Shown here: piece after piece, positions 1 through 50,996 of the stretch | How positions within the stretch are numbered: the first letter of the stretch is position 1 | Layout: every line of letters begins with the position of its first letter | Assembly (NCBI RefSeq): GCF_009936045.1 | Contig: NZ_QWEQ01000026.1 | Coordinates: 1-50,996, forward strand | DNA length: 50,996 nucleotides | From: Emergencia sp. 1XD21-10 | GTDB taxonomy: Bacteria; Bacillota; Clostridia; Peptostreptococcales; Anaerovoracaceae | Reading direction: 5' to 3' | Translations under genes and position numbers: made by a program | Notes under the pieces: model-generated | What the model saw: the letters and a program-made list of their open reading frames with translations, nothing else | What the model was told of the DNA's origin: nothing | Database searches by the model: none

Positions 1-1025
1 GCGCCAGCAGGACCGGTAGGACCAGTAACGCCATCTGCACCAGCAGGACCGGTAGGGCCAGCGGGACCAGTAGCACCGTCTGCACCAGCAGGGCCGGCGG
101 GACCAGTAACGCCGTCGGCACCAGCAGGACCGGCAGGGCCAGTAGGACCAGTAACACCGTCAGCGCCAGCAGGACCGGTAGGGCCAGTAATGCCGTCAGC
201 GCCAGCAGGACCGGTAGGACCAGTAATACCATCTGCACCAGCAGGACCGGTAGGACCAGTAGCACCGTCAGCGCCAGTAGGACCGGTAGGGCCAGTAATG
301 CCGTCAGCGCCACCAGGACCGGTAGGGCCAGTTGCACCGTCAGCGCCAGTAGGACCGGTAGGACCAGTTACACCGTTAGCGCCAGTTGGACCGATAGAGC
401 CAGTTGGTCCGGTTGGTCCGTCATCTCCTGGGCAGCCTTTTGGACCTTGTGGTCCCATTGGACCAGTAACACCTTGAATACCTTGTGCACCAGTAACACC
501 TTGTGGTCCCATTGGACCAGTAGGACCAGTTGGTCCTGTGATGCCAGGGATGCCTCTTGGACCCTGCGGCCCTATATCGCCCTGTGGACCGATGGGACCA
601 GTTGGTCCGGTATTTCCTACTGGACCTTGTGGTCCAATATCACCTTTCGGTCCTTCGCAGCCGGGATCACCTTTTGGTCCGACATCACCGCGAACTCCCT
701 GAATCCCCTGGATACCCTGTGGCCCTGCGTATCCTCTTGGACCTTCAAGACCTCTTGGTCCGGTATTGCCAGTAGGTCCAACCGGTCCCGTGTTTCCCCT
801 GGGTCCTCTTGCACCAGGTGCGCCAGGAATACCCTGTGGTCCCATCGGTCCCTGTTCTCCTCTGTCACCTTTTGGACCAGGGCAGCCAGGGTCACCTTTT
901 TCTCCCTGAGGACCTTGCGGTCCCTGATCACCTTTTGGACAATCCTGTTCATGATTACAGCAAGGAGAAAAATATGGGTTGTCGTACTGATTTGTATTAT
1001 AATTATATGAATTATTTGAATTCAT
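1..1025 (-). CDS. Collagen-like (Gly-X-Y) spore-surface protein, partial at its C-terminus
   Basis: On the minus strand the frame is open from an ATG at 1025 to the window edge. A short Asn/Tyr-rich head with a Cys-Cys pair (starts [10 protein letters not shown]) is followed by over 300 residues of uninterrupted Gly-X-Y triplets. The first half is charged and mixed (GEKGDPG, GPKGD). The second half is nearly pure GPTGP/GADG(V/A/I)TGP, the Thr-rich type that carries O-glycans in BclA proteins of Bacillus and C. difficile. The ATG at 1025 has AAAGGA about 10 nt upstream; an in-frame ATG at 1034 is too close to that site. It follows a glycosyltransferase and a second collagen-like gene on the same strand, so an exosporium or spore-coat filament role is likely. 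The C-terminal domain lies outside the window. Confidence 0.88.
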
Positions 1026-1093
1026 ATCAAACATATCCTTTCTATATTATTAACAAAAGGTTTTCTTGAAAATCGAAAAACTTTTGACATATA

Positions 1094-1120
1094 TATTATA
1101 TGATATTTTTATATGTTGGT
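1094..1120 (-). promoter_or_regulatory. Candidate sigmaK-type promoter for the collagen-like gene
   Basis: Read on the minus strand, AC is followed by 16 nt and CATATAATA. This fits the known late mother-cell consensus AC-N16/17-CATANNNTA. It lies about 70 nt upstream of the ATG at 1025. The area is AT-rich, so a chance match is possible. Confidence 0.5.
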
Positions 1121-1168
1121 TACAATACGCAGCGCAAAGTTTTTCTCATTAATCATAGAAGGCACAGG

Positions 1169-2242
1169 TTATACGTTCAGGTCATCAAAATACTGTTTAT
1201 TATAAAGGTATGCTTTTGAATGAGGCTTACAAATTCCAGCACGCTCATTATATTCTTTTGCTTTTTGTCTATCTCCTAATTTGTCATAGCACACGCATAA
1301 CTGTAAAAAAGGAACGTAATCATAGCAATCAGGCAAAATAAAACCACCAGCATACTCATTTCGATTTGCCTGCAGTGCATTTTTATACCAATAGATAGCA
1401 TTTTGGTAGTTTTTGCGCTCTAAGAAATGTTTCCCAATCTGGCAGCATAATTCAGCTCTTGGTAAATCGAAAGAGAGACTGCGAAATAGAGTCAGAAGAG
1501 CAGAGGTCTCTTGATTTAATTGGTAATAGCAGTCGGCACAGATAGAACATGCTTCTATTTTATTTTCAATCCATCCTTCCGATGATGACATAAAACGTTC
1601 AAAAACTGAAATTGCTTCTTCATATTTTTGATGATAGTATAGTTCTCTTCCATAATAATATTGTTGCCTTGGATCCATAGGCCTTCCTGTGGACAGTTGT
1701 TTTTGGTATATTTTCAAGTTGCGATCAGGGTCTCCTGTACCGATCTTTCTGTGACAGACTGCAATGTTAGAATAAATTATCTTGCCATTTAGCGGAATTA
1801 CTTCGTGAACGGCACCGACCCAACGGTGGTCTGGAGAGTTTTTTATCCAACGTTCTCTAAAATAGGAAAAAGAAGGATTGCCAGCTTCATCAAAGGCTGT
1901 ATGATATTTCATCATTACGATATCGGTATCTAATGTTAGTGTCTGTTTGAGCTGTAGGAATTTTGGGGATTCTGTTTTTTCCAGAACATCGTCTGCATCT
2001 ATCCACATGCAATAGTCCATAGATGCTTTGGAAAAAGCGTAGTTGCGGGCATCAGAAAAATCGTCTATCCAAGGATGGGTATAAATCTTCGATGTGTACT
2101 GGGATGCTATTTCTAATGTCTGGTCAGTTGAACCAGTATCTACAATAATTATTTCGTCTACAAGATTTGCGATATGATCAAGGCAGCGGGCAAGGTGTTT
2201 TTCCTCATTTTTAACAATCATACAAAGACTTATTGTGATCAT
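1169..2242 (-). CDS. Family 2 glycosyltransferase with C-terminal TPR-like repeats
   Basis: The 357-residue protein opens with a GT-A fold: ISLCMIVKNEEKHLARCL, then IIIVDTGSTDQT (nucleotide-sugar binding) and the metal-binding DxD in WIDADDV near residue 83. From about residue 200 it changes to helical repeats with Tyr/Ala/Leu spacing typical of TPRs, a fusion common in this GT2 subgroup. The start has AGGAGG seven bases upstream. It sits 20 nt after the collagen-like gene that ends at 2262 and before another one, so it probably glycosylates Thr-rich collagen repeats, as SgtA next to bclA1 is proposed to do in C. difficile. The sugar donor cannot be read from sequence. Confidence 0.88.
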   Translation of the reverse strand: MITISLCMIVKNEEKHLARCLDHIANLVDEIIIVDTGSTDQTLEIASQYTSKIYTHPWIDDFSDARNYAFSKASMDYCMWIDADDVLEKTESPKFLQLKQTLTLDTDIVMMKYHTAFDEAGNPSFSYFRERWIKNSPDHRWVGAVHEVIPLNGKIIYSNIAVCHRKIGTGDPDRNLKIYQKQLSTGRPMDPRQQYYYGRELYYHQKYEEAISVFERFMSSSEGWIENKIEACSICADCYYQLNQETSALLTLFRSLSFDLPRAELCCQIGKHFLERKNYQNAIYWYKNALQANRNEYAGGFILPDCYDYVPFLQLCVCYDKLGDRQKAKEYNERAGICKPHSKAYLYNKQYFDDLNV

Positions 2243-2261
2243 ATTTGGTCCTCCTATAGTT

Positions 2262-3020
2262 TTATTGTCTGTTGAGTTTTTGTATAATGATATTCATAGT
2301 CGTTCTGGCGGTATTGACAGAAGAAGACCATGTAAATTGCAAAGAAGTGTCATCATGAGTTTCAACGATAAAATATCTTGACAATTTTACCAATTCATTT
2401 CGTTTTTCAACATTGATGCATTCTGCATATAACGACTGATTAGAGTCATTAAAAAACGGCATCAATTCTATGGCGCCAGACGATTTTGCTGTTGTAGATA
2501 GATGATAATAAATTGTGTAATATCCTGGTTTTAAAATAATGGAACAGGAGTCATGGAGAGAAATATTTCCACTTGGATCTGGTATGTGTGTATTTAATGG
2601 AAGGAGAATCTCTTCTGGTAAAAGAGTTTCTGCATTAATGAATGATGCAAACACACTGTTTTGTGGATAGCCGGGAGGACCTTGCGGACCTTGTGCTCCA
2701 GGATCGCCTTTTGGTCCCATCGGTCCGGTTGCACCTTGCGGCCCTTGCGGACCGGTAACGCCTTGTGGACCGGTTTTACCGCGTTCTCCCTGAGGACCGC
2801 AAGGGCCGGGCTCGCCTCTTTGACCCATTGGTCCAGGTTCGCAATAGTAAGGGGATGGCATGTTTGTATACTGAGAAGCATCGGGTTTAGATGTGTTTTC
2901 TTCGGGCTTAAAATCTGGTGAGTTTTGTAATATATTTTGACGATTTTCTTTGCTGGGACGACTTTTCATACAAAATAAGTCGTGCGAATGAAACCACAGA
3001 TTATGGTTATGGTTATCCAA
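2262..3020 (-). CDS. Short BclA-like collagen-repeat protein with C-terminal globular domain
   Basis: The 252-residue protein has three parts: a His/Asn-rich head (residues 1-60), about 20 Gly-X-Y triplets (roughly 62-120, starting [13 protein letters not shown]), and a C-terminal domain of about 130 residues that looks beta-rich ([20 protein letters not shown]). That layout matches BclA-type proteins, in which a TNF/C1q-like domain trimerises outside the collagen stalk. The start codon is TTG, supported by GAGGTGG seven bases upstream; the next ATG (about residue 18) has no clear site. It is the first gene of a three-gene minus-strand set with the glycosyltransferase. A good sigmaK match was not found upstream, only isolated CATA motifs near 3049-3069. 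Confidence 0.83.
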
Positions 3021-3147
3021 TTGAAACCACCTCGTTATTATTTTTTGTTGTATTATGATACATTATATGCAGTAAAACTGGTTTGGGGATACATTTAAGA
3101 TATAAAAGATGAATCATACTGCGTAAAGATAAAAAGCTTGTCACTGC

Positions 3148-3180
3148 TTTGTCAAATTTATCGTAGTATATTTTGACAAA
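3148..3180. repeat. 9-bp inverted repeat TTTGTCAAA/TTTGACAAA
   Basis: Perfect 9-bp arms at 3148-3156 and 3172-3180 are separated by 15 nt in the 201-bp gap between the LysR gene and the collagen-like gene. Each arm contains a TTGACA-like -35 core. It could be an operator or simply part of promoter sequence; no regulator is identified. Confidence 0.35.
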
Positions 3181-3221
3181 ATGAAGACGAAAGTATAGAT
3201 TGATAATGCAGTTAGCCTACG

Positions 3222-4124
3222 CTAATAAAGGGGCGGAGGCATTGCTGTAGAAAGATCGTCTTTCAAATACGCTAAAAATTTTTCCGAGGCTTTAGAAAAT
3301 ACCTGATATTTTTTCCAAATGAGATAAAGGTTTGCAGTCAGTTTTGGTGCAAGTGGTCTGAAACACAATGTGCTGTCGCCTGTGGTATTGATGAGACCAT
3401 CAAGGGTGATGGCATAGCCGAGACCTTCCTCTACCATCAGAGCTGCGTTGTAGATGAGATTATAGCGAATAATGATATTTAGTTGTTCAAAGTCTGAACC
3501 ATACCAGTCGCTCAGATCTGATTTGAGCAGACTCTGTCTGGAACACAGAAGCGGCAAATCTTTTAAATCTGCAGGTTCTATATAATCCTTGTTTGCTAAA
3601 GGGGCATCACGCCGCATTAGGACACCCCAGACATCTTGATAAGGTAGCTGTAAACTGTCATATTTGCTGATATCCACAGGCTGAATGACAATACCAAAAT
3701 CTAAAAGTCCCTTATCCAGTTTTTCCATGACATCATCGGCATTGCCGCTGAACAATTGATAATGTATATGCGGCTGCTCATCGCCAAGGCGACAGGCAGC
3801 TTTTGCTAAGAGACGAATCGCCTGGGTCTCTCCTGCACCGATATGGACATTACCTGTAATCATATCTTCTACACTGTTAAACTCAGCTTGTGTCTTATCA
3901 GTCAAATCGATAATTTCCTGGGCTCGTTTACGCAGAAAACGACCTTCTTCCGTTAAGGTGATTTTTCGATTACCACGAATAAAGAGAGGACTTCCAAGTT
4001 CTTCTTCTAAATCCATTAGTTGTCGTGATAAGGTGGGCTGCGTCACATGAAGCTGCTGGGCGGCGGCTGTAATACTTTCTTCTCTGGCAACTGCCAGAAA
4101 ATACCGTAACACTCTTAATTCCAT
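3222..4124 (-). CDS. LysR-family transcriptional regulator
   Basis: This is a full-length 300-residue LysR protein. The N-terminal winged HTH is clear (recognition region SITAAAQQLHVTQPTLSRQL, residues about 17-36), followed by the linker helix and a periplasmic-binding-type effector domain from about residue 90. AGGAGG precedes the start. It is divergent from the redox operon that begins at 4274, the usual arrangement for LysR control of a neighbour, so it probably regulates those genes. The inducer is unknown. Confidence 0.93.
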   Translation of the reverse strand: MELRVLRYFLAVAREESITAAAQQLHVTQPTLSRQLMDLEEELGSPLFIRGNRKITLTEEGRFLRKRAQEIIDLTDKTQAEFNSVEDMITGNVHIGAGETQAIRLLAKAACRLGDEQPHIHYQLFSGNADDVMEKLDKGLLDFGIVIQPVDISKYDSLQLPYQDVWGVLMRRDAPLANKDYIEPADLKDLPLLCSRQSLLKSDLSDWYGSDFEQLNIIIRYNLIYNAALMVEEGLGYAITLDGLINTTGDSTLCFRPLAPKLTANLYLIWKKYQVFSKASEKFLAYLKDDLSTAMPPPLY

Positions 4125-4153
4125 TGAAGAACCTCCTTTTTCATGTTGAATCT

Positions 4154-4183
4154 ATTATAAGCAGACATTTACTATATTGTCAA
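4154..4183 (-). promoter_or_regulatory. Promoter of the LysR gene
   Basis: On the minus strand, TTGACA and TATAAT are both perfect, separated by 18 nt. The -10 lies about 30 nt upstream of the LysR start codon. Confidence 0.7.
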
Positions 4184-4192
4184 CCATGCTTT

Positions 4193-4220
4193 TTGTCTAT
4201 ATGAGAGTATTCTTTATAAG
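4193..4220 (+). promoter_or_regulatory. Candidate promoter of the redox operon
   Basis: TTGTCT, 16 nt, TATAAG, about 50 nt before the ATG at 4274. It sits back-to-back with the LysR promoter, so one LysR operator in this 110-bp gap could control both directions. Confidence 0.45.
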
Positions 4221-4273
4221 TATTTGTTATTAGAAAGATGCGTAAGTATAATGGAAATGAAGGAGGCGAACAA

Positions 4274-4525
4274 ATGAAAGAGCAGAGGGCATGTGATACA
4301 GGGCTGCTTCAAAATCTGGAAGATGCAGGATGTAGCAATGCGACCATCGAACAGGTTTTGGCATGCTGTGGAGAAAGAGAATACGACAGACGGCTGCAGA
4401 TTTTATGCAGATACAGGTGCCAGCTTTTAGAGCAGGTTCATGAAGAGCAGAAGAAATTGGATTGCCTCGATTATCTCATTTACACCATAAAAAAACAGAA
4501 AAAGGAGAAGGAACATGATTTATAA
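4274..4525 (+). CDS. Small helical protein of unknown function, first gene of the redox operon
   Basis: The 83-residue product is mostly predicted helix, with a coiled-coil-like C-terminal half (CQLLEQVHEEQKKLDCLDYL) and five Cys residues. The ATG at 4274 was chosen because AGGAGG lies seven bases upstream; an in-frame ATG at 4238 lacks a site. Its stop overlaps the start of the aldo/keto reductase by 11 nt, so the two are translationally coupled. I do not recognise the family; a role with the reductase is inferred from position only. Confidence 0.75.
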   Translation: MKEQRACDTGLLQNLEDAGCSNATIEQVLACCGEREYDRRLQILCRYRCQLLEQVHEEQKKLDCLDYLIYTIKKQKKEKEHDL

Positions 4526-5660
4526 AGATTTTCAGGACTTAAAATTGTCAGCTTTAGGCTTTGGCGCTATGCGGCTTCCGACCGTGGACGGAAAGGATGC
4601 TGAAATTGACAAACAGGCAGCATCTGCTATGGTCAGCGAGGCGATGAAAAAAGGAATCAACTATTACGATACAGCATGGGGCTATCACGAGGGAAACTCT
4701 GAACTGATTATGGGAGAAATTCTTTCAGAATATCCGAGAGACAGCTTCTACCTTGCGACAAAGTTTCCCGGCTACGACCTTTCTAACATGGATAAAGTCG
4801 AAGAGATTTTTGAGAAGCAGCTGGAAAAGTGCAGGGCTGACCATTTCGATTTTTATTTATTCCACAATGTGTGCGAGATGAATATTGACGCATATTTGGA
4901 CGAAAGTCATGGCATCTTTGAATATTTGATGGAGCAGAAGAAAAATGGACGAATTAAACATCTGGGATTTTCTGCTCACGGAGAAGCTCCTGTAATGAGA
5001 CGATTTTTGGAAAAGTACGGCAAAGAGATGGAGTTTTGTCAGATTCAGCTGAACTATCTGGATTTGAAGTTCCAGGATGCGCAGGCAAAGCTGGAACTTT
5101 TGAAAGAATATGAAATTCCCGTATGGGTGATGGAACCTCTGCGCGGTGGTAGACTTGCAAACCTCACCGAAGAGGAAATTGCCAAATTAGCTGCACTTCG
5201 TCCTGACGAAACTGCGGTATCTTGGGCTTTCAGATTCCTGCAATCCATTCCGGAGGTTACGATGATCCTTTCCGGCATGTCAAACATGGAGCAGCTTCTT
5301 GCAAATATCGAAACTTTTGAGACTGAAAAGTCTTTGAATCAGAATGAGCAGAGAGTACTGCAGAAAATTGCAGATGAGATGGCGGCAAAGGTGGCGCTAC
5401 CTTGCACTGAATGTCGTTACTGTACGACTCACTGCCCGCAGGGTCTTGATATTCCGTATCTGCTTTCTCTGTATAATGAGCATCGTTCAACCACTTTGGC
5501 AGGAGGTATGAGTTTCATCGCGCCGATGGCGCTTTCTGCTGTGGAAAAGGAAAAACAGCCGAGTGCATGTATCGGATGCGGAAGCTGCGAGGCTGTATGT
5601 CCGCAGCAGATCAAAATTTCCCAGGCAATGAAAGAATTCGTAGGCGCTTTGGGCATGTAA
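4515..5660 (+). CDS. Aldo/keto reductase with C-terminal 4Fe-4S domain
   Basis: The 381-residue protein has an aldo/keto reductase barrel (residues 1 to about 280) with YYDTAWGYHEG carrying the Asp and Tyr, ATKFPG the Lys and DFYLFHNV the His of the catalytic tetrad. A ferredoxin-like tail follows: CTECRYCTTHCPQG near residue 297 and CIGCGSCEAVCPQ near residue 353, together enough ligands for two iron-sulfur clusters. This fused form is widespread in anaerobes, where the cluster may feed electrons from ferredoxin or flavodoxin. A flavodoxin gene lies at the end of the same operon, which supports that idea. Substrate unknown. Confidence 0.93.
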   Translation: MIYKDFQDLKLSALGFGAMRLPTVDGKDAEIDKQAASAMVSEAMKKGINYYDTAWGYHEGNSELIMGEILSEYPRDSFYLATKFPGYDLSNMDKVEEIFEKQLEKCRADHFDFYLFHNVCEMNIDAYLDESHGIFEYLMEQKKNGRIKHLGFSAHGEAPVMRRFLEKYGKEMEFCQIQLNYLDLKFQDAQAKLELLKEYEIPVWVMEPLRGGRLANLTEEEIAKLAALRPDETAVSWAFRFLQSIPEVTMILSGMSNMEQLLANIETFETEKSLNQNEQRVLQKIADEMAAKVALPCTECRYCTTHCPQGLDIPYLLSLYNEHRSTTLAGGMSFIAPMALSAVEKEKQPSACIGCGSCEAVCPQQIKISQAMKEFVGALGM

Positions 5661-5707
5661 GAGCAGGCAGAAGATTGGGCTGAAAAGAATAGACGGAGGT
5701 TAAGAAA

Positions 5708-6118
5708 GTGGAAAGAAAAGAGTTATCCATATTTCCTATGGGAAATACAAATGATGGTTTTGCACAGTATTTTACGGGACAGAGCTATTTGAATATGCTG
5801 TCGTTGAAGCAGGTTGTCATCGGTAATGTGACCTTTGAGCCGGGTTGCCGCAACAACTGGCATATTCACCATGCCGATAAAGGAGGCGGACAGATTTTGC
5901 TGGTAACGGCAGGGCGCGGTTATTATCAGGCGTGGGGCGAAGAAGCAAGAGAGCTTCATCCCGGCGATGTGGTGAATATTCCAAGGGGTGTAAAACATTG
6001 GCACGGTGCGGCAAAGGACAGCTGGTTTGCGCATCTTGCTATCGAGGTGCCTGCTGAAAACGGTAGCAATGAGTGGCTGGAACCGGTTTCCGATGAGGAG
6101 TATGGAAAACTGAAATAG
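5708..6118 (+). CDS. Small cupin-fold protein
   Basis: The 136-residue single-domain cupin has the two metal-binding motifs in order: GCRNNWHIHHADKGG (about residues 47-61) and HPGDVVNIPRGVKHWHG (about residues 88-104). The start is GTG, supported by GGAGG 9 nt upstream. Such cupins are often encoded with carboxymuconolactone decarboxylase-like proteins and aldo/keto reductases under LysR control, exactly as here. The substrate is not known. Confidence 0.9.
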   Translation: MERKELSIFPMGNTNDGFAQYFTGQSYLNMLSLKQVVIGNVTFEPGCRNNWHIHHADKGGGQILLVTAGRGYYQAWGEEARELHPGDVVNIPRGVKHWHGAAKDSWFAHLAIEVPAENGSNEWLEPVSDEEYGKLK

Positions 6119-6128
6119 GAGACGCATT

Positions 6129-6815
6129 ATGAAGGAGTACGATAGCAGCTTTTATGAAATACAAAAAGCTTTTTTAGAAAATGAAATTGCAGAGTATGGT
6201 TTAGCGGATGGCAAACTCCGAGGCATGGTTGGGTTGGTTTGTTTGACAGCAATTCAGACCTTACAGGAGACTCCCGAAAAGGTGCAGGCGTGTATTGCTG
6301 CAGGAGTATCTGTGACAGAAATCAAAGAGGCGATGTATCAGGCAGCGCCGTACATCGGATATCCAAGAGTCAGTGCAGCCCTTGCAGTAGTCAATGAGAC
6401 TCTTTGCGCGCTTGGTATAGAGCCGCAGGGGGAAGATATGTCTGAGACAACGGCAGATACACGATTTGAGAAAGGGCTGGCTGTGCAGATTAGTATTTTC
6501 GGCGATCAAATTCGTAGGATGAGAGAAAGTGCTCCTGCAGAAACAAAACATATACAGGACTGCCTGTCTGCTAACTGCTTTGGTGACTATTATACGCGGG
6601 GATATTTGGATTTAAAGGTTCGCGAGCTCCTTACTTTTACGGCAATCATTTCTATCGGTGGCTGCGATCCTCAGGCAAAAGCCCATGCCGCAGGAAATTT
6701 ATCTGTGGGAAATACTAAGAAGCTTTTGATTGAGACGGTAACCACATGTCTGCCGTATATCGGCTATCCGAGAACCCTCAATGCTCTTACATGCATTGAA
6801 GAGGTATGTAAATAA
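6129..6815 (+). CDS. Carboxymuconolactone decarboxylase-family protein, two tandem domains
   Basis: The 228-residue protein holds two AhpD/CMD-like all-helical repeats, about residues 1-105 and 115-228. They are recognised by the repeated pattern ending in PYIGYPR(V/T) followed by an Ala/Leu-rich helix (residues about 78 and 203). The second repeat has the typical GGCDPQAKAHAAG segment with a single Cys, so the AhpD-type CxxC redox pair is absent and alkylhydroperoxidase activity is not supported. It starts 10 nt after the cupin gene and is probably cotranscribed with it. Confidence 0.88.
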   Translation: MKEYDSSFYEIQKAFLENEIAEYGLADGKLRGMVGLVCLTAIQTLQETPEKVQACIAAGVSVTEIKEAMYQAAPYIGYPRVSAALAVVNETLCALGIEPQGEDMSETTADTRFEKGLAVQISIFGDQIRRMRESAPAETKHIQDCLSANCFGDYYTRGYLDLKVRELLTFTAIISIGGCDPQAKAHAAGNLSVGNTKKLLIETVTTCLPYIGYPRTLNALTCIEEVCK

Positions 6816-6840
6816 AAGAAGATAAAAGGAGTAATTAATA

Positions 6841-7332
6841 ATGAGTAAAACTTTAGTTGCGTATTTTTCTGCCAGTGGAGTGACTGCAGGCGTTGCAAAG
6901 AAGACTGCAGAAGCTTGCGGCGGTGATTTATATGAAATTAAGCCGGAAGTGCCGTACACCTCTGCAGATTTAAACTGGATGGATAAAAAATCCCGCAGTA
7001 CCGTGGAAATGAACGACAAAGCTGCAAGACCTGCCATTGCGGACATGGTCAGCGGCATGGAAGGCTACGATACAGTGCTGATAGGCTTTCCAATTTGGTG
7101 GTATACAGCGCCAAGAATTATCGAAACATTTTTGGAAAGTTATGACTTTTCAGGAAAGCAGATTGCTGTATTTGCTACATCCGGCGGCAGTGGTCTGGGC
7201 GGAACTGAGGCTGATTTACAAGCTGTTTGCAAAGGCTCTGCAAAATGGCTGCCAGGCAGGCTTTTGCCGGGCAGAGTAAGAGAAGCAGAGGTCGCAGCGT
7301 GGCTTTCTGAGATCAATCTCGAAAAAAAGTAA
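6841..7332 (+). CDS. Flavodoxin
   Basis: The 163-residue protein starts with an FMN phosphate-binding loop (AYFSASGVTAGVAKKTA). Further flavodoxin marks are IGFPIWWYTAPRIIETFLES (FMN-stacking Trp/Tyr) and FATSGGSGLGG. It lies at the 3' end of the redox operon and ends at a terminator, so it may carry electrons to or from the iron-sulfur aldo/keto reductase. Confidence 0.92.
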   Translation: MSKTLVAYFSASGVTAGVAKKTAEACGGDLYEIKPEVPYTSADLNWMDKKSRSTVEMNDKAARPAIADMVSGMEGYDTVLIGFPIWWYTAPRIIETFLESYDFSGKQIAVFATSGGSGLGGTEADLQAVCKGSAKWLPGRLLPGRVREAEVAAWLSEINLEKK

Positions 7333-7341
7333 TTGAAAAAG

Positions 7342-7383
7342 AAATCCCTATCGATGCGGAAAGAGTGTGCAGATAGGGATTTT
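7342..7383 (+). terminator. Rho-independent terminator of the redox operon
   Basis: An 11-bp stem, AAATCCCTATC/GATAGGGATTT, with a 19-nt loop lies 10 nt after the flavodoxin stop. The U tract after it is short. Confidence 0.65.
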
Positions 7384-7469
7384 ATATTGCTTCGCTGTGA
7401 ATAGGTACGGTATCCTGCTTGAATCAGGAATCTGTTTATGATAAAATAAAAAAACAGAGGAGGAATTGT

Positions 7470-7964
7470 ATGGAAGTACGCTACATCAAAGCAGACGATG
7501 ACAGAGTGGCAATCAGTAAAGTATACGAGGAAAGCTGGAAGTATACCTATCGCGGCATAATCCCGCAGGACTATTTGGATTCGATTCCTACAGGAAAGTG
7601 GGCGCAAAATCTGGATTGTGAGGGATGGGAGACAATGGTTTTAATAGAATATGGAGAAATTATGGGAACCAGTAGCTTCTGTAAGTCTCGTTTTGAACAG
7701 TTTGCAGAGCAGGGAGAGATCATCTCAATCTATCTGTTGCCCGATTATATGGGAAAGGGTTATGGAAAGATTCTTTTAGAATCCGTTGTTATGGAGTTGA
7801 AGGCACAGGGATATGAAGAAGCATTTTTGTGGGTTCTTGAGGAAAATGTCAGTGCGAGGCGTTTTTATGAGAAGTTCGGTTTTCAGCAGACGGATGATGT
7901 TTTTGAGGATTGTATTGGCGGTAAAAACCTGCGCGAAATTCGATATCGATATAGACTGCAGTAA
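7470..7964 (+). CDS. GNAT-family N-acetyltransferase
   Basis: The 164-residue single GNAT domain has acetyl-CoA-binding motif A in IYLLPDYMGKGYGKILLES (near residue 85; Q/R-x-x-G-x-G form MGKGYG) and the C-terminal NVSARRFYEKFGF. The start at 7470 has AGAGGAGG seven bases upstream; an in-frame TTG at 7419 has no site. It stands alone between a terminator and a second acetyltransferase gene. The acceptor is unknown. Confidence 0.9.
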   Translation: MEVRYIKADDDRVAISKVYEESWKYTYRGIIPQDYLDSIPTGKWAQNLDCEGWETMVLIEYGEIMGTSSFCKSRFEQFAEQGEIISIYLLPDYMGKGYGKILLESVVMELKAQGYEEAFLWVLEENVSARRFYEKFGFQQTDDVFEDCIGGKNLREIRYRYRLQ

Positions 7965-8003
7965 CCTTAGTTTGTGGTAACAATATATAAGAGAGGTAAA
8001 ACT

Positions 8004-8696
8004 ATGAAGGATAAAGCGATTCAATATTTGGAAAAAAATAGATTGCTGCATATTGCCATGCTAGAATCCATTCGCAGGGGTACAGCTGAGTTTTTAGACG
8101 CCTCAGAGGATGGGGTGCTGCTTTTGGATCAAAGTAGTAATGTTCACATGCTGGCAGCCGCAAGTTTAGAAAAGGGGAAAGACCTGATAGACTGCATTAC
8201 AGACTGCTATCAGCTTGTTTTGTGCCAGGAGGAACTGGTACCTTACGCTTCAGAGAAGTTTGGATTGTACACTTTTTTTCCATGCAAGAAGGTCGTGCGC
8301 TTTTCTAAGGAAAAAGTGGAACTTGAGACAGACCTGCGTATTGAGCGCGCAAACGCGGAATATATTGCGAAAATTAAAGAAGTTTATCATACCATTCCAC
8401 CGGAAGAAGTAGACGAAATCAGCCGCCGCGGCAATTTATTCTGCGCCTTTGCAGGCGAGGACTTTGTAGGATTTTCGGGAAATCACCTGGATGGCAGTCT
8501 GGGCCTTTTGGATATTTTTCCGACATATCAGAGACGCGGCTATGGCGAGGCGCTGGAACGGTTTATGATCAACTACATGATTGACAAAGGCGACATCCCT
8601 TATGGAGAAATCGTCATCGGCAATGAAGCTTCTGAAGCATTGCAAAGAAAGCTAGGATTTGAAATTTCAAAGGAGACTATCACTTGGCTACTATAA
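8004..8696 (+). CDS. GNAT-family N-acetyltransferase, two-part
   Basis: The 230-residue protein has a N-terminal region of about 120 residues that resembles a degenerate GNAT-like or sensing domain, then an active GNAT domain with DIFPTYQRRGYGEALERFM (Q-R-R-G-Y-G, near residue 175) and a short C-terminal GNEASEALQRKLGFE. The ATG at 8004 follows GAGAGG; an in-frame GTG at 7974 is less likely. It lies about 40 nt after the previous acetyltransferase and is probably cotranscribed. Substrate unknown. Confidence 0.87.
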   Translation: MKDKAIQYLEKNRLLHIAMLESIRRGTAEFLDASEDGVLLLDQSSNVHMLAAASLEKGKDLIDCITDCYQLVLCQEELVPYASEKFGLYTFFPCKKVVRFSKEKVELETDLRIERANAEYIAKIKEVYHTIPPEEVDEISRRGNLFCAFAGEDFVGFSGNHLDGSLGLLDIFPTYQRRGYGEALERFMINYMIDKGDIPYGEIVIGNEASEALQRKLGFEISKETITWLL

Positions 8697-8800
8697 AATG
8701 CCAATTGTAGGGGAAAAGCGACCACTTATCAAAAATCGGGAGAGCTTTGATAGAGAAAATGCTAAAATATACCGATTAGCAGAATAAGGAGGTTGCACAG

Positions 8801-9241
8801 GTGGAGATTAAAATAGAAATAGACGAAGTTTGCACCGAATCAGAAGTCACCATTAGAACCAGCTGTATGACGGAAGAAATTCACGAACTGATTCAAAGGT
8901 TGTCCAGTGCAAAGCAGAATCTGCTGGCGGGATTTTTGGACGACATGGTTTATTTGCTTGATCCGAAAGATATCGTTAGATTTTACGCACTGGAACAAAA
9001 GGTCTTCGCGCAGACTTTGGAGGGGGAATTTGTAATCAGGCTGAGACTTTATGAACTTGAGGGAAGGCTGGATCAGAAGTTGTTTCTGCGTATTTCCAAT
9101 TCAGAAATTGTAAACCTAAAGCATATCGCAAAGCTGGATTTAAGCTTTAGCGGCACCATTTGCATGACGCTGACCAATGGAGAAAATGTTTTCGCGTCGA
9201 GGCGCAATGTAGCGCATATTAAACGAATTTTGGGTATTTAG
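8801..9241 (+). CDS. LytTR-domain DNA-binding protein
   Basis: The 146-residue protein has a C-terminal LytTR domain (about residues 48-146) with KLFLRISNSEIVNLKHIAKL and the terminal NVFASRRNVAHIKRILGI. The N-terminal 45 residues are not a receiver domain, so this is a stand-alone LytTR regulator rather than a two-component response regulator. The start is GTG with AAGGAGG eight bases upstream. In many Firmicutes such genes are followed by a DUF3021 membrane partner; none is present here. Confidence 0.88.
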   Translation: MEIKIEIDEVCTESEVTIRTSCMTEEIHELIQRLSSAKQNLLAGFLDDMVYLLDPKDIVRFYALEQKVFAQTLEGEFVIRLRLYELEGRLDQKLFLRISNSEIVNLKHIAKLDLSFSGTICMTLTNGENVFASRRNVAHIKRILGI

Positions 9242-9245
9242 ATTC

Positions 9246-9311
9246 ATGCCAGAAGATATCGAAAATGCAAAGAGGCTACTGCAAAATGAAATAATAGATT
9301 GCACCATTTAG
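9246..9311 (+). pseudogene. Possible 21-codon remnant resembling the N-terminus of a DUF1893-like protein
   Basis: An ATG reading MPEDIENAKRLLQNEIIDC ends after 21 codons at TAG. The start resembles DUF1893 proteins (D-I-E-x-A-K-x-L-L). No continuing frame is recognisable. It may be a gene relic or chance. Confidence 0.25.
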
Positions 9312-9345
9312 GGCAAAAATGCTGATAATGGTGCAGACGTGAACG

Positions 9346-9388
9346 GGGAAATTTATGAGAATTATAAATTTCCCTCTTTTCTTTTTGA
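9346..9388 (+). terminator. Rho-independent terminator after the LytTR gene
   Basis: An 11-bp stem, GGGAAATTTAT/ATAAATTTCCC, with a 7-nt loop is followed by a U-rich tract. A second hairpin just upstream (TGCACCATT/AATGGTGCA, about 9300-9335) adds structure. Confidence 0.75.
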
Positions 9389-9395
9389 AAAACTA

Positions 9396-9404
9396 TGTTA
9401 TAAT
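9396..9404 (+). promoter_or_regulatory. Extended -10 promoter of tRNA-Pro
   Basis: TG-T-TATAAT is an extended -10 element ending 16 nt before the first tRNA base. No good -35 lies upstream, which extended -10 promoters tolerate. Confidence 0.55.
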
Positions 9405-9419
9405 ATTATATGTTGGCGA

Positions 9420-9495
9420 CGGGGTATGGCGCAGTTGGTAGCGCGCTGTGTTCGGGACGCAGAGGCCGTCAGTTCGAGCCTGACTACTCCGACCA
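9420..9495 (+). tRNA. tRNA-Pro, anticodon CGG
   Basis: A full cloverleaf can be drawn: acceptor CGGGGTA/TACTCCG, D arm GCGC/GCGC, anticodon stem CTGTG/CGCAG around loop TTCGGGA (anticodon CGG), T arm GTCAG-TTCGAGC-CTGAC, discriminator A, and an encoded CCA. The only acceptor non-Watson-Crick pair is one G-U. The 76-nt gene is single and has its own promoter and terminator. Confidence 0.95.
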
Positions 9496-9500
9496 ATGTA

Positions 9501-9545
9501 AACTGCCGAAGATATTGAGTAATCAGTATGGTCGGCAGTTTTTTT
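9501..9545 (+). terminator. Terminator of tRNA-Pro
   Basis: AACTGCCGA/TCGGCAGTT stem followed by seven or more T, five bases after the CCA end. Confidence 0.8.
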
Positions 9546-9726
9546 ATGTCGGAAATGCGTTGTGCAAATCTATCATTCGCATATTTTTATCCTTGACTGC
9601 GGCATTGCAAACGCATGAAAGATTGCGTTAGCTGTCAAAAATCCACCATCTGAACTCACGCAGCAAGGTCAAAGTGTACCAGCTTTTGTTAGCGAAATCC
9701 CTGGCTGACCGGAATGCGGAAGCGTA

Positions 9727-9927
9727 GCGCCAACATCAAAGTTTTTTTTCGAGATTCTTGCGTTTGCACGCAATATTTCGCAAAAATTGAAATACGGTTG
9801 GCGTTTTTTCAAAATGAAAAGAAGCAAACCGCCCGATTAACGCAAGAATCAAAAATTTTCTTGGCGGAGTTGGCATTTTCATGAGAGCGAACGCAAGAAT
9901 TTAGATAAAAAATGTTGAAGTTGGCGC
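9727..9927. repeat. Intergenic repeat patch: imperfect 41-bp inverted repeat plus a direct copy
   Basis: The 41 bases at 9727-9767 and the reverse complement of 9887-9927 align without gaps at 33 positions, beginning GCGCCAAC and ending ATTCTTGCGTT(T/C)GC. A third, more diverged copy at 9839-9874 starts AACGCAAGAAT and ends AGTTGGC, in the same orientation as 9887-9927. Another hairpin lies near 9603-9632 (GCAAACGC/GCGTTAGC). No gene is seen in 9546-10082. It resembles a decayed small repeat element, but I recognise no family. Confidence 0.55.
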
Positions 9928-10008
9928 TCAACAGTATGTTGCAATAATAAGGATTTTGTCAATGTTATATTTTTCGTGTGTTTGCCGTGCAATGAACGGT
10001 GAAAGCTA

Positions 10009-10037
10009 TTGCAGCGATGAAGAAATTATTATATAAT
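10009..10037 (+). promoter_or_regulatory. Promoter of the J-domain-like gene
   Basis: TTGCAG, 17 nt, TATAAT, ending 45 nt before the ATG at 10083. Confidence 0.6.
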
Positions 10038-10082
10038 ACGACTAAACGAAGCAAGTTTTCCCAGAAGCAAAAGAGGTAAGTG

Positions 10083-11180
10083 ATGGATAGAAATTTTGCA
10101 TTATTAGGACTGAGAGAGGACGCTACGAAGGAGCAGGTAAAGGCGGCCTACGCGAAGCGGCTGACAAAATATAAAAGCGCTGATTATGAGGACGATCCGG
10201 AGTATGTCAGAAGAAAGATTGCGGAACTGAACGAAGCGTATGCCAGAGCATATCAAAGAGCCGGTGGAAGTCCAGGGGGCACTGATCTTTCGGAAAGAAC
10301 GCTGACCAGAATGCGGGAGGCGGACGAAGATAAAGCGCGAAGAGACCGCAGAAAAGCAAAGGAACAGCAGTATGAGAAAAGATGGCAGGAGATGGAAGGG
10401 GAAGAATTTCATCCGCTGCAGAAGCTGAGACTGGAACGGGAAGAGGTAAACTCTAACAGTAGTGAAAAGCGAGAATTTAAGACGCCGGACTTATCTGCTT
10501 TCAAGACAAAGGCGGAGGAATTTCGAGATAGTATAAAAGAAAATCTAAAAGAAAACTTCGGAGAAGCAAATGCATCGCAGGAAGATGCGACGCAGCCGCC
10601 GTCTCTTGGAGATGCGGCTGCCAGGAGTCAGAATAGCAGCGGGCATGCTGAAGGTAACTTTGACGGCTCCGGACTGAAAGTAATCGCAGGTATCCTTTTA
10701 ATCATCGCAGTTTCATTATTCAGTATGTGTGATGGAAGCGATACAAACTACTACGATGATAACTGGGATACGGTCTATTCGACATCAGATTACAGTGACG
10801 AAGACTGGGAAGTACAGAGTATTGCAGAAAGTGTACGCAGTGTTATCTTTTACGACTTGGAAATTACTGATGACATCGTAGAGGTTGACGATGATGAGGA
10901 GAGACTGCAGAAAGCAGCAGATAAGTTTGCAGAGCGCTACACAGATTACAGTACGATAGCGGATTTGTGCAGGAATTTGTATGGGAGAGTCGACTCATTT
11001 TATGTAAGCGACAGCGATGACATATTTTCTCAGGTTGAGGCGGTACTAGAGTATTATCAGTTTCCGTCTGTGAACGAAGTAATCGGATATATCAACCCGT
11101 ATACGGGAAAAAGTATTAAAAATAGAACCGGATATTTGTTATATTTAAACCGTTATTACAAAGAAGAACAGGAGTCGTAA
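10083..11180 (+). CDS. Membrane-anchored J-domain-like protein
   Basis: The 365-residue protein starts with a J-domain-like helical pair (LGLREDATKEQVKAAYAKRL, then IAELNEAYARAY, residues 6-60). The HPD tripeptide needed to stimulate DnaK is missing; the loop reads TKYKSADYEDDPEYV. A charged region with likely coiled coil follows (about 75-185), then one membrane segment (VIAGILLIIAVSLFSMC, about 199-215) and an acidic C-terminal domain rich in Asp and Tyr. The ATG at 10083 is preferred over GTG 10080 because AGAGG is correctly spaced. It is monocistronic and its function is unknown. Confidence 0.82.
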   Translation: MDRNFALLGLREDATKEQVKAAYAKRLTKYKSADYEDDPEYVRRKIAELNEAYARAYQRAGGSPGGTDLSERTLTRMREADEDKARRDRRKAKEQQYEKRWQEMEGEEFHPLQKLRLEREEVNSNSSEKREFKTPDLSAFKTKAEEFRDSIKENLKENFGEANASQEDATQPPSLGDAAARSQNSSGHAEGNFDGSGLKVIAGILLIIAVSLFSMCDGSDTNYYDDNWDTVYSTSDYSDEDWEVQSIAESVRSVIFYDLEITDDIVEVDDDEERLQKAADKFAERYTDYSTIADLCRNLYGRVDSFYVSDSDDIFSQVEAVLEYYQFPSVNEVIGYINPYTGKSIKNRTGYLLYLNRYYKEEQES

Positions 11181-11193
11181 GGCTCCTGTTTTT
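11167..11193 (+). terminator. Terminator overlapping the end of the J-like gene
   Basis: AACAGGAG/CTCCTGTT stem with an 8-nt loop, then TTT. The left arm includes the last codons of the gene. It lies between convergent genes. Confidence 0.65.
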
Positions 11194-11239
11194 GTCTATA
11201 CGCGGTCAATCCGTACGAAATCGGCGAAATCGTATGGGG

Positions 11240-11905
11240 TTATTTTGTTTCTAAGGCAGCCTCTTTCATAATAGAAACACTGGCACTTGCGCCGATTCTA
11301 TCTGCGCCGGCAGCAATCATTTTTTGCACATCAGTATAGGTTCTGATACCGCCGGAGGCTTTGACCTGCATCGTATCACCTACGGTTTTTTTCATCAGCC
11401 TCACGTGATACGGGGTAGCGCCGCCGCCTGCAAATCCCGTCGACGTTTTTACAAAGGCTGCACCGGCAGCTTGCGCCAGATGGCAGGCTGTGATGATTTT
11501 TTCGTCGGTTAGAAGGCAGGTTTCTAAAATTACTTTTACGGCAGCCTCATATGCGGCAGCGGCAGAAACCACTGCGGCTATATCATCTCTGACGTAATCG
11601 TATTTTCCTGATTTTAGCATGCCTACATGGAGGACCATATCAATTTCCTTTGCACCAGCTTTGCAGGATTCTTCCGTTTCAAAGACCTTAGAAGCAGTGG
11701 TGCAGGCGCCGAGCGGAAACCCTACGACAGCTGCGATTTTTACATCGCTGTCAGAAAGCTGGCTGGCAGCAAAGGAAACGTAAGAAGAGTTGACGCAGAC
11801 GGAATAAAAGCCGTAGTCTTTTGCTTCACGGCAAAGGGCAGCAATCAGATCTTCAGTTGCATCCGGTTTTAGTTGTGTATGGTCAAAATATTGATTAAGT
11901 TTCAT
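11240..11905 (-). CDS. deoC: Deoxyribose-phosphate aldolase
   Basis: The 221-residue class I aldolase splits 2-deoxyribose 5-phosphate into glyceraldehyde 3-phosphate and acetaldehyde in deoxynucleoside breakdown. The Schiff-base Lys lies in FVKTSTGFAGGGAT, the second catalytic Lys in VKASGGIRT, and the N-terminal DHTQLKPDAT is diagnostic. The ATG at 11905 has GGAGG eight bases upstream; an upstream in-frame TTG (11920) would include that site. No other deo genes are adjacent. Confidence 0.96.
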   Translation of the reverse strand: MKLNQYFDHTQLKPDATEDLIAALCREAKDYGFYSVCVNSSYVSFAASQLSDSDVKIAAVVGFPLGACTTASKVFETEESCKAGAKEIDMVLHVGMLKSGKYDYVRDDIAAVVSAAAAYEAAVKVILETCLLTDEKIITACHLAQAAGAAFVKTSTGFAGGGATPYHVRLMKKTVGDTMQVKASGGIRTYTDVQKMIAAGADRIGASASVSIMKEAALETK

Positions 11906-12009
11906 ACAGGGAGCCTCCAAAATTTCGATTTTCTATGTCCTTATTTTACCACATTTTTTCTCTTACATTAAGACAAAAAAACTGGATATGATAACTTTTG
12001 TATTTTTCT

Positions 12010-12038
12010 TTGACATTGATGTCGATAGGGCATATAAT
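12010..12038 (+). promoter_or_regulatory. Perfect-consensus sigmaA promoter
   Basis: TTGACA, 17 nt, TATAAT, an exact vegetative consensus, about 38 nt upstream of the ATG at 12077. Confidence 0.85.
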
Positions 12039-12076
12039 AATGAGGAAATTGAAAATGAAAAGACAAGAGGGTTAGT

Positions 12077-12559
12077 ATGGAAAAAGCAGTTAAAATAATT
12101 GGAATGATGAAATGGCTTGGCCTTCCGCTCGGATATATTATGCTCTTTGCGACCAGGGAAAGCTTTGGAGACATAGCGGGTATTTGCTTGGGTACCATTG
12201 CGGCAGTGTCTTTTTGGGTACTCATGCAAAAGGAACAGTCCAGGATTATTGGGCAGACTATTGCGAGAGAAATCAAAGAGGCAATTTCCACAGCGGGAAA
12301 TGTAGACAGTTTTATTGAGATTAAGAGAATGCGCGGCGGTATTATTGCGCGAGTTTATTTAATCAATGCGAAGGAAAGAGCGATGGCAATTCACAGCGCT
12401 ATTGCAAGACGTATTGAGCAGTGTGATTTGAAGAAGTACCTATGGGTTATGCAAATGACAGATATGCCGGAGGCTGCTTCTCTTCGCGAAATGCAAAAGA
12501 AACTCAACGAACAGCTTATCGATGAACTGCTAAGAAGACGCAAAGGAGATAGAGACTAG
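12077..12559 (+). CDS. Small membrane protein of unknown function paired with the antiporter
   Basis: The 160-residue protein has two N-terminal hydrophobic helices (about residues 14-26 and 34-50) and a basic, helical cytoplasmic tail ending LLRRRKGDRD. I do not recognise the family. Its stop is one base before the NhaC-type gene's ATG, whose ribosome site lies within its end, so the two are coupled. An accessory role for the transporter is an inference from this. Confidence 0.75.
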   Translation: MEKAVKIIGMMKWLGLPLGYIMLFATRESFGDIAGICLGTIAAVSFWVLMQKEQSRIIGQTIAREIKEAISTAGNVDSFIEIKRMRGGIIARVYLINAKERAMAIHSAIARRIEQCDLKKYLWVMQMTDMPEAASLREMQKKLNEQLIDELLRRRKGDRD

Positions 12560-12560
12560 G

Positions 12561-13877
12561 ATGGATTTACTGATTGGCTTTATCGTATTTATTGGAGCGA
12601 TGGTCTGGTGTATCATTACGGGGTACACCATGGTAATTGCTCTTTTTATTGGGCTGATTGCTTTTACGATTGTAGGAAAAAGGAAGGGCTTTGCTCTTAG
12701 CGAAATCGCTAAGATGGGAGCGGATGGTTTGAAGGATGCGCTGATAGTTATTGAGATTATGTTTATCATCGGCTTTATTACGGCGGTCTGGCGCTCAGCA
12801 GGAACTATTTCCTTTTTTGTTTATTATGGAATTAAGATGATTACGCCGGCGATTTTTTTGATTATCACCTTTGCATTGTGCTGTCTGCTTTCCTATGCTT
12901 TGGGCACATCTTTTGGCGTGGCAGGCACGGTTGGCGTCATTTTTATTGCTTTGGCAAGGGCGGGCGGTGTCGACGAGTTTTTGACTGCTGGAGCGGTGAT
13001 GAGCGGTATTTACTTTGGGGACAGAGGTTCTCCTGTATCGTCCAGTGCAATTCTGGTGGCTACCATCACGGAAACGGAGTTGCTTGCTAATGTAAAGAGG
13101 ATGGCAAAGACCGCATGGATGCCGCTGGTTCTAACTTTGGGGATTTATAGCGTGCTTTCCTTTACAAATCCGATTCAGACAGTGGATCAAAGTTTTTTAC
13201 ATAATATGGAAAGTGAATTTAGCCTTTCCATATGGGCTGTAGTGCCGGCGCTTTGTATGTTGGTACTGCCACTTTTGAAGGTTCCAGTCATTTATGCTAT
13301 GCTTGTCAGTATTGCAAGCGGCAGTGTGGTCAGTCTGTTTTGTGAGGATATGTCTTTGCAGACTCTGCTTCACACGTTGATTTTTGGATATACCGGCGAA
13401 GGCGGCCTTGGAAAAATATTAGATGGCGGTGGCATGCTTTCCATGATAGAGATTGTGTGTATCGTGTCGCTTTCCAGTACCTATTCGGGTATCTTTACGG
13501 GAACGGACATGCTGGGTGTGCTGCAGGAGAAAATTCTCTTCGTTGCAAAGAAAATTGGAAGATTTCCTACTATGGTGCTGATTTCTTATGGCTTTCTTGG
13601 GATTTTCTGCAATCAAACTATCGCATCGATGATGTGCTGCGATTTTTTGAAGAAACCATATGAGGCGCTTTCTGCAACAAAAGAAGAACTTGCCATCGAC
13701 CTTGAAAATTCGGTGATTTTGCTGGCGGGGACTGTTCCATGGGCGATTGCCTGTACCGTACCTCTTGGATTTATGCAGGTGGGGATTGGAGCAATTACCT
13801 TTAGCTTTTATTTGTATCTGGTGCCGATTTGTTATGGAATCCAGAAAAAAGTATCAAATCCTTTCACAAAAGAATAA
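12561..13877 (+). CDS. NhaC-family Na+/H+ antiporter-like transporter
   Basis: The 438-residue polytopic membrane protein has about ten to eleven hydrophobic segments. Family marks are LGTSFGVAGTVGVIFIALA (about residues 114-132) and YFGDRGSPVSSSA (about 151-163), as in NhaC antiporters. AAAGGAG precedes the start. NhaC members exchange Na+ for H+, or malate/lactate coupled to ions in the MleN branch, so the exact substrate is open. It shares a strong promoter with the small membrane protein before it. Confidence 0.88.
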   Translation: MDLLIGFIVFIGAMVWCIITGYTMVIALFIGLIAFTIVGKRKGFALSEIAKMGADGLKDALIVIEIMFIIGFITAVWRSAGTISFFVYYGIKMITPAIFLIITFALCCLLSYALGTSFGVAGTVGVIFIALARAGGVDEFLTAGAVMSGIYFGDRGSPVSSSAILVATITETELLANVKRMAKTAWMPLVLTLGIYSVLSFTNPIQTVDQSFLHNMESEFSLSIWAVVPALCMLVLPLLKVPVIYAMLVSIASGSVVSLFCEDMSLQTLLHTLIFGYTGEGGLGKILDGGGMLSMIEIVCIVSLSSTYSGIFTGTDMLGVLQEKILFVAKKIGRFPTMVLISYGFLGIFCNQTIASMMCCDFLKKPYEALSATKEELAIDLENSVILLAGTVPWAIACTVPLGFMQVGIGAITFSFYLYLVPICYGIQKKVSNPFTKE

Positions 13878-13909
13878 ACTGGATATTATACGTGAAAGGA
13901 GATGAACCT

Positions 13910-14623
13910 ATGAATCTTGCAATCGTAGGAACCGGTACTATGGGGCGTATCGTCAGAGATATGGCACTGCAGAATCCTGGTATCGATAAGGTGTATAATA
14001 TTGAACCTGCATTGGGAGAGAGACTAGAGGATATTAAAGAACCAGATGTTGTCATTGATTTTAGTCACCCTGGTGCTTTGGATGGAATTTACCGTTATAT
14101 TGAAGAGCGACAAGGTCGTGTTGGTGCAGTTTTTGCAACAACAGGCTATACAGAGGAAGAAGAGGAGAAAATTCGGCGTTTGGCAGAATCTGCGCCGATT
14201 ATTAAAAGTTCTAACTTTTCTTATGGCATCAATTCTTTAAAAAAGATTGTAGGCTATGCGGTGCCGCTTTTGTCGGACTGTTCCGATATGGAGATCATCG
14301 AGAAACATCACAATCAGAAAGTGGATTCGCCCAGCGGCACGGCGCTTGCGCTAGCTGAGGTCTGCGATCCCTTGGGAGAACGGGAACGCAAATACGGTCG
14401 CTGCGGCGAGGAGAAGAGAAGAAACGAAATAGGTATTCACAGCGTTCGCGGCGGTACAATTTTTGGAGAACATACCGTTATTTTTGCTATGAAAGACGAA
14501 GTGATAGAGATTAAACATACTGCTTTTTCAAAAACGATTTTTGCCAAAGGTGCTATTGAAGCGGCACAGTGGCTGACAGGCAGAAAGCCGGGTCTGTATT
14601 TTATCGAAGAGGTATTCTATTGA
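13910..14623 (+). CDS. dapB: 4-hydroxy-tetrahydrodipicolinate reductase
   Basis: The 237-residue enzyme performs the NAD(P)H reduction step of the diaminopimelate/lysine pathway. It has a Rossmann loop (IVGTGTMGRIV), ATTGYTEE, SSNFSYGINSL and the substrate-binding EKHHNQKVDSPSGTA. The ATG at 13910 has AAAGGAG six bases upstream; an earlier in-frame start overlapping the antiporter is unlikely. It is slightly shorter than proteobacterial DapB, as in other clostridia. No other lysine-pathway genes are nearby. Confidence 0.95.
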   Translation: MNLAIVGTGTMGRIVRDMALQNPGIDKVYNIEPALGERLEDIKEPDVVIDFSHPGALDGIYRYIEERQGRVGAVFATTGYTEEEEEKIRRLAESAPIIKSSNFSYGINSLKKIVGYAVPLLSDCSDMEIIEKHHNQKVDSPSGTALALAEVCDPLGERERKYGRCGEEKRRNEIGIHSVRGGTIFGEHTVIFAMKDEVIEIKHTAFSKTIFAKGAIEAAQWLTGRKPGLYFIEEVFY

Positions 14624-14685
14624 CTTTCGATGAGATTTGTGGTAGAACATAGGTTGTGACAAAATCCGTGAGATGAGAGGAAACT

Positions 14686-15303
14686 ATGGAAATTGAACTG
14701 AAATATGCGGTAAAAGATGAGGAAGTCATTAAAAAAATTTTGCATGACCCTTATCTGGAAAGCATTAAAGATAAGGATACAGAAGAAGAACTTGAAATGC
14801 ATGCAGTATATTTCGATACTGAAGATAGAAGGCTTTTCAGGGAAGGAATCGCTTTTCGCGTTAGAAAAGAAGGAAGCAAGCTGATTGCGACATTGAAATG
14901 GAACGGTTCCAGTGATGAAGGTATGCACAAGAGAGAAGAAATCAACGTGCCGGTAGATGATGAGTCTAAGCTGACTATACCGGATATTCAGATTTTCGAT
15001 CAGAGCGAGATGTGTCAGGTGCTGGTAGATTTGGTTGGAAAGAGAACTCTGGTTCCATTGATGGATATATACTTTGTGCGCAGACAGGTGAGAATTGATA
15101 CTGGAAGATCTATCAGCGAGCTTTCCATCGATGTAGGTAAGATTATTTGTGGAGAAAACACTGCACCGATTTCTGAAATGGAAATTGAGCTTTATTCCGG
15201 TGATGAAGAGGATATGATTGCTTTGGGAGAAAGAATTTCTGCAAAATATGACCTTTTGGCGGAAGATAGAAGCAAATATAAGAGAGGATTAGACCTCATT
15301 TAA
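14686..15303 (+). CDS. CYTH-domain (triphosphate tunnel) protein
   Basis: The 205-residue protein starts MEIELKYAV, the ExExK signature of CYTH enzymes, with alternating charged strands (AVYFDTEDRRL, FRVRKEGSKLIATLKW, ISELSIDVGKII, EMEIELYSGD) that line the tunnel. Family members hydrolyse inorganic triphosphate or thiamine triphosphate. It lacks the CHAD domain often fused in longer homologues. It is followed by a terminator. Confidence 0.9.
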   Translation: MEIELKYAVKDEEVIKKILHDPYLESIKDKDTEEELEMHAVYFDTEDRRLFREGIAFRVRKEGSKLIATLKWNGSSDEGMHKREEINVPVDDESKLTIPDIQIFDQSEMCQVLVDLVGKRTLVPLMDIYFVRRQVRIDTGRSISELSIDVGKIICGENTAPISEMEIELYSGDEEDMIALGERISAKYDLLAEDRSKYKRGLDLI

Positions 15304-15305
15304 AG

Positions 15306-15334
15306 AAAAATGACTGTTTTTAGCAGTCATTTTT
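15306..15334 (+). terminator. Terminator after the CYTH gene
   Basis: AAAAATGACTG/CAGTCATTTTT stem with a 7-nt loop and a short U run, three bases after the stop. Confidence 0.75.
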
Positions 15335-15344
15335 GTTAGAATCC

Positions 15345-15373
15345 TTTACTTTATGCGCCAAAAAGTGTATAAT
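15345..15373 (+). promoter_or_regulatory. Promoter of tig
   Basis: TTTACT, 17 nt, TATAAT, about 70 nt before the ATG at 15446. Confidence 0.6.
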
Positions 15374-15445
15374 AATATGCATTCTATGTTCAGAATTGAA
15401 TATAGAGCTAATGAACTTGCTATAATTTTAGGAGGATATATATCA

Positions 15446-16756
15446 ATGAAAACAACTTTTATTTCCAAAGAGAATAACCAGGTAAAGTTTACTATGGATT
15501 TTACTGCGGAAGAATTTGAGGCTGCAGTCGTTAAGGCTTATCAGGCATCTAAAAATCAGTTTATGATAGATGGTTTCAGAAAGGGCAAAGCGCCTAGAAG
15601 TATCATCGAGAAGCACTATGGCGAAGGCGTATTCTTTGAGGATGCAATTAACAACATGTTCCAGGAAAACTATCCAGAAGCGATCCGTGAGCTGCAGCTG
15701 GAAGTCATCGACAGTCCTGCTGCTGAATTTTCCGAAATCGGAAAAGGAAAGCCGCTCACTATCACTATTACTGTAGCAGTATATCCAGTAGTAGATGTAA
15801 AAGATTATCTGGGTGTAGAGGTAGAAGAAGTCATTCAGACTGTTGCAGCAGAAGATGTGGATAGAGAAATCGAAATGCTGCAGAAGAGAAACGCAAGAAT
15901 GGTCGTAGCTGAAAGACCCGTTGAAGATGGTGACACTGTAATTTTAGATTACTCTGGCTTTGTAGGCGAAGAACAGTTTGAAGGCGGCACTGCAGAAAGA
16001 CAGGAACTGAAGATTGGCTCCGGTATGTTTATTCCGGGATTTGAAGAACAGCTGGTTGGCGTTAACGCAGGAGAGGACAAGGATGTAACAGTAACGTTCC
16101 CTGAAGAGTATCACGCGCCTGATCTTGCAGGAAAAGAAGCAGTCTTCCACTGCCATATCCACGAAATCAAAGTGGAAGAACTTCCTGAGCTTGATGATGA
16201 GTTCGCAAAAGATGTCAGTGAATATGATACTTTGGATGAATTAAAGAAAGCAACTGAGGAAAGACTACAGACAAACGCTGATGCAATGGCTCTGAACGCT
16301 GCAAAAGACGCTGTCATCGAAAAAGTTTACGAAGCAAACAAACCGGAAGTGCCGGCTGTTATGGTAGAGGACGAAATCGACAGAATGGCGCAGGAACTGG
16401 ATCACCAGCTGAGATATCAGGGACTTTCTTTAGAACAGTATCTGCAGTTCTTACAGAAAGAGCCTAAGGATTTCAGAGAAGAATTGAGAGAAGACGCAGC
16501 TAAGAAGGTTGGAACCAGATTAGTTCTGATGTCTATCGTTGAAGCCGAAAAGGTAGAAGTTTCCGAAGAAGAAATGGAAACTGAACTGAAAGACATGGCT
16601 AACGCATACAATGTAGATGTAGCGCAGATCAGAGAGATGATCGGCACTGATAACCTGACCTTCTTCAAAAAGGACATCCAGTTGAAAAAAGTGATCGACA
16701 TGCTGTATGATAAGGCAAAAGTAAACAAGGTTGAGAAGAAAGCTGAAGAAGCTTAA
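15446..16756 (+). CDS. tig: Trigger factor, ribosome-associated chaperone and prolyl isomerase
   Basis: The 436-residue protein has the ribosome-binding N-terminal domain with the signature GFRKGKAPRSIIEKHYG (about residues 43-59), an FKBP-type isomerase domain (about 155-245, GDTVILDYSGFVGEEQFEGG) and the helical chaperone arms. The ATG at 15446 has GGAGG in TTAGGAGGATATATATCA just upstream; a longer frame from 15353 covers the promoter and is rejected. It is followed directly by clpP and clpX, the conserved tig-clpP-clpX order. Confidence 0.97.
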   Translation: MKTTFISKENNQVKFTMDFTAEEFEAAVVKAYQASKNQFMIDGFRKGKAPRSIIEKHYGEGVFFEDAINNMFQENYPEAIRELQLEVIDSPAAEFSEIGKGKPLTITITVAVYPVVDVKDYLGVEVEEVIQTVAAEDVDREIEMLQKRNARMVVAERPVEDGDTVILDYSGFVGEEQFEGGTAERQELKIGSGMFIPGFEEQLVGVNAGEDKDVTVTFPEEYHAPDLAGKEAVFHCHIHEIKVEELPELDDEFAKDVSEYDTLDELKKATEERLQTNADAMALNAAKDAVIEKVYEANKPEVPAVMVEDEIDRMAQELDHQLRYQGLSLEQYLQFLQKEPKDFREELREDAAKKVGTRLVLMSIVEAEKVEVSEEEMETELKDMANAYNVDVAQIREMIGTDNLTFFKKDIQLKKVIDMLYDKAKVNKVEKKAEEA

Positions 16757-16792
16757 AATATAAACAAACAGAAATAAGGGGGACACAAAAGA

Positions 16793-17374
16793 ATGGCTTT
16801 AGTACCATATGTAATTGAACAGACTGGTAGAGGAGAGCGCTCTTACGACATTTATTCAAGACTGTTAAAGGACAGAATTATTTTTCTGGCAGACGAGATT
16901 AACGACCAAATCGCCAGTCTGGTGGTAGCACAGCTGCTGTTCTTAGAAGCAGAGGACCCTGAGAAAGATATTTGTATTTACATTAATAGCCCCGGCGGTT
17001 CTGTAACCGCCGGCATGGCTATTTATGACACCATGCAGTATATTAAATGCGACGTTTCCACCATTTGTGTGGGTCTTGCAGCCAGCATGGGTGCATTCCT
17101 TCTGTCCTCAGGGAAAAAAGGTAAGAGATTTGCGCTTCCTAATGCGGAGGTGATGATTCATCAGCCGCTGGGCGGAGCAAAAGGGCAGGCTTCTGATATC
17201 AAGATTCATGCTGATTGGATTTTGAAGACAAGGGAGAAACTTAACAGAATTCTCAGCGAGAATACAGGTCAGGATTTAGCTATCATTGAAAGAGATACCG
17301 ACAGAGACAACTTTATGAGTGCAGAGGACGCTGCCTCCTATGGATTGATTGATAAAGTAATTTCATCCAAATAA
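16793..17374 (+). CDS. clpP: ATP-dependent Clp protease proteolytic subunit
   Basis: At 193 residues this is the standard ClpP size. The catalytic Ser sits in [14 protein letters not shown] (about residue 98), the His in MIHQPLGG (about 123) and the Asp in [15 protein letters not shown] (about 172). It forms the tetradecameric barrel that ClpX, encoded 20 nt downstream, feeds with unfolded substrates. Confidence 0.98.
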
Positions 17375-17394
17375 ATAAGTAGAGGGGGATATTT

Positions 17395-18675
17395 ATGTCA
17401 GAAATATTTGGCGAAAAAAAAGAAGCGAGATGTTCTTTTTGCGGAAAGCCGCAGAGCCAGGTCAGACGTCTTGTGGCAGGACCGGGTCTTTATATATGTG
17501 ATGAATGCGTAGATATGTGTCTGGGCATTATAGAACAAGCTGAGCGTGAGGAACAGATGACGACGCCAGTCCAGCACGTGGGATATCGGCTGCCAAAACC
17601 AAAAGAAATCTTTGATACCCTGTCTGATTATGTCATTGGACAGGATTCTGCAAAGAAGACTCTGGCCGTAGCAGTATACAATCATTATAAGAGAATTAAC
17701 AGAACTGACGATAGAGATAGGGATATTGACCTGCAGAAGAGTAATATCGTCATGATAGGACCGACAGGTTCTGGTAAGACACTGCTTGCCCAGACATTGG
17801 CAAAGCTGCTAAACGTACCTTTTGCCATTGCTGATGCAACAGCATTGACGGAAGCTGGATATGTTGGTGAAGATGTAGAAAACATCCTGCTTCGCCTGTT
17901 GCAGGCGGCAGATTTTGATATAGAAAAGGCTCAAAAGGGCATTATTTATGTTGACGAAATTGATAAGATTGCCAGAAAATCAGACAATCCGTCGATTACT
18001 AGAGATGTCAGCGGCGAGGGCGTGCAGCAGGCGTTGTTGAAAATTCTGGAAGGCACTGTTGCTAATGTACCGCCTCAGGGTGGACGTAAGCATCCGCATC
18101 AGGAGTTTATTCAGTTTGATACCAGTAACGTACTCTTTATTTGCGGCGGCGCTTTTGACGGTCTCAGCAATATTATTCAGAGAAGAATGGGCGAGAGAGT
18201 CATTGGATTTAACCAGACGACGACTTCTGTAAAGAAAGAAGACAGCAAGCTGCTTTCCGAAATTCAGCCGGAGGATCTTTTGAAATTTGGTTTGATTCCG
18301 GAATTTATTGGAAGACTGCCTGTGCTGGTTGCTTTGCAGGAGTTGGACGAGGAAGCTCTCGTACGGATTATGCGTGAACCTAAGAATGCACTGATTAAGC
18401 AGTACAAGAAGCTGTTTGAAATGGATCAGGTAGAACTGGAAATTGAAGATGCGGCTGTCAGTGCAATTGCCAGGAAAGCAATCGAGAGAAAAACTGGCGC
18501 AAGAGGTCTGCGCAGCATTTTTGAGAAAGCGATGAATGATATCATGTTTGAAATTCCTTCAAGAGATGATATCGTAAAGTGTATCATAACCAAGGAGACC
18601 ATCGAAAACGGTCAGGAACCGACGCTGATTGTTGACGAAAGTAAAGATGCGAATAACGAGGCTGATGCCTCATAA
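17395..18675 (+). CDS. clpX: ATP-dependent Clp protease ATP-binding subunit
   Basis: The 426-residue AAA+ unfoldase has the N-terminal zinc-binding domain ([11 protein letters not shown] ... CDECVDMC, residues 13-42), Walker [11 protein letters not shown] (about 120), Walker [11 protein letters not shown] (about 185), the ClpP-docking loop region IGF near residue 270, and a C-terminal small domain. GGGGG precedes the ATG. A GC-rich terminator follows immediately. Confidence 0.98.
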
Positions 18676-18678
18676 AAC

Positions 18679-18698
18679 AGGCGGCGACGGCCGCCTTT
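18679..18698 (+). terminator. clpX terminator
   Basis: A compact GGCGGC-GACG-GCCGCC hairpin then TTT, four bases after the clpX stop. The U tract is short, so read-through into the hairpin array and lon is possible. Confidence 0.65.
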
Positions 18699-18978
18699 CG
18701 TATAGTGATACGACCAGCCTAGCCAATCGCATTTGCTCTTGGGAACTGGTCGTAGAGTGCCACGTGCTAAAGCACTGCACTCCTGACAGGGGACCTACTA
18801 CAATTCGCTTCGCTTATTGAGTTAGGTCTCCCAAAGCATAAGGTTCGTTTAACCAATCACTTGCGTTCTAGGAACGAACCATTATACGACTAGCGTCTAG
18901 CCAATCGCATTTGCTCTTGGGACGCTAAAGCATAAGGTTCGTTTAGCCAATCACTTGCGTTCTAGGAACGAACCATTA
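18699..18978. repeat. Array of seven hairpins with variable stems and two recurring loops, between clpX and lon
   Basis: Hairpins in order: CGTAT/ATACG (18699-18712); CGACCAG/CTGGTCG (18711-18752); GAGTGC/GCACTC with inner GTGCT/AGCAC (18755-18782); GACCTA/TAGGTC with inner CAAT/ATTG (18789-18832); GGTTCGTT/AACGAACC (18842-18880); TAGCGTC/GACGCTA (18891-18927); GGTTCGTT/AACGAACC (18936-18974). Hairpins 2 and 6 share an identical 20-nt loop core, CCAATCGCATTTGCTCTTGG, although their stems differ. Hairpins 5 and 7 belong to a 52-nt direct repeat (18833-18884 and 18927-18978) with one mismatch, in the loop. All pairing is intact in each copy. There is no ORF. It ends just before the lon ribosome site. 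No known family is recognised. Confidence 0.85.
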
Positions 18979-18989
18979 GGAGGAAACAG

Positions 18990-21314
18990 ATGATAGAAGA
19001 AAACAAAGTGATTTTCCCTTGTATTCCGCTTAGGGGTGTATCTATTTTTCCAAATACTGTAATTCATTTCGATGTGGGAAGGGAAAAGTCCATTCATGCA
19101 CTAGAAAAGGCAATGGCGGATGATAAACTGCTCTTTGTATCAACACAGAAAGATGATAATGTCTTGATTCCTACATTTGACGATATTTATACCCTCGGTA
19201 CGATTGTCAGAATCAAACAGATGCTGAAAATTCAGGGTGATGCTGTCAGAGTGCTGGTGGAAGGCGTCTGCAGAGCACAGCTGATACAGCCTCTTGAGGA
19301 AGAAGACTTCATGTCCTGTACGGTAAAGCAGATTGCAGAAGAACTTGACCTGCAGCAGATGTCGCCGGAAGATAAAGCGGCAATGAAAATACTGACGGAG
19401 GCATTTATTGAGTATGCAGCTTTGACCGGTCAGGTCAGTGATGATCTGGTTGATAAGGCGATTTCCAGTGAGAATCCTATCGTTGTAGCAGATAAAATTG
19501 CAAACGAACTTTTGATTCGCACAAGCCGTAAACAGAAAGTACTGGAGACCATGGATTTCTCAGAGAGAATCCGGGTGCTGACTACAATCATTGCTGAGGA
19601 AAATGAAATAGCAGTAATTGAAAAAGAACTTTCTAAGAAAGTAAAGGAAAATATCGACCACAATCAGAAAGAGTACTTCCTCAGAGAAAAGATGAAGGCG
19701 ATTCAAGAAGAACTGGGCGTCAACGAGGACGCAGGTTTGGAAGCCGCAGACTGGCTGAAAGAACTGGAGGAGCTACATCTGTCTGAAAAGGTTGAAGAAA
19801 AAATTAAAAAAGAAATTAACAAGTTTTCCAAGATGATGCCGTCTTCTGCTGAGGCAACGGTAATCAGAAACTATGTGGAGACTATTTTGGCGTTACCTTG
19901 GAATAAAGCATCTAAGGTAAATGTAAACTTGAAAAAGGCTGAAAAAATTCTCAATGAAGATCACTATGGGCTGGACAAGGTGAAAGAAAGAGTGCTGGAG
20001 TATCTGGCTGTTATTCATTTGTCCAAAGCAATAAAAGGACCGATCCTGTGCCTTGTGGGACCTCCGGGAGTAGGAAAAACTTCTATTGCAAGGTCCATTG
20101 CAAAGGCATCCGGCAGAGAATTTGTCAGAATGTCCCTGGGCGGTGTGCGCGATGAAGCTGAGATTAGAGGCCACAGAAGAACCTATATCGGTGCAATTCC
20201 GGGCAGAGTGATTTCCTGCCTGAAAGACGCAGGTACTAACAATCCGGTATTCCTTTTCGACGAAGTAGACAAAATCGGTGCTGATTTTAAAGGTGATCCG
20301 GCGTCTGCGCTGCTTGAAGTGCTGGATCCGGAACAGAACAACACTTTTACAGATCATTTCCTGGAAGTACCTTTTGATCTTTCTAAGGTTATGTTTATTA
20401 CGACGGCAAATTCAACCGATACTATTCCAAGACCGCTTCTTGACAGAATGGAAATCGTAGAAGTACCTGGCTACACCGAGGAAGAAAAGGTAAAGATTGC
20501 TCAGAGATATCTGATTCCAAAGAAGGTGAAGGAACACGGACTGAAGAAGGATAACTTCAAGATTTCCGAGAAAGCAGTCCACGATTTGATTAATTATTAC
20601 ACCAGAGAGTCCGGTGTCAGAAATCTGGAACGGGAGGTTGCAAACCTCTGTCGAAAGGTTGCCCGTAAGATTGTCTCTGCAAAGGCAAAATCCTACAGCA
20701 TTACGCCGTCCAATCTGGAAAAGTATCTGGGAAAACACAGATTCCACTTCGATATGGTAGAAGGTGAGAATCAGGTAGGTGTTACCACAGGACTTGCGTG
20801 GACTGCAGTAGGAGGCGATACCCTGCAGATTGAAACCACTGCAGTTGCCGGCAGCGGCAAGCTGGTTCTGACCGGTCAGTTGGGCGATGTGATGCAGGAA
20901 TCCGCAAAGGCAGGTATCAGTTATATTCGCTCTGTTGCAGATGAGCTGGGCATTGAAGAAGATTTTTACAAGAAATACGATTTGCACGTCCATGTGCCGG
21001 AAGGAGCAGTGCCGAAGGACGGTCCGTCTGCAGGTGTAACTATGTGCACCGCAGTCATTTCCACTTTGACGGGCATACCAGTGAGAAGAGACGTTGCTAT
21101 GACCGGTGAGGTGACCCTTCGCGGAAAAGTTCTTCCGGTTGGCGGTATTAGAGAAAAGGTGCTGGCGGCGCATAGAGCAGGCATTAAGAAAGTGCTGCTT
21201 CCAAAGGATAATGCACCGGACATTGATGAAATTCCAAATACCGTTCGCAGAAAGATGGAATTTGTACTAATCGATCATGTAAGCAGTGCGCTTTCTGAAG
21301 CACTGGTAAAATAA
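18990..21314 (+). CDS. lon: ATP-dependent protease Lon
   Basis: The 774-residue LonA protease has the N-terminal substrate domain (PCIPLRGVSIFPNTVIHFDVG), AAA+ Walker A GPPGVGKTSIA (about residue 355), Walker B PVFLFDEVDKIG (about 415) and the Ser-Lys protease with the catalytic Ser in KDGPSAGVTMCTAV (about 677). It degrades misfolded and regulatory proteins. AGGAGG lies seven bases before the ATG, directly after the last hairpin of the upstream array, so that structure could influence ribosome access. Confidence 0.98.
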   Translation: MIEENKVIFPCIPLRGVSIFPNTVIHFDVGREKSIHALEKAMADDKLLFVSTQKDDNVLIPTFDDIYTLGTIVRIKQMLKIQGDAVRVLVEGVCRAQLIQPLEEEDFMSCTVKQIAEELDLQQMSPEDKAAMKILTEAFIEYAALTGQVSDDLVDKAISSENPIVVADKIANELLIRTSRKQKVLETMDFSERIRVLTTIIAEENEIAVIEKELSKKVKENIDHNQKEYFLREKMKAIQEELGVNEDAGLEAADWLKELEELHLSEKVEEKIKKEINKFSKMMPSSAEATVIRNYVETILALPWNKASKVNVNLKKAEKILNEDHYGLDKVKERVLEYLAVIHLSKAIKGPILCLVGPPGVGKTSIARSIAKASGREFVRMSLGGVRDEAEIRGHRRTYIGAIPGRVISCLKDAGTNNPVFLFDEVDKIGADFKGDPASALLEVLDPEQNNTFTDHFLEVPFDLSKVMFITTANSTDTIPRPLLDRMEIVEVPGYTEEEKVKIAQRYLIPKKVKEHGLKKDNFKISEKAVHDLINYYTRESGVRNLEREVANLCRKVARKIVSAKAKSYSITPSNLEKYLGKHRFHFDMVEGENQVGVTTGLAWTAVGGDTLQIETTAVAGSGKLVLTGQLGDVMQESAKAGISYIRSVADELGIEEDFYKKYDLHVHVPEGAVPKDGPSAGVTMCTAVISTLTGIPVRRDVAMTGEVTLRGKVLPVGGIREKVLAAHRAGIKKVLLPKDNAPDIDEIPNTVRRKMEFVLIDHVSSALSEALVK

Positions 21315-21326
21315 AGCAGGTAAATC

Positions 21327-21935
21327 ATGAGAATTATTAAATCAGATTTGGATACTGTGGCGGTAAAGCCGAGCCAGTATCCGCCGGACAACATGCCGGA
21401 GATTGCCTTTGCAGGGCGATCTAACGTGGGCAAGTCTTCTCTTTTGAATCTGCTGACGAACAGGAAGAAGCTGGCGAGAGTCAGCGGGAGCCCGGGTAAA
21501 ACGAGAACCATCAACTTTTACATTGTCAACGACGCATTCAGAATTGTGGATTTGCCGGGCTACGGCTATGCGAAGGTTTCCAAGAGCACGACCGAAAACT
21601 GGGGCGACATGATGGAAACCTATTTTAAAAACAGAGATGGACTGCGGAAGGTGGTGCAGCTTGTCGATATCAGACATAAACCAAGCGCTCAAGATGTGCA
21701 GATGTATGAATATTTGCGCCACTATGGGCTTGATGGTATTGTAGTTGCGACCAAGGCAGACAAGGTATCTAGAAACGAAATGCAGAAGAATATTGCTCTA
21801 ATTCGTAAAACGCTGCAGCTGTCTAAAGAAGATAGGGTTATTGCAGTTTCGGCGCTGAAAAAGACAGGCTATGAAGAACTGCTTTGCGAAATAGAGAAGA
21901 TTCTGGAGGAAGAAGATGCAGTTTATCACGATTAG
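21327..21935 (+). CDS. engB: Ribosome biogenesis GTP-binding protein YsxC/EngB
   Basis: The 202-residue TRAFAC GTPase has G1 GRSNVGKSSLLN (about residue 31), G3 VDLPGYGYAKV (about 75) and G4 ATKADK (about 141). In Bacillus, YsxC assists late 50S assembly and is encoded after lon, the same order as here. It begins 12 nt after the lon stop and overlaps the next gene by 20 nt. Confidence 0.96.
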   Translation: MRIIKSDLDTVAVKPSQYPPDNMPEIAFAGRSNVGKSSLLNLLTNRKKLARVSGSPGKTRTINFYIVNDAFRIVDLPGYGYAKVSKSTTENWGDMMETYFKNRDGLRKVVQLVDIRHKPSAQDVQMYEYLRHYGLDGIVVATKADKVSRNEMQKNIALIRKTLQLSKEDRVIAVSALKKTGYEELLCEIEKILEEEDAVYHD

Positions 21936-22239
21936 AGTTTTGCTGCGAAGAATTGCGGCCATTACAAGCCTTCTGCGAGACAAAACTGTTCCGCTGAGAA
22001 AAAAGGCTCTGGTAATTTTCGGTATTGTATATTTGATCACACCGATTGATATTATTCCGGCAGTTCTGTTTCCTTTTGCTCTTTTAGACGATTTGATTCT
22101 GTGGATTTATATCCTTTGGACTCTAAAAGATGAACTGGATGCCTACTGGCTGGGAGAAAAAACTGAAGATTTATCTAAAAAATTTCGTGACAAAACAATC
22201 GTTGAGGGTGTAGAATTTGATGTAGAAGATAAGGAGTAA
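21916..22239 (+). CDS. DUF1232 (YkvA-like) small membrane protein
   Basis: The 107-residue protein carries the DUF1232 signature YLITPIDIIPAVLFPFALLD (about residues 36-55), a membrane hairpin, and an acidic tail. The start overlaps the end of engB and lies after GGAGGAAG, implying coupled translation. Function is unknown across the family. Confidence 0.88.
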   Translation: MQFITIRVLLRRIAAITSLLRDKTVPLRKKALVIFGIVYLITPIDIIPAVLFPFALLDDLILWIYILWTLKDELDAYWLGEKTEDLSKKFRDKTIVEGVEFDVEDKE

Positions 22240-22242
22240 AAC

Positions 22243-22773
22243 ATGGCAGTAAAGGAAATCAAAGGAAAGATACTTTTTACCCAGGAAGACATTTGGAAAA
22301 GAGCAAAAGAATTGGGTGAGCAGATCACCTGTGATTATGCAGGTAAAGAGCTGATTCTGATTGGAACTTTACGCGGTGCAGTTCCGTGGATGGCAGATAT
22401 TATGAAACATATCGATTTGGATCTTGAAATTGACTTTGTATCGGCATCCAGTTATGGAAGCGGAACCATCAGCAGCGGTGAAGTGAAAATTAAAAAAGAT
22501 ATTGAACTTGAGATTTCCGGAAAAGAAGTACTGATCATTGAAGATATTATCGACACTGGCAATACCCTGAAGGCGCTTAAAGACTATTTCTACATCAAAA
22601 AGCCAAACAGTGTAAAAATCTGCACGCTTTTGGACAAACCGTCCAGAAGAACTGCAGATGTTAAAGGGGACTATATTGGGTTTGAGGTGCCTGACCTGTT
22701 TATTGTAGGATACGGTCTGGACTTTGATCAAAAGTATCGAAATCTTCCATATATCAGTTATTTGGAAGAGTAA
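22243..22773 (+). CDS. hpt: Hypoxanthine phosphoribosyltransferase
   Basis: The 176-residue purine-salvage enzyme converts hypoxanthine or guanine and PRPP to IMP or GMP. Its PRPP-binding motif is VLIIEDIIDTGNTL (about residues 98-111), the flexible-loop region FVSASSYGSGT (about 65-75), and the purine-binding VGYGLDFDQKYRNLPYI sits near the end. It follows the DUF1232 gene by 3 nt. Confidence 0.96.
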   Translation: MAVKEIKGKILFTQEDIWKRAKELGEQITCDYAGKELILIGTLRGAVPWMADIMKHIDLDLEIDFVSASSYGSGTISSGEVKIKKDIELEISGKEVLIIEDIIDTGNTLKALKDYFYIKKPNSVKICTLLDKPSRRTADVKGDYIGFEVPDLFIVGYGLDFDQKYRNLPYISYLEE

Positions 22774-22820
22774 CATAAATTGTTTATAATAATTTTTACA
22801 TAAAAAGGAGATATATAAAA

Positions 22821-23393
22821 ATGGGTTACAAAGTAAATATTGGTTTATCCAACAAACATGTACACTTAAGTCAGAAGGATTTAGACGTTCTCTTTGGAGA
22901 AGGACATCAGCTGACTCCTACCAAAGATTTGGTACAGCCGGGTCAGTTCGCTTCTGAAGAGAAGGTTGATATTGTAGGACCTAAGAAGACTTTAACAGGA
23001 ATTAGAGTGCTGGGACCAGTTCGTCCAGAAACACAGGTCGAACTGGCATTGACTGATGCAAGAACCATCGGTATCAAGGCGCCGATCAGAGAATCCGGTA
23101 AATTGGAAGGAACACCAGGATGTAAGCTGGTTGGACCTTGCGGTGAAGTTGAACTTGATCACGGTGTAATCGCAGCGCTCAGACACGTACACTTAAACGA
23201 CGCGCAGGCAGAAGAAGCAGGCGTAAAGGACGGCGACTGGGTCAGCATCAAAATCGAAGGCGAAAGAGGTCTGATCTTTGATAACGTACTGGTTAGAGCT
23301 GGCGCAAAACACGAGAAAGAAGTTCATCTTGACACAGATGAAGGAAATGCAGCAGGCTGCGGACCTGATGCAGTGTGTGAAATCATTAAATAA
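22821..23393 (+). CDS. pduL: Phosphate propanoyltransferase (PduL-type)
   Basis: The 190-residue enzyme has two PduL zinc-binding repeats: LSNKHVHLSQKD (residues 9-20) and AALRHVHLND (about 112-121). It transfers phosphate to propanoyl- or acetyl-CoA to give the acyl phosphate. No microcompartment encapsulation tail or shell gene is present, so here it probably acts in general acyl-CoA/acyl-phosphate conversion for ATP generation or acetate metabolism. AAAAGGAG precedes the ATG. Confidence 0.94.
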   Translation: MGYKVNIGLSNKHVHLSQKDLDVLFGEGHQLTPTKDLVQPGQFASEEKVDIVGPKKTLTGIRVLGPVRPETQVELALTDARTIGIKAPIRESGKLEGTPGCKLVGPCGEVELDHGVIAALRHVHLNDAQAEEAGVKDGDWVSIKIEGERGLIFDNVLVRAGAKHEKEVHLDTDEGNAAGCGPDAVCEIIK

Positions 23394-23404
23394 CACAATA
23401 AGAA

Positions 23405-23445
23405 GCAAAACAGGGATAGGCAAACAGGTGTCTATCCCCGCTTTT
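23405..23445 (+). terminator. Terminator after pduL
   Basis: GGGATAG/CTATCCC stem (23413-23419 with 23432-23438), extended by AAGC/GCTT, then TTTT. Confidence 0.6.
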
Positions 23446-23465
23446 CATGTAGGCTAGGAGTCAAA

Positions 23466-24131
23466 ATGCACAAATTTAATTATTTATGTTCCATGATTTT
23501 AGCGGTACTGCTACCGCTGATGATTGTGATTTTAACTTCAAATTTGGTACTTCGCGTATCGGAAATTTACGTATTTCATTTCAATGACAGTCAAGTTATT
23601 AGAGAAATTCCCTATAATGTGACGGAACGGGATATGGCGGCAGGCATATCTTCCTATTGGTCTTCTTTTAGCGGAGAATCTTTTCAGGTATATGAGGATA
23701 ACGGCGTCTACCAGGATCCAATCTTTGATAAGACGGAGCAGAGGATTATGGGACGAGTAAAGACGGTTCTCAATATTGAGCTTGCCTTTGGACTGTTTTG
23801 TTTTGCGATTGCGTTAGCTGTGTATATCTATTTGTGGAAAAACGACTTTAGGGAGGCACTTAGAAACAGGTATCGAACGGGGGCCGTGCTCAGCGCACTA
23901 CTGTTAATAGGACAGGGCGTATGCTGGTACAGCAAGGGATTTCGACTGTGGACTTACAATTTTCTGGTTGGAATTGAGCTGCCGAAAGAATCGACAACGC
24001 TGGTAACGATTTTGGGAGATCCCTTTTTTAAAACGTATGTAATTTTTGCGTCCATTTTTGGCGCAGCGATTTTGGCCCTTTTGACGTATATCAACTATCA
24101 TTTGACAAAGCCGGAACGGATATTTTATTGA
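23466..24131 (+). CDS. TIGR01906-family integral membrane protein
   Basis: The 221-residue protein has four hydrophobic segments (about residues 9-28, 103-123, 137-155, 190-210). The large loop after the first contains the conserved-looking LRVSEIYVFHF and YNVTERDMAAGISSYW, as in TIGR01906 proteins of lactobacilli and clostridia. The function of the family is not known. It starts a short run with the DJ-1 and PHP genes. Confidence 0.82.
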   Translation: MHKFNYLCSMILAVLLPLMIVILTSNLVLRVSEIYVFHFNDSQVIREIPYNVTERDMAAGISSYWSSFSGESFQVYEDNGVYQDPIFDKTEQRIMGRVKTVLNIELAFGLFCFAIALAVYIYLWKNDFREALRNRYRTGAVLSALLLIGQGVCWYSKGFRLWTYNFLVGIELPKESTTLVTILGDPFFKTYVIFASIFGAAILALLTYINYHLTKPERIFY

Positions 24132-24171
24132 CGGAAGATGGACTTTGAAAGGAAAGGCGGAAGAAAGAATT

Positions 24172-24714
24172 ATGGTTTATGTATTTTTAGCAACCGGCTT
24201 TGAAGAAGTGGAAGCTCTGACTGCAGTAGATTTACTGCGTCGTGCGGATATTCAGGTAAAAACGGTTTCTATTATGGAAGATAAATTGGTTTACGGTTCT
24301 CATGGAATTGGCGTAGAAGCGGACATCCTTTTTAAGGAAGGACTGTACGACAGATGCGCGATGCTGATTTTGCCGGGCGGTATGCCGGGAACGATAAATC
24401 TGTGCAATCACGGGGAACTGAACGAGGAACTAAAGCTTTTTTATGAAGCGGGAAAGCCAATTGCGGCAATCTGTGCGGCGCCGATGGTGCTGGGACGAGC
24501 AGGTCTTCTTTCCGGACACGAAGCCACGATTTATGATGGTATGGAGGAAGAACTTGCCGGTGCTGTTGTGCGCAGCGACAGGGTCGTTGTTTCAAAAAAT
24601 ATCATTACCTCCAAGGGGCCCGGCACGGCGATGGATTTTGCTCTTTCGCTGGTTGCTTATCTGAAAGGTGCGGAAGCTGCGAGGGAAACTTCTGCGGAGC
24701 TTTTGTACAAGTAA
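24172..24714 (+). CDS. DJ-1/PfpI-family protein
   Basis: The 180-residue protein starts MVYVFLATGFEEVEALTAVD, which holds the conserved Glu of the DJ-1 family, and has LPGGMPGT and the reactive nucleophile-elbow Cys in AAICAAPMVLG (about residue 102). Family roles include glyoxalase III or deglycase activity. The ATG at 24172 matches the conserved N-terminus; an upstream in-frame TTG would add nine charged residues. Confidence 0.93.
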   Translation: MVYVFLATGFEEVEALTAVDLLRRADIQVKTVSIMEDKLVYGSHGIGVEADILFKEGLYDRCAMLILPGGMPGTINLCNHGELNEELKLFYEAGKPIAAICAAPMVLGRAGLLSGHEATIYDGMEEELAGAVVRSDRVVVSKNIITSKGPGTAMDFALSLVAYLKGAEAARETSAELLYK

Positions 24715-24726
24715 TAGAGGTGAGAG

Positions 24727-25503
24727 ATGAACTATAAGGTTGATTATCATATGCATTCCTGGTTTTCGGACGGCACCATGAAGCCGACGGAGCTTGTGAA
24801 AATGTACAAGGGAAGAGATTACGATGTGATTGCCCTGACGGACCACGACGGCGTGGACGGCGTATATGAGGCGGTTATCGCAGGAGAAGCGCTGGAACTA
24901 AAGGTGATACCGGGCATTGAAATCGGCAGTAGCTATGATTTTGAAGGGCAGGAAATAGAACTGCACATCCTTGGCTATCATATTGATACGGAAAACGCGG
25001 CGCTGAAAGCATGTATCGAGAAGTTGAGGATATCCCGCAGGGATCGCAACGAAAGACTGCTTGCGCACCTGCAGGGTTTAGGGTATAATCTTGTGTACGA
25101 GGATTTAATCGAGCGTCCCGGACAAGACTACATCGGAAAGCCTAATTTTGCCAGAGCCCTGAAACGGAAGGGCTGCGCGCCGGAAAACATGTGGGATTTG
25201 TTTGATGAAGTGCCGCGGGAGCGGATTAGCGCCTATGAGGCCATCGATATCATCAAAGAGGCTGGCGGCATGGCGGTTTTGGCGCATCCTCTGAAGACAA
25301 AGAAAATCGGCGATTCGAGCAGTGAAGTATTTTGGAAGAATCTGGACCTCATTGTGGCGGATTTGAAAAAGCATGGTTTAAAGGGTATGGAATGCTATCA
25401 TCCTTCTGCTAGTCATGAGCAGGCGTTGAAGCTGGTAGTCATGGCAGGCCAATATCACCTGCATATTACCGAGGGCTCGGATTTTCATGGAGATGAGGAA
25501 TAA
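24727..25503 (+). CDS. PHP-domain phosphoesterase (YciV/RNase AM-like)
   Basis: The 258-residue PHP protein has the metal-binding motifs DYHMHSWFSDGT (residues 6-17), TDHDGVDG (about 39-46), PGIEIG, VLAHPLK (about 187) and GSDFHGDE near the end. This set fits the nucleoside 3',5'-bisphosphate phosphatase / 5'-to-3' exonuclease branch rather than PolC or HisK. It lies 12 nt after the DJ-1 gene and before a terminator. Confidence 0.9.
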   Translation: MNYKVDYHMHSWFSDGTMKPTELVKMYKGRDYDVIALTDHDGVDGVYEAVIAGEALELKVIPGIEIGSSYDFEGQEIELHILGYHIDTENAALKACIEKLRISRRDRNERLLAHLQGLGYNLVYEDLIERPGQDYIGKPNFARALKRKGCAPENMWDLFDEVPRERISAYEAIDIIKEAGGMAVLAHPLKTKKIGDSSSEVFWKNLDLIVADLKKHGLKGMECYHPSASHEQALKLVVMAGQYHLHITEGSDFHGDEE

Positions 25504-25519
25504 AATTTATTATAAAGTG

Positions 25520-25558
25520 AAGACACTTTCGGGTTGAAAGTCCCGAGGTGTCTTTTTG
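25520..25558 (+). terminator. Terminator after the PHP gene
   Basis: AGACAC...GTGTCT stem with an inner CGGG/CCCG pair and a TTTTTGTTTT tail. Confidence 0.8.
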
Positions 25559-25618
25559 TTTTAAATTCAGCTAAAATCTTATAGCTTTTGTACACAATTT
25601 CAAATTCCAAAAAAACTA

Positions 25619-25647
25619 TTCAAAAACCGGGCGGAACGTATTATAAT
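25619..25647 (+). promoter_or_regulatory. Promoter upstream of the glpP-like gene
   Basis: TTCAAA, 17 nt, TATAAT. A CAAGAA/TTCTTG inverted repeat follows at 25668-25691 in the leader. Confidence 0.5.
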
Positions 25648-25721
25648 AGTAATAATTGGATATACAAGAATAGGGGGTCTCACCGTTCTTGCGTCTGACC
25701 ATGAGAGAAGAGGAGAGAAAT

Positions 25722-26279
25722 ATGGTTATGGATTTCATGAAAAAGCCCATCGCTGCAGCGATTCGTACAGAGAAAGATTTCAGTAAGGCTCTGCGCTCAG
25801 ATGTGGATATGGTGTTTTTACTTCATTCCAACATTATGACAGTAAATCAGTGTGTAAAGGAAATACATAGTGCAGGAAAAAAGGCATTTATCCATGTGGA
25901 TTTTGCAGAAGGAATCGGAAAGGATAGAGCAGGACTTGAGTTTTTGGCAAAACAGGGGGTGGATGGCGTGCTGACCACCAGAACCAACATTGTCAAGTTG
26001 GCAAAAGAGTTCGACCTGATTACAGTACAGCGTTTCTTTATGGTAGATTCTCATTCGGTGGGAACATCGGTTGAATCCATCAAGATATCAAAACCTGATA
26101 TCATAGAAATCATGCCGGGGATTATCACCAAGAAGATCCGGGAATTTTCGGAGAAGGTCGATATGCCCATCATTGCAGGAGGGATTGTTGAAACCATGGA
26201 AGAAGTCAGGGCTGCACTTGCGGCAGGCGCCACCGTCGTTTCTACTGGAGAGGCGCAGCTTTGGACTACGAAGGTATAG
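25722..26279 (+). CDS. glpP: GlpP-family antiterminator (glycerol-3-phosphate responsive)
   Basis: The 185-residue TIM-barrel protein has KAFIHVDFAEGIGKDRAGLE, GVLTTRTNIVKLA, EIMPGIITKKI and IAGGIVETMEEVRAALAAG, the conserved GlpP segments. In Bacillus, GlpP binds glycerol 3-phosphate and the leader RNA of glp genes to prevent termination. No glpF, glpK or glpD lies here, so its target is elsewhere. AGGAG lies six bases before the ATG at 25722; an in-frame TTG at 25689 is less likely. Confidence 0.88.
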   Translation: MVMDFMKKPIAAAIRTEKDFSKALRSDVDMVFLLHSNIMTVNQCVKEIHSAGKKAFIHVDFAEGIGKDRAGLEFLAKQGVDGVLTTRTNIVKLAKEFDLITVQRFFMVDSHSVGTSVESIKISKPDIIEIMPGIITKKIREFSEKVDMPIIAGGIVETMEEVRAALAAGATVVSTGEAQLWTTKV

Positions 26280-26297
26280 CTGAAAGCGAGGGAACAT

Positions 26298-27983
26298 ATG
26301 AAAATTAAATTTTGTGGAGCGTCTTCGGGCGTGACAGGATCTTGCCATTTGTTAACAACAGCAAATCATAAGGTACTGCTTGACTGCGGGCAGTTTCAAG
26401 GGGGAAAAGCACAGGAGGCGCTGAACTACGAGCCGTTTCCTTTTGATCCAAAAGAGATAGAGTGTGTCATTTTAAGCCATGCTCATATCGATCACTGCGG
26501 CAGGATTCCGCTTCTTGTTAAACGAGGATTTACAGGAAAAATCTACTGCACCGATGCGACAGCAGATCTTCTTGATGTCATGCTTAAGGACAGCGGTTTT
26601 ATTCATGAAAAGGATGCGGAATGGAAAAGCAAGCGGGCAGCCCGTGCGGGAAAACCGCCAGTAGAGCCGCTTTATACCTATGATGATGCGTTGAAGGCCT
26701 TGGAGTATGTGGAGCCAATACTCTATGATCAGCAGATTAAGATTAACGATCATATGAAAATCGTCTTTAATGATGCCGGACATATTTTGGGCTCGGCAAT
26801 TACAGAAATCTGGGTTTGCGAGGACAGTAAGGAGTCTAAAATTGTCTTTTCTGGTGACCTTGGCATGGTGAACCGTCCCATTTTGAAGGATCCGACCATC
26901 ATTAAAAAAGCGGATTACGTGATTATGGAAACGACCTACGGTAATAGAAATCACCCGGCAAACATCACCAGTATTAAAGAACTTCTCGATATCGTGCTGA
27001 ACACAACGAGAAGAGGTGGTACGGTGGTGATTCCATCCTTTGCAGTAGGCAGAACTCAGGAACTAGTTTACGAATTTAACAAGTTTTATGAAGAAGATAG
27101 CGAATATAAGGATGAACTGGATCAGTTGATGGTCTATGTGGATAGTCCGATGGCGACCACAGCTACAGAGGTTTTCCGAAAGAATGCACAAGTGTTTGAT
27201 GACGAAACCAGAGACTATATTTTGCGTGGGGATAATCCGCTGGACTTTAAGAACCTGAAATTTACAAGAAGTACGGCAGAGTCTCAGGCGCTGAACTTGG
27301 ATCGAAATCCTAAAATTATTATTTCTGCCAGCGGGATGTGTGAGGCGGGCAGGATTCGTCATCACCTGAAGCATAATCTATGGGATGCAAGATCCAGCGT
27401 AATCTTTGTGGGTTATCAGGCAGAAGGCACGCTGGGAAAACTGCTGGTAGAAGGAGTTAAAGATATCGTTCTCTTTGGCGAAGAAGTTCACGTTAATGCT
27501 GAGATTTATAACTTGGAAGGATTCTCTGGTCATGCCGATCAGAATGGCCTTTTCTCCTGGCTTGCAGGCTTTAGACAGAAGCCGAAACAGATATTTTTGG
27601 TACACGGTGAAGAAGATTCCAAGAAAGATTTTGGCAAACTGATTCACGATAAACTGGGCTATGAACCCGTGGTGGTGCTGGGAAATTCAGAATTTGAACT
27701 GGACATGAATACTGCACAGATACTCAACTATGAGCAGGCAGAGCAAGAAGCAGTGGAAGATGAGGAAATTCAGGCAGTCAGACGGAAAATTTCAGATATT
27801 CATAGTGGAATTGAAAGCATTTTATACAATACAGACCTGGCAATGGGAAGAAATATTTCCCAGGAAAAATTGGTAAAGATTAATAATATTGTCCAGGAAC
27901 TTGCAAAGGCGACAATGGTGCTGGGTTCTGCTGTGACCGAAGAGGATCGCTCAAGAGAAGAACCTGTTGTAGATCCGAAATAA
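26298..27983 (+). CDS. MBL-fold/beta-CASP ribonuclease-like protein with RNA-specificity domain
   Basis: The 561-residue protein has the metallo-beta-lactamase motif SHAHIDHCGRIP (about residues 57-68), further ligands in NDAGHILGSA and FSGDLG, the beta-CASP domain (about 200-400, PSFAVGRTQEL) and the C-terminal SGHADQNGL. This is the architecture of CPSF-73/YSH1-like RNases in bacteria and archaea. An extra charged C-terminal helix of about 90 residues (from about 475) follows. It is 18 nt after the glpP-like gene, so two RNA-acting proteins are encoded together. Confidence 0.92.
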   Translation: MKIKFCGASSGVTGSCHLLTTANHKVLLDCGQFQGGKAQEALNYEPFPFDPKEIECVILSHAHIDHCGRIPLLVKRGFTGKIYCTDATADLLDVMLKDSGFIHEKDAEWKSKRAARAGKPPVEPLYTYDDALKALEYVEPILYDQQIKINDHMKIVFNDAGHILGSAITEIWVCEDSKESKIVFSGDLGMVNRPILKDPTIIKKADYVIMETTYGNRNHPANITSIKELLDIVLNTTRRGGTVVIPSFAVGRTQELVYEFNKFYEEDSEYKDELDQLMVYVDSPMATTATEVFRKNAQVFDDETRDYILRGDNPLDFKNLKFTRSTAESQALNLDRNPKIIISASGMCEAGRIRHHLKHNLWDARSSVIFVGYQAEGTLGKLLVEGVKDIVLFGEEVHVNAEIYNLEGFSGHADQNGLFSWLAGFRQKPKQIFLVHGEEDSKKDFGKLIHDKLGYEPVVVLGNSEFELDMNTAQILNYEQAEQEAVEDEEIQAVRRKISDIHSGIESILYNTDLAMGRNISQEKLVKINNIVQELAKATMVLGSAVTEEDRSREEPVVDPK

Positions 27984-28031
27984 AGCATAGCAGAGAGCTT
28001 AGTTCATAGAAGAAAGGTTTGCAGAAAATAG

Positions 28032-28661
28032 ATGAAGAATGTAATCGTAATAGGAATTGCAGGCGGTACCGGATCAGGAAAGAGCACGCTGATTCACAAG
28101 ATTAAAGAACAGTTCAGTGATGAGATCACCATTCTCAGTCATGATTTTTACTATAAAGCCCATGATGATATGACCTATGAAGAGCGGTGCCAGCTGAATT
28201 ACGACCATCCGGACGCATTTGATACAGATATGATGGTTGATCATGTGAAAATGCTGAAACAGTGGAAAAAAATTGAGAGACCAGTGTATGATTTTACTAT
28301 TCATAACAGGGTAGCTGAAACTGTGCCGGTTACTCCTTCTAAAGTCGTCGTAGTGGAAGGTATTTTAATCTTTGAAAATCAGGCGCTTTTAGATCTTTGT
28401 GATATTAAAGTTTTCGTAGATACCGATGCAGATGTGCGGATCATCAGAAGGATTCTGCGCGATGTGAAGGAGCGGGGAAGAACACTGGATTCAGTGGTAG
28501 CTCAGTATCTGACGACAGTAAAGCTGATGCATGAGCAGTTTGTAGAGCCGAGTAAGAAAAAAGCAGATATTATTGTTCCAGAAGGAGGATTCAATGTGGT
28601 GGCGCTGGATATGCTCAATCACAGGATCCGGGCGTTATTGCAGGAGGAAGATAAAGTATGA
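28032..28661 (+). CDS. udk: Uridine kinase
   Basis: The 209-residue kinase phosphorylates uridine and cytidine in pyrimidine salvage. The P-loop is GIAGGTGSGKSTL (about residues 8-20), the substrate region SHDFYYKAHDDMTYEERC, and EGILIFENQALLD, followed by the Arg-rich lid RIIRRILRDVKERGR. Its stop overlaps the start of the homoserine dehydrogenase gene by 4 nt. Confidence 0.96.
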   Translation: MKNVIVIGIAGGTGSGKSTLIHKIKEQFSDEITILSHDFYYKAHDDMTYEERCQLNYDHPDAFDTDMMVDHVKMLKQWKKIERPVYDFTIHNRVAETVPVTPSKVVVVEGILIFENQALLDLCDIKVFVDTDADVRIIRRILRDVKERGRTLDSVVAQYLTTVKLMHEQFVEPSKKKADIIVPEGGFNVVALDMLNHRIRALLQEEDKV

Positions 28662-29692
28662 ACGATCTGAAGCTGGCTTTATTGGGCTTTGGAAATGCCG
28701 GACAGGCATTTGTAAAGATGCTTTCAGAGAAACTTCCGGAGATTCAAAGGATTTATGGCAGAAGTGTAAAGGTTACCGCCATTGCAACAGCCTCCAAGGG
28801 AACGATTATCGATTCAGGTGGTATTGATCTTTTACAGGTCTGTGCAGATATAGAGCATTTTGGAAAGTTTGCAGATGATAGACTTGGACTTTGTCATAAG
28901 GATGCGCTGGCAGTTATTGAAGAAGCTGACTGTGATGTAGTGTGTGAGCTGACGCCGCTGGAGATTTTTACAGGACAGCCTGCTATCGATCATATCAAAA
29001 TGGCTTTTGCGTGTGGTAAGCATGTGATTACGGCTAATAAAGGACCGGTTGCATGGGCTTTTGACGAGCTGAAATCGCTGGCAAAAGAGAAAGGTCTGTG
29101 CTTTTTCTATGAAACGACGGTAATGGATGGAACACCAGTATTTAATCTGGTGGAGCATACACTGAAATTCTGTCAGGTGACAGAGGTTTCCGGAATTCTA
29201 AACAGTACCACTAATTATATTTTGGAGGGACTGGCACAGGGAAAGCCTTACGATGATGTTATTGTTGCGGGCAAGAAAAAAGGATTTATTGAAGCAAATC
29301 CGGCTATGGATATCGAGGGATATGATGCAGCAGCAAAGATTACGGCGCTTTTAAATGTTCTGATGGATGCAGGGCTTACACCTTCGGAGGTAGATCGGAC
29401 CGGAATTGAGAATATTACTGTTTCCGATATCAAAGAAGCGGCGTCACGGGGAAGGGTCATTAAACTTCTTTGCAGAGGCTGGCGGAAAGACGGCAGGGTG
29501 TATGCCAGCGTAAAACCGGTGGAGGTTGAGATGCAGGATATGCTTGCAACTATCGACAGTACTACTTCCGTGATATCGATTACAACAGATTTGATGGGTA
29601 AACTGTCTGTGATTGAGCATGCACCTGAAATCGAGCAGACTGCATACGGTATTTTCGGTGATGTGATAAGGGTATTGGATACAGAGAAATAA
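28658..29692 (+). CDS. hom: Homoserine dehydrogenase, short form without ACT domain
   Basis: The 344-residue enzyme has the NAD(P) loop LGFGNAGQAF, ITANKGPVAW (about residue 128), the catalytic-domain signature ILNSTTNYILEGLAQG (about 181-196) and GYDAAAKITALLNVLMDAG. It reduces aspartate semialdehyde to homoserine for Met/Thr synthesis. Longer Hom proteins end in an ACT domain for threonine feedback; this one stops before it. It overlaps udk by 4 nt and a possible amino-acid exporter follows. Confidence 0.9.
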   Translation: MNDLKLALLGFGNAGQAFVKMLSEKLPEIQRIYGRSVKVTAIATASKGTIIDSGGIDLLQVCADIEHFGKFADDRLGLCHKDALAVIEEADCDVVCELTPLEIFTGQPAIDHIKMAFACGKHVITANKGPVAWAFDELKSLAKEKGLCFFYETTVMDGTPVFNLVEHTLKFCQVTEVSGILNSTTNYILEGLAQGKPYDDVIVAGKKKGFIEANPAMDIEGYDAAAKITALLNVLMDAGLTPSEVDRTGIENITVSDIKEAASRGRVIKLLCRGWRKDGRVYASVKPVEVEMQDMLATIDSTTSVISITTDLMGKLSVIEHAPEIEQTAYGIFGDVIRVLDTEK

Positions 29693-29713
29693 ACAAAAAA
29701 GGATGCGATTGAT

Positions 29714-30622
29714 TTGAAAGAAAAGATTACAGAAAAGAAATGGTTCCTGTATGCACTGGTGCCTGTTTGTGCGCTGATGTGGGGAATGTCTTATTTAGGT
29801 ACATCGGTTACATTAAATCATCTGGAAGTGATGGAACTTTTGGCACTTCGCTGGACAGTATCAACTGTGGTATTTCTGGTTTTGATTGCACTTCGCATAG
29901 TGAAGGTGAAATTTAAAGGGAAAAATATTAAGCTGTTGATATTGGTTGGAATTTTACAGCCCTGTATTTATGCAACGTTTGAAACGCTGGGGGTAAAATA
30001 TACCAGTACATCGGAATCTTCAATCTTCATTGCGACGATTCCATTGATGGTTCTCCTTATCAGTGCAATTGTCTTGCATCAGAAAACCAGTAAGAAAATT
30101 ATTGGTGCTATTATTCTGGCTTTCGTCGGTGTGGTTGTTTGCGTATATTTTTCACCGGAGTTTTCTGTAGGTGGAAAAGGAATCGGTTACCTATTCCTTC
30201 TGGCAGCGATTATTTCTGGTGCGCTATATTCTCTTAGCAGCAGCAAAGCTTCGGAAGAGTTCGACGCACTGGAGGTTACTTTTTCTATTTCTGTTATGGG
30301 CGCAATCTGTTTTAATGCAATTAGTTTTGCTATGGGCAATGGTGTACGCGGATATGCACTTTGCTTAAACGATATGACTGTCTTAGGTGGCGTATTGTTT
30401 CTTGGTATTTGCTGTTCTTGTCTGAGCTATTTGATTTTTAACTACGTCCTTGGAAAGCTGCCGGCAACAATCGGCACCAATTTAGTTGCTAATTCAGTCA
30501 CTGCAGTAGGTGTGCTGTCGGGTTGTCTTTTTGCAGGCGATCCTTTTGGCTGGTATACTGTTGTGGGGGTAGCCCTGACCATTACAGGCGTGTGTCTTGC
30601 TTCTACAGGTAATCCGGATTAG
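29714..30622 (+). CDS. EamA/DMT-family transporter
   Basis: The 302-residue protein has ten predicted membrane helices in two EamA repeats (LMWGMSYLGTSVTL near the start; SCLSYLIFNYVLGKLPAT near residue 235). DMT proteins often export amino acids or metabolites. Position after hom makes a homoserine or threonine link possible but unproven. The start is TTG with AAAAGGA about 10 nt upstream. Confidence 0.9.
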   Translation: MKEKITEKKWFLYALVPVCALMWGMSYLGTSVTLNHLEVMELLALRWTVSTVVFLVLIALRIVKVKFKGKNIKLLILVGILQPCIYATFETLGVKYTSTSESSIFIATIPLMVLLISAIVLHQKTSKKIIGAIILAFVGVVVCVYFSPEFSVGGKGIGYLFLLAAIISGALYSLSSSKASEEFDALEVTFSISVMGAICFNAISFAMGNGVRGYALCLNDMTVLGGVLFLGICCSCLSYLIFNYVLGKLPATIGTNLVANSVTAVGVLSGCLFAGDPFGWYTVVGVALTITGVCLASTGNPD

Positions 30623-30649
30623 AAAACAATTTATCAATTTTATAATGGT

Positions 30650-30687
30650 AAGACACTTTGTCAGTTTTTGATGCAGGGTGTCTTTTT
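30650..30687 (+). terminator. Terminator after the DMT transporter
   Basis: AGACAC/GTGTCT stem with a TTTTT tail. The stem sequence matches that of the terminator at 25520. Confidence 0.7.
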
Positions 30688-30712
30688 CTTTGTCATTTTT
30701 GATGGAAATGTA

Positions 30713-30741
30713 TTGACATAATCTGTAAATTATGGTAAAAA
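30713..30741 (+). promoter_or_regulatory. Promoter of the 30771 gene
   Basis: TTGACA, 17 nt, TAAAAA preceded by an extended TGG, 30 nt before the ATG at 30771. Confidence 0.5.
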
Positions 30742-30770
30742 ATAAGCAGAGGTTTCGGAAAGAGGTGATT

Positions 30771-31172
30771 ATGTCAAGAGAATGGCAACAGACAAAGTAT
30801 AAGGAGTATGTTATGCCTGATGCAGTGTATTATCAGAGCGTTTGGGCAGTCAGAGATTTGGAGAGAATGGAAAACAGATTGGCAGAGCTTGAACAGGAGG
30901 AAATAGCCGGAGGCAGAAGTATTGTCAGTGATAGAACAAGCAATTTTGTTTTATATCGGCCAACGGAGGAAAAAGCCGTAGAGAGGGCTGTGCTGCGAGA
31001 AAGGATTCGCGGCATTCATGCGGCGCTGAGCATGGTGCCAGAGGAATATCGTTCGTTTATTCTGAGCAATCTGATTCTCAAAAATACCGGAAAGGCATTT
31101 CCGAACAAACTGTGGAGGTACTGGAAACAGAGGTTTCTGTATACGGTCGCAAAGAATTTATCTATGATGTAA
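30771..31172 (+). CDS. Uncharacterised helical protein upstream of the Tad locus
   Basis: The 133-residue cytoplasmic protein looks helical, with a central coiled-coil-like stretch (LERMENRLAELEQEEIAGGR) and a basic, aromatic C-terminus (NKLWRYWKQRFLYTVAKNL). The length and PEEYRSFILSN segment recall phage-type transcription-activator proteins, but I cannot assign a family. The ATG at 30771 has AGAGGTG six bases upstream; an in-frame start at 30732 overlaps the promoter. Confidence 0.65.
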   Translation: MSREWQQTKYKEYVMPDAVYYQSVWAVRDLERMENRLAELEQEEIAGGRSIVSDRTSNFVLYRPTEEKAVERAVLRERIRGIHAALSMVPEEYRSFILSNLILKNTGKAFPNKLWRYWKQRFLYTVAKNLSMM

Positions 31173-31213
31173 GATGTTTTGGAAAAAAATTTAAAAAATG
31201 TTAATAAAAAGTA

Positions 31214-31242
31214 TTGTAAGGGGAGAAAAAATGTGCTATTAT
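31214..31242 (+). promoter_or_regulatory. Promoter of the Tad-like operon leader
   Basis: TTGTAA, 17 nt, TATTAT. Transcription would begin near 31250, just at the left arm of the leader stem (31251-31257). Confidence 0.6.
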
Positions 31243-31250
31243 GATATTAC

Positions 31251-31318
31251 GGATAGATAGAGGTGAATGGAAATAGACCGAGGGCCGCCCATAGGGCGGT
31301 CCTTTTTCTATCCTTTTT
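31251..31318 (+). promoter_or_regulatory. Structured leader with intrinsic terminator (attenuator candidate)
   Basis: A GGGCCGCCC-ATA-GGGCGGTCC hairpin (31282-31302) with TTTTT lies inside an outer perfect 7-bp pairing GGATAGA (31251-31257) / TCTATCC (31307-31313), followed by a second TTTTTT. Alternative pairing GACCG/CGGTC is possible. Located between a promoter and the first Tad gene, it would give a short RNA unless read through. No known riboswitch consensus is seen. Confidence 0.6.
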
Positions 31319-31344
31319 TATTTTGAAAAGAAAGGAGGTTTCCT

Positions 31345-31893
31345 TTGGACAGAGGAAAACGAATCATCGGTATCGTGCTTATTGCGGTTAGCATAGCAGC
31401 GCTGGTTACCTGGGAAAAGTGGGGCAAAGCGCAGTTTCTTTACGATGAGGTGCTAGTGTGCAGTAAGAATGTGGCAAAAGGCACCATTTTGCGAGAGGAT
31501 ATGTTTCAGACTGTGAAGATGAAAGTATCAGAAAAAGATTTTATAACACCGGGGGAGAAGAATTCGCTGGTTGGAAAAGAGGCGGCAGCCTTTATTCATA
31601 AAGGTCTGCCCCTGTTTCAGGAATATTTTATTCAGGTAGAACTTGTGTCCGGCGCAAAAGAAGGAAAATACGTTTTGACAGTACCCGAAGAGTGGCTTTA
31701 TGCATTACCTTCATCACTTCGACGAGGAGACGATGCGTATTTTTTTCTTGGCAACGGACTTGTAACATCTGCACCGGTGCGCCTTGTCGATAAAGAGAAT
31801 CACAGTGTAGAAATTGTAGTCACTGATAAACAGGCGCAGCAGCTGTCTAAAGCGGCAGAAAGCGGGGAAAAGATGGTACTGGTATATCATTAG
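31345..31893 (+). CDS. SAF-domain, CpaB/RcpC-like pilus protein
   Basis: The 182-residue protein has one N-terminal membrane segment (RIIGIVLIAVSIAALVTW) followed by a SAF domain (VLVCSKNVAKGTILREDMFQ, about residues 35-54), the hallmark of CpaB/FlgA-type proteins. The start is TTG with a perfect AAGGAGG. In Tad systems CpaB sits at the cell surface. As first gene of the operon and next to a CpaE-like ATPase it fits that role, although it is shorter than proteobacterial CpaB. Confidence 0.8.
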   Translation: MDRGKRIIGIVLIAVSIAALVTWEKWGKAQFLYDEVLVCSKNVAKGTILREDMFQTVKMKVSEKDFITPGEKNSLVGKEAAAFIHKGLPLFQEYFIQVELVSGAKEGKYVLTVPEEWLYALPSSLRRGDDAYFFLGNGLVTSAPVRLVDKENHSVEIVVTDKQAQQLSKAAESGEKMVLVYH

Positions 31894-31905
31894 AAAGGAG
31901 GACAG

Positions 31906-32652
31906 ATGAAAAAAATAATTGGATTTTTTGGCGGTGATAATCAGGTGGGAACGACCATGATTGCGCAGTCTTTTGCAGAAGTGCTGCAGCAGAGGGGAAA
32001 CAAAGTGCTCTATCTGATGGGAAGCGGCAAGTTTGGCGAGGAATTTTTGCCATTGAGCAGCAGGCATTCCATCGATGATTTAAAAGCTTCGATTCGAAGT
32101 GGAAAGGTGACTGCAGAGGATATGTATCAGAATTTGGAAGAGGTCAGAGGATTATGGGTACTGCCCGGCGTGAGAAACCAGCTCGCTGCCGGGTATTTTA
32201 CTGAGAACACCTTCGAAGTACTCCTCTCTGAGATAGGAGATGATTTTGATTATACAGTTATCGATGGTGGCAGTGACGCAAATCTTGGTATTACCATTTC
32301 AGCTCTAAATACAGCGGACCACAGATTTTTTATGACAACCCAGCAGTCCAAATCTATTCGTAGACTGATTCTGCTACAGAAGAATATCGTGCAGCCTCTC
32401 GGGAAGGGAGGAGATTTAGTAATCAATAAATATTTGAAAGATCCGGCGCTACTTTTGAAAAACGATATTTTGTCGCTGTGTGAAATAGAGGAGGCTTTTA
32501 CGGTGCCTTATGTGGAATACGGCTGGCAAGCAGAGATGGAAAATAAAAGCCTGCTGCGCTATGGAAAGTTTGCACGAGGAGTTGAAACTTTAGCGGATGT
32601 CTTTGAACCGGCAGGGAAGAAGGAGGGGATATGGAAAAAGCATTTTCTTTAG
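31906..32652 (+). CDS. TadZ/CpaE-like MinD-type ATPase
   Basis: The 248-residue protein starts with a deviant Walker A loop (IIGFFGGDNQVGTTMIAQSF) and has DYTVIDGGSDANLGITISAL as the switch region. The usual signature Lys of KGGxGK is replaced, so ATP hydrolysis may be weak. Related TadZ proteins position pilus machinery at the pole or septum. It overlaps the next gene by 22 nt. Confidence 0.82.
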   Translation: MKKIIGFFGGDNQVGTTMIAQSFAEVLQQRGNKVLYLMGSGKFGEEFLPLSSRHSIDDLKASIRSGKVTAEDMYQNLEEVRGLWVLPGVRNQLAAGYFTENTFEVLLSEIGDDFDYTVIDGGSDANLGITISALNTADHRFFMTTQQSKSIRRLILLQKNIVQPLGKGGDLVINKYLKDPALLLKNDILSLCEIEEAFTVPYVEYGWQAEMENKSLLRYGKFARGVETLADVFEPAGKKEGIWKKHFL

Positions 32653-34082
32653 AAGCGTATTTGAGCAAAGTTTTGCACAAGGAGGAGTCGGATGAGATAG
32701 AGCCGCTAGCGCGATTTCGTCAAATTTGTTCCATTGTGGAGGCAGAATTTGACAAGGAATGGGACGAAACTGACGATATGGCAAAGAACAGAAAGCTGGA
32801 GAGGGAGAAACGGGCTATGATGGGATTTTCAGCAGAGACTGCTTTTTATAAGGAAAAAATTAAGGAGATTTTGAGAGAGAAAAAACTGACAGATAGCTGG
32901 TATCCGCCGTGGTATCCGGATTTGGCGGAAGGGATTTTTGCAGAAACTTATGGTCTTTCCGGTCTTGCGCCTTGGGCTTACGACATGGATGAAAAGTACA
33001 GGCAGTCTTCATCAGCAAAACTGATTGGAGATAGACTTTACTGCCTCATTGACGGAAAATCCCAGCTGCAGCCTCAAAGGATTCCCGGAAGGAGAAGAGA
33101 GCAGCTAAAAAGAACTCTGCTTTTAGCGACTCCTTATGAGAGACTGGAATACGGCTTTCATGAGGTGTACTTGAACAACGGAATCAGGATTACCATTTAT
33201 TCCGGAGATAGAACCAAGGAGGGGCAGGATATTATGGTCTTTCGTAAATATATTCTGCCGGAGCTTTCCTTTGAACATTTAGCAAAGATTGGCACCATCC
33301 CCAAAGCAGCAATTTCACTGTTTTACAAGATGATAGAAATTGGATTTAATGTGCTGTTTTCCGGACAGGTCAGGTCGGGGAAGACTACTTTTATGCAGGT
33401 TTGGCAGAAGTATGAAGATCCGAATTTGGAGGGACTTGCTATCGCCACTGATCCGGAAACACCGTGGCATGAGATTATGCCGAAGGCGCCGATTATGCAG
33501 CTGGTTGCTGATGGAGAGCGCCTTTCTTCCATTACAAAATCACTTCTTCGTGGTGACAATGATTATATATTGCTGGAGGAAATGCGCGATGGGCCAGCCT
33601 TTTATTTGGCACTGGATATTACATCGACGGGAACGACCAGAAGTAAGGGAACCATTCACGATAACGACGCAGTCAATGTACCGTATAAAATGGCATCCAA
33701 GATTTGTCAAAGTTATGGCGGCGATATGAGAGAGGTGATTGCGCAGGTATACAAAAATTTTGACTATGTGTTGGAACTTTCTCAGGTGCCTGAGGACAAA
33801 TCGAAGAAGGTGCTGAAGGGAATTTGGCAATATTCCTATGATGTGAAACAGGATAAAGTTGCTGCAAAAAAGCTGTGTAGCTACGATTTTTTTGAGAAAG
33901 TATGGCGTTGGAATCCAAATCCTTGTCTTGAGAAAGCAGAGAAATATCCACAGCTTGCAAAAGAAATCAAAGAGATGAACCTTTTGCTGGCGCAGCTGGC
34001 AGCGAATATGCCGATGGCAGAATCGGAGGCAGAAACGCTGTTTCCTGCTTATTACCAGACAGAAGGAGGCACCTGTGGATAA
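32631..34082 (+). CDS. TadA/CpaF-family secretion ATPase
   Basis: The 483-residue hexameric ATPase has Walker A SGQVRSGKTTFMQ (about residues 243-255), a Walker B-like YILLEEMRDGPA and TSTGTTRSKGTIHDNDA, the CpaF signature region. A N-terminal helical domain of about 90 residues precedes it. It would power assembly of the pilins encoded downstream. It overlaps both neighbouring genes, in line with one polycistronic message. Confidence 0.92.
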   Translation: MEKAFSLEAYLSKVLHKEESDEIEPLARFRQICSIVEAEFDKEWDETDDMAKNRKLEREKRAMMGFSAETAFYKEKIKEILREKKLTDSWYPPWYPDLAEGIFAETYGLSGLAPWAYDMDEKYRQSSSAKLIGDRLYCLIDGKSQLQPQRIPGRRREQLKRTLLLATPYERLEYGFHEVYLNNGIRITIYSGDRTKEGQDIMVFRKYILPELSFEHLAKIGTIPKAAISLFYKMIEIGFNVLFSGQVRSGKTTFMQVWQKYEDPNLEGLAIATDPETPWHEIMPKAPIMQLVADGERLSSITKSLLRGDNDYILLEEMRDGPAFYLALDITSTGTTRSKGTIHDNDAVNVPYKMASKICQSYGGDMREVIAQVYKNFDYVLELSQVPEDKSKKVLKGIWQYSYDVKQDKVAAKKLCSYDFFEKVWRWNPNPCLEKAEKYPQLAKEIKEMNLLLAQLAANMPMAESEAETLFPAYYQTEGGTCG

Positions 34083-35019
34083 GATTTTGTATGTGCTGTT
34101 CTTAACAGGGATTTGTATTTGGCAGCTGCCAGCATTACATAGCCTGTACATGACTTTTCGCAGCAGAGTATATATTAGGAGAAATCTAAAGAAAGTTACA
34201 AGCGAAAATCTTTTTCTGAAAAGAAGCCCTTTGGGACAGCATCTTGCGCTGGTCATTGAAGGAGCGGAGACAGAAAAATTTTTCACAAGTTTAGAAAATT
34301 TCTATCTGATTAGCCTTATTCTTGGGGCAGGGAGCGGATTAGCTGCTTATCTTGCAACAGGTCCTTTTATGGCGCTGCTTTGTGGGATTTTTATGGGGCT
34401 GCTACCCTATACTATTCTCATGGCAAGGCTTTACGGGCGTCGGGTTTCCCGCTCAAAGGAAGGAGACGTACTTTTGCAGGAACTTCTCAACAACTACAAA
34501 ATTCATGATTTTAATATCAAAGAAGCCATCGAAGTGACAGCGGCGGAGCTGGATAAAGCGCCAGAGTCCAGAAAGCTTTTGCTGCAGCTGGCAAAGGGAT
34601 TGCAGAAGTCTGTCACTAAGGAGGAAGTGGATCAACATCTTACAGCTTTCCGCTATGGAATTGATACGGCATGGGGTAATGCCCTTTCTACCAATATCTT
34701 CTTCGCCTATCTATACGGTGTTCGAGTCGATAACGCATTGGAGGATTTGCTCGCCTCGATGATAAAAAGCCGTAAGGTAATCGAGCATGGAAAAAGGGAA
34801 AATAATGAGGCTAAGCTGATTTTGAAGTACTTAGCACCGGTTAGCTTTCTTTTGACCGTGGTGGGTGCGTGCAGGTATTTTGGCTTTACGCCGACAAAAT
34901 TTATCCGGTATCAGTTTGGCACAGTGTTGGGACTGCAGTGGTTTTTAATTATGACCATGATGTATTTGGCTAGCCTGCTACTCAATGTATTTTTGTCTAG
35001 AGAGAAGATGGACATTTAG
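34075..35019 (+). CDS. TadB-like inner-membrane platform protein
   Basis: The 314-residue protein has a N-terminal membrane segment, a pair near residues 80-118 (LILGAGSGLAAYLATGPF), a cytoplasmic helical region and two C-terminal membrane segments, the T2SS-F fold seen in TadB. The start is GTG with AAGGAGG. It overlaps the ATPase gene by 8 nt. Confidence 0.82.
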   Translation: MDKILYVLFLTGICIWQLPALHSLYMTFRSRVYIRRNLKKVTSENLFLKRSPLGQHLALVIEGAETEKFFTSLENFYLISLILGAGSGLAAYLATGPFMALLCGIFMGLLPYTILMARLYGRRVSRSKEGDVLLQELLNNYKIHDFNIKEAIEVTAAELDKAPESRKLLLQLAKGLQKSVTKEEVDQHLTAFRYGIDTAWGNALSTNIFFAYLYGVRVDNALEDLLASMIKSRKVIEHGKRENNEAKLILKYLAPVSFLLTVVGACRYFGFTPTKFIRYQFGTVLGLQWFLIMTMMYLASLLLNVFLSREKMDI

Positions 35020-35033
35020 GAAAGGCGGTTACG

Positions 35034-35627
35034 ATGAAGATAAAGACAACGCCTTTATTTAAGGCGCGAAGACTGGCAGCATATACAAGCAAGATGTTGC
35101 CGGAGCTAGAAACCAAGGGAAAACAGCAAATTTTAGCCAGGTGGCGACTGTTTCAGAGCCAGAAGATGGAGCGAGAGATTTATAGCAGCTGCATTGTACT
35201 GAAAAACCTGGCTATGGTGCATAAGGATCTTCCCATGTCTGCTGATTTTATTTTGGAACAATTAATGGAGTGCAGCGGAGCGCTTCAAAATACTTATGCG
35301 GATATTCTGTCGGCATATCGTCTTGGACAGGGGGAGGAAGCCTTTCGTATTCTTACTGAGCAGGTGCCGCTAAAAATTGCAGCAAACTTTGCTGCTGTTC
35401 TTTCTAAAATCGATAAAATCAATCCGGCGGAACTGATTGTGCATATGACCGCTTTTGAGGAAGCCCTGATGGGAGAGCGTATGACCAAAGGTATGAGCAA
35501 GGCAGAAAGAAAAAGTCTGATTACCACCATGGCAGCGACTGCGACCATTTTTTCGATTTTGTTGAATTTTACTATTGTAGTTGTGTTTATGAATACGCTG
35601 CAGATGATCGACCAGATGTTTTATTGA
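35034..35627 (+). CDS. TadC-like platform protein, short
   Basis: The 197-residue protein resembles the cytoplasmic half of a T2SS-F protein (MEREIYSSCIVLKNLAMVHK; MTKGMSKAERKSLIT) with one C-terminal membrane segment (ATIFSILLNFTIVVVFMNTL). Typical TadC proteins are about 280-300 residues with three or four helices, so the N-terminal membrane part is missing. It begins 15 nt after tadB-like. Confidence 0.72.
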   Translation: MKIKTTPLFKARRLAAYTSKMLPELETKGKQQILARWRLFQSQKMEREIYSSCIVLKNLAMVHKDLPMSADFILEQLMECSGALQNTYADILSAYRLGQGEEAFRILTEQVPLKIAANFAAVLSKIDKINPAELIVHMTAFEEALMGERMTKGMSKAERKSLITTMAATATIFSILLNFTIVVVFMNTLQMIDQMFY

Positions 35628-35657
35628 GGAAGAGCAAGTTAGTCAGAAAGGAGAGAG

Positions 35658-35816
35658 ATGAAAAATTTAATTATTATTATTGGAACAATTTTATTGGGTG
35701 TTATCATTGTCAACACTATGGTTTTAGGCGAAGGCGAAGTGTCTTTGAAGGAAGCAGCCCAAGGAGTGGTGGAGCAGGGTGTTGAAAGCATTGAGTCCAT
35801 GGAAATCGGAGAATAG
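35658..35816 (+). CDS. Small pilin-like membrane protein 1
   Basis: This is a 52-residue ORF with GAAAGGAG upstream. It has one hydrophobic segment (NLIIIIGTILLGVIIVNTMV) and a short acidic helical tail. Size and position after TadB/TadC suggest a Flp-type pilin without a long leader, though no canonical G-xxxx-EY cleavage motif is seen. It is directly followed by a similar gene. Confidence 0.68.
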   Translation: MKNLIIIIGTILLGVIIVNTMVLGEGEVSLKEAAQGVVEQGVESIESMEIGE

Positions 35817-35818
35817 CA

Positions 35819-35968
35819 ATGAAGGATTTACTGATTATTGTAGGAACTATGGTGCTGGGATTCTTCCTTTTTTCAATGATTGCAGGGGATAAGGACAGTT
35901 TGAAAAGCGCCGGCAGTGCGGTTATGGAAAGGAACATAGAATTGTATCAAGAGGAGTGCGGCGTGTGA
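35819..35968 (+). CDS. Small pilin-like membrane protein 2
   Basis: A 49-residue ORF, similar in design to the preceding one: MKDLLIIVGTMVLGFFLFSM then a short charged tail ending EECGV. The KDLLIIVGT/KNLIIIIGT starts suggest a tandem duplication. It is 2 nt after the first gene and overlaps the next start. Confidence 0.68.
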   Translation: MKDLLIIVGTMVLGFFLFSMIAGDKDSLKSAGSAVMERNIELYQEECGV

Positions 35969-36366
35969 AGAATTTAATAACATCGGTGGCGAGTATGCTG
36001 TTGCTTCTGGCAGTTCTCATGGAATTTACACAAAGCCAGCTTCTCTATGTCAAGATGACTGCAGCAGATCAGGCAGCCGCCGCTTTTCGGGATATGGTGA
36101 AGGTGGACGGCTGCATTACTGATACCAGTGAAAGCTGGCTGCGTCAAGAGCTGGCAAAGGTTTTTCACTGCGCGCAGGAAGAAATTACACTTAGGGGGAC
36201 AAGAACACCTGTAGGAAGAGGACAGCTGACTTCGTATCAGGTGGAGGTGAAAGTGAAACCTGTTATCATCATGGCAAAATTTTGGAATATTGACAGTGAA
36301 AGAAATTATTTTGAATATCGGCTTGATAGAACGGTAGTAAGCGAGCGTGAGGTCGATAGTCCATGA
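35965..36366 (+). CDS. TadE/pseudopilin-like protein
   Basis: The 133-residue protein has a N-terminal membrane helix (NLITSVASMLLLLAVLMEFT) followed by an extracellular domain of about 100 residues (YQVEVKVKPVIIMAKFW). The GTG at 35965 has GAGGAG eight bases upstream and overlaps the previous stop; GTG 35956 is a weaker option. Its place suits a TadE-type minor pilin. Confidence 0.68.
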   Translation: MKNLITSVASMLLLLAVLMEFTQSQLLYVKMTAADQAAAAFRDMVKVDGCITDTSESWLRQELAKVFHCAQEEITLRGTRTPVGRGQLTSYQVEVKVKPVIIMAKFWNIDSERNYFEYRLDRTVVSEREVDSP

Positions 36367-36719
36367 AAAATATGATGATAACCATGTCGATTTTACTCTT
36401 TGTTTTCACGATCCTCGGATATCAGCAGCAGTGTAACCACATTCTGAGAACCAAGGCATATTTAAGTGAAGTCTCAGCAGAGGCGGCTTTTGCGGGGCAA
36501 TACGCTTTGAAGCAGGGCGCATCAAAGATTTCGGCGAAGTCTGCAGCGGTGAGTGTCATTGAGAAGAATCTGCGGCAGAAGTCTGAACAGGCAAAGTGGC
36601 ATATCGAATGCAGTAAAACTGCAGCCGGAGAATGCAGGGTGATAGTTTTACTTCAGTTTGAGGATTTGCGTGTCAGCGCGGTTAGAAGGAGTGCCAGCTC
36701 TGCAGGTGGGGCAGAGTAG
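36363..36719 (+). CDS. Pseudopilin-like membrane protein at the end of the Tad operon
   Basis: The 118-residue protein starts MKNMMITMSILLFVFTILGY, a membrane helix, followed by an Ala/Ser/Lys-rich helical region like a pilin stem and a short beta-rich end. Its ATG overlaps the previous stop by 4 nt. No further Tad gene (prepilin peptidase TadV, TadG) follows in the window. Confidence 0.65.
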   Translation: MKNMMITMSILLFVFTILGYQQQCNHILRTKAYLSEVSAEAAFAGQYALKQGASKISAKSAAVSVIEKNLRQKSEQAKWHIECSKTAAGECRVIVLLQFEDLRVSAVRRSASSAGGAE

Positions 36720-36724
36720 GCAGA

Positions 36725-36753
36725 TTGCATTTACAGATGCAGTATGGTAAAAT
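36725..36753 (+). promoter_or_regulatory. Promoter of the deformylase gene
   Basis: TTGCAT, 17 nt, TAAAAT with extended TGG, 45 nt before the ATG at 36798. Confidence 0.5.
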
Positions 36754-36797
36754 ATGTATCAAAGAAATCTGAAAATAATGTAAAAGAGGTGAAGAAC

Positions 36798-37292
36798 ATG
36801 ATAAAAGATATTTTGCTTTTGGGTGATCCGCGGCTTTATGTGACCTGTACAGAGTATCGAAAAGAGAACTTGAAAGACATCGAAACTGTCGTTTCCGACT
36901 TGCATGACACGATGATGGAGTACAAGAGAACCCATGGAGCCGGACGTGCCATTGCGGCGCCGCAGATTGGCATACAGAAAAGACTTTTATATATGTATGT
37001 GGATAACCCACAGGTGTTCATCAATCCAGTATTGCATTTTCCTACAGAGGAAAAGATGACAGTTATGGACGACTGTATGTCATTTCCGGGTCTTTTAGTC
37101 AAAGTTGAACGGCATAAAGAGTGTATCATTTCATATTACGATATGAACTGGAAAAGACAGGAAATGCACTTGAAAGGAGATTTATCAGAACTGATTCAGC
37201 ACGAGTTTGATCATCTCGACGGAGTTCTTGCAACGATGCGAGCCATAGATGAAAAATCCTTCTTTTATGGGAATATTAACAATTACAGATAA
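36798..37292 (+). CDS. def: Peptide deformylase-like protein, divergent motifs
   Basis: The 164-residue protein has all three deformylase regions: GAGRAIAAPQIG (family GxGLAAPQ), DDCMSFPG (family EGCLS; the metal-binding Cys is kept but Glu-Gly became Asp-Asp) and QHEFDHLDG (HExxH with both His and Glu). The enzyme removes N-formyl groups from new proteins. Divergence suggests a secondary deformylase paralogue rather than the main one. The ATG at 36798 follows AGAGGTG. Confidence 0.88.
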   Translation: MIKDILLLGDPRLYVTCTEYRKENLKDIETVVSDLHDTMMEYKRTHGAGRAIAAPQIGIQKRLLYMYVDNPQVFINPVLHFPTEEKMTVMDDCMSFPGLLVKVERHKECIISYYDMNWKRQEMHLKGDLSELIQHEFDHLDGVLATMRAIDEKSFFYGNINNYR

Positions 37293-37333
37293 GGTATAGC
37301 AATATACAGCAATACACAGTTTATGAGACGAGT

Positions 37334-37371
37334 AACTGCCTTGAAATTCATTTGAATTCGGGCAGTTTTTT
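37334..37371 (+). terminator. Terminator after def
   Basis: AACTGCC/GGCAGTT stem followed by TTTTTT. Confidence 0.75.
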
Positions 37372-37391
37372 CGTGGAAAAGGAGAATAAAA

Positions 37392-38234
37392 ATGAATTAT
37401 ATGCAATTTAAAGAAGAAGTTATCAAAAATATTAAAGGATATTTACCGGAAAAATACTGCGAATGGGAGCTTAAAACAGAGATGGTTTATAAAGTCAACG
37501 AGCCTTTGGAAGCACTGATGATTTTCCCAAGAGGAGAGAAAGGCGCATCGACCATGCTGTATCTGTACAGATTTTACAAATACTATCAAAGCGGACAGCC
37601 CTTTGACAGTGTTCTTAGAATGATTGCACTTGAATATCTTAACGGGCTTGCCCATGTAGATGAAATGAGCTCTTTTGTAGACGAAGGAGAAAAAAAGGAA
37701 AATATCATTTACGAGCTGATTAATACGGAGAAGAACGCGGAACTTTTGGCTCGTGTGCCTCACAGACACTTTTTAAACCTTTCTGTTATTTACAGGCTTA
37801 TGGTGGATTTACCTGACGGTACTTTTAACAGCGCAGTTATTACGAATAATTTGGCGCAGAACATGCGGCTATGCGAAGAGGAACTATACAAAATAGCTTC
37901 AGAAAATACAAAATATCGAATGGAACTTCGGATTTCAGGTATTCCGGATATACTTTATATGCTGACCAATCATAAGAAGACCATGGGCGCTTCTGTGATT
38001 TTGTATCCAGGTGTTTTGGAAAGCATGGCGGAGGGATTTCAGTCAGATATTTATGTGCTACCTTCTTCTATTCACGAAGTGATGCTTGTTAGGGACATGG
38101 GACAGAAAGTCGATGACCTGAAAGAAACGGTTTTGAGGGTTAATGGAAGATTTGTAGACAGGGATGAATACTTGTCTGATTCGGTTTATATTTATCGTAG
38201 GGAGGAAGGAAAATTAGATATTGCAGAAGAATAA
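37392..38234 (+). CDS. DUF5688-family protein
   Basis: The 280-residue soluble protein begins MNYMQFKEEVIKNIKGYLPE and has YYQSGQPFDSVL, the pattern of DUF5688 proteins, which are common in gut Clostridia and often present in several copies. No catalytic motif or function is known. It is monocistronic between two terminators. Confidence 0.8.
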   Translation: MNYMQFKEEVIKNIKGYLPEKYCEWELKTEMVYKVNEPLEALMIFPRGEKGASTMLYLYRFYKYYQSGQPFDSVLRMIALEYLNGLAHVDEMSSFVDEGEKKENIIYELINTEKNAELLARVPHRHFLNLSVIYRLMVDLPDGTFNSAVITNNLAQNMRLCEEELYKIASENTKYRMELRISGIPDILYMLTNHKKTMGASVILYPGVLESMAEGFQSDIYVLPSSIHEVMLVRDMGQKVDDLKETVLRVNGRFVDRDEYLSDSVYIYRREEGKLDIAEE

Positions 38235-38273
38235 AGGACTGCTTTGGGGTATTATGCCGAAAGCAGTCCTTTT
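38233..38273. terminator. Bidirectional terminator between DUF5688 and DUF134-NifX genes
   Basis: A 13-bp perfect stem, AAAGGACTGCTTT/AAAGCAGTCCTTT, with T and A runs on both sides, lying between convergent genes. Confidence 0.8.
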
Positions 38274-38296
38274 GTGTGAATTGTAATAAGTAAACC

Positions 38297-39019
38297 TTAG
38301 TGATGGCAGGAATTTCCGCCGCCGCAGGTGTGACCTTCGCCGTGATGGCTACACTGTACGTTGGCATTATATACCAAAGTACCGTCGACCAGTGCCTGGA
38401 CAGCTTCGTCAGCAGAGCCAGATACGCCGCCGTAAAGTCTGATTCCAGCTTGTGCCAGCGCATTTTGTGCGCCACCGCCGATGCCGCCGCAAATCAGTAC
38501 ATCGACACCGAGATTTTTCAAAAATCCAGCCAGAGCGCCGTGACCGCTCCCAGCAGCATTTTCAATGGAAGAAGAGAGGATTTTGCCGTCTTCGACTTGA
38601 TAGATTTTGAAGTTTTCGCAGTGACCGAAGTGCTGATAGATTTCCCCGTTTTCGTAAGTAATTGCAATTTTCATCGTGGTAGTCTCCTTTGTAATAGTTG
38701 CTGTTTTTTTGTTTTTATGACAGATATCATAGTTGCCTCCGCTGATGAGCAGTGGTTTTTCATGAATCAGCGCATCTGCTAGCTTGTATCGTGCGGACTC
38801 GTAAATGTTAGTCACCGTAGGTCTTGATACCTGCATAGAAGCGGCGCACTCTTCCTGGGTCATACCCAGATAATCGATGAGTCTAATGGTTTCGTATTCA
38901 TCTACGGTCATGGTAACGCAGGAAAGACTGCTGCAGCATTCTGGTTCATAGCCTGCCGGAATAAAGCCTTCGCTTGTCGGCATGGTGTTTACCATTCTGT
39001 TTTTTCTGGGTCTCGGCAT
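38297..39019 (-). CDS. DUF134 HTH fused to NifX/NifB-type FeMo-cofactor-binding domain
   Basis: The 240-residue protein begins MPRPRKNRM with the DUF134 helix-turn-helix (MTQEECAASMQVSRPTVTNI, about residues 42-61). From about residue 105 a dinitrogenase iron-molybdenum cofactor domain follows (KIAITYENGEIYQHFGHCEN; DVLICGGIGGGAQNAL) and the tail is His/Cys-rich (CSHHGEGHTCGGG). Such fusions occur in anaerobes without nitrogenase and may sense metal or metal clusters. The ATG at 39019 follows AAGGAGC. No nif genes are nearby. Confidence 0.9.
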   Translation of the reverse strand: MPRPRKNRMVNTMPTSEGFIPAGYEPECCSSLSCVTMTVDEYETIRLIDYLGMTQEECAASMQVSRPTVTNIYESARYKLADALIHEKPLLISGGNYDICHKNKKTATITKETTTMKIAITYENGEIYQHFGHCENFKIYQVEDGKILSSSIENAAGSGHGALAGFLKNLGVDVLICGGIGGGAQNALAQAGIRLYGGVSGSADEAVQALVDGTLVYNANVQCSHHGEGHTCGGGNSCHH

Positions 39020-39046
39020 GGAAGCTCCTTCTGTCATCATTATTAG

Positions 39047-39095
39047 CATATGTTATTTATAAAAGTATTATAACAGGGTTTTGAACATATGTCAA
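39047..39095 (-). promoter_or_regulatory. Consensus promoter with flanking CATATG inverted repeats
   Basis: On the minus strand TTGACA and TATAAT, both perfect, are 17 nt apart (39067-39095). Two related palindromic sites, AACATATG (39084-39091) and CATATGTT (39047-39054), lie in opposite orientation, one over the -35 and one downstream of the start. This looks like an autoregulatory operator for the DUF134 protein; that is inference. Confidence 0.6.
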
Positions 39096-39157
39096 TAAAA
39101 TGCGAACCTGTTAGCAGTTGGTATTAGTTTAAATTCAAATGAAATAAGAGGGAAGAT

Positions 39158-40162
39158 ATGAAAAGAAAAGTAATCAGTGTATTTTTTATTGGATTGTTGC
39201 TTTTGGGAAACAGCAGAGTTTCTTTTGGAGACACAGAAAAAATCATGTATGCCAAAGAACAGACCTGGCTATATAGTAGTGGGCATGAAACTGCAAGATA
39301 TGCGGTAGTGCCCATTGGAAAAAACCAAAAAGTAGCCACAAAAGGTCTTGTAAAGGCGATTTTATCTGGCGGTAGAAAGGTCTACTATTATGAGGTGGAA
39401 TGTTTGGGACAAATTCTTTATATTCCTCGATCTAAGGTGAGTTCCAGAAAACCAGCTAAACCTGTATCAATTCGATATCTTTTTAAAGAATTGAAAGTAG
39501 ACGATAAAATAAAAATTCATGACAGACCAAGCATTTTAGGCAAAGTTTTAAAGACAAAGGACCGCAGCATTTATACTATCGGACAGGCTGGAAATTGGTA
39601 TGTTGTTTATATTGAAGGAAAAATCGGTTATATTCGAAAAAATTCGGATTCCATCAAAAATGTCAGAAAACCTGATTATATTCCGATTAGGATTTCTGAC
39701 AAAGAGTATCCTGATACAGCAGAGCGAACCAATATGAAAGAAAGAATTTATTTGCAGTATGCACAATTATCTCAGAAAATTCGCGAGAGATTGATGCAGC
39801 GAAATGTGGAAATTTATTGCAGGGAACATTTTATAGAGCCTTTTGAAGGAAACGGAAGTTTGGGATATACAGAAAGTCGACCTCACAAGGCTGTAATCTA
39901 TTTGAAAGATGAAGGGATTGAGTTCAGCTTTATCCATGAAGTAGGACATGCTGTCACCAGGTATTTATTGAATGAAGATAAGGACTTGGATAAACTGCTG
40001 CTGGAGCAAAGGAAATTGAAGTTAGAGCCATATTATGCAAAGTCCATGTCAGAATGGGCGGCTGAAATTTTGCGAGTACTGGTGAAATCTCCAAAAGAAT
40101 TGAAAGAAAAGGCCCCTAGATCCTATTTGTTTTTAATGCGACAGGTGCTGAACGTATATTAA
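39158..40162 (+). CDS. Secreted SH3b + ATLF (M34-like) zinc metalloprotease
   Basis: The 334-residue protein has a signal peptide (VISVFFIGLLLLGNSRVSFG), a bacterial SH3-like region (about residues 110-165, IYTIGQAGNWYVVYIEGKIG) and a metalloprotease domain with HEVGH at 260-264 and a downstream SEWAAEILRVL (third ligand candidate Glu, about 299 or 303). The tail KAPRSYLFLMRQVL aligns by eye with the end of anthrax lethal factor (AEFFAEAFRLMHS, NAPKTFQFINDQI). Pro-Pro endopeptidases of C. difficile share this family. A paralogue is at 40845 and a relic at 45743. Substrate unknown. Confidence 0.82.
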   Translation: MKRKVISVFFIGLLLLGNSRVSFGDTEKIMYAKEQTWLYSSGHETARYAVVPIGKNQKVATKGLVKAILSGGRKVYYYEVECLGQILYIPRSKVSSRKPAKPVSIRYLFKELKVDDKIKIHDRPSILGKVLKTKDRSIYTIGQAGNWYVVYIEGKIGYIRKNSDSIKNVRKPDYIPIRISDKEYPDTAERTNMKERIYLQYAQLSQKIRERLMQRNVEIYCREHFIEPFEGNGSLGYTESRPHKAVIYLKDEGIEFSFIHEVGHAVTRYLLNEDKDLDKLLLEQRKLKLEPYYAKSMSEWAAEILRVLVKSPKELKEKAPRSYLFLMRQVLNVY

Positions 40163-40220
40163 ATCCGTTGCATGTTGCCTAAGAAACGGGAGACACGAAA
40201 GCTATATATAATTTTAAATA

Positions 40221-40471
40221 ATGAAAGGAAAAGAAAATGATGACTGCGCTTTGCGCACTTGTATTAACGATGGGGGCTACTTCAAGCAGTTTTGTGACGG
40301 AAGGAAGCGTGCAGAGTACATAAACTTAGCTAGAAAAAACTATACAAGCAGAGAAGGGAGGGTAAAGAGACAGCAGAGAAAGTTTAAACTAAAGGGAAAA
40401 CTGGTATGGTCAGTGTGCCGCTTAGCAGGAAACATGTTGCAAGTTTGGCTGTAACTGTGGAGGCAGAGTAG
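40221..40471 (+). pseudogene. Decayed member of the small secreted GKTG-motif protein family
   Basis: Starting at 40237, MMTALCALVLTMG copies the signal peptide of the gene at 46219 (17 identical bases, ACTGCGCTTTGCGCACT). After a stop and lost middle, NLARKNYTSREG and QQRKFKLKGK align without gaps with DLSKGPYTAGGN and KQKVFKLTGK in the C-terminal domain of the 47828 protein. A one-base shift then leads to TGMVSVPLSRKHVASLAVTV, matching the family ending (GKTGVVSTAIKRQHIANLIV). So both ends survive but the middle and the frame are lost. Confidence 0.75.
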
Positions 40472-40480
40472 GAGGATAGA

Positions 40481-40852
40481 GTGAGAATAAAAATCTTAAG
40501 AATGGATTGCTTCCTGTTTAGTATACTGTTGTTTATTTTAACGATGGCTGCCCCGGTTTGTGCAGTAGAAAAAAATATGCAGACAGAGACCGGAGGATAT
40601 CTTAATCTTCCGGAAAGTAAAAGTGTTTATATACAGGATACGGTGGAAATTCAGCCGGAAGAGATTCCAAAGAATGAATCTGAAAAAGAAGAAAGCATGA
40701 TTAACTCAGAACAAAGAACAAAGCAATTAGGTAGAATAATAATTCCAGAAACAGGAGACTTACAGTCCTTGGGAATTTACCTTTTGGTTTTGTTTGGGGC
40801 AGGTGATGTTTTCGTAACGATTTACAAAAGGAGAAAAGAGCAGGATGATTAA
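40481..40852 (+). CDS. Small sortase-anchored surface protein (IPETG-type)
   Basis: The 123-residue protein has a signal peptide (CFLFSILLFILTMAAPVCA), a short acidic mature part rich in Glu, and at the end IPETG followed by a hydrophobic segment (LGIYLLVLFGAGDVFVTIY) and the positive tail KRRKEQDD. That is a complete cell-wall sorting signal with Ile in place of Leu. The start is GTG with AGGAGG upstream. It overlaps the next protease gene by 8 nt, so the two are coupled; it could be a substrate or partner of that protease. Confidence 0.8.
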   Translation: MRIKILRMDCFLFSILLFILTMAAPVCAVEKNMQTETGGYLNLPESKSVYIQDTVEIQPEEIPKNESEKEESMINSEQRTKQLGRIIIPETGDLQSLGIYLLVLFGAGDVFVTIYKRRKEQDD

Positions 40853-41882
40853 AGGTGCATTACAGAAAAATTTAGGTGTCAGAGTAGTTATCATAGTACT
40901 TACTATATGTGTTTTATTCTGTCTGCAGGCCAAGATAAGCTATGCAGGAACAGCAGAGAAGATGTATTTCAAGAAAGCAGGCTTTAGTAGTTATTACAAA
41001 GGTACCCAGTATAGCAATATCCTGGGTGTTTATGGAGAAGGTGAAGGTGTGGCAGTATATGGGAGAAGCAGGCACAAAGATAAAGATGGAAAGATACGCA
41101 CCTATTATGAAACCCGCTTTTTTGGAGAAAAAACATATATTGACGGGAAATTTTTAACCAATATAAAGCCAGAACTGAGTTATACAAGCAGTACATATTT
41201 TAAAGAACTAATCTTTGATGATGGGGTGATGGTTTATGATAGCCCCTGTAGAAACAGTAGTGGCAGAGAATATCAAGAAAATGCCATTTGTACTATTGGG
41301 CAAACGAAGAACTGGTATAAAGTATTTGTGAATGGAAAGACAGGTTTTATTTCTAAGGCAGAGAAAGCTATTATTGATGTACGAGCTGTGGAATTTCCTT
41401 TGAAAATAAAGCAGCCTATGGAGAAAGAAAAAAATGTTAGAAATCGTGTGAGGTATCAATATGCAATGCTTCCGCAGAAAGTGAGGAAACATTGCAATCT
41501 GCGAAGGTTACAAATTACCATAACACAGAAATTACCAAATGATGCTTTTGAAGAAGCTGGTTATAGTGGGTATACAACTAGTCGACAAAAAAGACCAAGA
41601 ATTTATTTGAAGGAAACAGAGAGACCTTATTTGTTGGAAGGCAGTTTTTTTCATGAGGTGGGACATGTCATGACGAGACTGCAGCCAGAGCTGTTAGATG
41701 GTACAGGTAAATCATTTTTCTCTTGTTTCTCAGAGAGAAGAAGACTGAATTTGGGAGAACACTATCAGACGCAGACAGAGTATGCAGCAGAACTCTTTGC
41801 GATTTATATGATGAAGCCGGACTGGCTGTCAATTGCCGCCCCGCGCAGCTATGCTTATATTGATTCTATTTGTAAAAAATAA
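40845..41882 (+). CDS. Secreted SH3b + ATLF (M34-like) zinc metalloprotease, paralogue 2
   Basis: The 345-residue paralogue of the 39158 gene has a signal peptide (VVIIVLTICVLFCLQAKISYA), an SH3b-like region (AICTIGQTKNWYKVFVNGKTG, split as about 145-165) and the metalloprotease domain with FFHEVGHVMTR (HEVGH 270-274) and TEYAAELFAIYM (Glu 312/316). The end, AAPRSYAYIDSI, again fits the lethal-factor-type C-terminus. It differs from paralogue 1 over most of its length, so the duplication is old. Coupled to the sortase-type gene before it. Confidence 0.82.
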   Translation: MIKGALQKNLGVRVVIIVLTICVLFCLQAKISYAGTAEKMYFKKAGFSSYYKGTQYSNILGVYGEGEGVAVYGRSRHKDKDGKIRTYYETRFFGEKTYIDGKFLTNIKPELSYTSSTYFKELIFDDGVMVYDSPCRNSSGREYQENAICTIGQTKNWYKVFVNGKTGFISKAEKAIIDVRAVEFPLKIKQPMEKEKNVRNRVRYQYAMLPQKVRKHCNLRRLQITITQKLPNDAFEEAGYSGYTTSRQKRPRIYLKETERPYLLEGSFFHEVGHVMTRLQPELLDGTGKSFFSCFSERRRLNLGEHYQTQTEYAAELFAIYMMKPDWLSIAAPRSYAYIDSICKK

Positions 41883-42066
41883 AGGCAGAAATAATATTGA
41901 AGCCTAGACATACGAGGAGAGGATTAAAATATTTAAAAAGAAAAAACGAGACCAACTTCCCTATTTTGATCTCGCTTATGGGTAGACATCGTCGGCATAG
42001 TAAAACATGACAGAAGTGTTTGACTTGCTATGACGATTAAAGCACATAGAGAGCTTGGATTTTCTC

Positions 42067-42095
42067 TTGCACTTGTTCTTCGAGAATAGTATAAT
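42067..42095 (+). promoter_or_regulatory. Promoter of the second LysR gene
   Basis: TTGCAC, 17 nt, TATAAT, about 100 nt before the ATG at 42194. The rest of the 311-bp gap (41883-42193) shows only a weak CGAGA/TCTCG hairpin near 41947-41974. Confidence 0.65.
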
Positions 42096-42193
42096 CGAAA
42101 ATAGGGTAAATGTAAAACGAGAAATTGTTCACTGAATTTGAAGAAAAACTTATACCCCCCCTCTTTTGCTTGTGGGGAGAAAGGAGGACGAAC

Positions 42194-43078
42194 ATGCCGA
42201 ATCCGAAATATGAAGCGGCTTTAGCTGTAGTAGAAATGGGCAGTTTGAAAAAGGCAGCTGAGAGTTTAGGCTACACACAAACCGGTGTCAGCTATCTGAT
42301 TAATTCTTTGGAGGAAGAACTTGGTGTAGAGTTGTTTGTTCGCAATTATGGAGGTACAGTGCTTACTGCAGAAGGAAAACTGCTGCTACCATATATTCGC
42401 AGTGTATGCAATTGTGAAAACCTTCTGATGAACAAGGTCCATGAGATAAAGAATTTGAGTTCTGGGTTGCTGCGAATTGGGAGCTTCAGCAGTGTTCATA
42501 CTAATTGGCTGCCTGCCATGGTAAAAGAGTATCAGAAGCACTATCCGGGAGTAGAGGTCGAGATGAAATGCTGTGACGATTATGATAGACTGGAGGAAAT
42601 GATTTGCTCAGGTGAAGTAGATTGTGGCTTTGTAGTCCTTCCTGCAAAGAAAAAGATGAAAGTGACGGAATTTTATGAAGACCCGGTGGTTGCAGTCGTC
42701 GGAGAGAATCATCCTTTAGCAGATGAGCCTTGCTTTCCTGCCAGCAAGCTGGATCAGTATCCATATATTCAGTCTTTGGTAAGTTCGGAGCGAGAAGTAG
42801 ATGACATCTTTGAACGTTATGGCAAGAAAGCAGATGTTGCATATCGAGTAGATAACGACTTTACTATGTTGTCTATGATTAGTAGCGGGTTTGGATTTGC
42901 GATTTTTCCAGAGCTGTTGCTTAGACACTTAAATTTTCCCATTTTGGCGAAGTCTTTTAATCCACCGGAAAGCCGTAAAATCGGATTTGCGATTAGGGCG
43001 GCAGGTCCAGCATCCAGTGCAATAAAAAGTTTTCAGGAAACTGCAGAAGCTTGGCTTGAGGAATGGATGGTGCAGTAA
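42194..43078 (+). CDS. LysR-family transcriptional regulator
   Basis: The 294-residue LysR protein has a N-terminal HTH (LKKAAESLGYTQTGVSYLIN, about residues 17-36) and a full effector domain (VVAVVGENHPLADEPCF). The ATG at 42194 has AAGGAGG six bases upstream; a frame from 42125 adds 23 residues without a site. Unlike most LysR genes it has no divergent partner; the next gene in the same direction is the B3/B4 protein, and yeiH-like follows on the other strand. Confidence 0.92.
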   Translation: MPNPKYEAALAVVEMGSLKKAAESLGYTQTGVSYLINSLEEELGVELFVRNYGGTVLTAEGKLLLPYIRSVCNCENLLMNKVHEIKNLSSGLLRIGSFSSVHTNWLPAMVKEYQKHYPGVEVEMKCCDDYDRLEEMICSGEVDCGFVVLPAKKKMKVTEFYEDPVVAVVGENHPLADEPCFPASKLDQYPYIQSLVSSEREVDDIFERYGKKADVAYRVDNDFTMLSMISSGFGFAIFPELLLRHLNFPILAKSFNPPESRKIGFAIRAAGPASSAIKSFQETAEAWLEEWMVQ

Positions 43079-43158
43079 GTTCGCAACTGGGAGTCTTGAC
43101 AGGTCGGTTCAGGTAAAATATACTTGAATCAACAGAATGAAAGGAAGGTTTACCAACG

Positions 43159-43872
43159 ATGAAAAAGCTAATTTGTAAAGATGATTTCTGGGGATTATTT
43201 CCGGACTGTAAAATTGGAATTGTAATCTGTAAGGGCATTACCAACGAATATCATAATGATGAGGTAAAGTATGAGGAGCTGATTCGAGAAGGAGAACGGA
43301 AAGCTTTGACGTTTTTGACAGAACCTAACTTCACAGATAACAGAGTGATTAAAGTCTGGAGAGAAGCTTACATGAAGTTTAAGACCAAGAAGGGCGCAAG
43401 ATGTGCCATCGAAGCTTTGATGAAACGTATTTCCAAGGAAAATCATCTCGGAACAATTAATCCGATTGTGGATATTTATAACAGTGTATCTCTGAGCCAT
43501 GCGATGCCTTGTGGCGGCGAGGACATAGACTGCTTGGAAGGAAATTTGCTGCTGACGAAAGCTGATGGCGATGAAATGTTTTATGTCATCGGTGGCGAAA
43601 ACAATGAACCTCCGCTTACAGAAGAACTAATCTACAAAGACGACGCTGGTGCTGTTTGCAGATGCTGGACCTGGAGAGAGGCTGAGCGCACCATGCTGAC
43701 AGAAAAAACAAAGAATGCGATGCTATGCTGCGAACTTATAGATTTAGAACGGTATGAAGAATTGATGGAAGTGTTGACTGACTTGAAACGAGAAGTAGAG
43801 TCAAGACTGGGAGGCGTATGTGAAATTATGATTTTAGATAGAGAGCATCCGGAGGCAATTCTGGAAGAATGA
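43159..43872 (+). CDS. B3/B4 (tRNA-binding-like) domain protein
   Basis: The 237-residue protein is a free-standing B3/B4 domain like that of phenylalanyl-tRNA synthetase beta subunit (NPIVDIYNSVSLSHAMPCGGED, about residues 99-120; CRCWTWREAERTML). Stand-alone B3/B4 proteins are proposed to edit mischarged tRNA or relate to amino-acid metabolism. It has AAGGAAGG upstream and is followed by a terminator. Confidence 0.88.
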   Translation: MKKLICKDDFWGLFPDCKIGIVICKGITNEYHNDEVKYEELIREGERKALTFLTEPNFTDNRVIKVWREAYMKFKTKKGARCAIEALMKRISKENHLGTINPIVDIYNSVSLSHAMPCGGEDIDCLEGNLLLTKADGDEMFYVIGGENNEPPLTEELIYKDDAGAVCRCWTWREAERTMLTEKTKNAMLCCELIDLERYEELMEVLTDLKREVESRLGGVCEIMILDREHPEAILEE

Positions 43873-43878
43873 GTATTA

Positions 43879-43923
43879 AAAAAGCACGTCTTTGCAGATT
43901 GGCTGCATGTAGGCGTGCTTTTA
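43879..43923. terminator. Bidirectional terminator between convergent genes
   Basis: AAAAGCACG/CGTGCTTTT arms with A and T runs on both sides. Confidence 0.7.
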
Positions 43924-43935
43924 CTTTTTATATAT

Positions 43936-44967
43936 TTACCAAATACCCATCATATGCTGTAAAATCAAGCTGACTCCGGTAATACTAACCCAGCAGCAAA
44001 GTCCCATAATCAGTGGTTTACCACCGGTTTTGATGAGCTTTACGATATCAGTATTCAGCCCGATTGCTGCCATGGCAAGGACAATAAAGAACTTAGAAAG
44101 TTCTTTGATTGGAGCAAAGAACTCTGCGGAGATACCCGCGGATATTGCAAGCGTAGTAATGATGGACGCGCCGATAAAATAAAGGATAAAGAACGGGAAG
44201 ATGCTCTTGATGCTAACACTTTTTCCATCGGCAGATTGTCCCCTTTTCGTGCGCATAAAGGCAAGTACTAAAGTGATTGGGATGATTGCAAGAGTACGCG
44301 TCAGTTTTACGGTGACAGCTTTGTCGAGAGTAGCAGAACCGAGGCTCCACATGCTGTCCCAGGTTGCAGCACAGGCTGTAACTGAGGAGGTGTCATTGAC
44401 TGCAGTTCCTGCAAAAATGCCAAAAGCTTCTCCTGAAGTAGTATCAAAGCCAATAGCATTTCCGAAAGTAGGGAAAATAATTGCAGCAAGGACATTAAAA
44501 AAGAATATGATGGAAATAGCCTGAGCAACCTCTTCGTCATCTGCTTCAATAACTGGAGCGGTTGCTGCAATGGCAGATCCGCCGCAGATTGAAGAGCCAA
44601 CGCCGACTAAAGTAGAAATATTAGCTGGCGTTTTCATGATCTTGTGCAAAGTATAGGAGATAATTAACGAGGTTGCAATGGTGCATACGATAATTGGCAA
44701 AGACTGCTTGCCAGTTTCAACAATTACGTTAAGATTCAGCCCGAAGCCTAAAAGAATTACTGCCCACTGCAGAATTTTTTTAGAGGTGAACTTAATACCG
44801 GGTTCGAAGCTGCCTTTTTCTTTGAAGAAAAGTGTGACGACCATGCCGGCTAAAATAGCAATTACTGCACCGCCAATAATCGGGAATGCTTTGCCGGCAA
44901 ACCAAGATGGGATAGCGAGTGCAATACACAGTAGTAAACCTTTTCCGTTCTTTGTATAGAAGTTCAT
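43936..44967 (-). CDS. YeiH-family putative sulfate exporter
   Basis: The 343-residue membrane protein has about nine to ten helices and YeiH-type segments (ALAIPSWFAGK near the start, VGVGSSICGGSAIAATAPVI about residue 116, FGIFAGTAVNDTSSVTAC about 177). The ATG at 44967 has AAGGAGG seven bases upstream; an in-frame ATG at 44991 is rejected. Members are linked with sulfite/taurine metabolism in some bacteria; the substrate here is not shown. Confidence 0.9.
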   Translation of the reverse strand: MNFYTKNGKGLLLCIALAIPSWFAGKAFPIIGGAVIAILAGMVVTLFFKEKGSFEPGIKFTSKKILQWAVILLGFGLNLNVIVETGKQSLPIIVCTIATSLIISYTLHKIMKTPANISTLVGVGSSICGGSAIAATAPVIEADDEEVAQAISIIFFFNVLAAIIFPTFGNAIGFDTTSGEAFGIFAGTAVNDTSSVTACAATWDSMWSLGSATLDKAVTVKLTRTLAIIPITLVLAFMRTKRGQSADGKSVSIKSIFPFFILYFIGASIITTLAISAGISAEFFAPIKELSKFFIVLAMAAIGLNTDIVKLIKTGGKPLIMGLCCWVSITGVSLILQHMMGIW

Positions 44968-45050
44968 ATAAATCCTCCTTGTAGATGTCATTAGCTAAGC
45001 AATTATACCTTAAAAGCGAAAAAATGTAAATGAGAATCTTTGGTATATTG

Positions 45051-45079
45051 TTGCAGTCAGCAAGCAATTAAGATATACT
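45051..45079 (+). promoter_or_regulatory. Candidate promoter of the thioesterase gene
   Basis: TTGCAG, 17 nt, TATACT, about 50 nt before the ATG. Confidence 0.4.
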
Positions 45080-45127
45080 AATAGAAATAAATAGGGACTT
45101 GTACCAAATAATAGGAGGATATTAAAC

Positions 45128-45517
45128 ATGCTGGAAAAGGGAATTAAAGGCTCGCAGGAAATAAAGGTAACTGCTGAAAATACAGCACTTACTATGGGAA
45201 GCGGCACGTTGGAGGTTTTTGCAACACCGTCTATGATTGCACTGATGGAAAAAACTGCATGGGAGAGTGTGGCACCATACCTCGGAGAAGACGAAGGCAC
45301 TGTCGGAACCCTGCTTAACGTAGCACATCTTTCCGCAACACCACTTAATATGGTGGTTCGCTGCGAAAGCGAACTTGTGGAAATTGATGGACGTAAACTG
45401 GTATTTAAAGTGGCAGCTTATGATGAAGCGGGTTTGATTGGAGAAGGCACCCACGAGAGATTTATCATAAAAAATGAGAAATTCCAGACAAAAGCCAATA
45501 GCAAAAAGGCCAAATAA
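45128..45517 (+). CDS. FlK-like hotdog-fold thioesterase
   Basis: The 129-residue hotdog protein resembles the fluoroacetyl-CoA thioesterase family: FATPSMIALMEKTAWESV (about residues 36-53) contains the catalytic Glu, GTLLNVAHLSATPLN (about 58-74) the other family motif, and HERFII is typical near the end. AGGAGG precedes the ATG. Natural substrates of most members are unknown acyl-CoAs. Confidence 0.9.
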   Translation: MLEKGIKGSQEIKVTAENTALTMGSGTLEVFATPSMIALMEKTAWESVAPYLGEDEGTVGTLLNVAHLSATPLNMVVRCESELVEIDGRKLVFKVAAYDEAGLIGEGTHERFIIKNEKFQTKANSKKAK

Positions 45518-45522
45518 GAAAC

Positions 45523-45648
45523 ATGATTGTAGTAGTTACAGATGTTTCAGCTATTATCATTGGAGAAAGCTTGAAAATCGAGCGGCGCTTTGATAGGATT
45601 GCCCAAAGAGTTGAAGCGCGTTTTGATGTCAGAAGTGATTCATTGTAG
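45523..45648 (+). other. Small ORF of 41 codons, coding status uncertain
   Basis: An ATG frame (MIVVVTDVSAIIIGESLKIE) of 41 codons ends just before a terminator. No good ribosome site is seen and no family is recognised. It may be a small gene, a relic, or chance. Confidence 0.25.
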
Positions 45649-45695
45649 AAAGTATTTCGACAAGAGATATAAACTCTTGTCGAAATACTTTTTTT
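45649..45695. terminator. Very strong hairpin terminator, 18-bp stem
   Basis: AAAGTATTTCGACAAGAG pairs perfectly with CTCTTGTCGAAATACTTT around a 7-nt loop, followed by T. A and T runs on both sides would let it act in both directions. Confidence 0.9.
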
Positions 45696-45697
45696 GT

Positions 45698-45735
45698 AAA
45701 AACCAGCCACGTGTTCGATGCGTGGCTGGTTTTTT
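45698..45735. terminator. Second strong hairpin terminator in tandem
   Basis: AAAAACCAGCCACG/CGTGGCTGGTTTTT, a 14-bp perfect stem, with T-rich tail, two bases after the first. Confidence 0.88.
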
Positions 45736-45742
45736 AAAGGAA

Positions 45743-46159
45743 GGAAATAACGAGACAAGCGTTTACACCATCGGTGAAGTCAAGAATTTATATGAATACG
45801 CACTCTTGCCATCCTATATGTGAGACGGGCTTTTTAAACGAATGGTAATGGTGGCTATATCACATCCACCATAGTAAAAGCAACAATCTATGTGAAAGAA
45901 ACTTCGTCATATAATTTGGAGTATAAGTTGGCATTTATGGCCAGGACAAAGCATTAAGAAACTGGAATAGCTAATCAAAGAGAATGGGAGATTACAGCTC
46001 GGTTCGTACTATATGAGTAATGCGGATGAATGGCTTGCTGAGTGCATTAACATCCTCATTAAAGAACCAGAAAGACTAGAGAAAAAGGCGTCAACGACAT
46101 ATCTGTTTCTAATGGAAAACGTTCTTGGCAATACTGAAAGTCCATTACGTGTCGCTTAA
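45743..46159 (+). pseudogene. Relic of a third SH3b-ATLF metalloprotease
   Basis: Three frames carry fragments in the right order: TSVYTIGEVKNLY (SH3b part, compare SIYTIGQAGNWY), then GGYITSTIVKATIYVKETS (compare SGYTTSRQKRPRIYLKET), then YYMSNADEWLAECINILIK and KKASTTYLFLMENVL (compare YYAKSMSEWAAEILRVLVK and KAPRSYLFLMRQVL), ending at TAA 46159. The HEVGH region is gone and several stops interrupt it, so it cannot make the enzyme. Confidence 0.8.
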
Positions 46160-46218
46160 TCTGGCACGAAAAAATATATTTAACCATTAAAATTTAAAAA
46201 ACGAAAGGAAAAACAAAA

Positions 46219-46722
46219 ATGAAAAAGAAAATGATCACTGCGCTTTGCGCACTAACGTTAACTCTCGGAACCGCTGTTAACTGCTTTGCAGTCGAAACTA
46301 ATCCGCAGACAACACAGGCTTACATCAATGTACCTGCTACAGCAATCGATTTTAGTGTAACTGAGGAAATCATCTTCACTGGTACTGCAGATTCCGCTGA
46401 TTTAGTTGCAAATGACCTGGAAGTCATCAACAATAGCAAAATTGGTGTGCTGACAGCAAGCATTGAAGTAACTGGCGATAATGGATGGACTGTAGTTGCA
46501 GATTCCACTGACTTTACAAGATTGGGAGCTAATGCGAAAAAGATTAGCATTATGGTCGCTGGAGACCACGATATGTCCACTAGCGCATACACTGGTGCAG
46601 GAAATATTGACCCAACCGAAAAAGTTACAGTAGCTTTATCAGGCAAGACTGGTAGAGTAACTACTGCACAGGAAAAGACTAAGGTTGCTAACTTCGTTAC
46701 AACCGTTTCTGTAGTGAAATAA
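46219..46722 (+). CDS. Secreted GKTG-motif surface protein (family member 1)
   Basis: The 167-residue protein has a signal peptide (MITALCALTLTLGTAVNCFA) and a beta-rich mature domain with VPATAIDFSVTEEI (about residues 39-52), ANDLEVINN, GWTVVADSTDFTRLGANAKK and the end ALSGKTGRVTTAQEKTKVAN. The paralogue at 46754 and the C-terminus of the 47828 protein share these marks. It lacks a sorting signal or membrane anchor. AAAGGAA lies upstream. I recognise no named family; a fibre or surface-layer subunit is a guess. Confidence 0.82.
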   Translation: MKKKMITALCALTLTLGTAVNCFAVETNPQTTQAYINVPATAIDFSVTEEIIFTGTADSADLVANDLEVINNSKIGVLTASIEVTGDNGWTVVADSTDFTRLGANAKKISIMVAGDHDMSTSAYTGAGNIDPTEKVTVALSGKTGRVTTAQEKTKVANFVTTVSVVK

Positions 46723-46753
46723 TCGTAAGTAAAAGCACAAGGAGGTACATGAA

Positions 46754-47266
46754 ATGAAAAAGAGGATTTTATCTATTCTATGTGTGCTGCTTATGATGGT
46801 TAGCACTTCTGTCGCTGCCTTTGCTGATGAAAGCAATGTGGTAGCATATATGACTGTGCCGGCAACGGCAATCGATGTATCAGTGACAGAATCCATTGAT
46901 ATGACTGGCTCTGCAAATTCTGTTGATTTGATTGTTGATAAAGTAACTATCACCAATAACGGTACAGCTGGAGTTATTAACATTGACAAGGTTACTGCTA
47001 CTGCTGCAACCGGATGGTCTTTTGTTGACGAAACTACCAACTTTAAGTTATTAAATGCAAATGCGAAGAAGTTGTCGCTGACTTCGACATTGGGCAGTTC
47101 CACCTGGGATATTATCAAGACCTGTCCGACCTTTGCAAAGGATGAAAGTAGTGTTGCAGCTGGAGCATCAAAAAATATTACCTTTACAGGAAAAACCGGC
47201 GTTGTAACAACAGCTGTAAACCATGAACAGGCAGCTAGTATCGTGGTTACCTTAAGTCTGATATAA
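46754..47266 (+). CDS. Secreted GKTG-motif surface protein (family member 2)
   Basis: The 170-residue protein has a signal peptide (ILSILCVLLMMVSTSVAAFA), then VPATAIDVSVTESIDMTG, VDKVTITNNGTAGV, GWSFVDETTNFKLLNANAKK and TFTGKTGVVTTAVNHEQAAS. It matches member 1 in order and spacing with moderate identity. It starts 31 nt after member 1 with AAGGAGG, so both are probably in one message with the two genes that follow. Confidence 0.82.
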   Translation: MKKRILSILCVLLMMVSTSVAAFADESNVVAYMTVPATAIDVSVTESIDMTGSANSVDLIVDKVTITNNGTAGVINIDKVTATAATGWSFVDETTNFKLLNANAKKLSLTSTLGSSTWDIIKTCPTFAKDESSVAAGASKNITFTGKTGVVTTAVNHEQAASIVVTLSLI

Positions 47267-47298
47267 TTCAGTATTACTTAGACAGATAGGAGGACGTA

Positions 47299-47772
47299 AT
47301 GGAAACTAAAAATGAAAAAAACAAGAAGCAAAAAATACTGATTATCATTTTACTGATTGCAGTTGCTTTCATGGGAGCAGGACTGTTTTATGTCCTAAAC
47401 TCGAACAGGCTTGAAACCAGCAAAACAGCTGTTATCGTGCATACTGATGAAAAACTAAGCGATACAAGCGGCGGGCAGGTGAGAATTCGCATCAATTCTG
47501 CGGTGCAGATTTATGAGGATACCATGCAGGATCTTGCTTTTGCAAATCTCAATGAAGGAAGGCAGCTACAATGTAGAATTAAAGTAGGGGATTCCTACGT
47601 ATATGATTCCGGACTTGTTAAATCCGGAGATGCAATACAGGCGGATATTGTAGATACATCCACCCTTAAACAAGGGAAGAATCAAGCAATTGCTGAAATT
47701 TACAATTACGACATGGATAATGAGTTGATTGGTCAGACTAACACGATTATCGACCTTTATCTGAACGACTAA
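47299..47772 (+). CDS. Membrane-anchored extracellular beta-domain protein
   Basis: The 157-residue protein has a Lys-rich cytoplasmic start, one membrane helix (ILIIILLIAVAFMGAGLFYV, about residues 13-32) and an extracellular beta-rich domain (VRIRINSAVQIYEDTMQDLA; GDSYVYDSGLVKSGDAI). Proteins of this design recur in Clostridia beside secreted surface proteins; no function is known to me. It lies between the two small secreted proteins and the large adhesin, so an anchor or assembly role is inferred. AGGAGG precedes the ATG. Confidence 0.78.
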   Translation: METKNEKNKKQKILIIILLIAVAFMGAGLFYVLNSNRLETSKTAVIVHTDEKLSDTSGGQVRIRINSAVQIYEDTMQDLAFANLNEGRQLQCRIKVGDSYVYDSGLVKSGDAIQADIVDTSTLKQGKNQAIAEIYNYDMDNELIGQTNTIIDLYLND

Positions 47773-47778
47773 TGAGCA

Positions 47779-47806
47779 GGACGTCCCCATTGAGACGTTC
47801 TTTTTT
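47779..47806 (+). terminator. Weak terminator or processing hairpin before the large adhesin gene
   Basis: GGACGTC/GACGTTC stem (with G-U pairing) followed by TTTTTT. It could lower expression of the large downstream gene relative to the small secreted proteins. Confidence 0.6.
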
Positions 47807-47827
47807 AAAGAAATGAGGGAGGAAGAT

Positions 47828-50389
47828 GTGAAAAAGAGATCTAAGCGATGGTTGTCAATATTACTAATAATGGCTATGCTTTTGACTATGGCGGTCCCGG
47901 TTTTTGCAGAAGAACCGGATAGTTCTATTGAGCAAATTCCGATTGATGAAGTGCGAGAAGCTGATATAGAAGGTGTAGATGCTTCTGGTTTGGAGGATTC
48001 TGAGATTCAGAATTCTCAACAAGTTTCTATAGAGAAGCTGAAAAAGGCAGTTGCGAAAGTTGTGGTAGTTGATGGAACAAGGACTGTTTTATATGAAGAT
48101 GGTACTCTCATTCTAAATGAACTTGATTCAGATCAAGAGAACAACGAAGCAAAGCATGGTGCGGCCAGCAAGGAATTTCCAGCTTGGGATGGGACAGAAA
48201 ACGACTATGCCTTTGGAGATACCGGGGTTCCATGGTTTAATTCAAGATATAATATAAAACGTGTTGAAATAGGCAGTAAAATTTCGCCAACAGATACTTC
48301 AAAATGGTTCTTTAACTGCACCAATGCTTCTTCAGCAGAACTTTCAAATCTGGATATGTCAAACGTAACCTCTACTGACGGAATGTTCTATAGCTTTGGA
48401 AGTCAGACTTTGAGCGTAACAATTTCCGGGCTTGAAACTTGGGATATGTCAAATGTGAAAAACATGCATGGTACATTCCAGTGGGTAGGACAAAACGCTG
48501 GTAACATAGCCATTTTAGGAATGGAAGACTGGAATGTTTCAAATGTTACAGATATGTCAGAGATGTTTGATTCAATCGGATATCGTGCTGAATCTATTAT
48601 GATTTCGGGTTTGGATGGATGGGATACAAGAAATGTTACAACGACACAGAAAATGTTCTATATGCTTGGATATGAAGCTGAAGCTGTTACGATTTCCGGT
48701 TTAGAAAACTTAAATTTTGAAAATGTTAAAACCGCAGTAAGTATGTTTGAAAGTTGCGCAAGTGCAGACAAATGCGAATTTGCTCTTGATGTATCAAAGT
48801 GGAATGTATCCAAAATCGAAAATATGAATAATATGTTTTCTTGTTTTAGAATGTCAGCAAGCAAAGTCACATTTTTAGGCTTTGATAAGTGGAAAATCAA
48901 TAATCATGCAAATCTGTCCGGTATGTTTCAGATGATGGGAATGTCCGGAACTTCTCCAACTATCTCTGAATATAACATTGGTATTTTAACTGTTCCGGGT
49001 GGATGTATTGTCGATAGTATGTTTTATGCAGCGGATAATGTAAAAGGCACTCTAATAATTAATGGCATGCCTATTTCTGAATATGGAGGAGATATTAACC
49101 TTGCATGGGGTACAAATAGAACAGGAGGGGCCTTATATCTTGCACCGACTAACACAGCAACATTGACCTGGGCACAGGAAACTGTTGACAAGTATGGTCT
49201 TTCTGGCGACCAGACACAGGGCCATATATATTTAAACGACAATCAAGTTGTCGGTCGAACAGTTCTTTACGCAGATGGTACCTTAATCATCAATGAACTT
49301 TTAAAAGACCAAGGTGCTAATGAAGCTACACATGGCGCAATAAAAAAGGAATATCCAGCATGGGATGGTGCAAAAAATGATTACAACATAAACGGCAATG
49401 GCGTACCATGGAGCTGGCTCGATGATATAACATCTGTAGAAGTTGGAAGCAAAATTTCGCCTGTAAACACTTCGCGCTGGTTTTTCGGAATGCATGTATC
49501 TTCAATTAATGTATCGCTTCTGGATATGTCTAATGTAATTGCTACAGTTGAAATGTTTGGAGAAACTACTGTAGAAGAAATTGCAGGATTGGGAAATTGG
49601 GATATGTCAAACGTAAAGGACGCACATAACATGTTTGGTTGGCTTTGCATGGGTGCAACAACCCCAATAGAACTGATCGGAATTGAAAACTGGAAGTTTT
49701 CGAGTGGAGCAAATTTAAAGGGAATGTTTATGAGCAGTGGCGCGGTGAAATTTCAAAGCATCATCATACCAGAGGGGTGTGACATCAGTGCCATGTTTGA
49801 CAACGTGGAGGAAATTTATGGTGATGTTGTCATAAACGGAATCCAGACCTGCAATGAAACAGAATGGACTGGATTTGCCAGAAATACAAACCCGGAAAAG
49901 GGTGCACTCTATCTTGTGCCAGACGATATGGGATATAGCCAAGCGGAAGATATAGAGGGTAAGTATGGTATCAATGGTAGCGTTACGCAGGGTCATGTTT
50001 ATCTACGTAAAATGCTTGATTTTACTGTGACGGAATCTATCGACATGACTGCTTCCATGGGTTCCACAGATTTGGACATCACTGACCTGAACGTAAATAA
50101 TCTTGGATCAAAAACAATTACTGTCAGCAGCGTGCAGGTGGACGATGTGGTAAATGGGTGGATGCTTACGGCGAACACCACAGACTTTGCTGCACTTGCA
50201 AAGGACAGCAAGAAGTTTTCGTTTGCAATAGGCGAATTTGACTTGTCGAAAGGACCATATACTGCAGGTGGCAACATCTCGGCTGATAAGCAAAAGGTAT
50301 TTAAGTTGACTGGTAAAACTGGCGTTGTCAGCACAGCAATTAAAAGGCAGCATATAGCAAATTTGATTGTAACCGTAGCTGCGGTGTAA
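47828..50389 (+). CDS. Large BspA-like (DUF285-type) secreted adhesin with GKTG-family C-terminal domain
   Basis: The 853-residue protein has a signal peptide (WLSILLIMAMLLTMAVPVFA), then two long homologous halves: GTRTVLYEDGTLILNEL (about residue 82) and GRTVLYADGTLIINEL (about 477), each followed by PAWDG, VE(I/V)GSKISP and BspA-type repeats (WDMSNVKNMHGTF, WNVSNVTDMSEMF, WDTRNVTTTQKMF). The first half has more repeats. The last 120 residues (FTVTESIDMTASMGSTDLD to GKTGVVSTAIKRQ) are a copy of the small secreted family. GTG at 47828 has GGGAGG six bases upstream; ATG 47813 lies over the site. No sorting signal is present. Confidence 0.85.
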   Translation: MKKRSKRWLSILLIMAMLLTMAVPVFAEEPDSSIEQIPIDEVREADIEGVDASGLEDSEIQNSQQVSIEKLKKAVAKVVVVDGTRTVLYEDGTLILNELDSDQENNEAKHGAASKEFPAWDGTENDYAFGDTGVPWFNSRYNIKRVEIGSKISPTDTSKWFFNCTNASSAELSNLDMSNVTSTDGMFYSFGSQTLSVTISGLETWDMSNVKNMHGTFQWVGQNAGNIAILGMEDWNVSNVTDMSEMFDSIGYRAESIMISGLDGWDTRNVTTTQKMFYMLGYEAEAVTISGLENLNFENVKTAVSMFESCASADKCEFALDVSKWNVSKIENMNNMFSCFRMSASKVTFLGFDKWKINNHANLSGMFQMMGMSGTSPTISEYNIGILTVPGGCIVDSMFYAADNVKGTLIINGMPISEYGGDINLAWGTNRTGGALYLAPTNTATLTWAQETVDKYGLSGDQTQGHIYLNDNQVVGRTVLYADGTLIINELLKDQGANEATHGAIKKEYPAWDGAKNDYNINGNGVPWSWLDDITSVEVGSKISPVNTSRWFFGMHVSSINVSLLDMSNVIATVEMFGETTVEEIAGLGNWDMSNVKDAHNMFGWLCMGATTPIELIGIENWKFSSGANLKGMFMSSGAVKFQSIIIPEGCDISAMFDNVEEIYGDVVINGIQTCNETEWTGFARNTNPEKGALYLVPDDMGYSQAEDIEGKYGINGSVTQGHVYLRKMLDFTVTESIDMTASMGSTDLDITDLNVNNLGSKTITVSSVQVDDVVNGWMLTANTTDFAALAKDSKKFSFAIGEFDLSKGPYTAGGNISADKQKVFKLTGKTGVVSTAIKRQHIANLIVTVAAV

Positions 50390-50401
50390 GGAGGGGAGAC
50401 G

Positions 50402-50673
50402 ATGCCAAGAAGTAAGCTATTTCATCATATCGGAAGCCCTAATTCTTTCTACAAAATATTTAAAACTGTAACAGTGGATAATGGGAGTGAGTTTCAGAAT
50501 TAGGAAGTGATTGAAAAGATACTTCATCGTGCGAGAAAACGGTGGAAACTATTTTATTTCCATCTATAGTTCATGGGAATGAAAATGCTAATCATTTAGT
50601 CCATCGCCATATACCAAAAGGAACCAGCAAGGAGGTGATGAAAATACTTGGTTGTGTGGAAGGATCCACATAG
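50402..50673 (+). pseudogene. IS30-family transposase relic
   Basis: Fragments in two frames match the catalytic part of IS30 transposases: FYKIFKTVTVDNGSEFQN (Asp of DDE in DNGSEF) stopped by TAG, a short linker, then YSSWE and NENANHLVHRHIPKGTSKEV (family NENANxLIRxxIPKGT). Stops, a lost segment and no N-terminal HTH show it is dead. No terminal inverted repeats were found. Confidence 0.75.
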
Positions 50674-50843
50674 CACTTGTAGTATTTTTTGAAGTTTATA
50701 TTTCAGCAGTAGTATAAAGATATTAGAACCCTCTTTTTTGTCGTGCAAAGAAAACATGAGACATAAAGTAAATAAAGATATATGCGTCGTGTAGAAAATA
50801 AAGAATACGATTTTATCGGAAATCGTGCACTATGTCATTCTAT

Positions 50844-50873
50844 ATTTTATCAAAAAATATTATTTGATAAAAT
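50844..50873. repeat. AT-rich perfect inverted repeat
   Basis: ATTTTATCAAA/TTTGATAAAAT, 11-bp arms around 8 nt, in a gene-free AT-rich stretch (50674-50996). It could be a regulator site or hairpin for the gene beyond the window, whose ribosome site (AGGAGA) appears at the very end. Confidence 0.4.
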
Positions 50874-50996
50874 GTCAAAATATACTTTGAAAAAAAAGCA
50901 GAAGACTGTAGGAAATAATTTTGAAGGTTTGTCAAACATATGTTACACCGTCATGCAAAAAATTAAATAAAGTATCTTTAGGAGAAAGCCACTTTA

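Follow-up and report, generated by a model that had tools for sequence, protein, structure and literature searches.

Modular, stem-variable palindromic repeats of a probably new REP/BOX-like family between clpX and lon in Emergencia sp. 1XD21-10

Among the described systems, REP/BIME sequences of the GTAG superfamily come closest to the repeats reported here. In the accessible part of PMC3733652, they are portrayed as small bulged palindromes, mostly intergenic, single or clustered, with GTAG by the hairpin and stem changes on both arms, and a likeness to the present repeats is found in these traits, for GTAG in part, as well as in termini completing the stop codons of neighboring genes. Here, however, GTAG resides on the C-type hairpin only and not on A, B, or D, few G.T pairs occur while G.T pairing is often reported in PMC3733652, and no association with RAYT is observed. 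As this transposase association was tested and not found, the repeats are not filed as a GTAG REP family. The terms "Clostridi" and "Firmicutes" are absent from the main text of PMC3733652. BOX elements of streptococci, compared by description and not by alignment, are likewise built from modular sub-units, insert into one another, cluster with other repeats and often provide the stop codon at a gene 3' end, but according to the accessible part of PMC3049150 they possess terminal inverted repeats and target duplications, of which none is established here. MITEs such as RUP, as characterized in the same part of PMC3049150, are also short, non-coding and dispersed. In the present case, direct reading of the ends TACGACT and CCATTA revealed no terminal inverted repeats, the two not being inverted repeats of one another, and the repeats are not filed as MITE because inverted ends are missing. 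Mitochondrial repetitive hairpin-forming elements, again compared by description, are intergenic repeated hairpins as well, differing in that they belong to organelle genomes (PMC2800124, accessible part). The best reading of the dispersed family is that it is REP/BOX-like and new. No description of it was found in the literature searched, in which few subscription journals are covered; a REP survey including three Bacillota genomes (PMC12306157) and a set of palindromic structured RNA candidates derived from human microbiomes (250 in number, 230 with a predicted ability to form terminator stem-loops; PMC8040213), both considered in their accessible parts, may leave room for an earlier listing of these units.

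The window, i.e., the whole stretch of 50,996 nucleotides analyzed here, harbors an array of such hairpins between two genes. This array is most probably a local build-up of mobile or formerly mobile, non-coding, modular REP/BIME- and BOX-like palindromic repeats, which, if true, adds a family with unusually precise placement to those already described.

Composition of the array between clpX and lon

The flanking genes are presumably clpX and lon, as named in the original prediction. The features of the gap are as follows.

17395..18675, + strand: ORF of 426 aa, upstream neighbor, taken to be clpX
18680..18695, + strand: hairpin GGCGGCGACGGCCGCC after clpX with a T run, terminator-like, outside the repeat
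18709..18754, + strand: hairpin B1, left end of the array, arms TACGACCAG/CTGGTCGTA, shared CCAATCGCATTTGCTCTTGG loop, 15 pairs, no GU
18752..18782, + strand: hairpin C, stem GAGTGC/GCACTC, GTAG tag at 18752-18755
18789..18832, + strand: hairpin D, GGGGACCTA ... TAGGTCTCCC, local form of the order-wide D hairpin
18833..18884, + strand: linker AAAGCATAAGG, hairpin A1 and CCATTA
18885..18927, + strand: hairpin B2, TACGACTAGCGTC ... GACGCTA, same loop core as B1
18927..18978, + strand: linker AAAGCATAAGG, hairpin A2 and CCATTA, right end of the array
18979..18983, + strand: GGAGG, Shine-Dalgarno (SD) sequence of lon, touching the array end (L121: SD at +0, start at +11)
18990..21314, + strand: ORF of 774 aa, downstream neighbor, taken to be lon

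Six hairpins in the order B-C-D-A-B-A make up the array. The seventh one counted in the original prediction, at 18680-18695, belongs to clpX and is excluded, since equivalents follow clpX in the array-free genomes G002, G007, G009 and G010. In agreement with the prediction, an identical loop core, the 26-nt CTAGCCAATCGCATTTGCTCTTGGGA at 18719-18744 and 18897-18922, is enclosed by two stems that differ and yet pair fully (the TACGACCAG stem versus TAGCGTC/GACGCTA), and the 52-nt copies at 18833-18884 and 18927-18978 differ in a single base. The allegedly unrelated loop type, on the other hand, follows in the third hairpin (D) the same CAAT..ATTG plan as the others, and the distance of about 16 nt proposed between array end and lon has to be corrected to 11 nt, counted to the ATG at 18990; the terminal CCATTA (18973-18978) runs straight into GGAGG (18979-18983). 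Folding of positions 18670-18990 results in -116.3 kcal/mol compared to a shuffle mean of -84.8 (z of -6.9; 0 of 100 shuffles as good). Neither in the window nor at 20 chosen repeat loci did an Rfam family (riboswitch, sRNA, leader) reach the gathering score at the repeats, the only matches at these loci being neighboring tRNA, rRNA and T-box sequences; the window itself gave no significant match, in line with the prediction that this is not a known riboswitch. By reading, a CRISPR array is likewise discounted, as whole units with conserved linkers recur and unique spacers are absent.

Distribution of the units and array-free gaps

The repeat unit of about 94-96 nt consists of TACGACT, hairpin B, AGCATAAGG, hairpin A and CCATTA, the C-D hairpin pair being optional. 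With the array as query, matches were obtained in 7 of 61 genomes, among them the source genome (G000). Exact B units are present on both strands in G000 (10), G004 (10), G005 (31) and G008 (7) and were not found in the other 9 of the 13 genus genomes, with the reversed B pattern as control giving 1 match across all 13. A stricter A pattern retrieved the same four genomes and nothing in the other 292 of 296 family genomes searched. Like REPs, these are dispersed, mainly intergenic palindromes in many copies, though the numbers of exact B units, about 10 in G000 and 31 in G005, are far under the roughly 600 REPs given for E. coli in the accessible part of PMC8266576. In G005, units have grown into tandem arrays, the biggest of which (L174) comprises 10 B and 11 A hairpins, and either C-D pairs or another element, termed E, are nested in reversed orientation within A loops. 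Element E, itself a further two-hairpin element (L034, L185, L164, L182), is also inserted in the arrays at lon in G004 and in G008. Altogether, units dispersed on both strands, tandem and nested, with co-varying stems, bear out the proposed new family of stem-variable repeats.

The D hairpin reaches further. Within the order, its pattern, GACCTACC..GGTTAGGTC, is present in 32 of 393 genomes, which bear the family labels f1, f2, f3, f7 and f10 (reversed control: one genome), and at class level in 9 of 391, namely G000, seven of family f42 and one of f57, where reversed controls matched four genomes, one of them eight times. In viral contigs, 0 matches were obtained with the D pattern, and the at least 120 stretches each matching the B pattern once were treated as chance; these stretches (L208-L327) are excluded from the GTAG, edge, D/A stem and order-wide element counts. 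The exact 20-mer loop core, whose copies the prediction had proposed to count, is present in the genome at the two array sites only, even when allowing 3 mismatches; the linkers and not the core mark the wider family. In public collections, one match to this 20-mer was found, in an apparent coding region from another phylum (L003), and a degenerate version gave one match in viral contigs (L004); both are read as chance, and the array repeats are absent at both places.

A relative of the first 237 aa of lon is present in all 13 genus genomes. The clpX-lon gap contains the array in G000, G004, G005 and G008, while no such units are found in it in the other nine (G001, G002, G003, G006, G007, G009, G010, G011 and G012). 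A second place allowing such a comparison is the 3' end of a gene that presumably encodes glutamate dehydrogenase (GDH), which reads GTATAA in 13 of 13 genus genomes. An array follows straight after GTATAA in G000 and G004, short remnants matching a B end are present in G007 and G008, and nothing alike is seen in the remaining nine. These remnants are flanked by GTATAA on both sides, while other sites share TA or TAA only. Judged from these orthologous gaps, the arrays are read as insertions, although retention by selection could likewise account for their occurrence at lon in four species. In a genome of another genus (G260), a D-type array lies at the GDH stop codon, which is TAG there, with the G coming from the element. 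Beside a gene that is presumably pheT, a C-D element is found at the same place in G007 and G008 (L041, L042), where it supplies the apparent ORF end.

The array is probably transcribed together with lon, upstream of the gene, and may tune its expression. Across the genus, however, it does not form a conserved element in the control of lon. With the array missing in 9 of 13 gaps and its units adjoining many other genes, neither a dedicated small RNA nor an attenuation element for lon is supported.

Placement at gene edges and candidate movers

Ends of A hairpins are placed with base precision. From 33 regex matches to non-tandem A ends, three proved spurious by inspection (L119 first row, L017 and L078; one in a B unit, one within the GDH gene, one by chance). 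All 30 distinct, non-tandem, pattern-visible ends left touch an SD sequence or an opposing stop codon: 14 touch an opposing stop alone and 1 a stop together with an SD, while for the other 15 the signal is an SD only, within 4 nt (14 called by script, one by eye, i.e., GGAG in the second row of L119), the number of independent sites being lower than 30 because several are orthologous in two or three species. Being limited to pattern-fitting ends, the count does not include the TCATTA end at GDH in G000, which touches the stop as well, and the A end of L166 was left out as tandem-like, a B fragment lying between it and the SD. With D elements, the effect is weaker than for A ends: 30 of 74 non-tandem right ends coincide with a stop, a poly-A tract or an SD, compared to 6 of 74 in either case when the position is shifted to +100 or +180, and 44 of 74 show none of these three edges. 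Some D ends lie just past T-box leaders (L345, L354, L355 and L418), and one is 2 nt ahead of a tRNA-Leu gene (L334).

One further D element adjoins a pyrrolysine-type tRNA with anticodon cta called by ARAGORN (L349:1557-1628, G007:C4), and another (L421:443-481, G397) is situated in the spacer of an rRNA operon between tRNA-Ile and the 23S rRNA gene, with near-identical flanks found at L422 and L423. At L335 and L400, both flanks resemble by eye parts of a tRNA gene, as if the element had inserted into one; ARAGORN called no tRNA across the element site at either locus.

These placements pose, if true, the puzzle of how a short element comes to be positioned to the exact base next to stop codons and ribosome-binding sites. 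Under the favored reading of a REP/BOX-like repeat, a unit consists of hairpin B followed by A between fixed linkers, and its A end sits against a gene-edge signal, which is either the SD of the gene that follows or, where the adjacent gene is an opposing one, its stop codon. Units multiply in tandem or take further insertions within their loops. The form recognized would be a DNA hairpin, as folded single strand or cruciform, moved by an enzyme, and Watson-Crick pairing could be renewed in a strand-symmetrical manner, e.g., by copying one arm from the other. A more far-reaching version, which we regard as tentative and clearly less probable, assumes a distinct class of mobile palindromic DNA, found in one order and two further families of the class, that would insert at the borders of expression units (at the TA within a stop codon, past the T runs of terminators, directly before SD sequences or beside tRNA), complete a stop codon with its own first base and be moved by an enzyme other than RAYT. 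Its stems would be copied from arm to arm at the DNA level, allowing them to diverge while pairing remains Watson-Crick.

Alternatively, the repeats might represent GTAG-type REP/BIME sequences for which a RAYT (Y1 HUH transposase) is the mover, in a previously unsurveyed lineage. GTAG indeed precedes the partner (C-type) hairpin in 32 of 89 D elements, the highest count among the 256 tetranucleotides (rank 1; median 2; an earlier count under different scoring gave 27 of 82), the hairpins are bulged, and termini complete stop codons as is known from the accessible part of PMC3733652. By reading, however, the A, B and D hairpins are untagged. Moreover, PF01797 representing the Y1 transposase matches in 8 of 13 genus genomes, 7 of them over the cut-off, but not in G005, which is the richest in exact B units, and among chosen genomes it is present in 8 of 14 bearing D (missing in 6) versus 13 of 14 free of D. 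Neither D hairpins nor B/A units were found in 38 Y1 loci, a part of all Y1 places listed. Thus, with no association to PF01797 presence in these genomes and no repeats at the 38 Y1 loci, RAYT/IS200 is not supported as present mover and this explanation is considered rather unlikely, though RAYT may have acted on the repeats in the past. The sole Y1 transposase match of G000 (L202, G000:C13:94111-94413) has an in-frame stop codon.

Covariation of the stem arms

In 50 distinct B modules with 29 distinct arm pairs, 190 of 203 cells of the arms are Watson-Crick compared to a shuffle mean of 106.1 (sd 7.1, maximum 134 in 2000 shuffles), the cells being non-independent owing to common ancestry of the copies. 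The inner stem of D, read at fixed offset, shows 87 of 112 such cells (shuffle mean 47.2, maximum 67), and stem 1 of A 58 of 72, the latter figure coming without a shuffle baseline and from a 3' arm register set to favor pairing. The arms co-vary, and the outcome for the original prediction is mixed, as it had named absence from close relatives, or a loop core confined to this place with neither transcripts nor covariation, as speaking against its claim: the array is absent in most congeners, but covariation across copies is strong. If true, pairing kept amid sequence change turns into a testable question of DNA-level copying versus RNA selection, which wobble pairs and strand bias can tell apart; strong covariation by itself is no proof of a functional RNA, which may be taken as a warning.

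Cells with G.T versus A.C are few and near balance, leaning slightly to G.T (B 2/1, A 5/3, D 7/5). When whole modules were folded, GU pairs numbered, for the given versus the opposite strand, 19 of 671 versus 52 of 727 in B, 28 of 812 versus 20 of 821 in A, and 8 of 607 versus 10 of 619 in D, corresponding to GU fractions of 1 to 7%. Loop pairs contribute to the asymmetry in B, as G.T accounts for only 2 of the 203 cells in the outer stem, and the asymmetry counts against simple strand symmetry. The small number of wobble pairs hints at a palindrome of the DNA, and we read the palindrome as probably being maintained at this level, although the counts would also be compatible with an RNA role.

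A functional structured RNA, in which selection would act on the fold of hairpins that work either as small RNAs or within the clpX-lon mRNA (for stability, insulation or presentation of the SD), would be in line with the strong fold and stem covariation, the slight lean to G.T, the strand-asymmetric GU in B, and an A hairpin end exactly at the SD of lon in four species. Corroborative is also a double change from GTT/AAC to GTC/GAC between G000 and G004 in the orthologous last A hairpin, and a precedent is given by REP hairpins at up to 15 nt from a stop codon, which affect translation according to the accessible part of PMC12306157. Nevertheless, the same units lie near many other genes in both orientations, most of the genus is without them, wobble pairs are few, and the A and D stems are devoid of a clear strand bias, which makes this explanation improbable. 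Neutral tandem palindromes that were never mobile, arising from replication slippage and template switching with linkers shared by descent, would agree with near-identical tandem units and the mosaic arms in a single array (L174), but are very unlikely given that copies occupy tens of loci on both strands, that D elements are spread over several families, that insertions in reversed orientation are nested in units, and that arrays adjoin a GDH stop codon which is otherwise conserved. Returning to the REP/BOX-like reading, the shared loops agree with the predicted copying of loops into new palindromes, for which the direct evidence is confined to mosaic A units with mismatched arms in the L174 tandem array.
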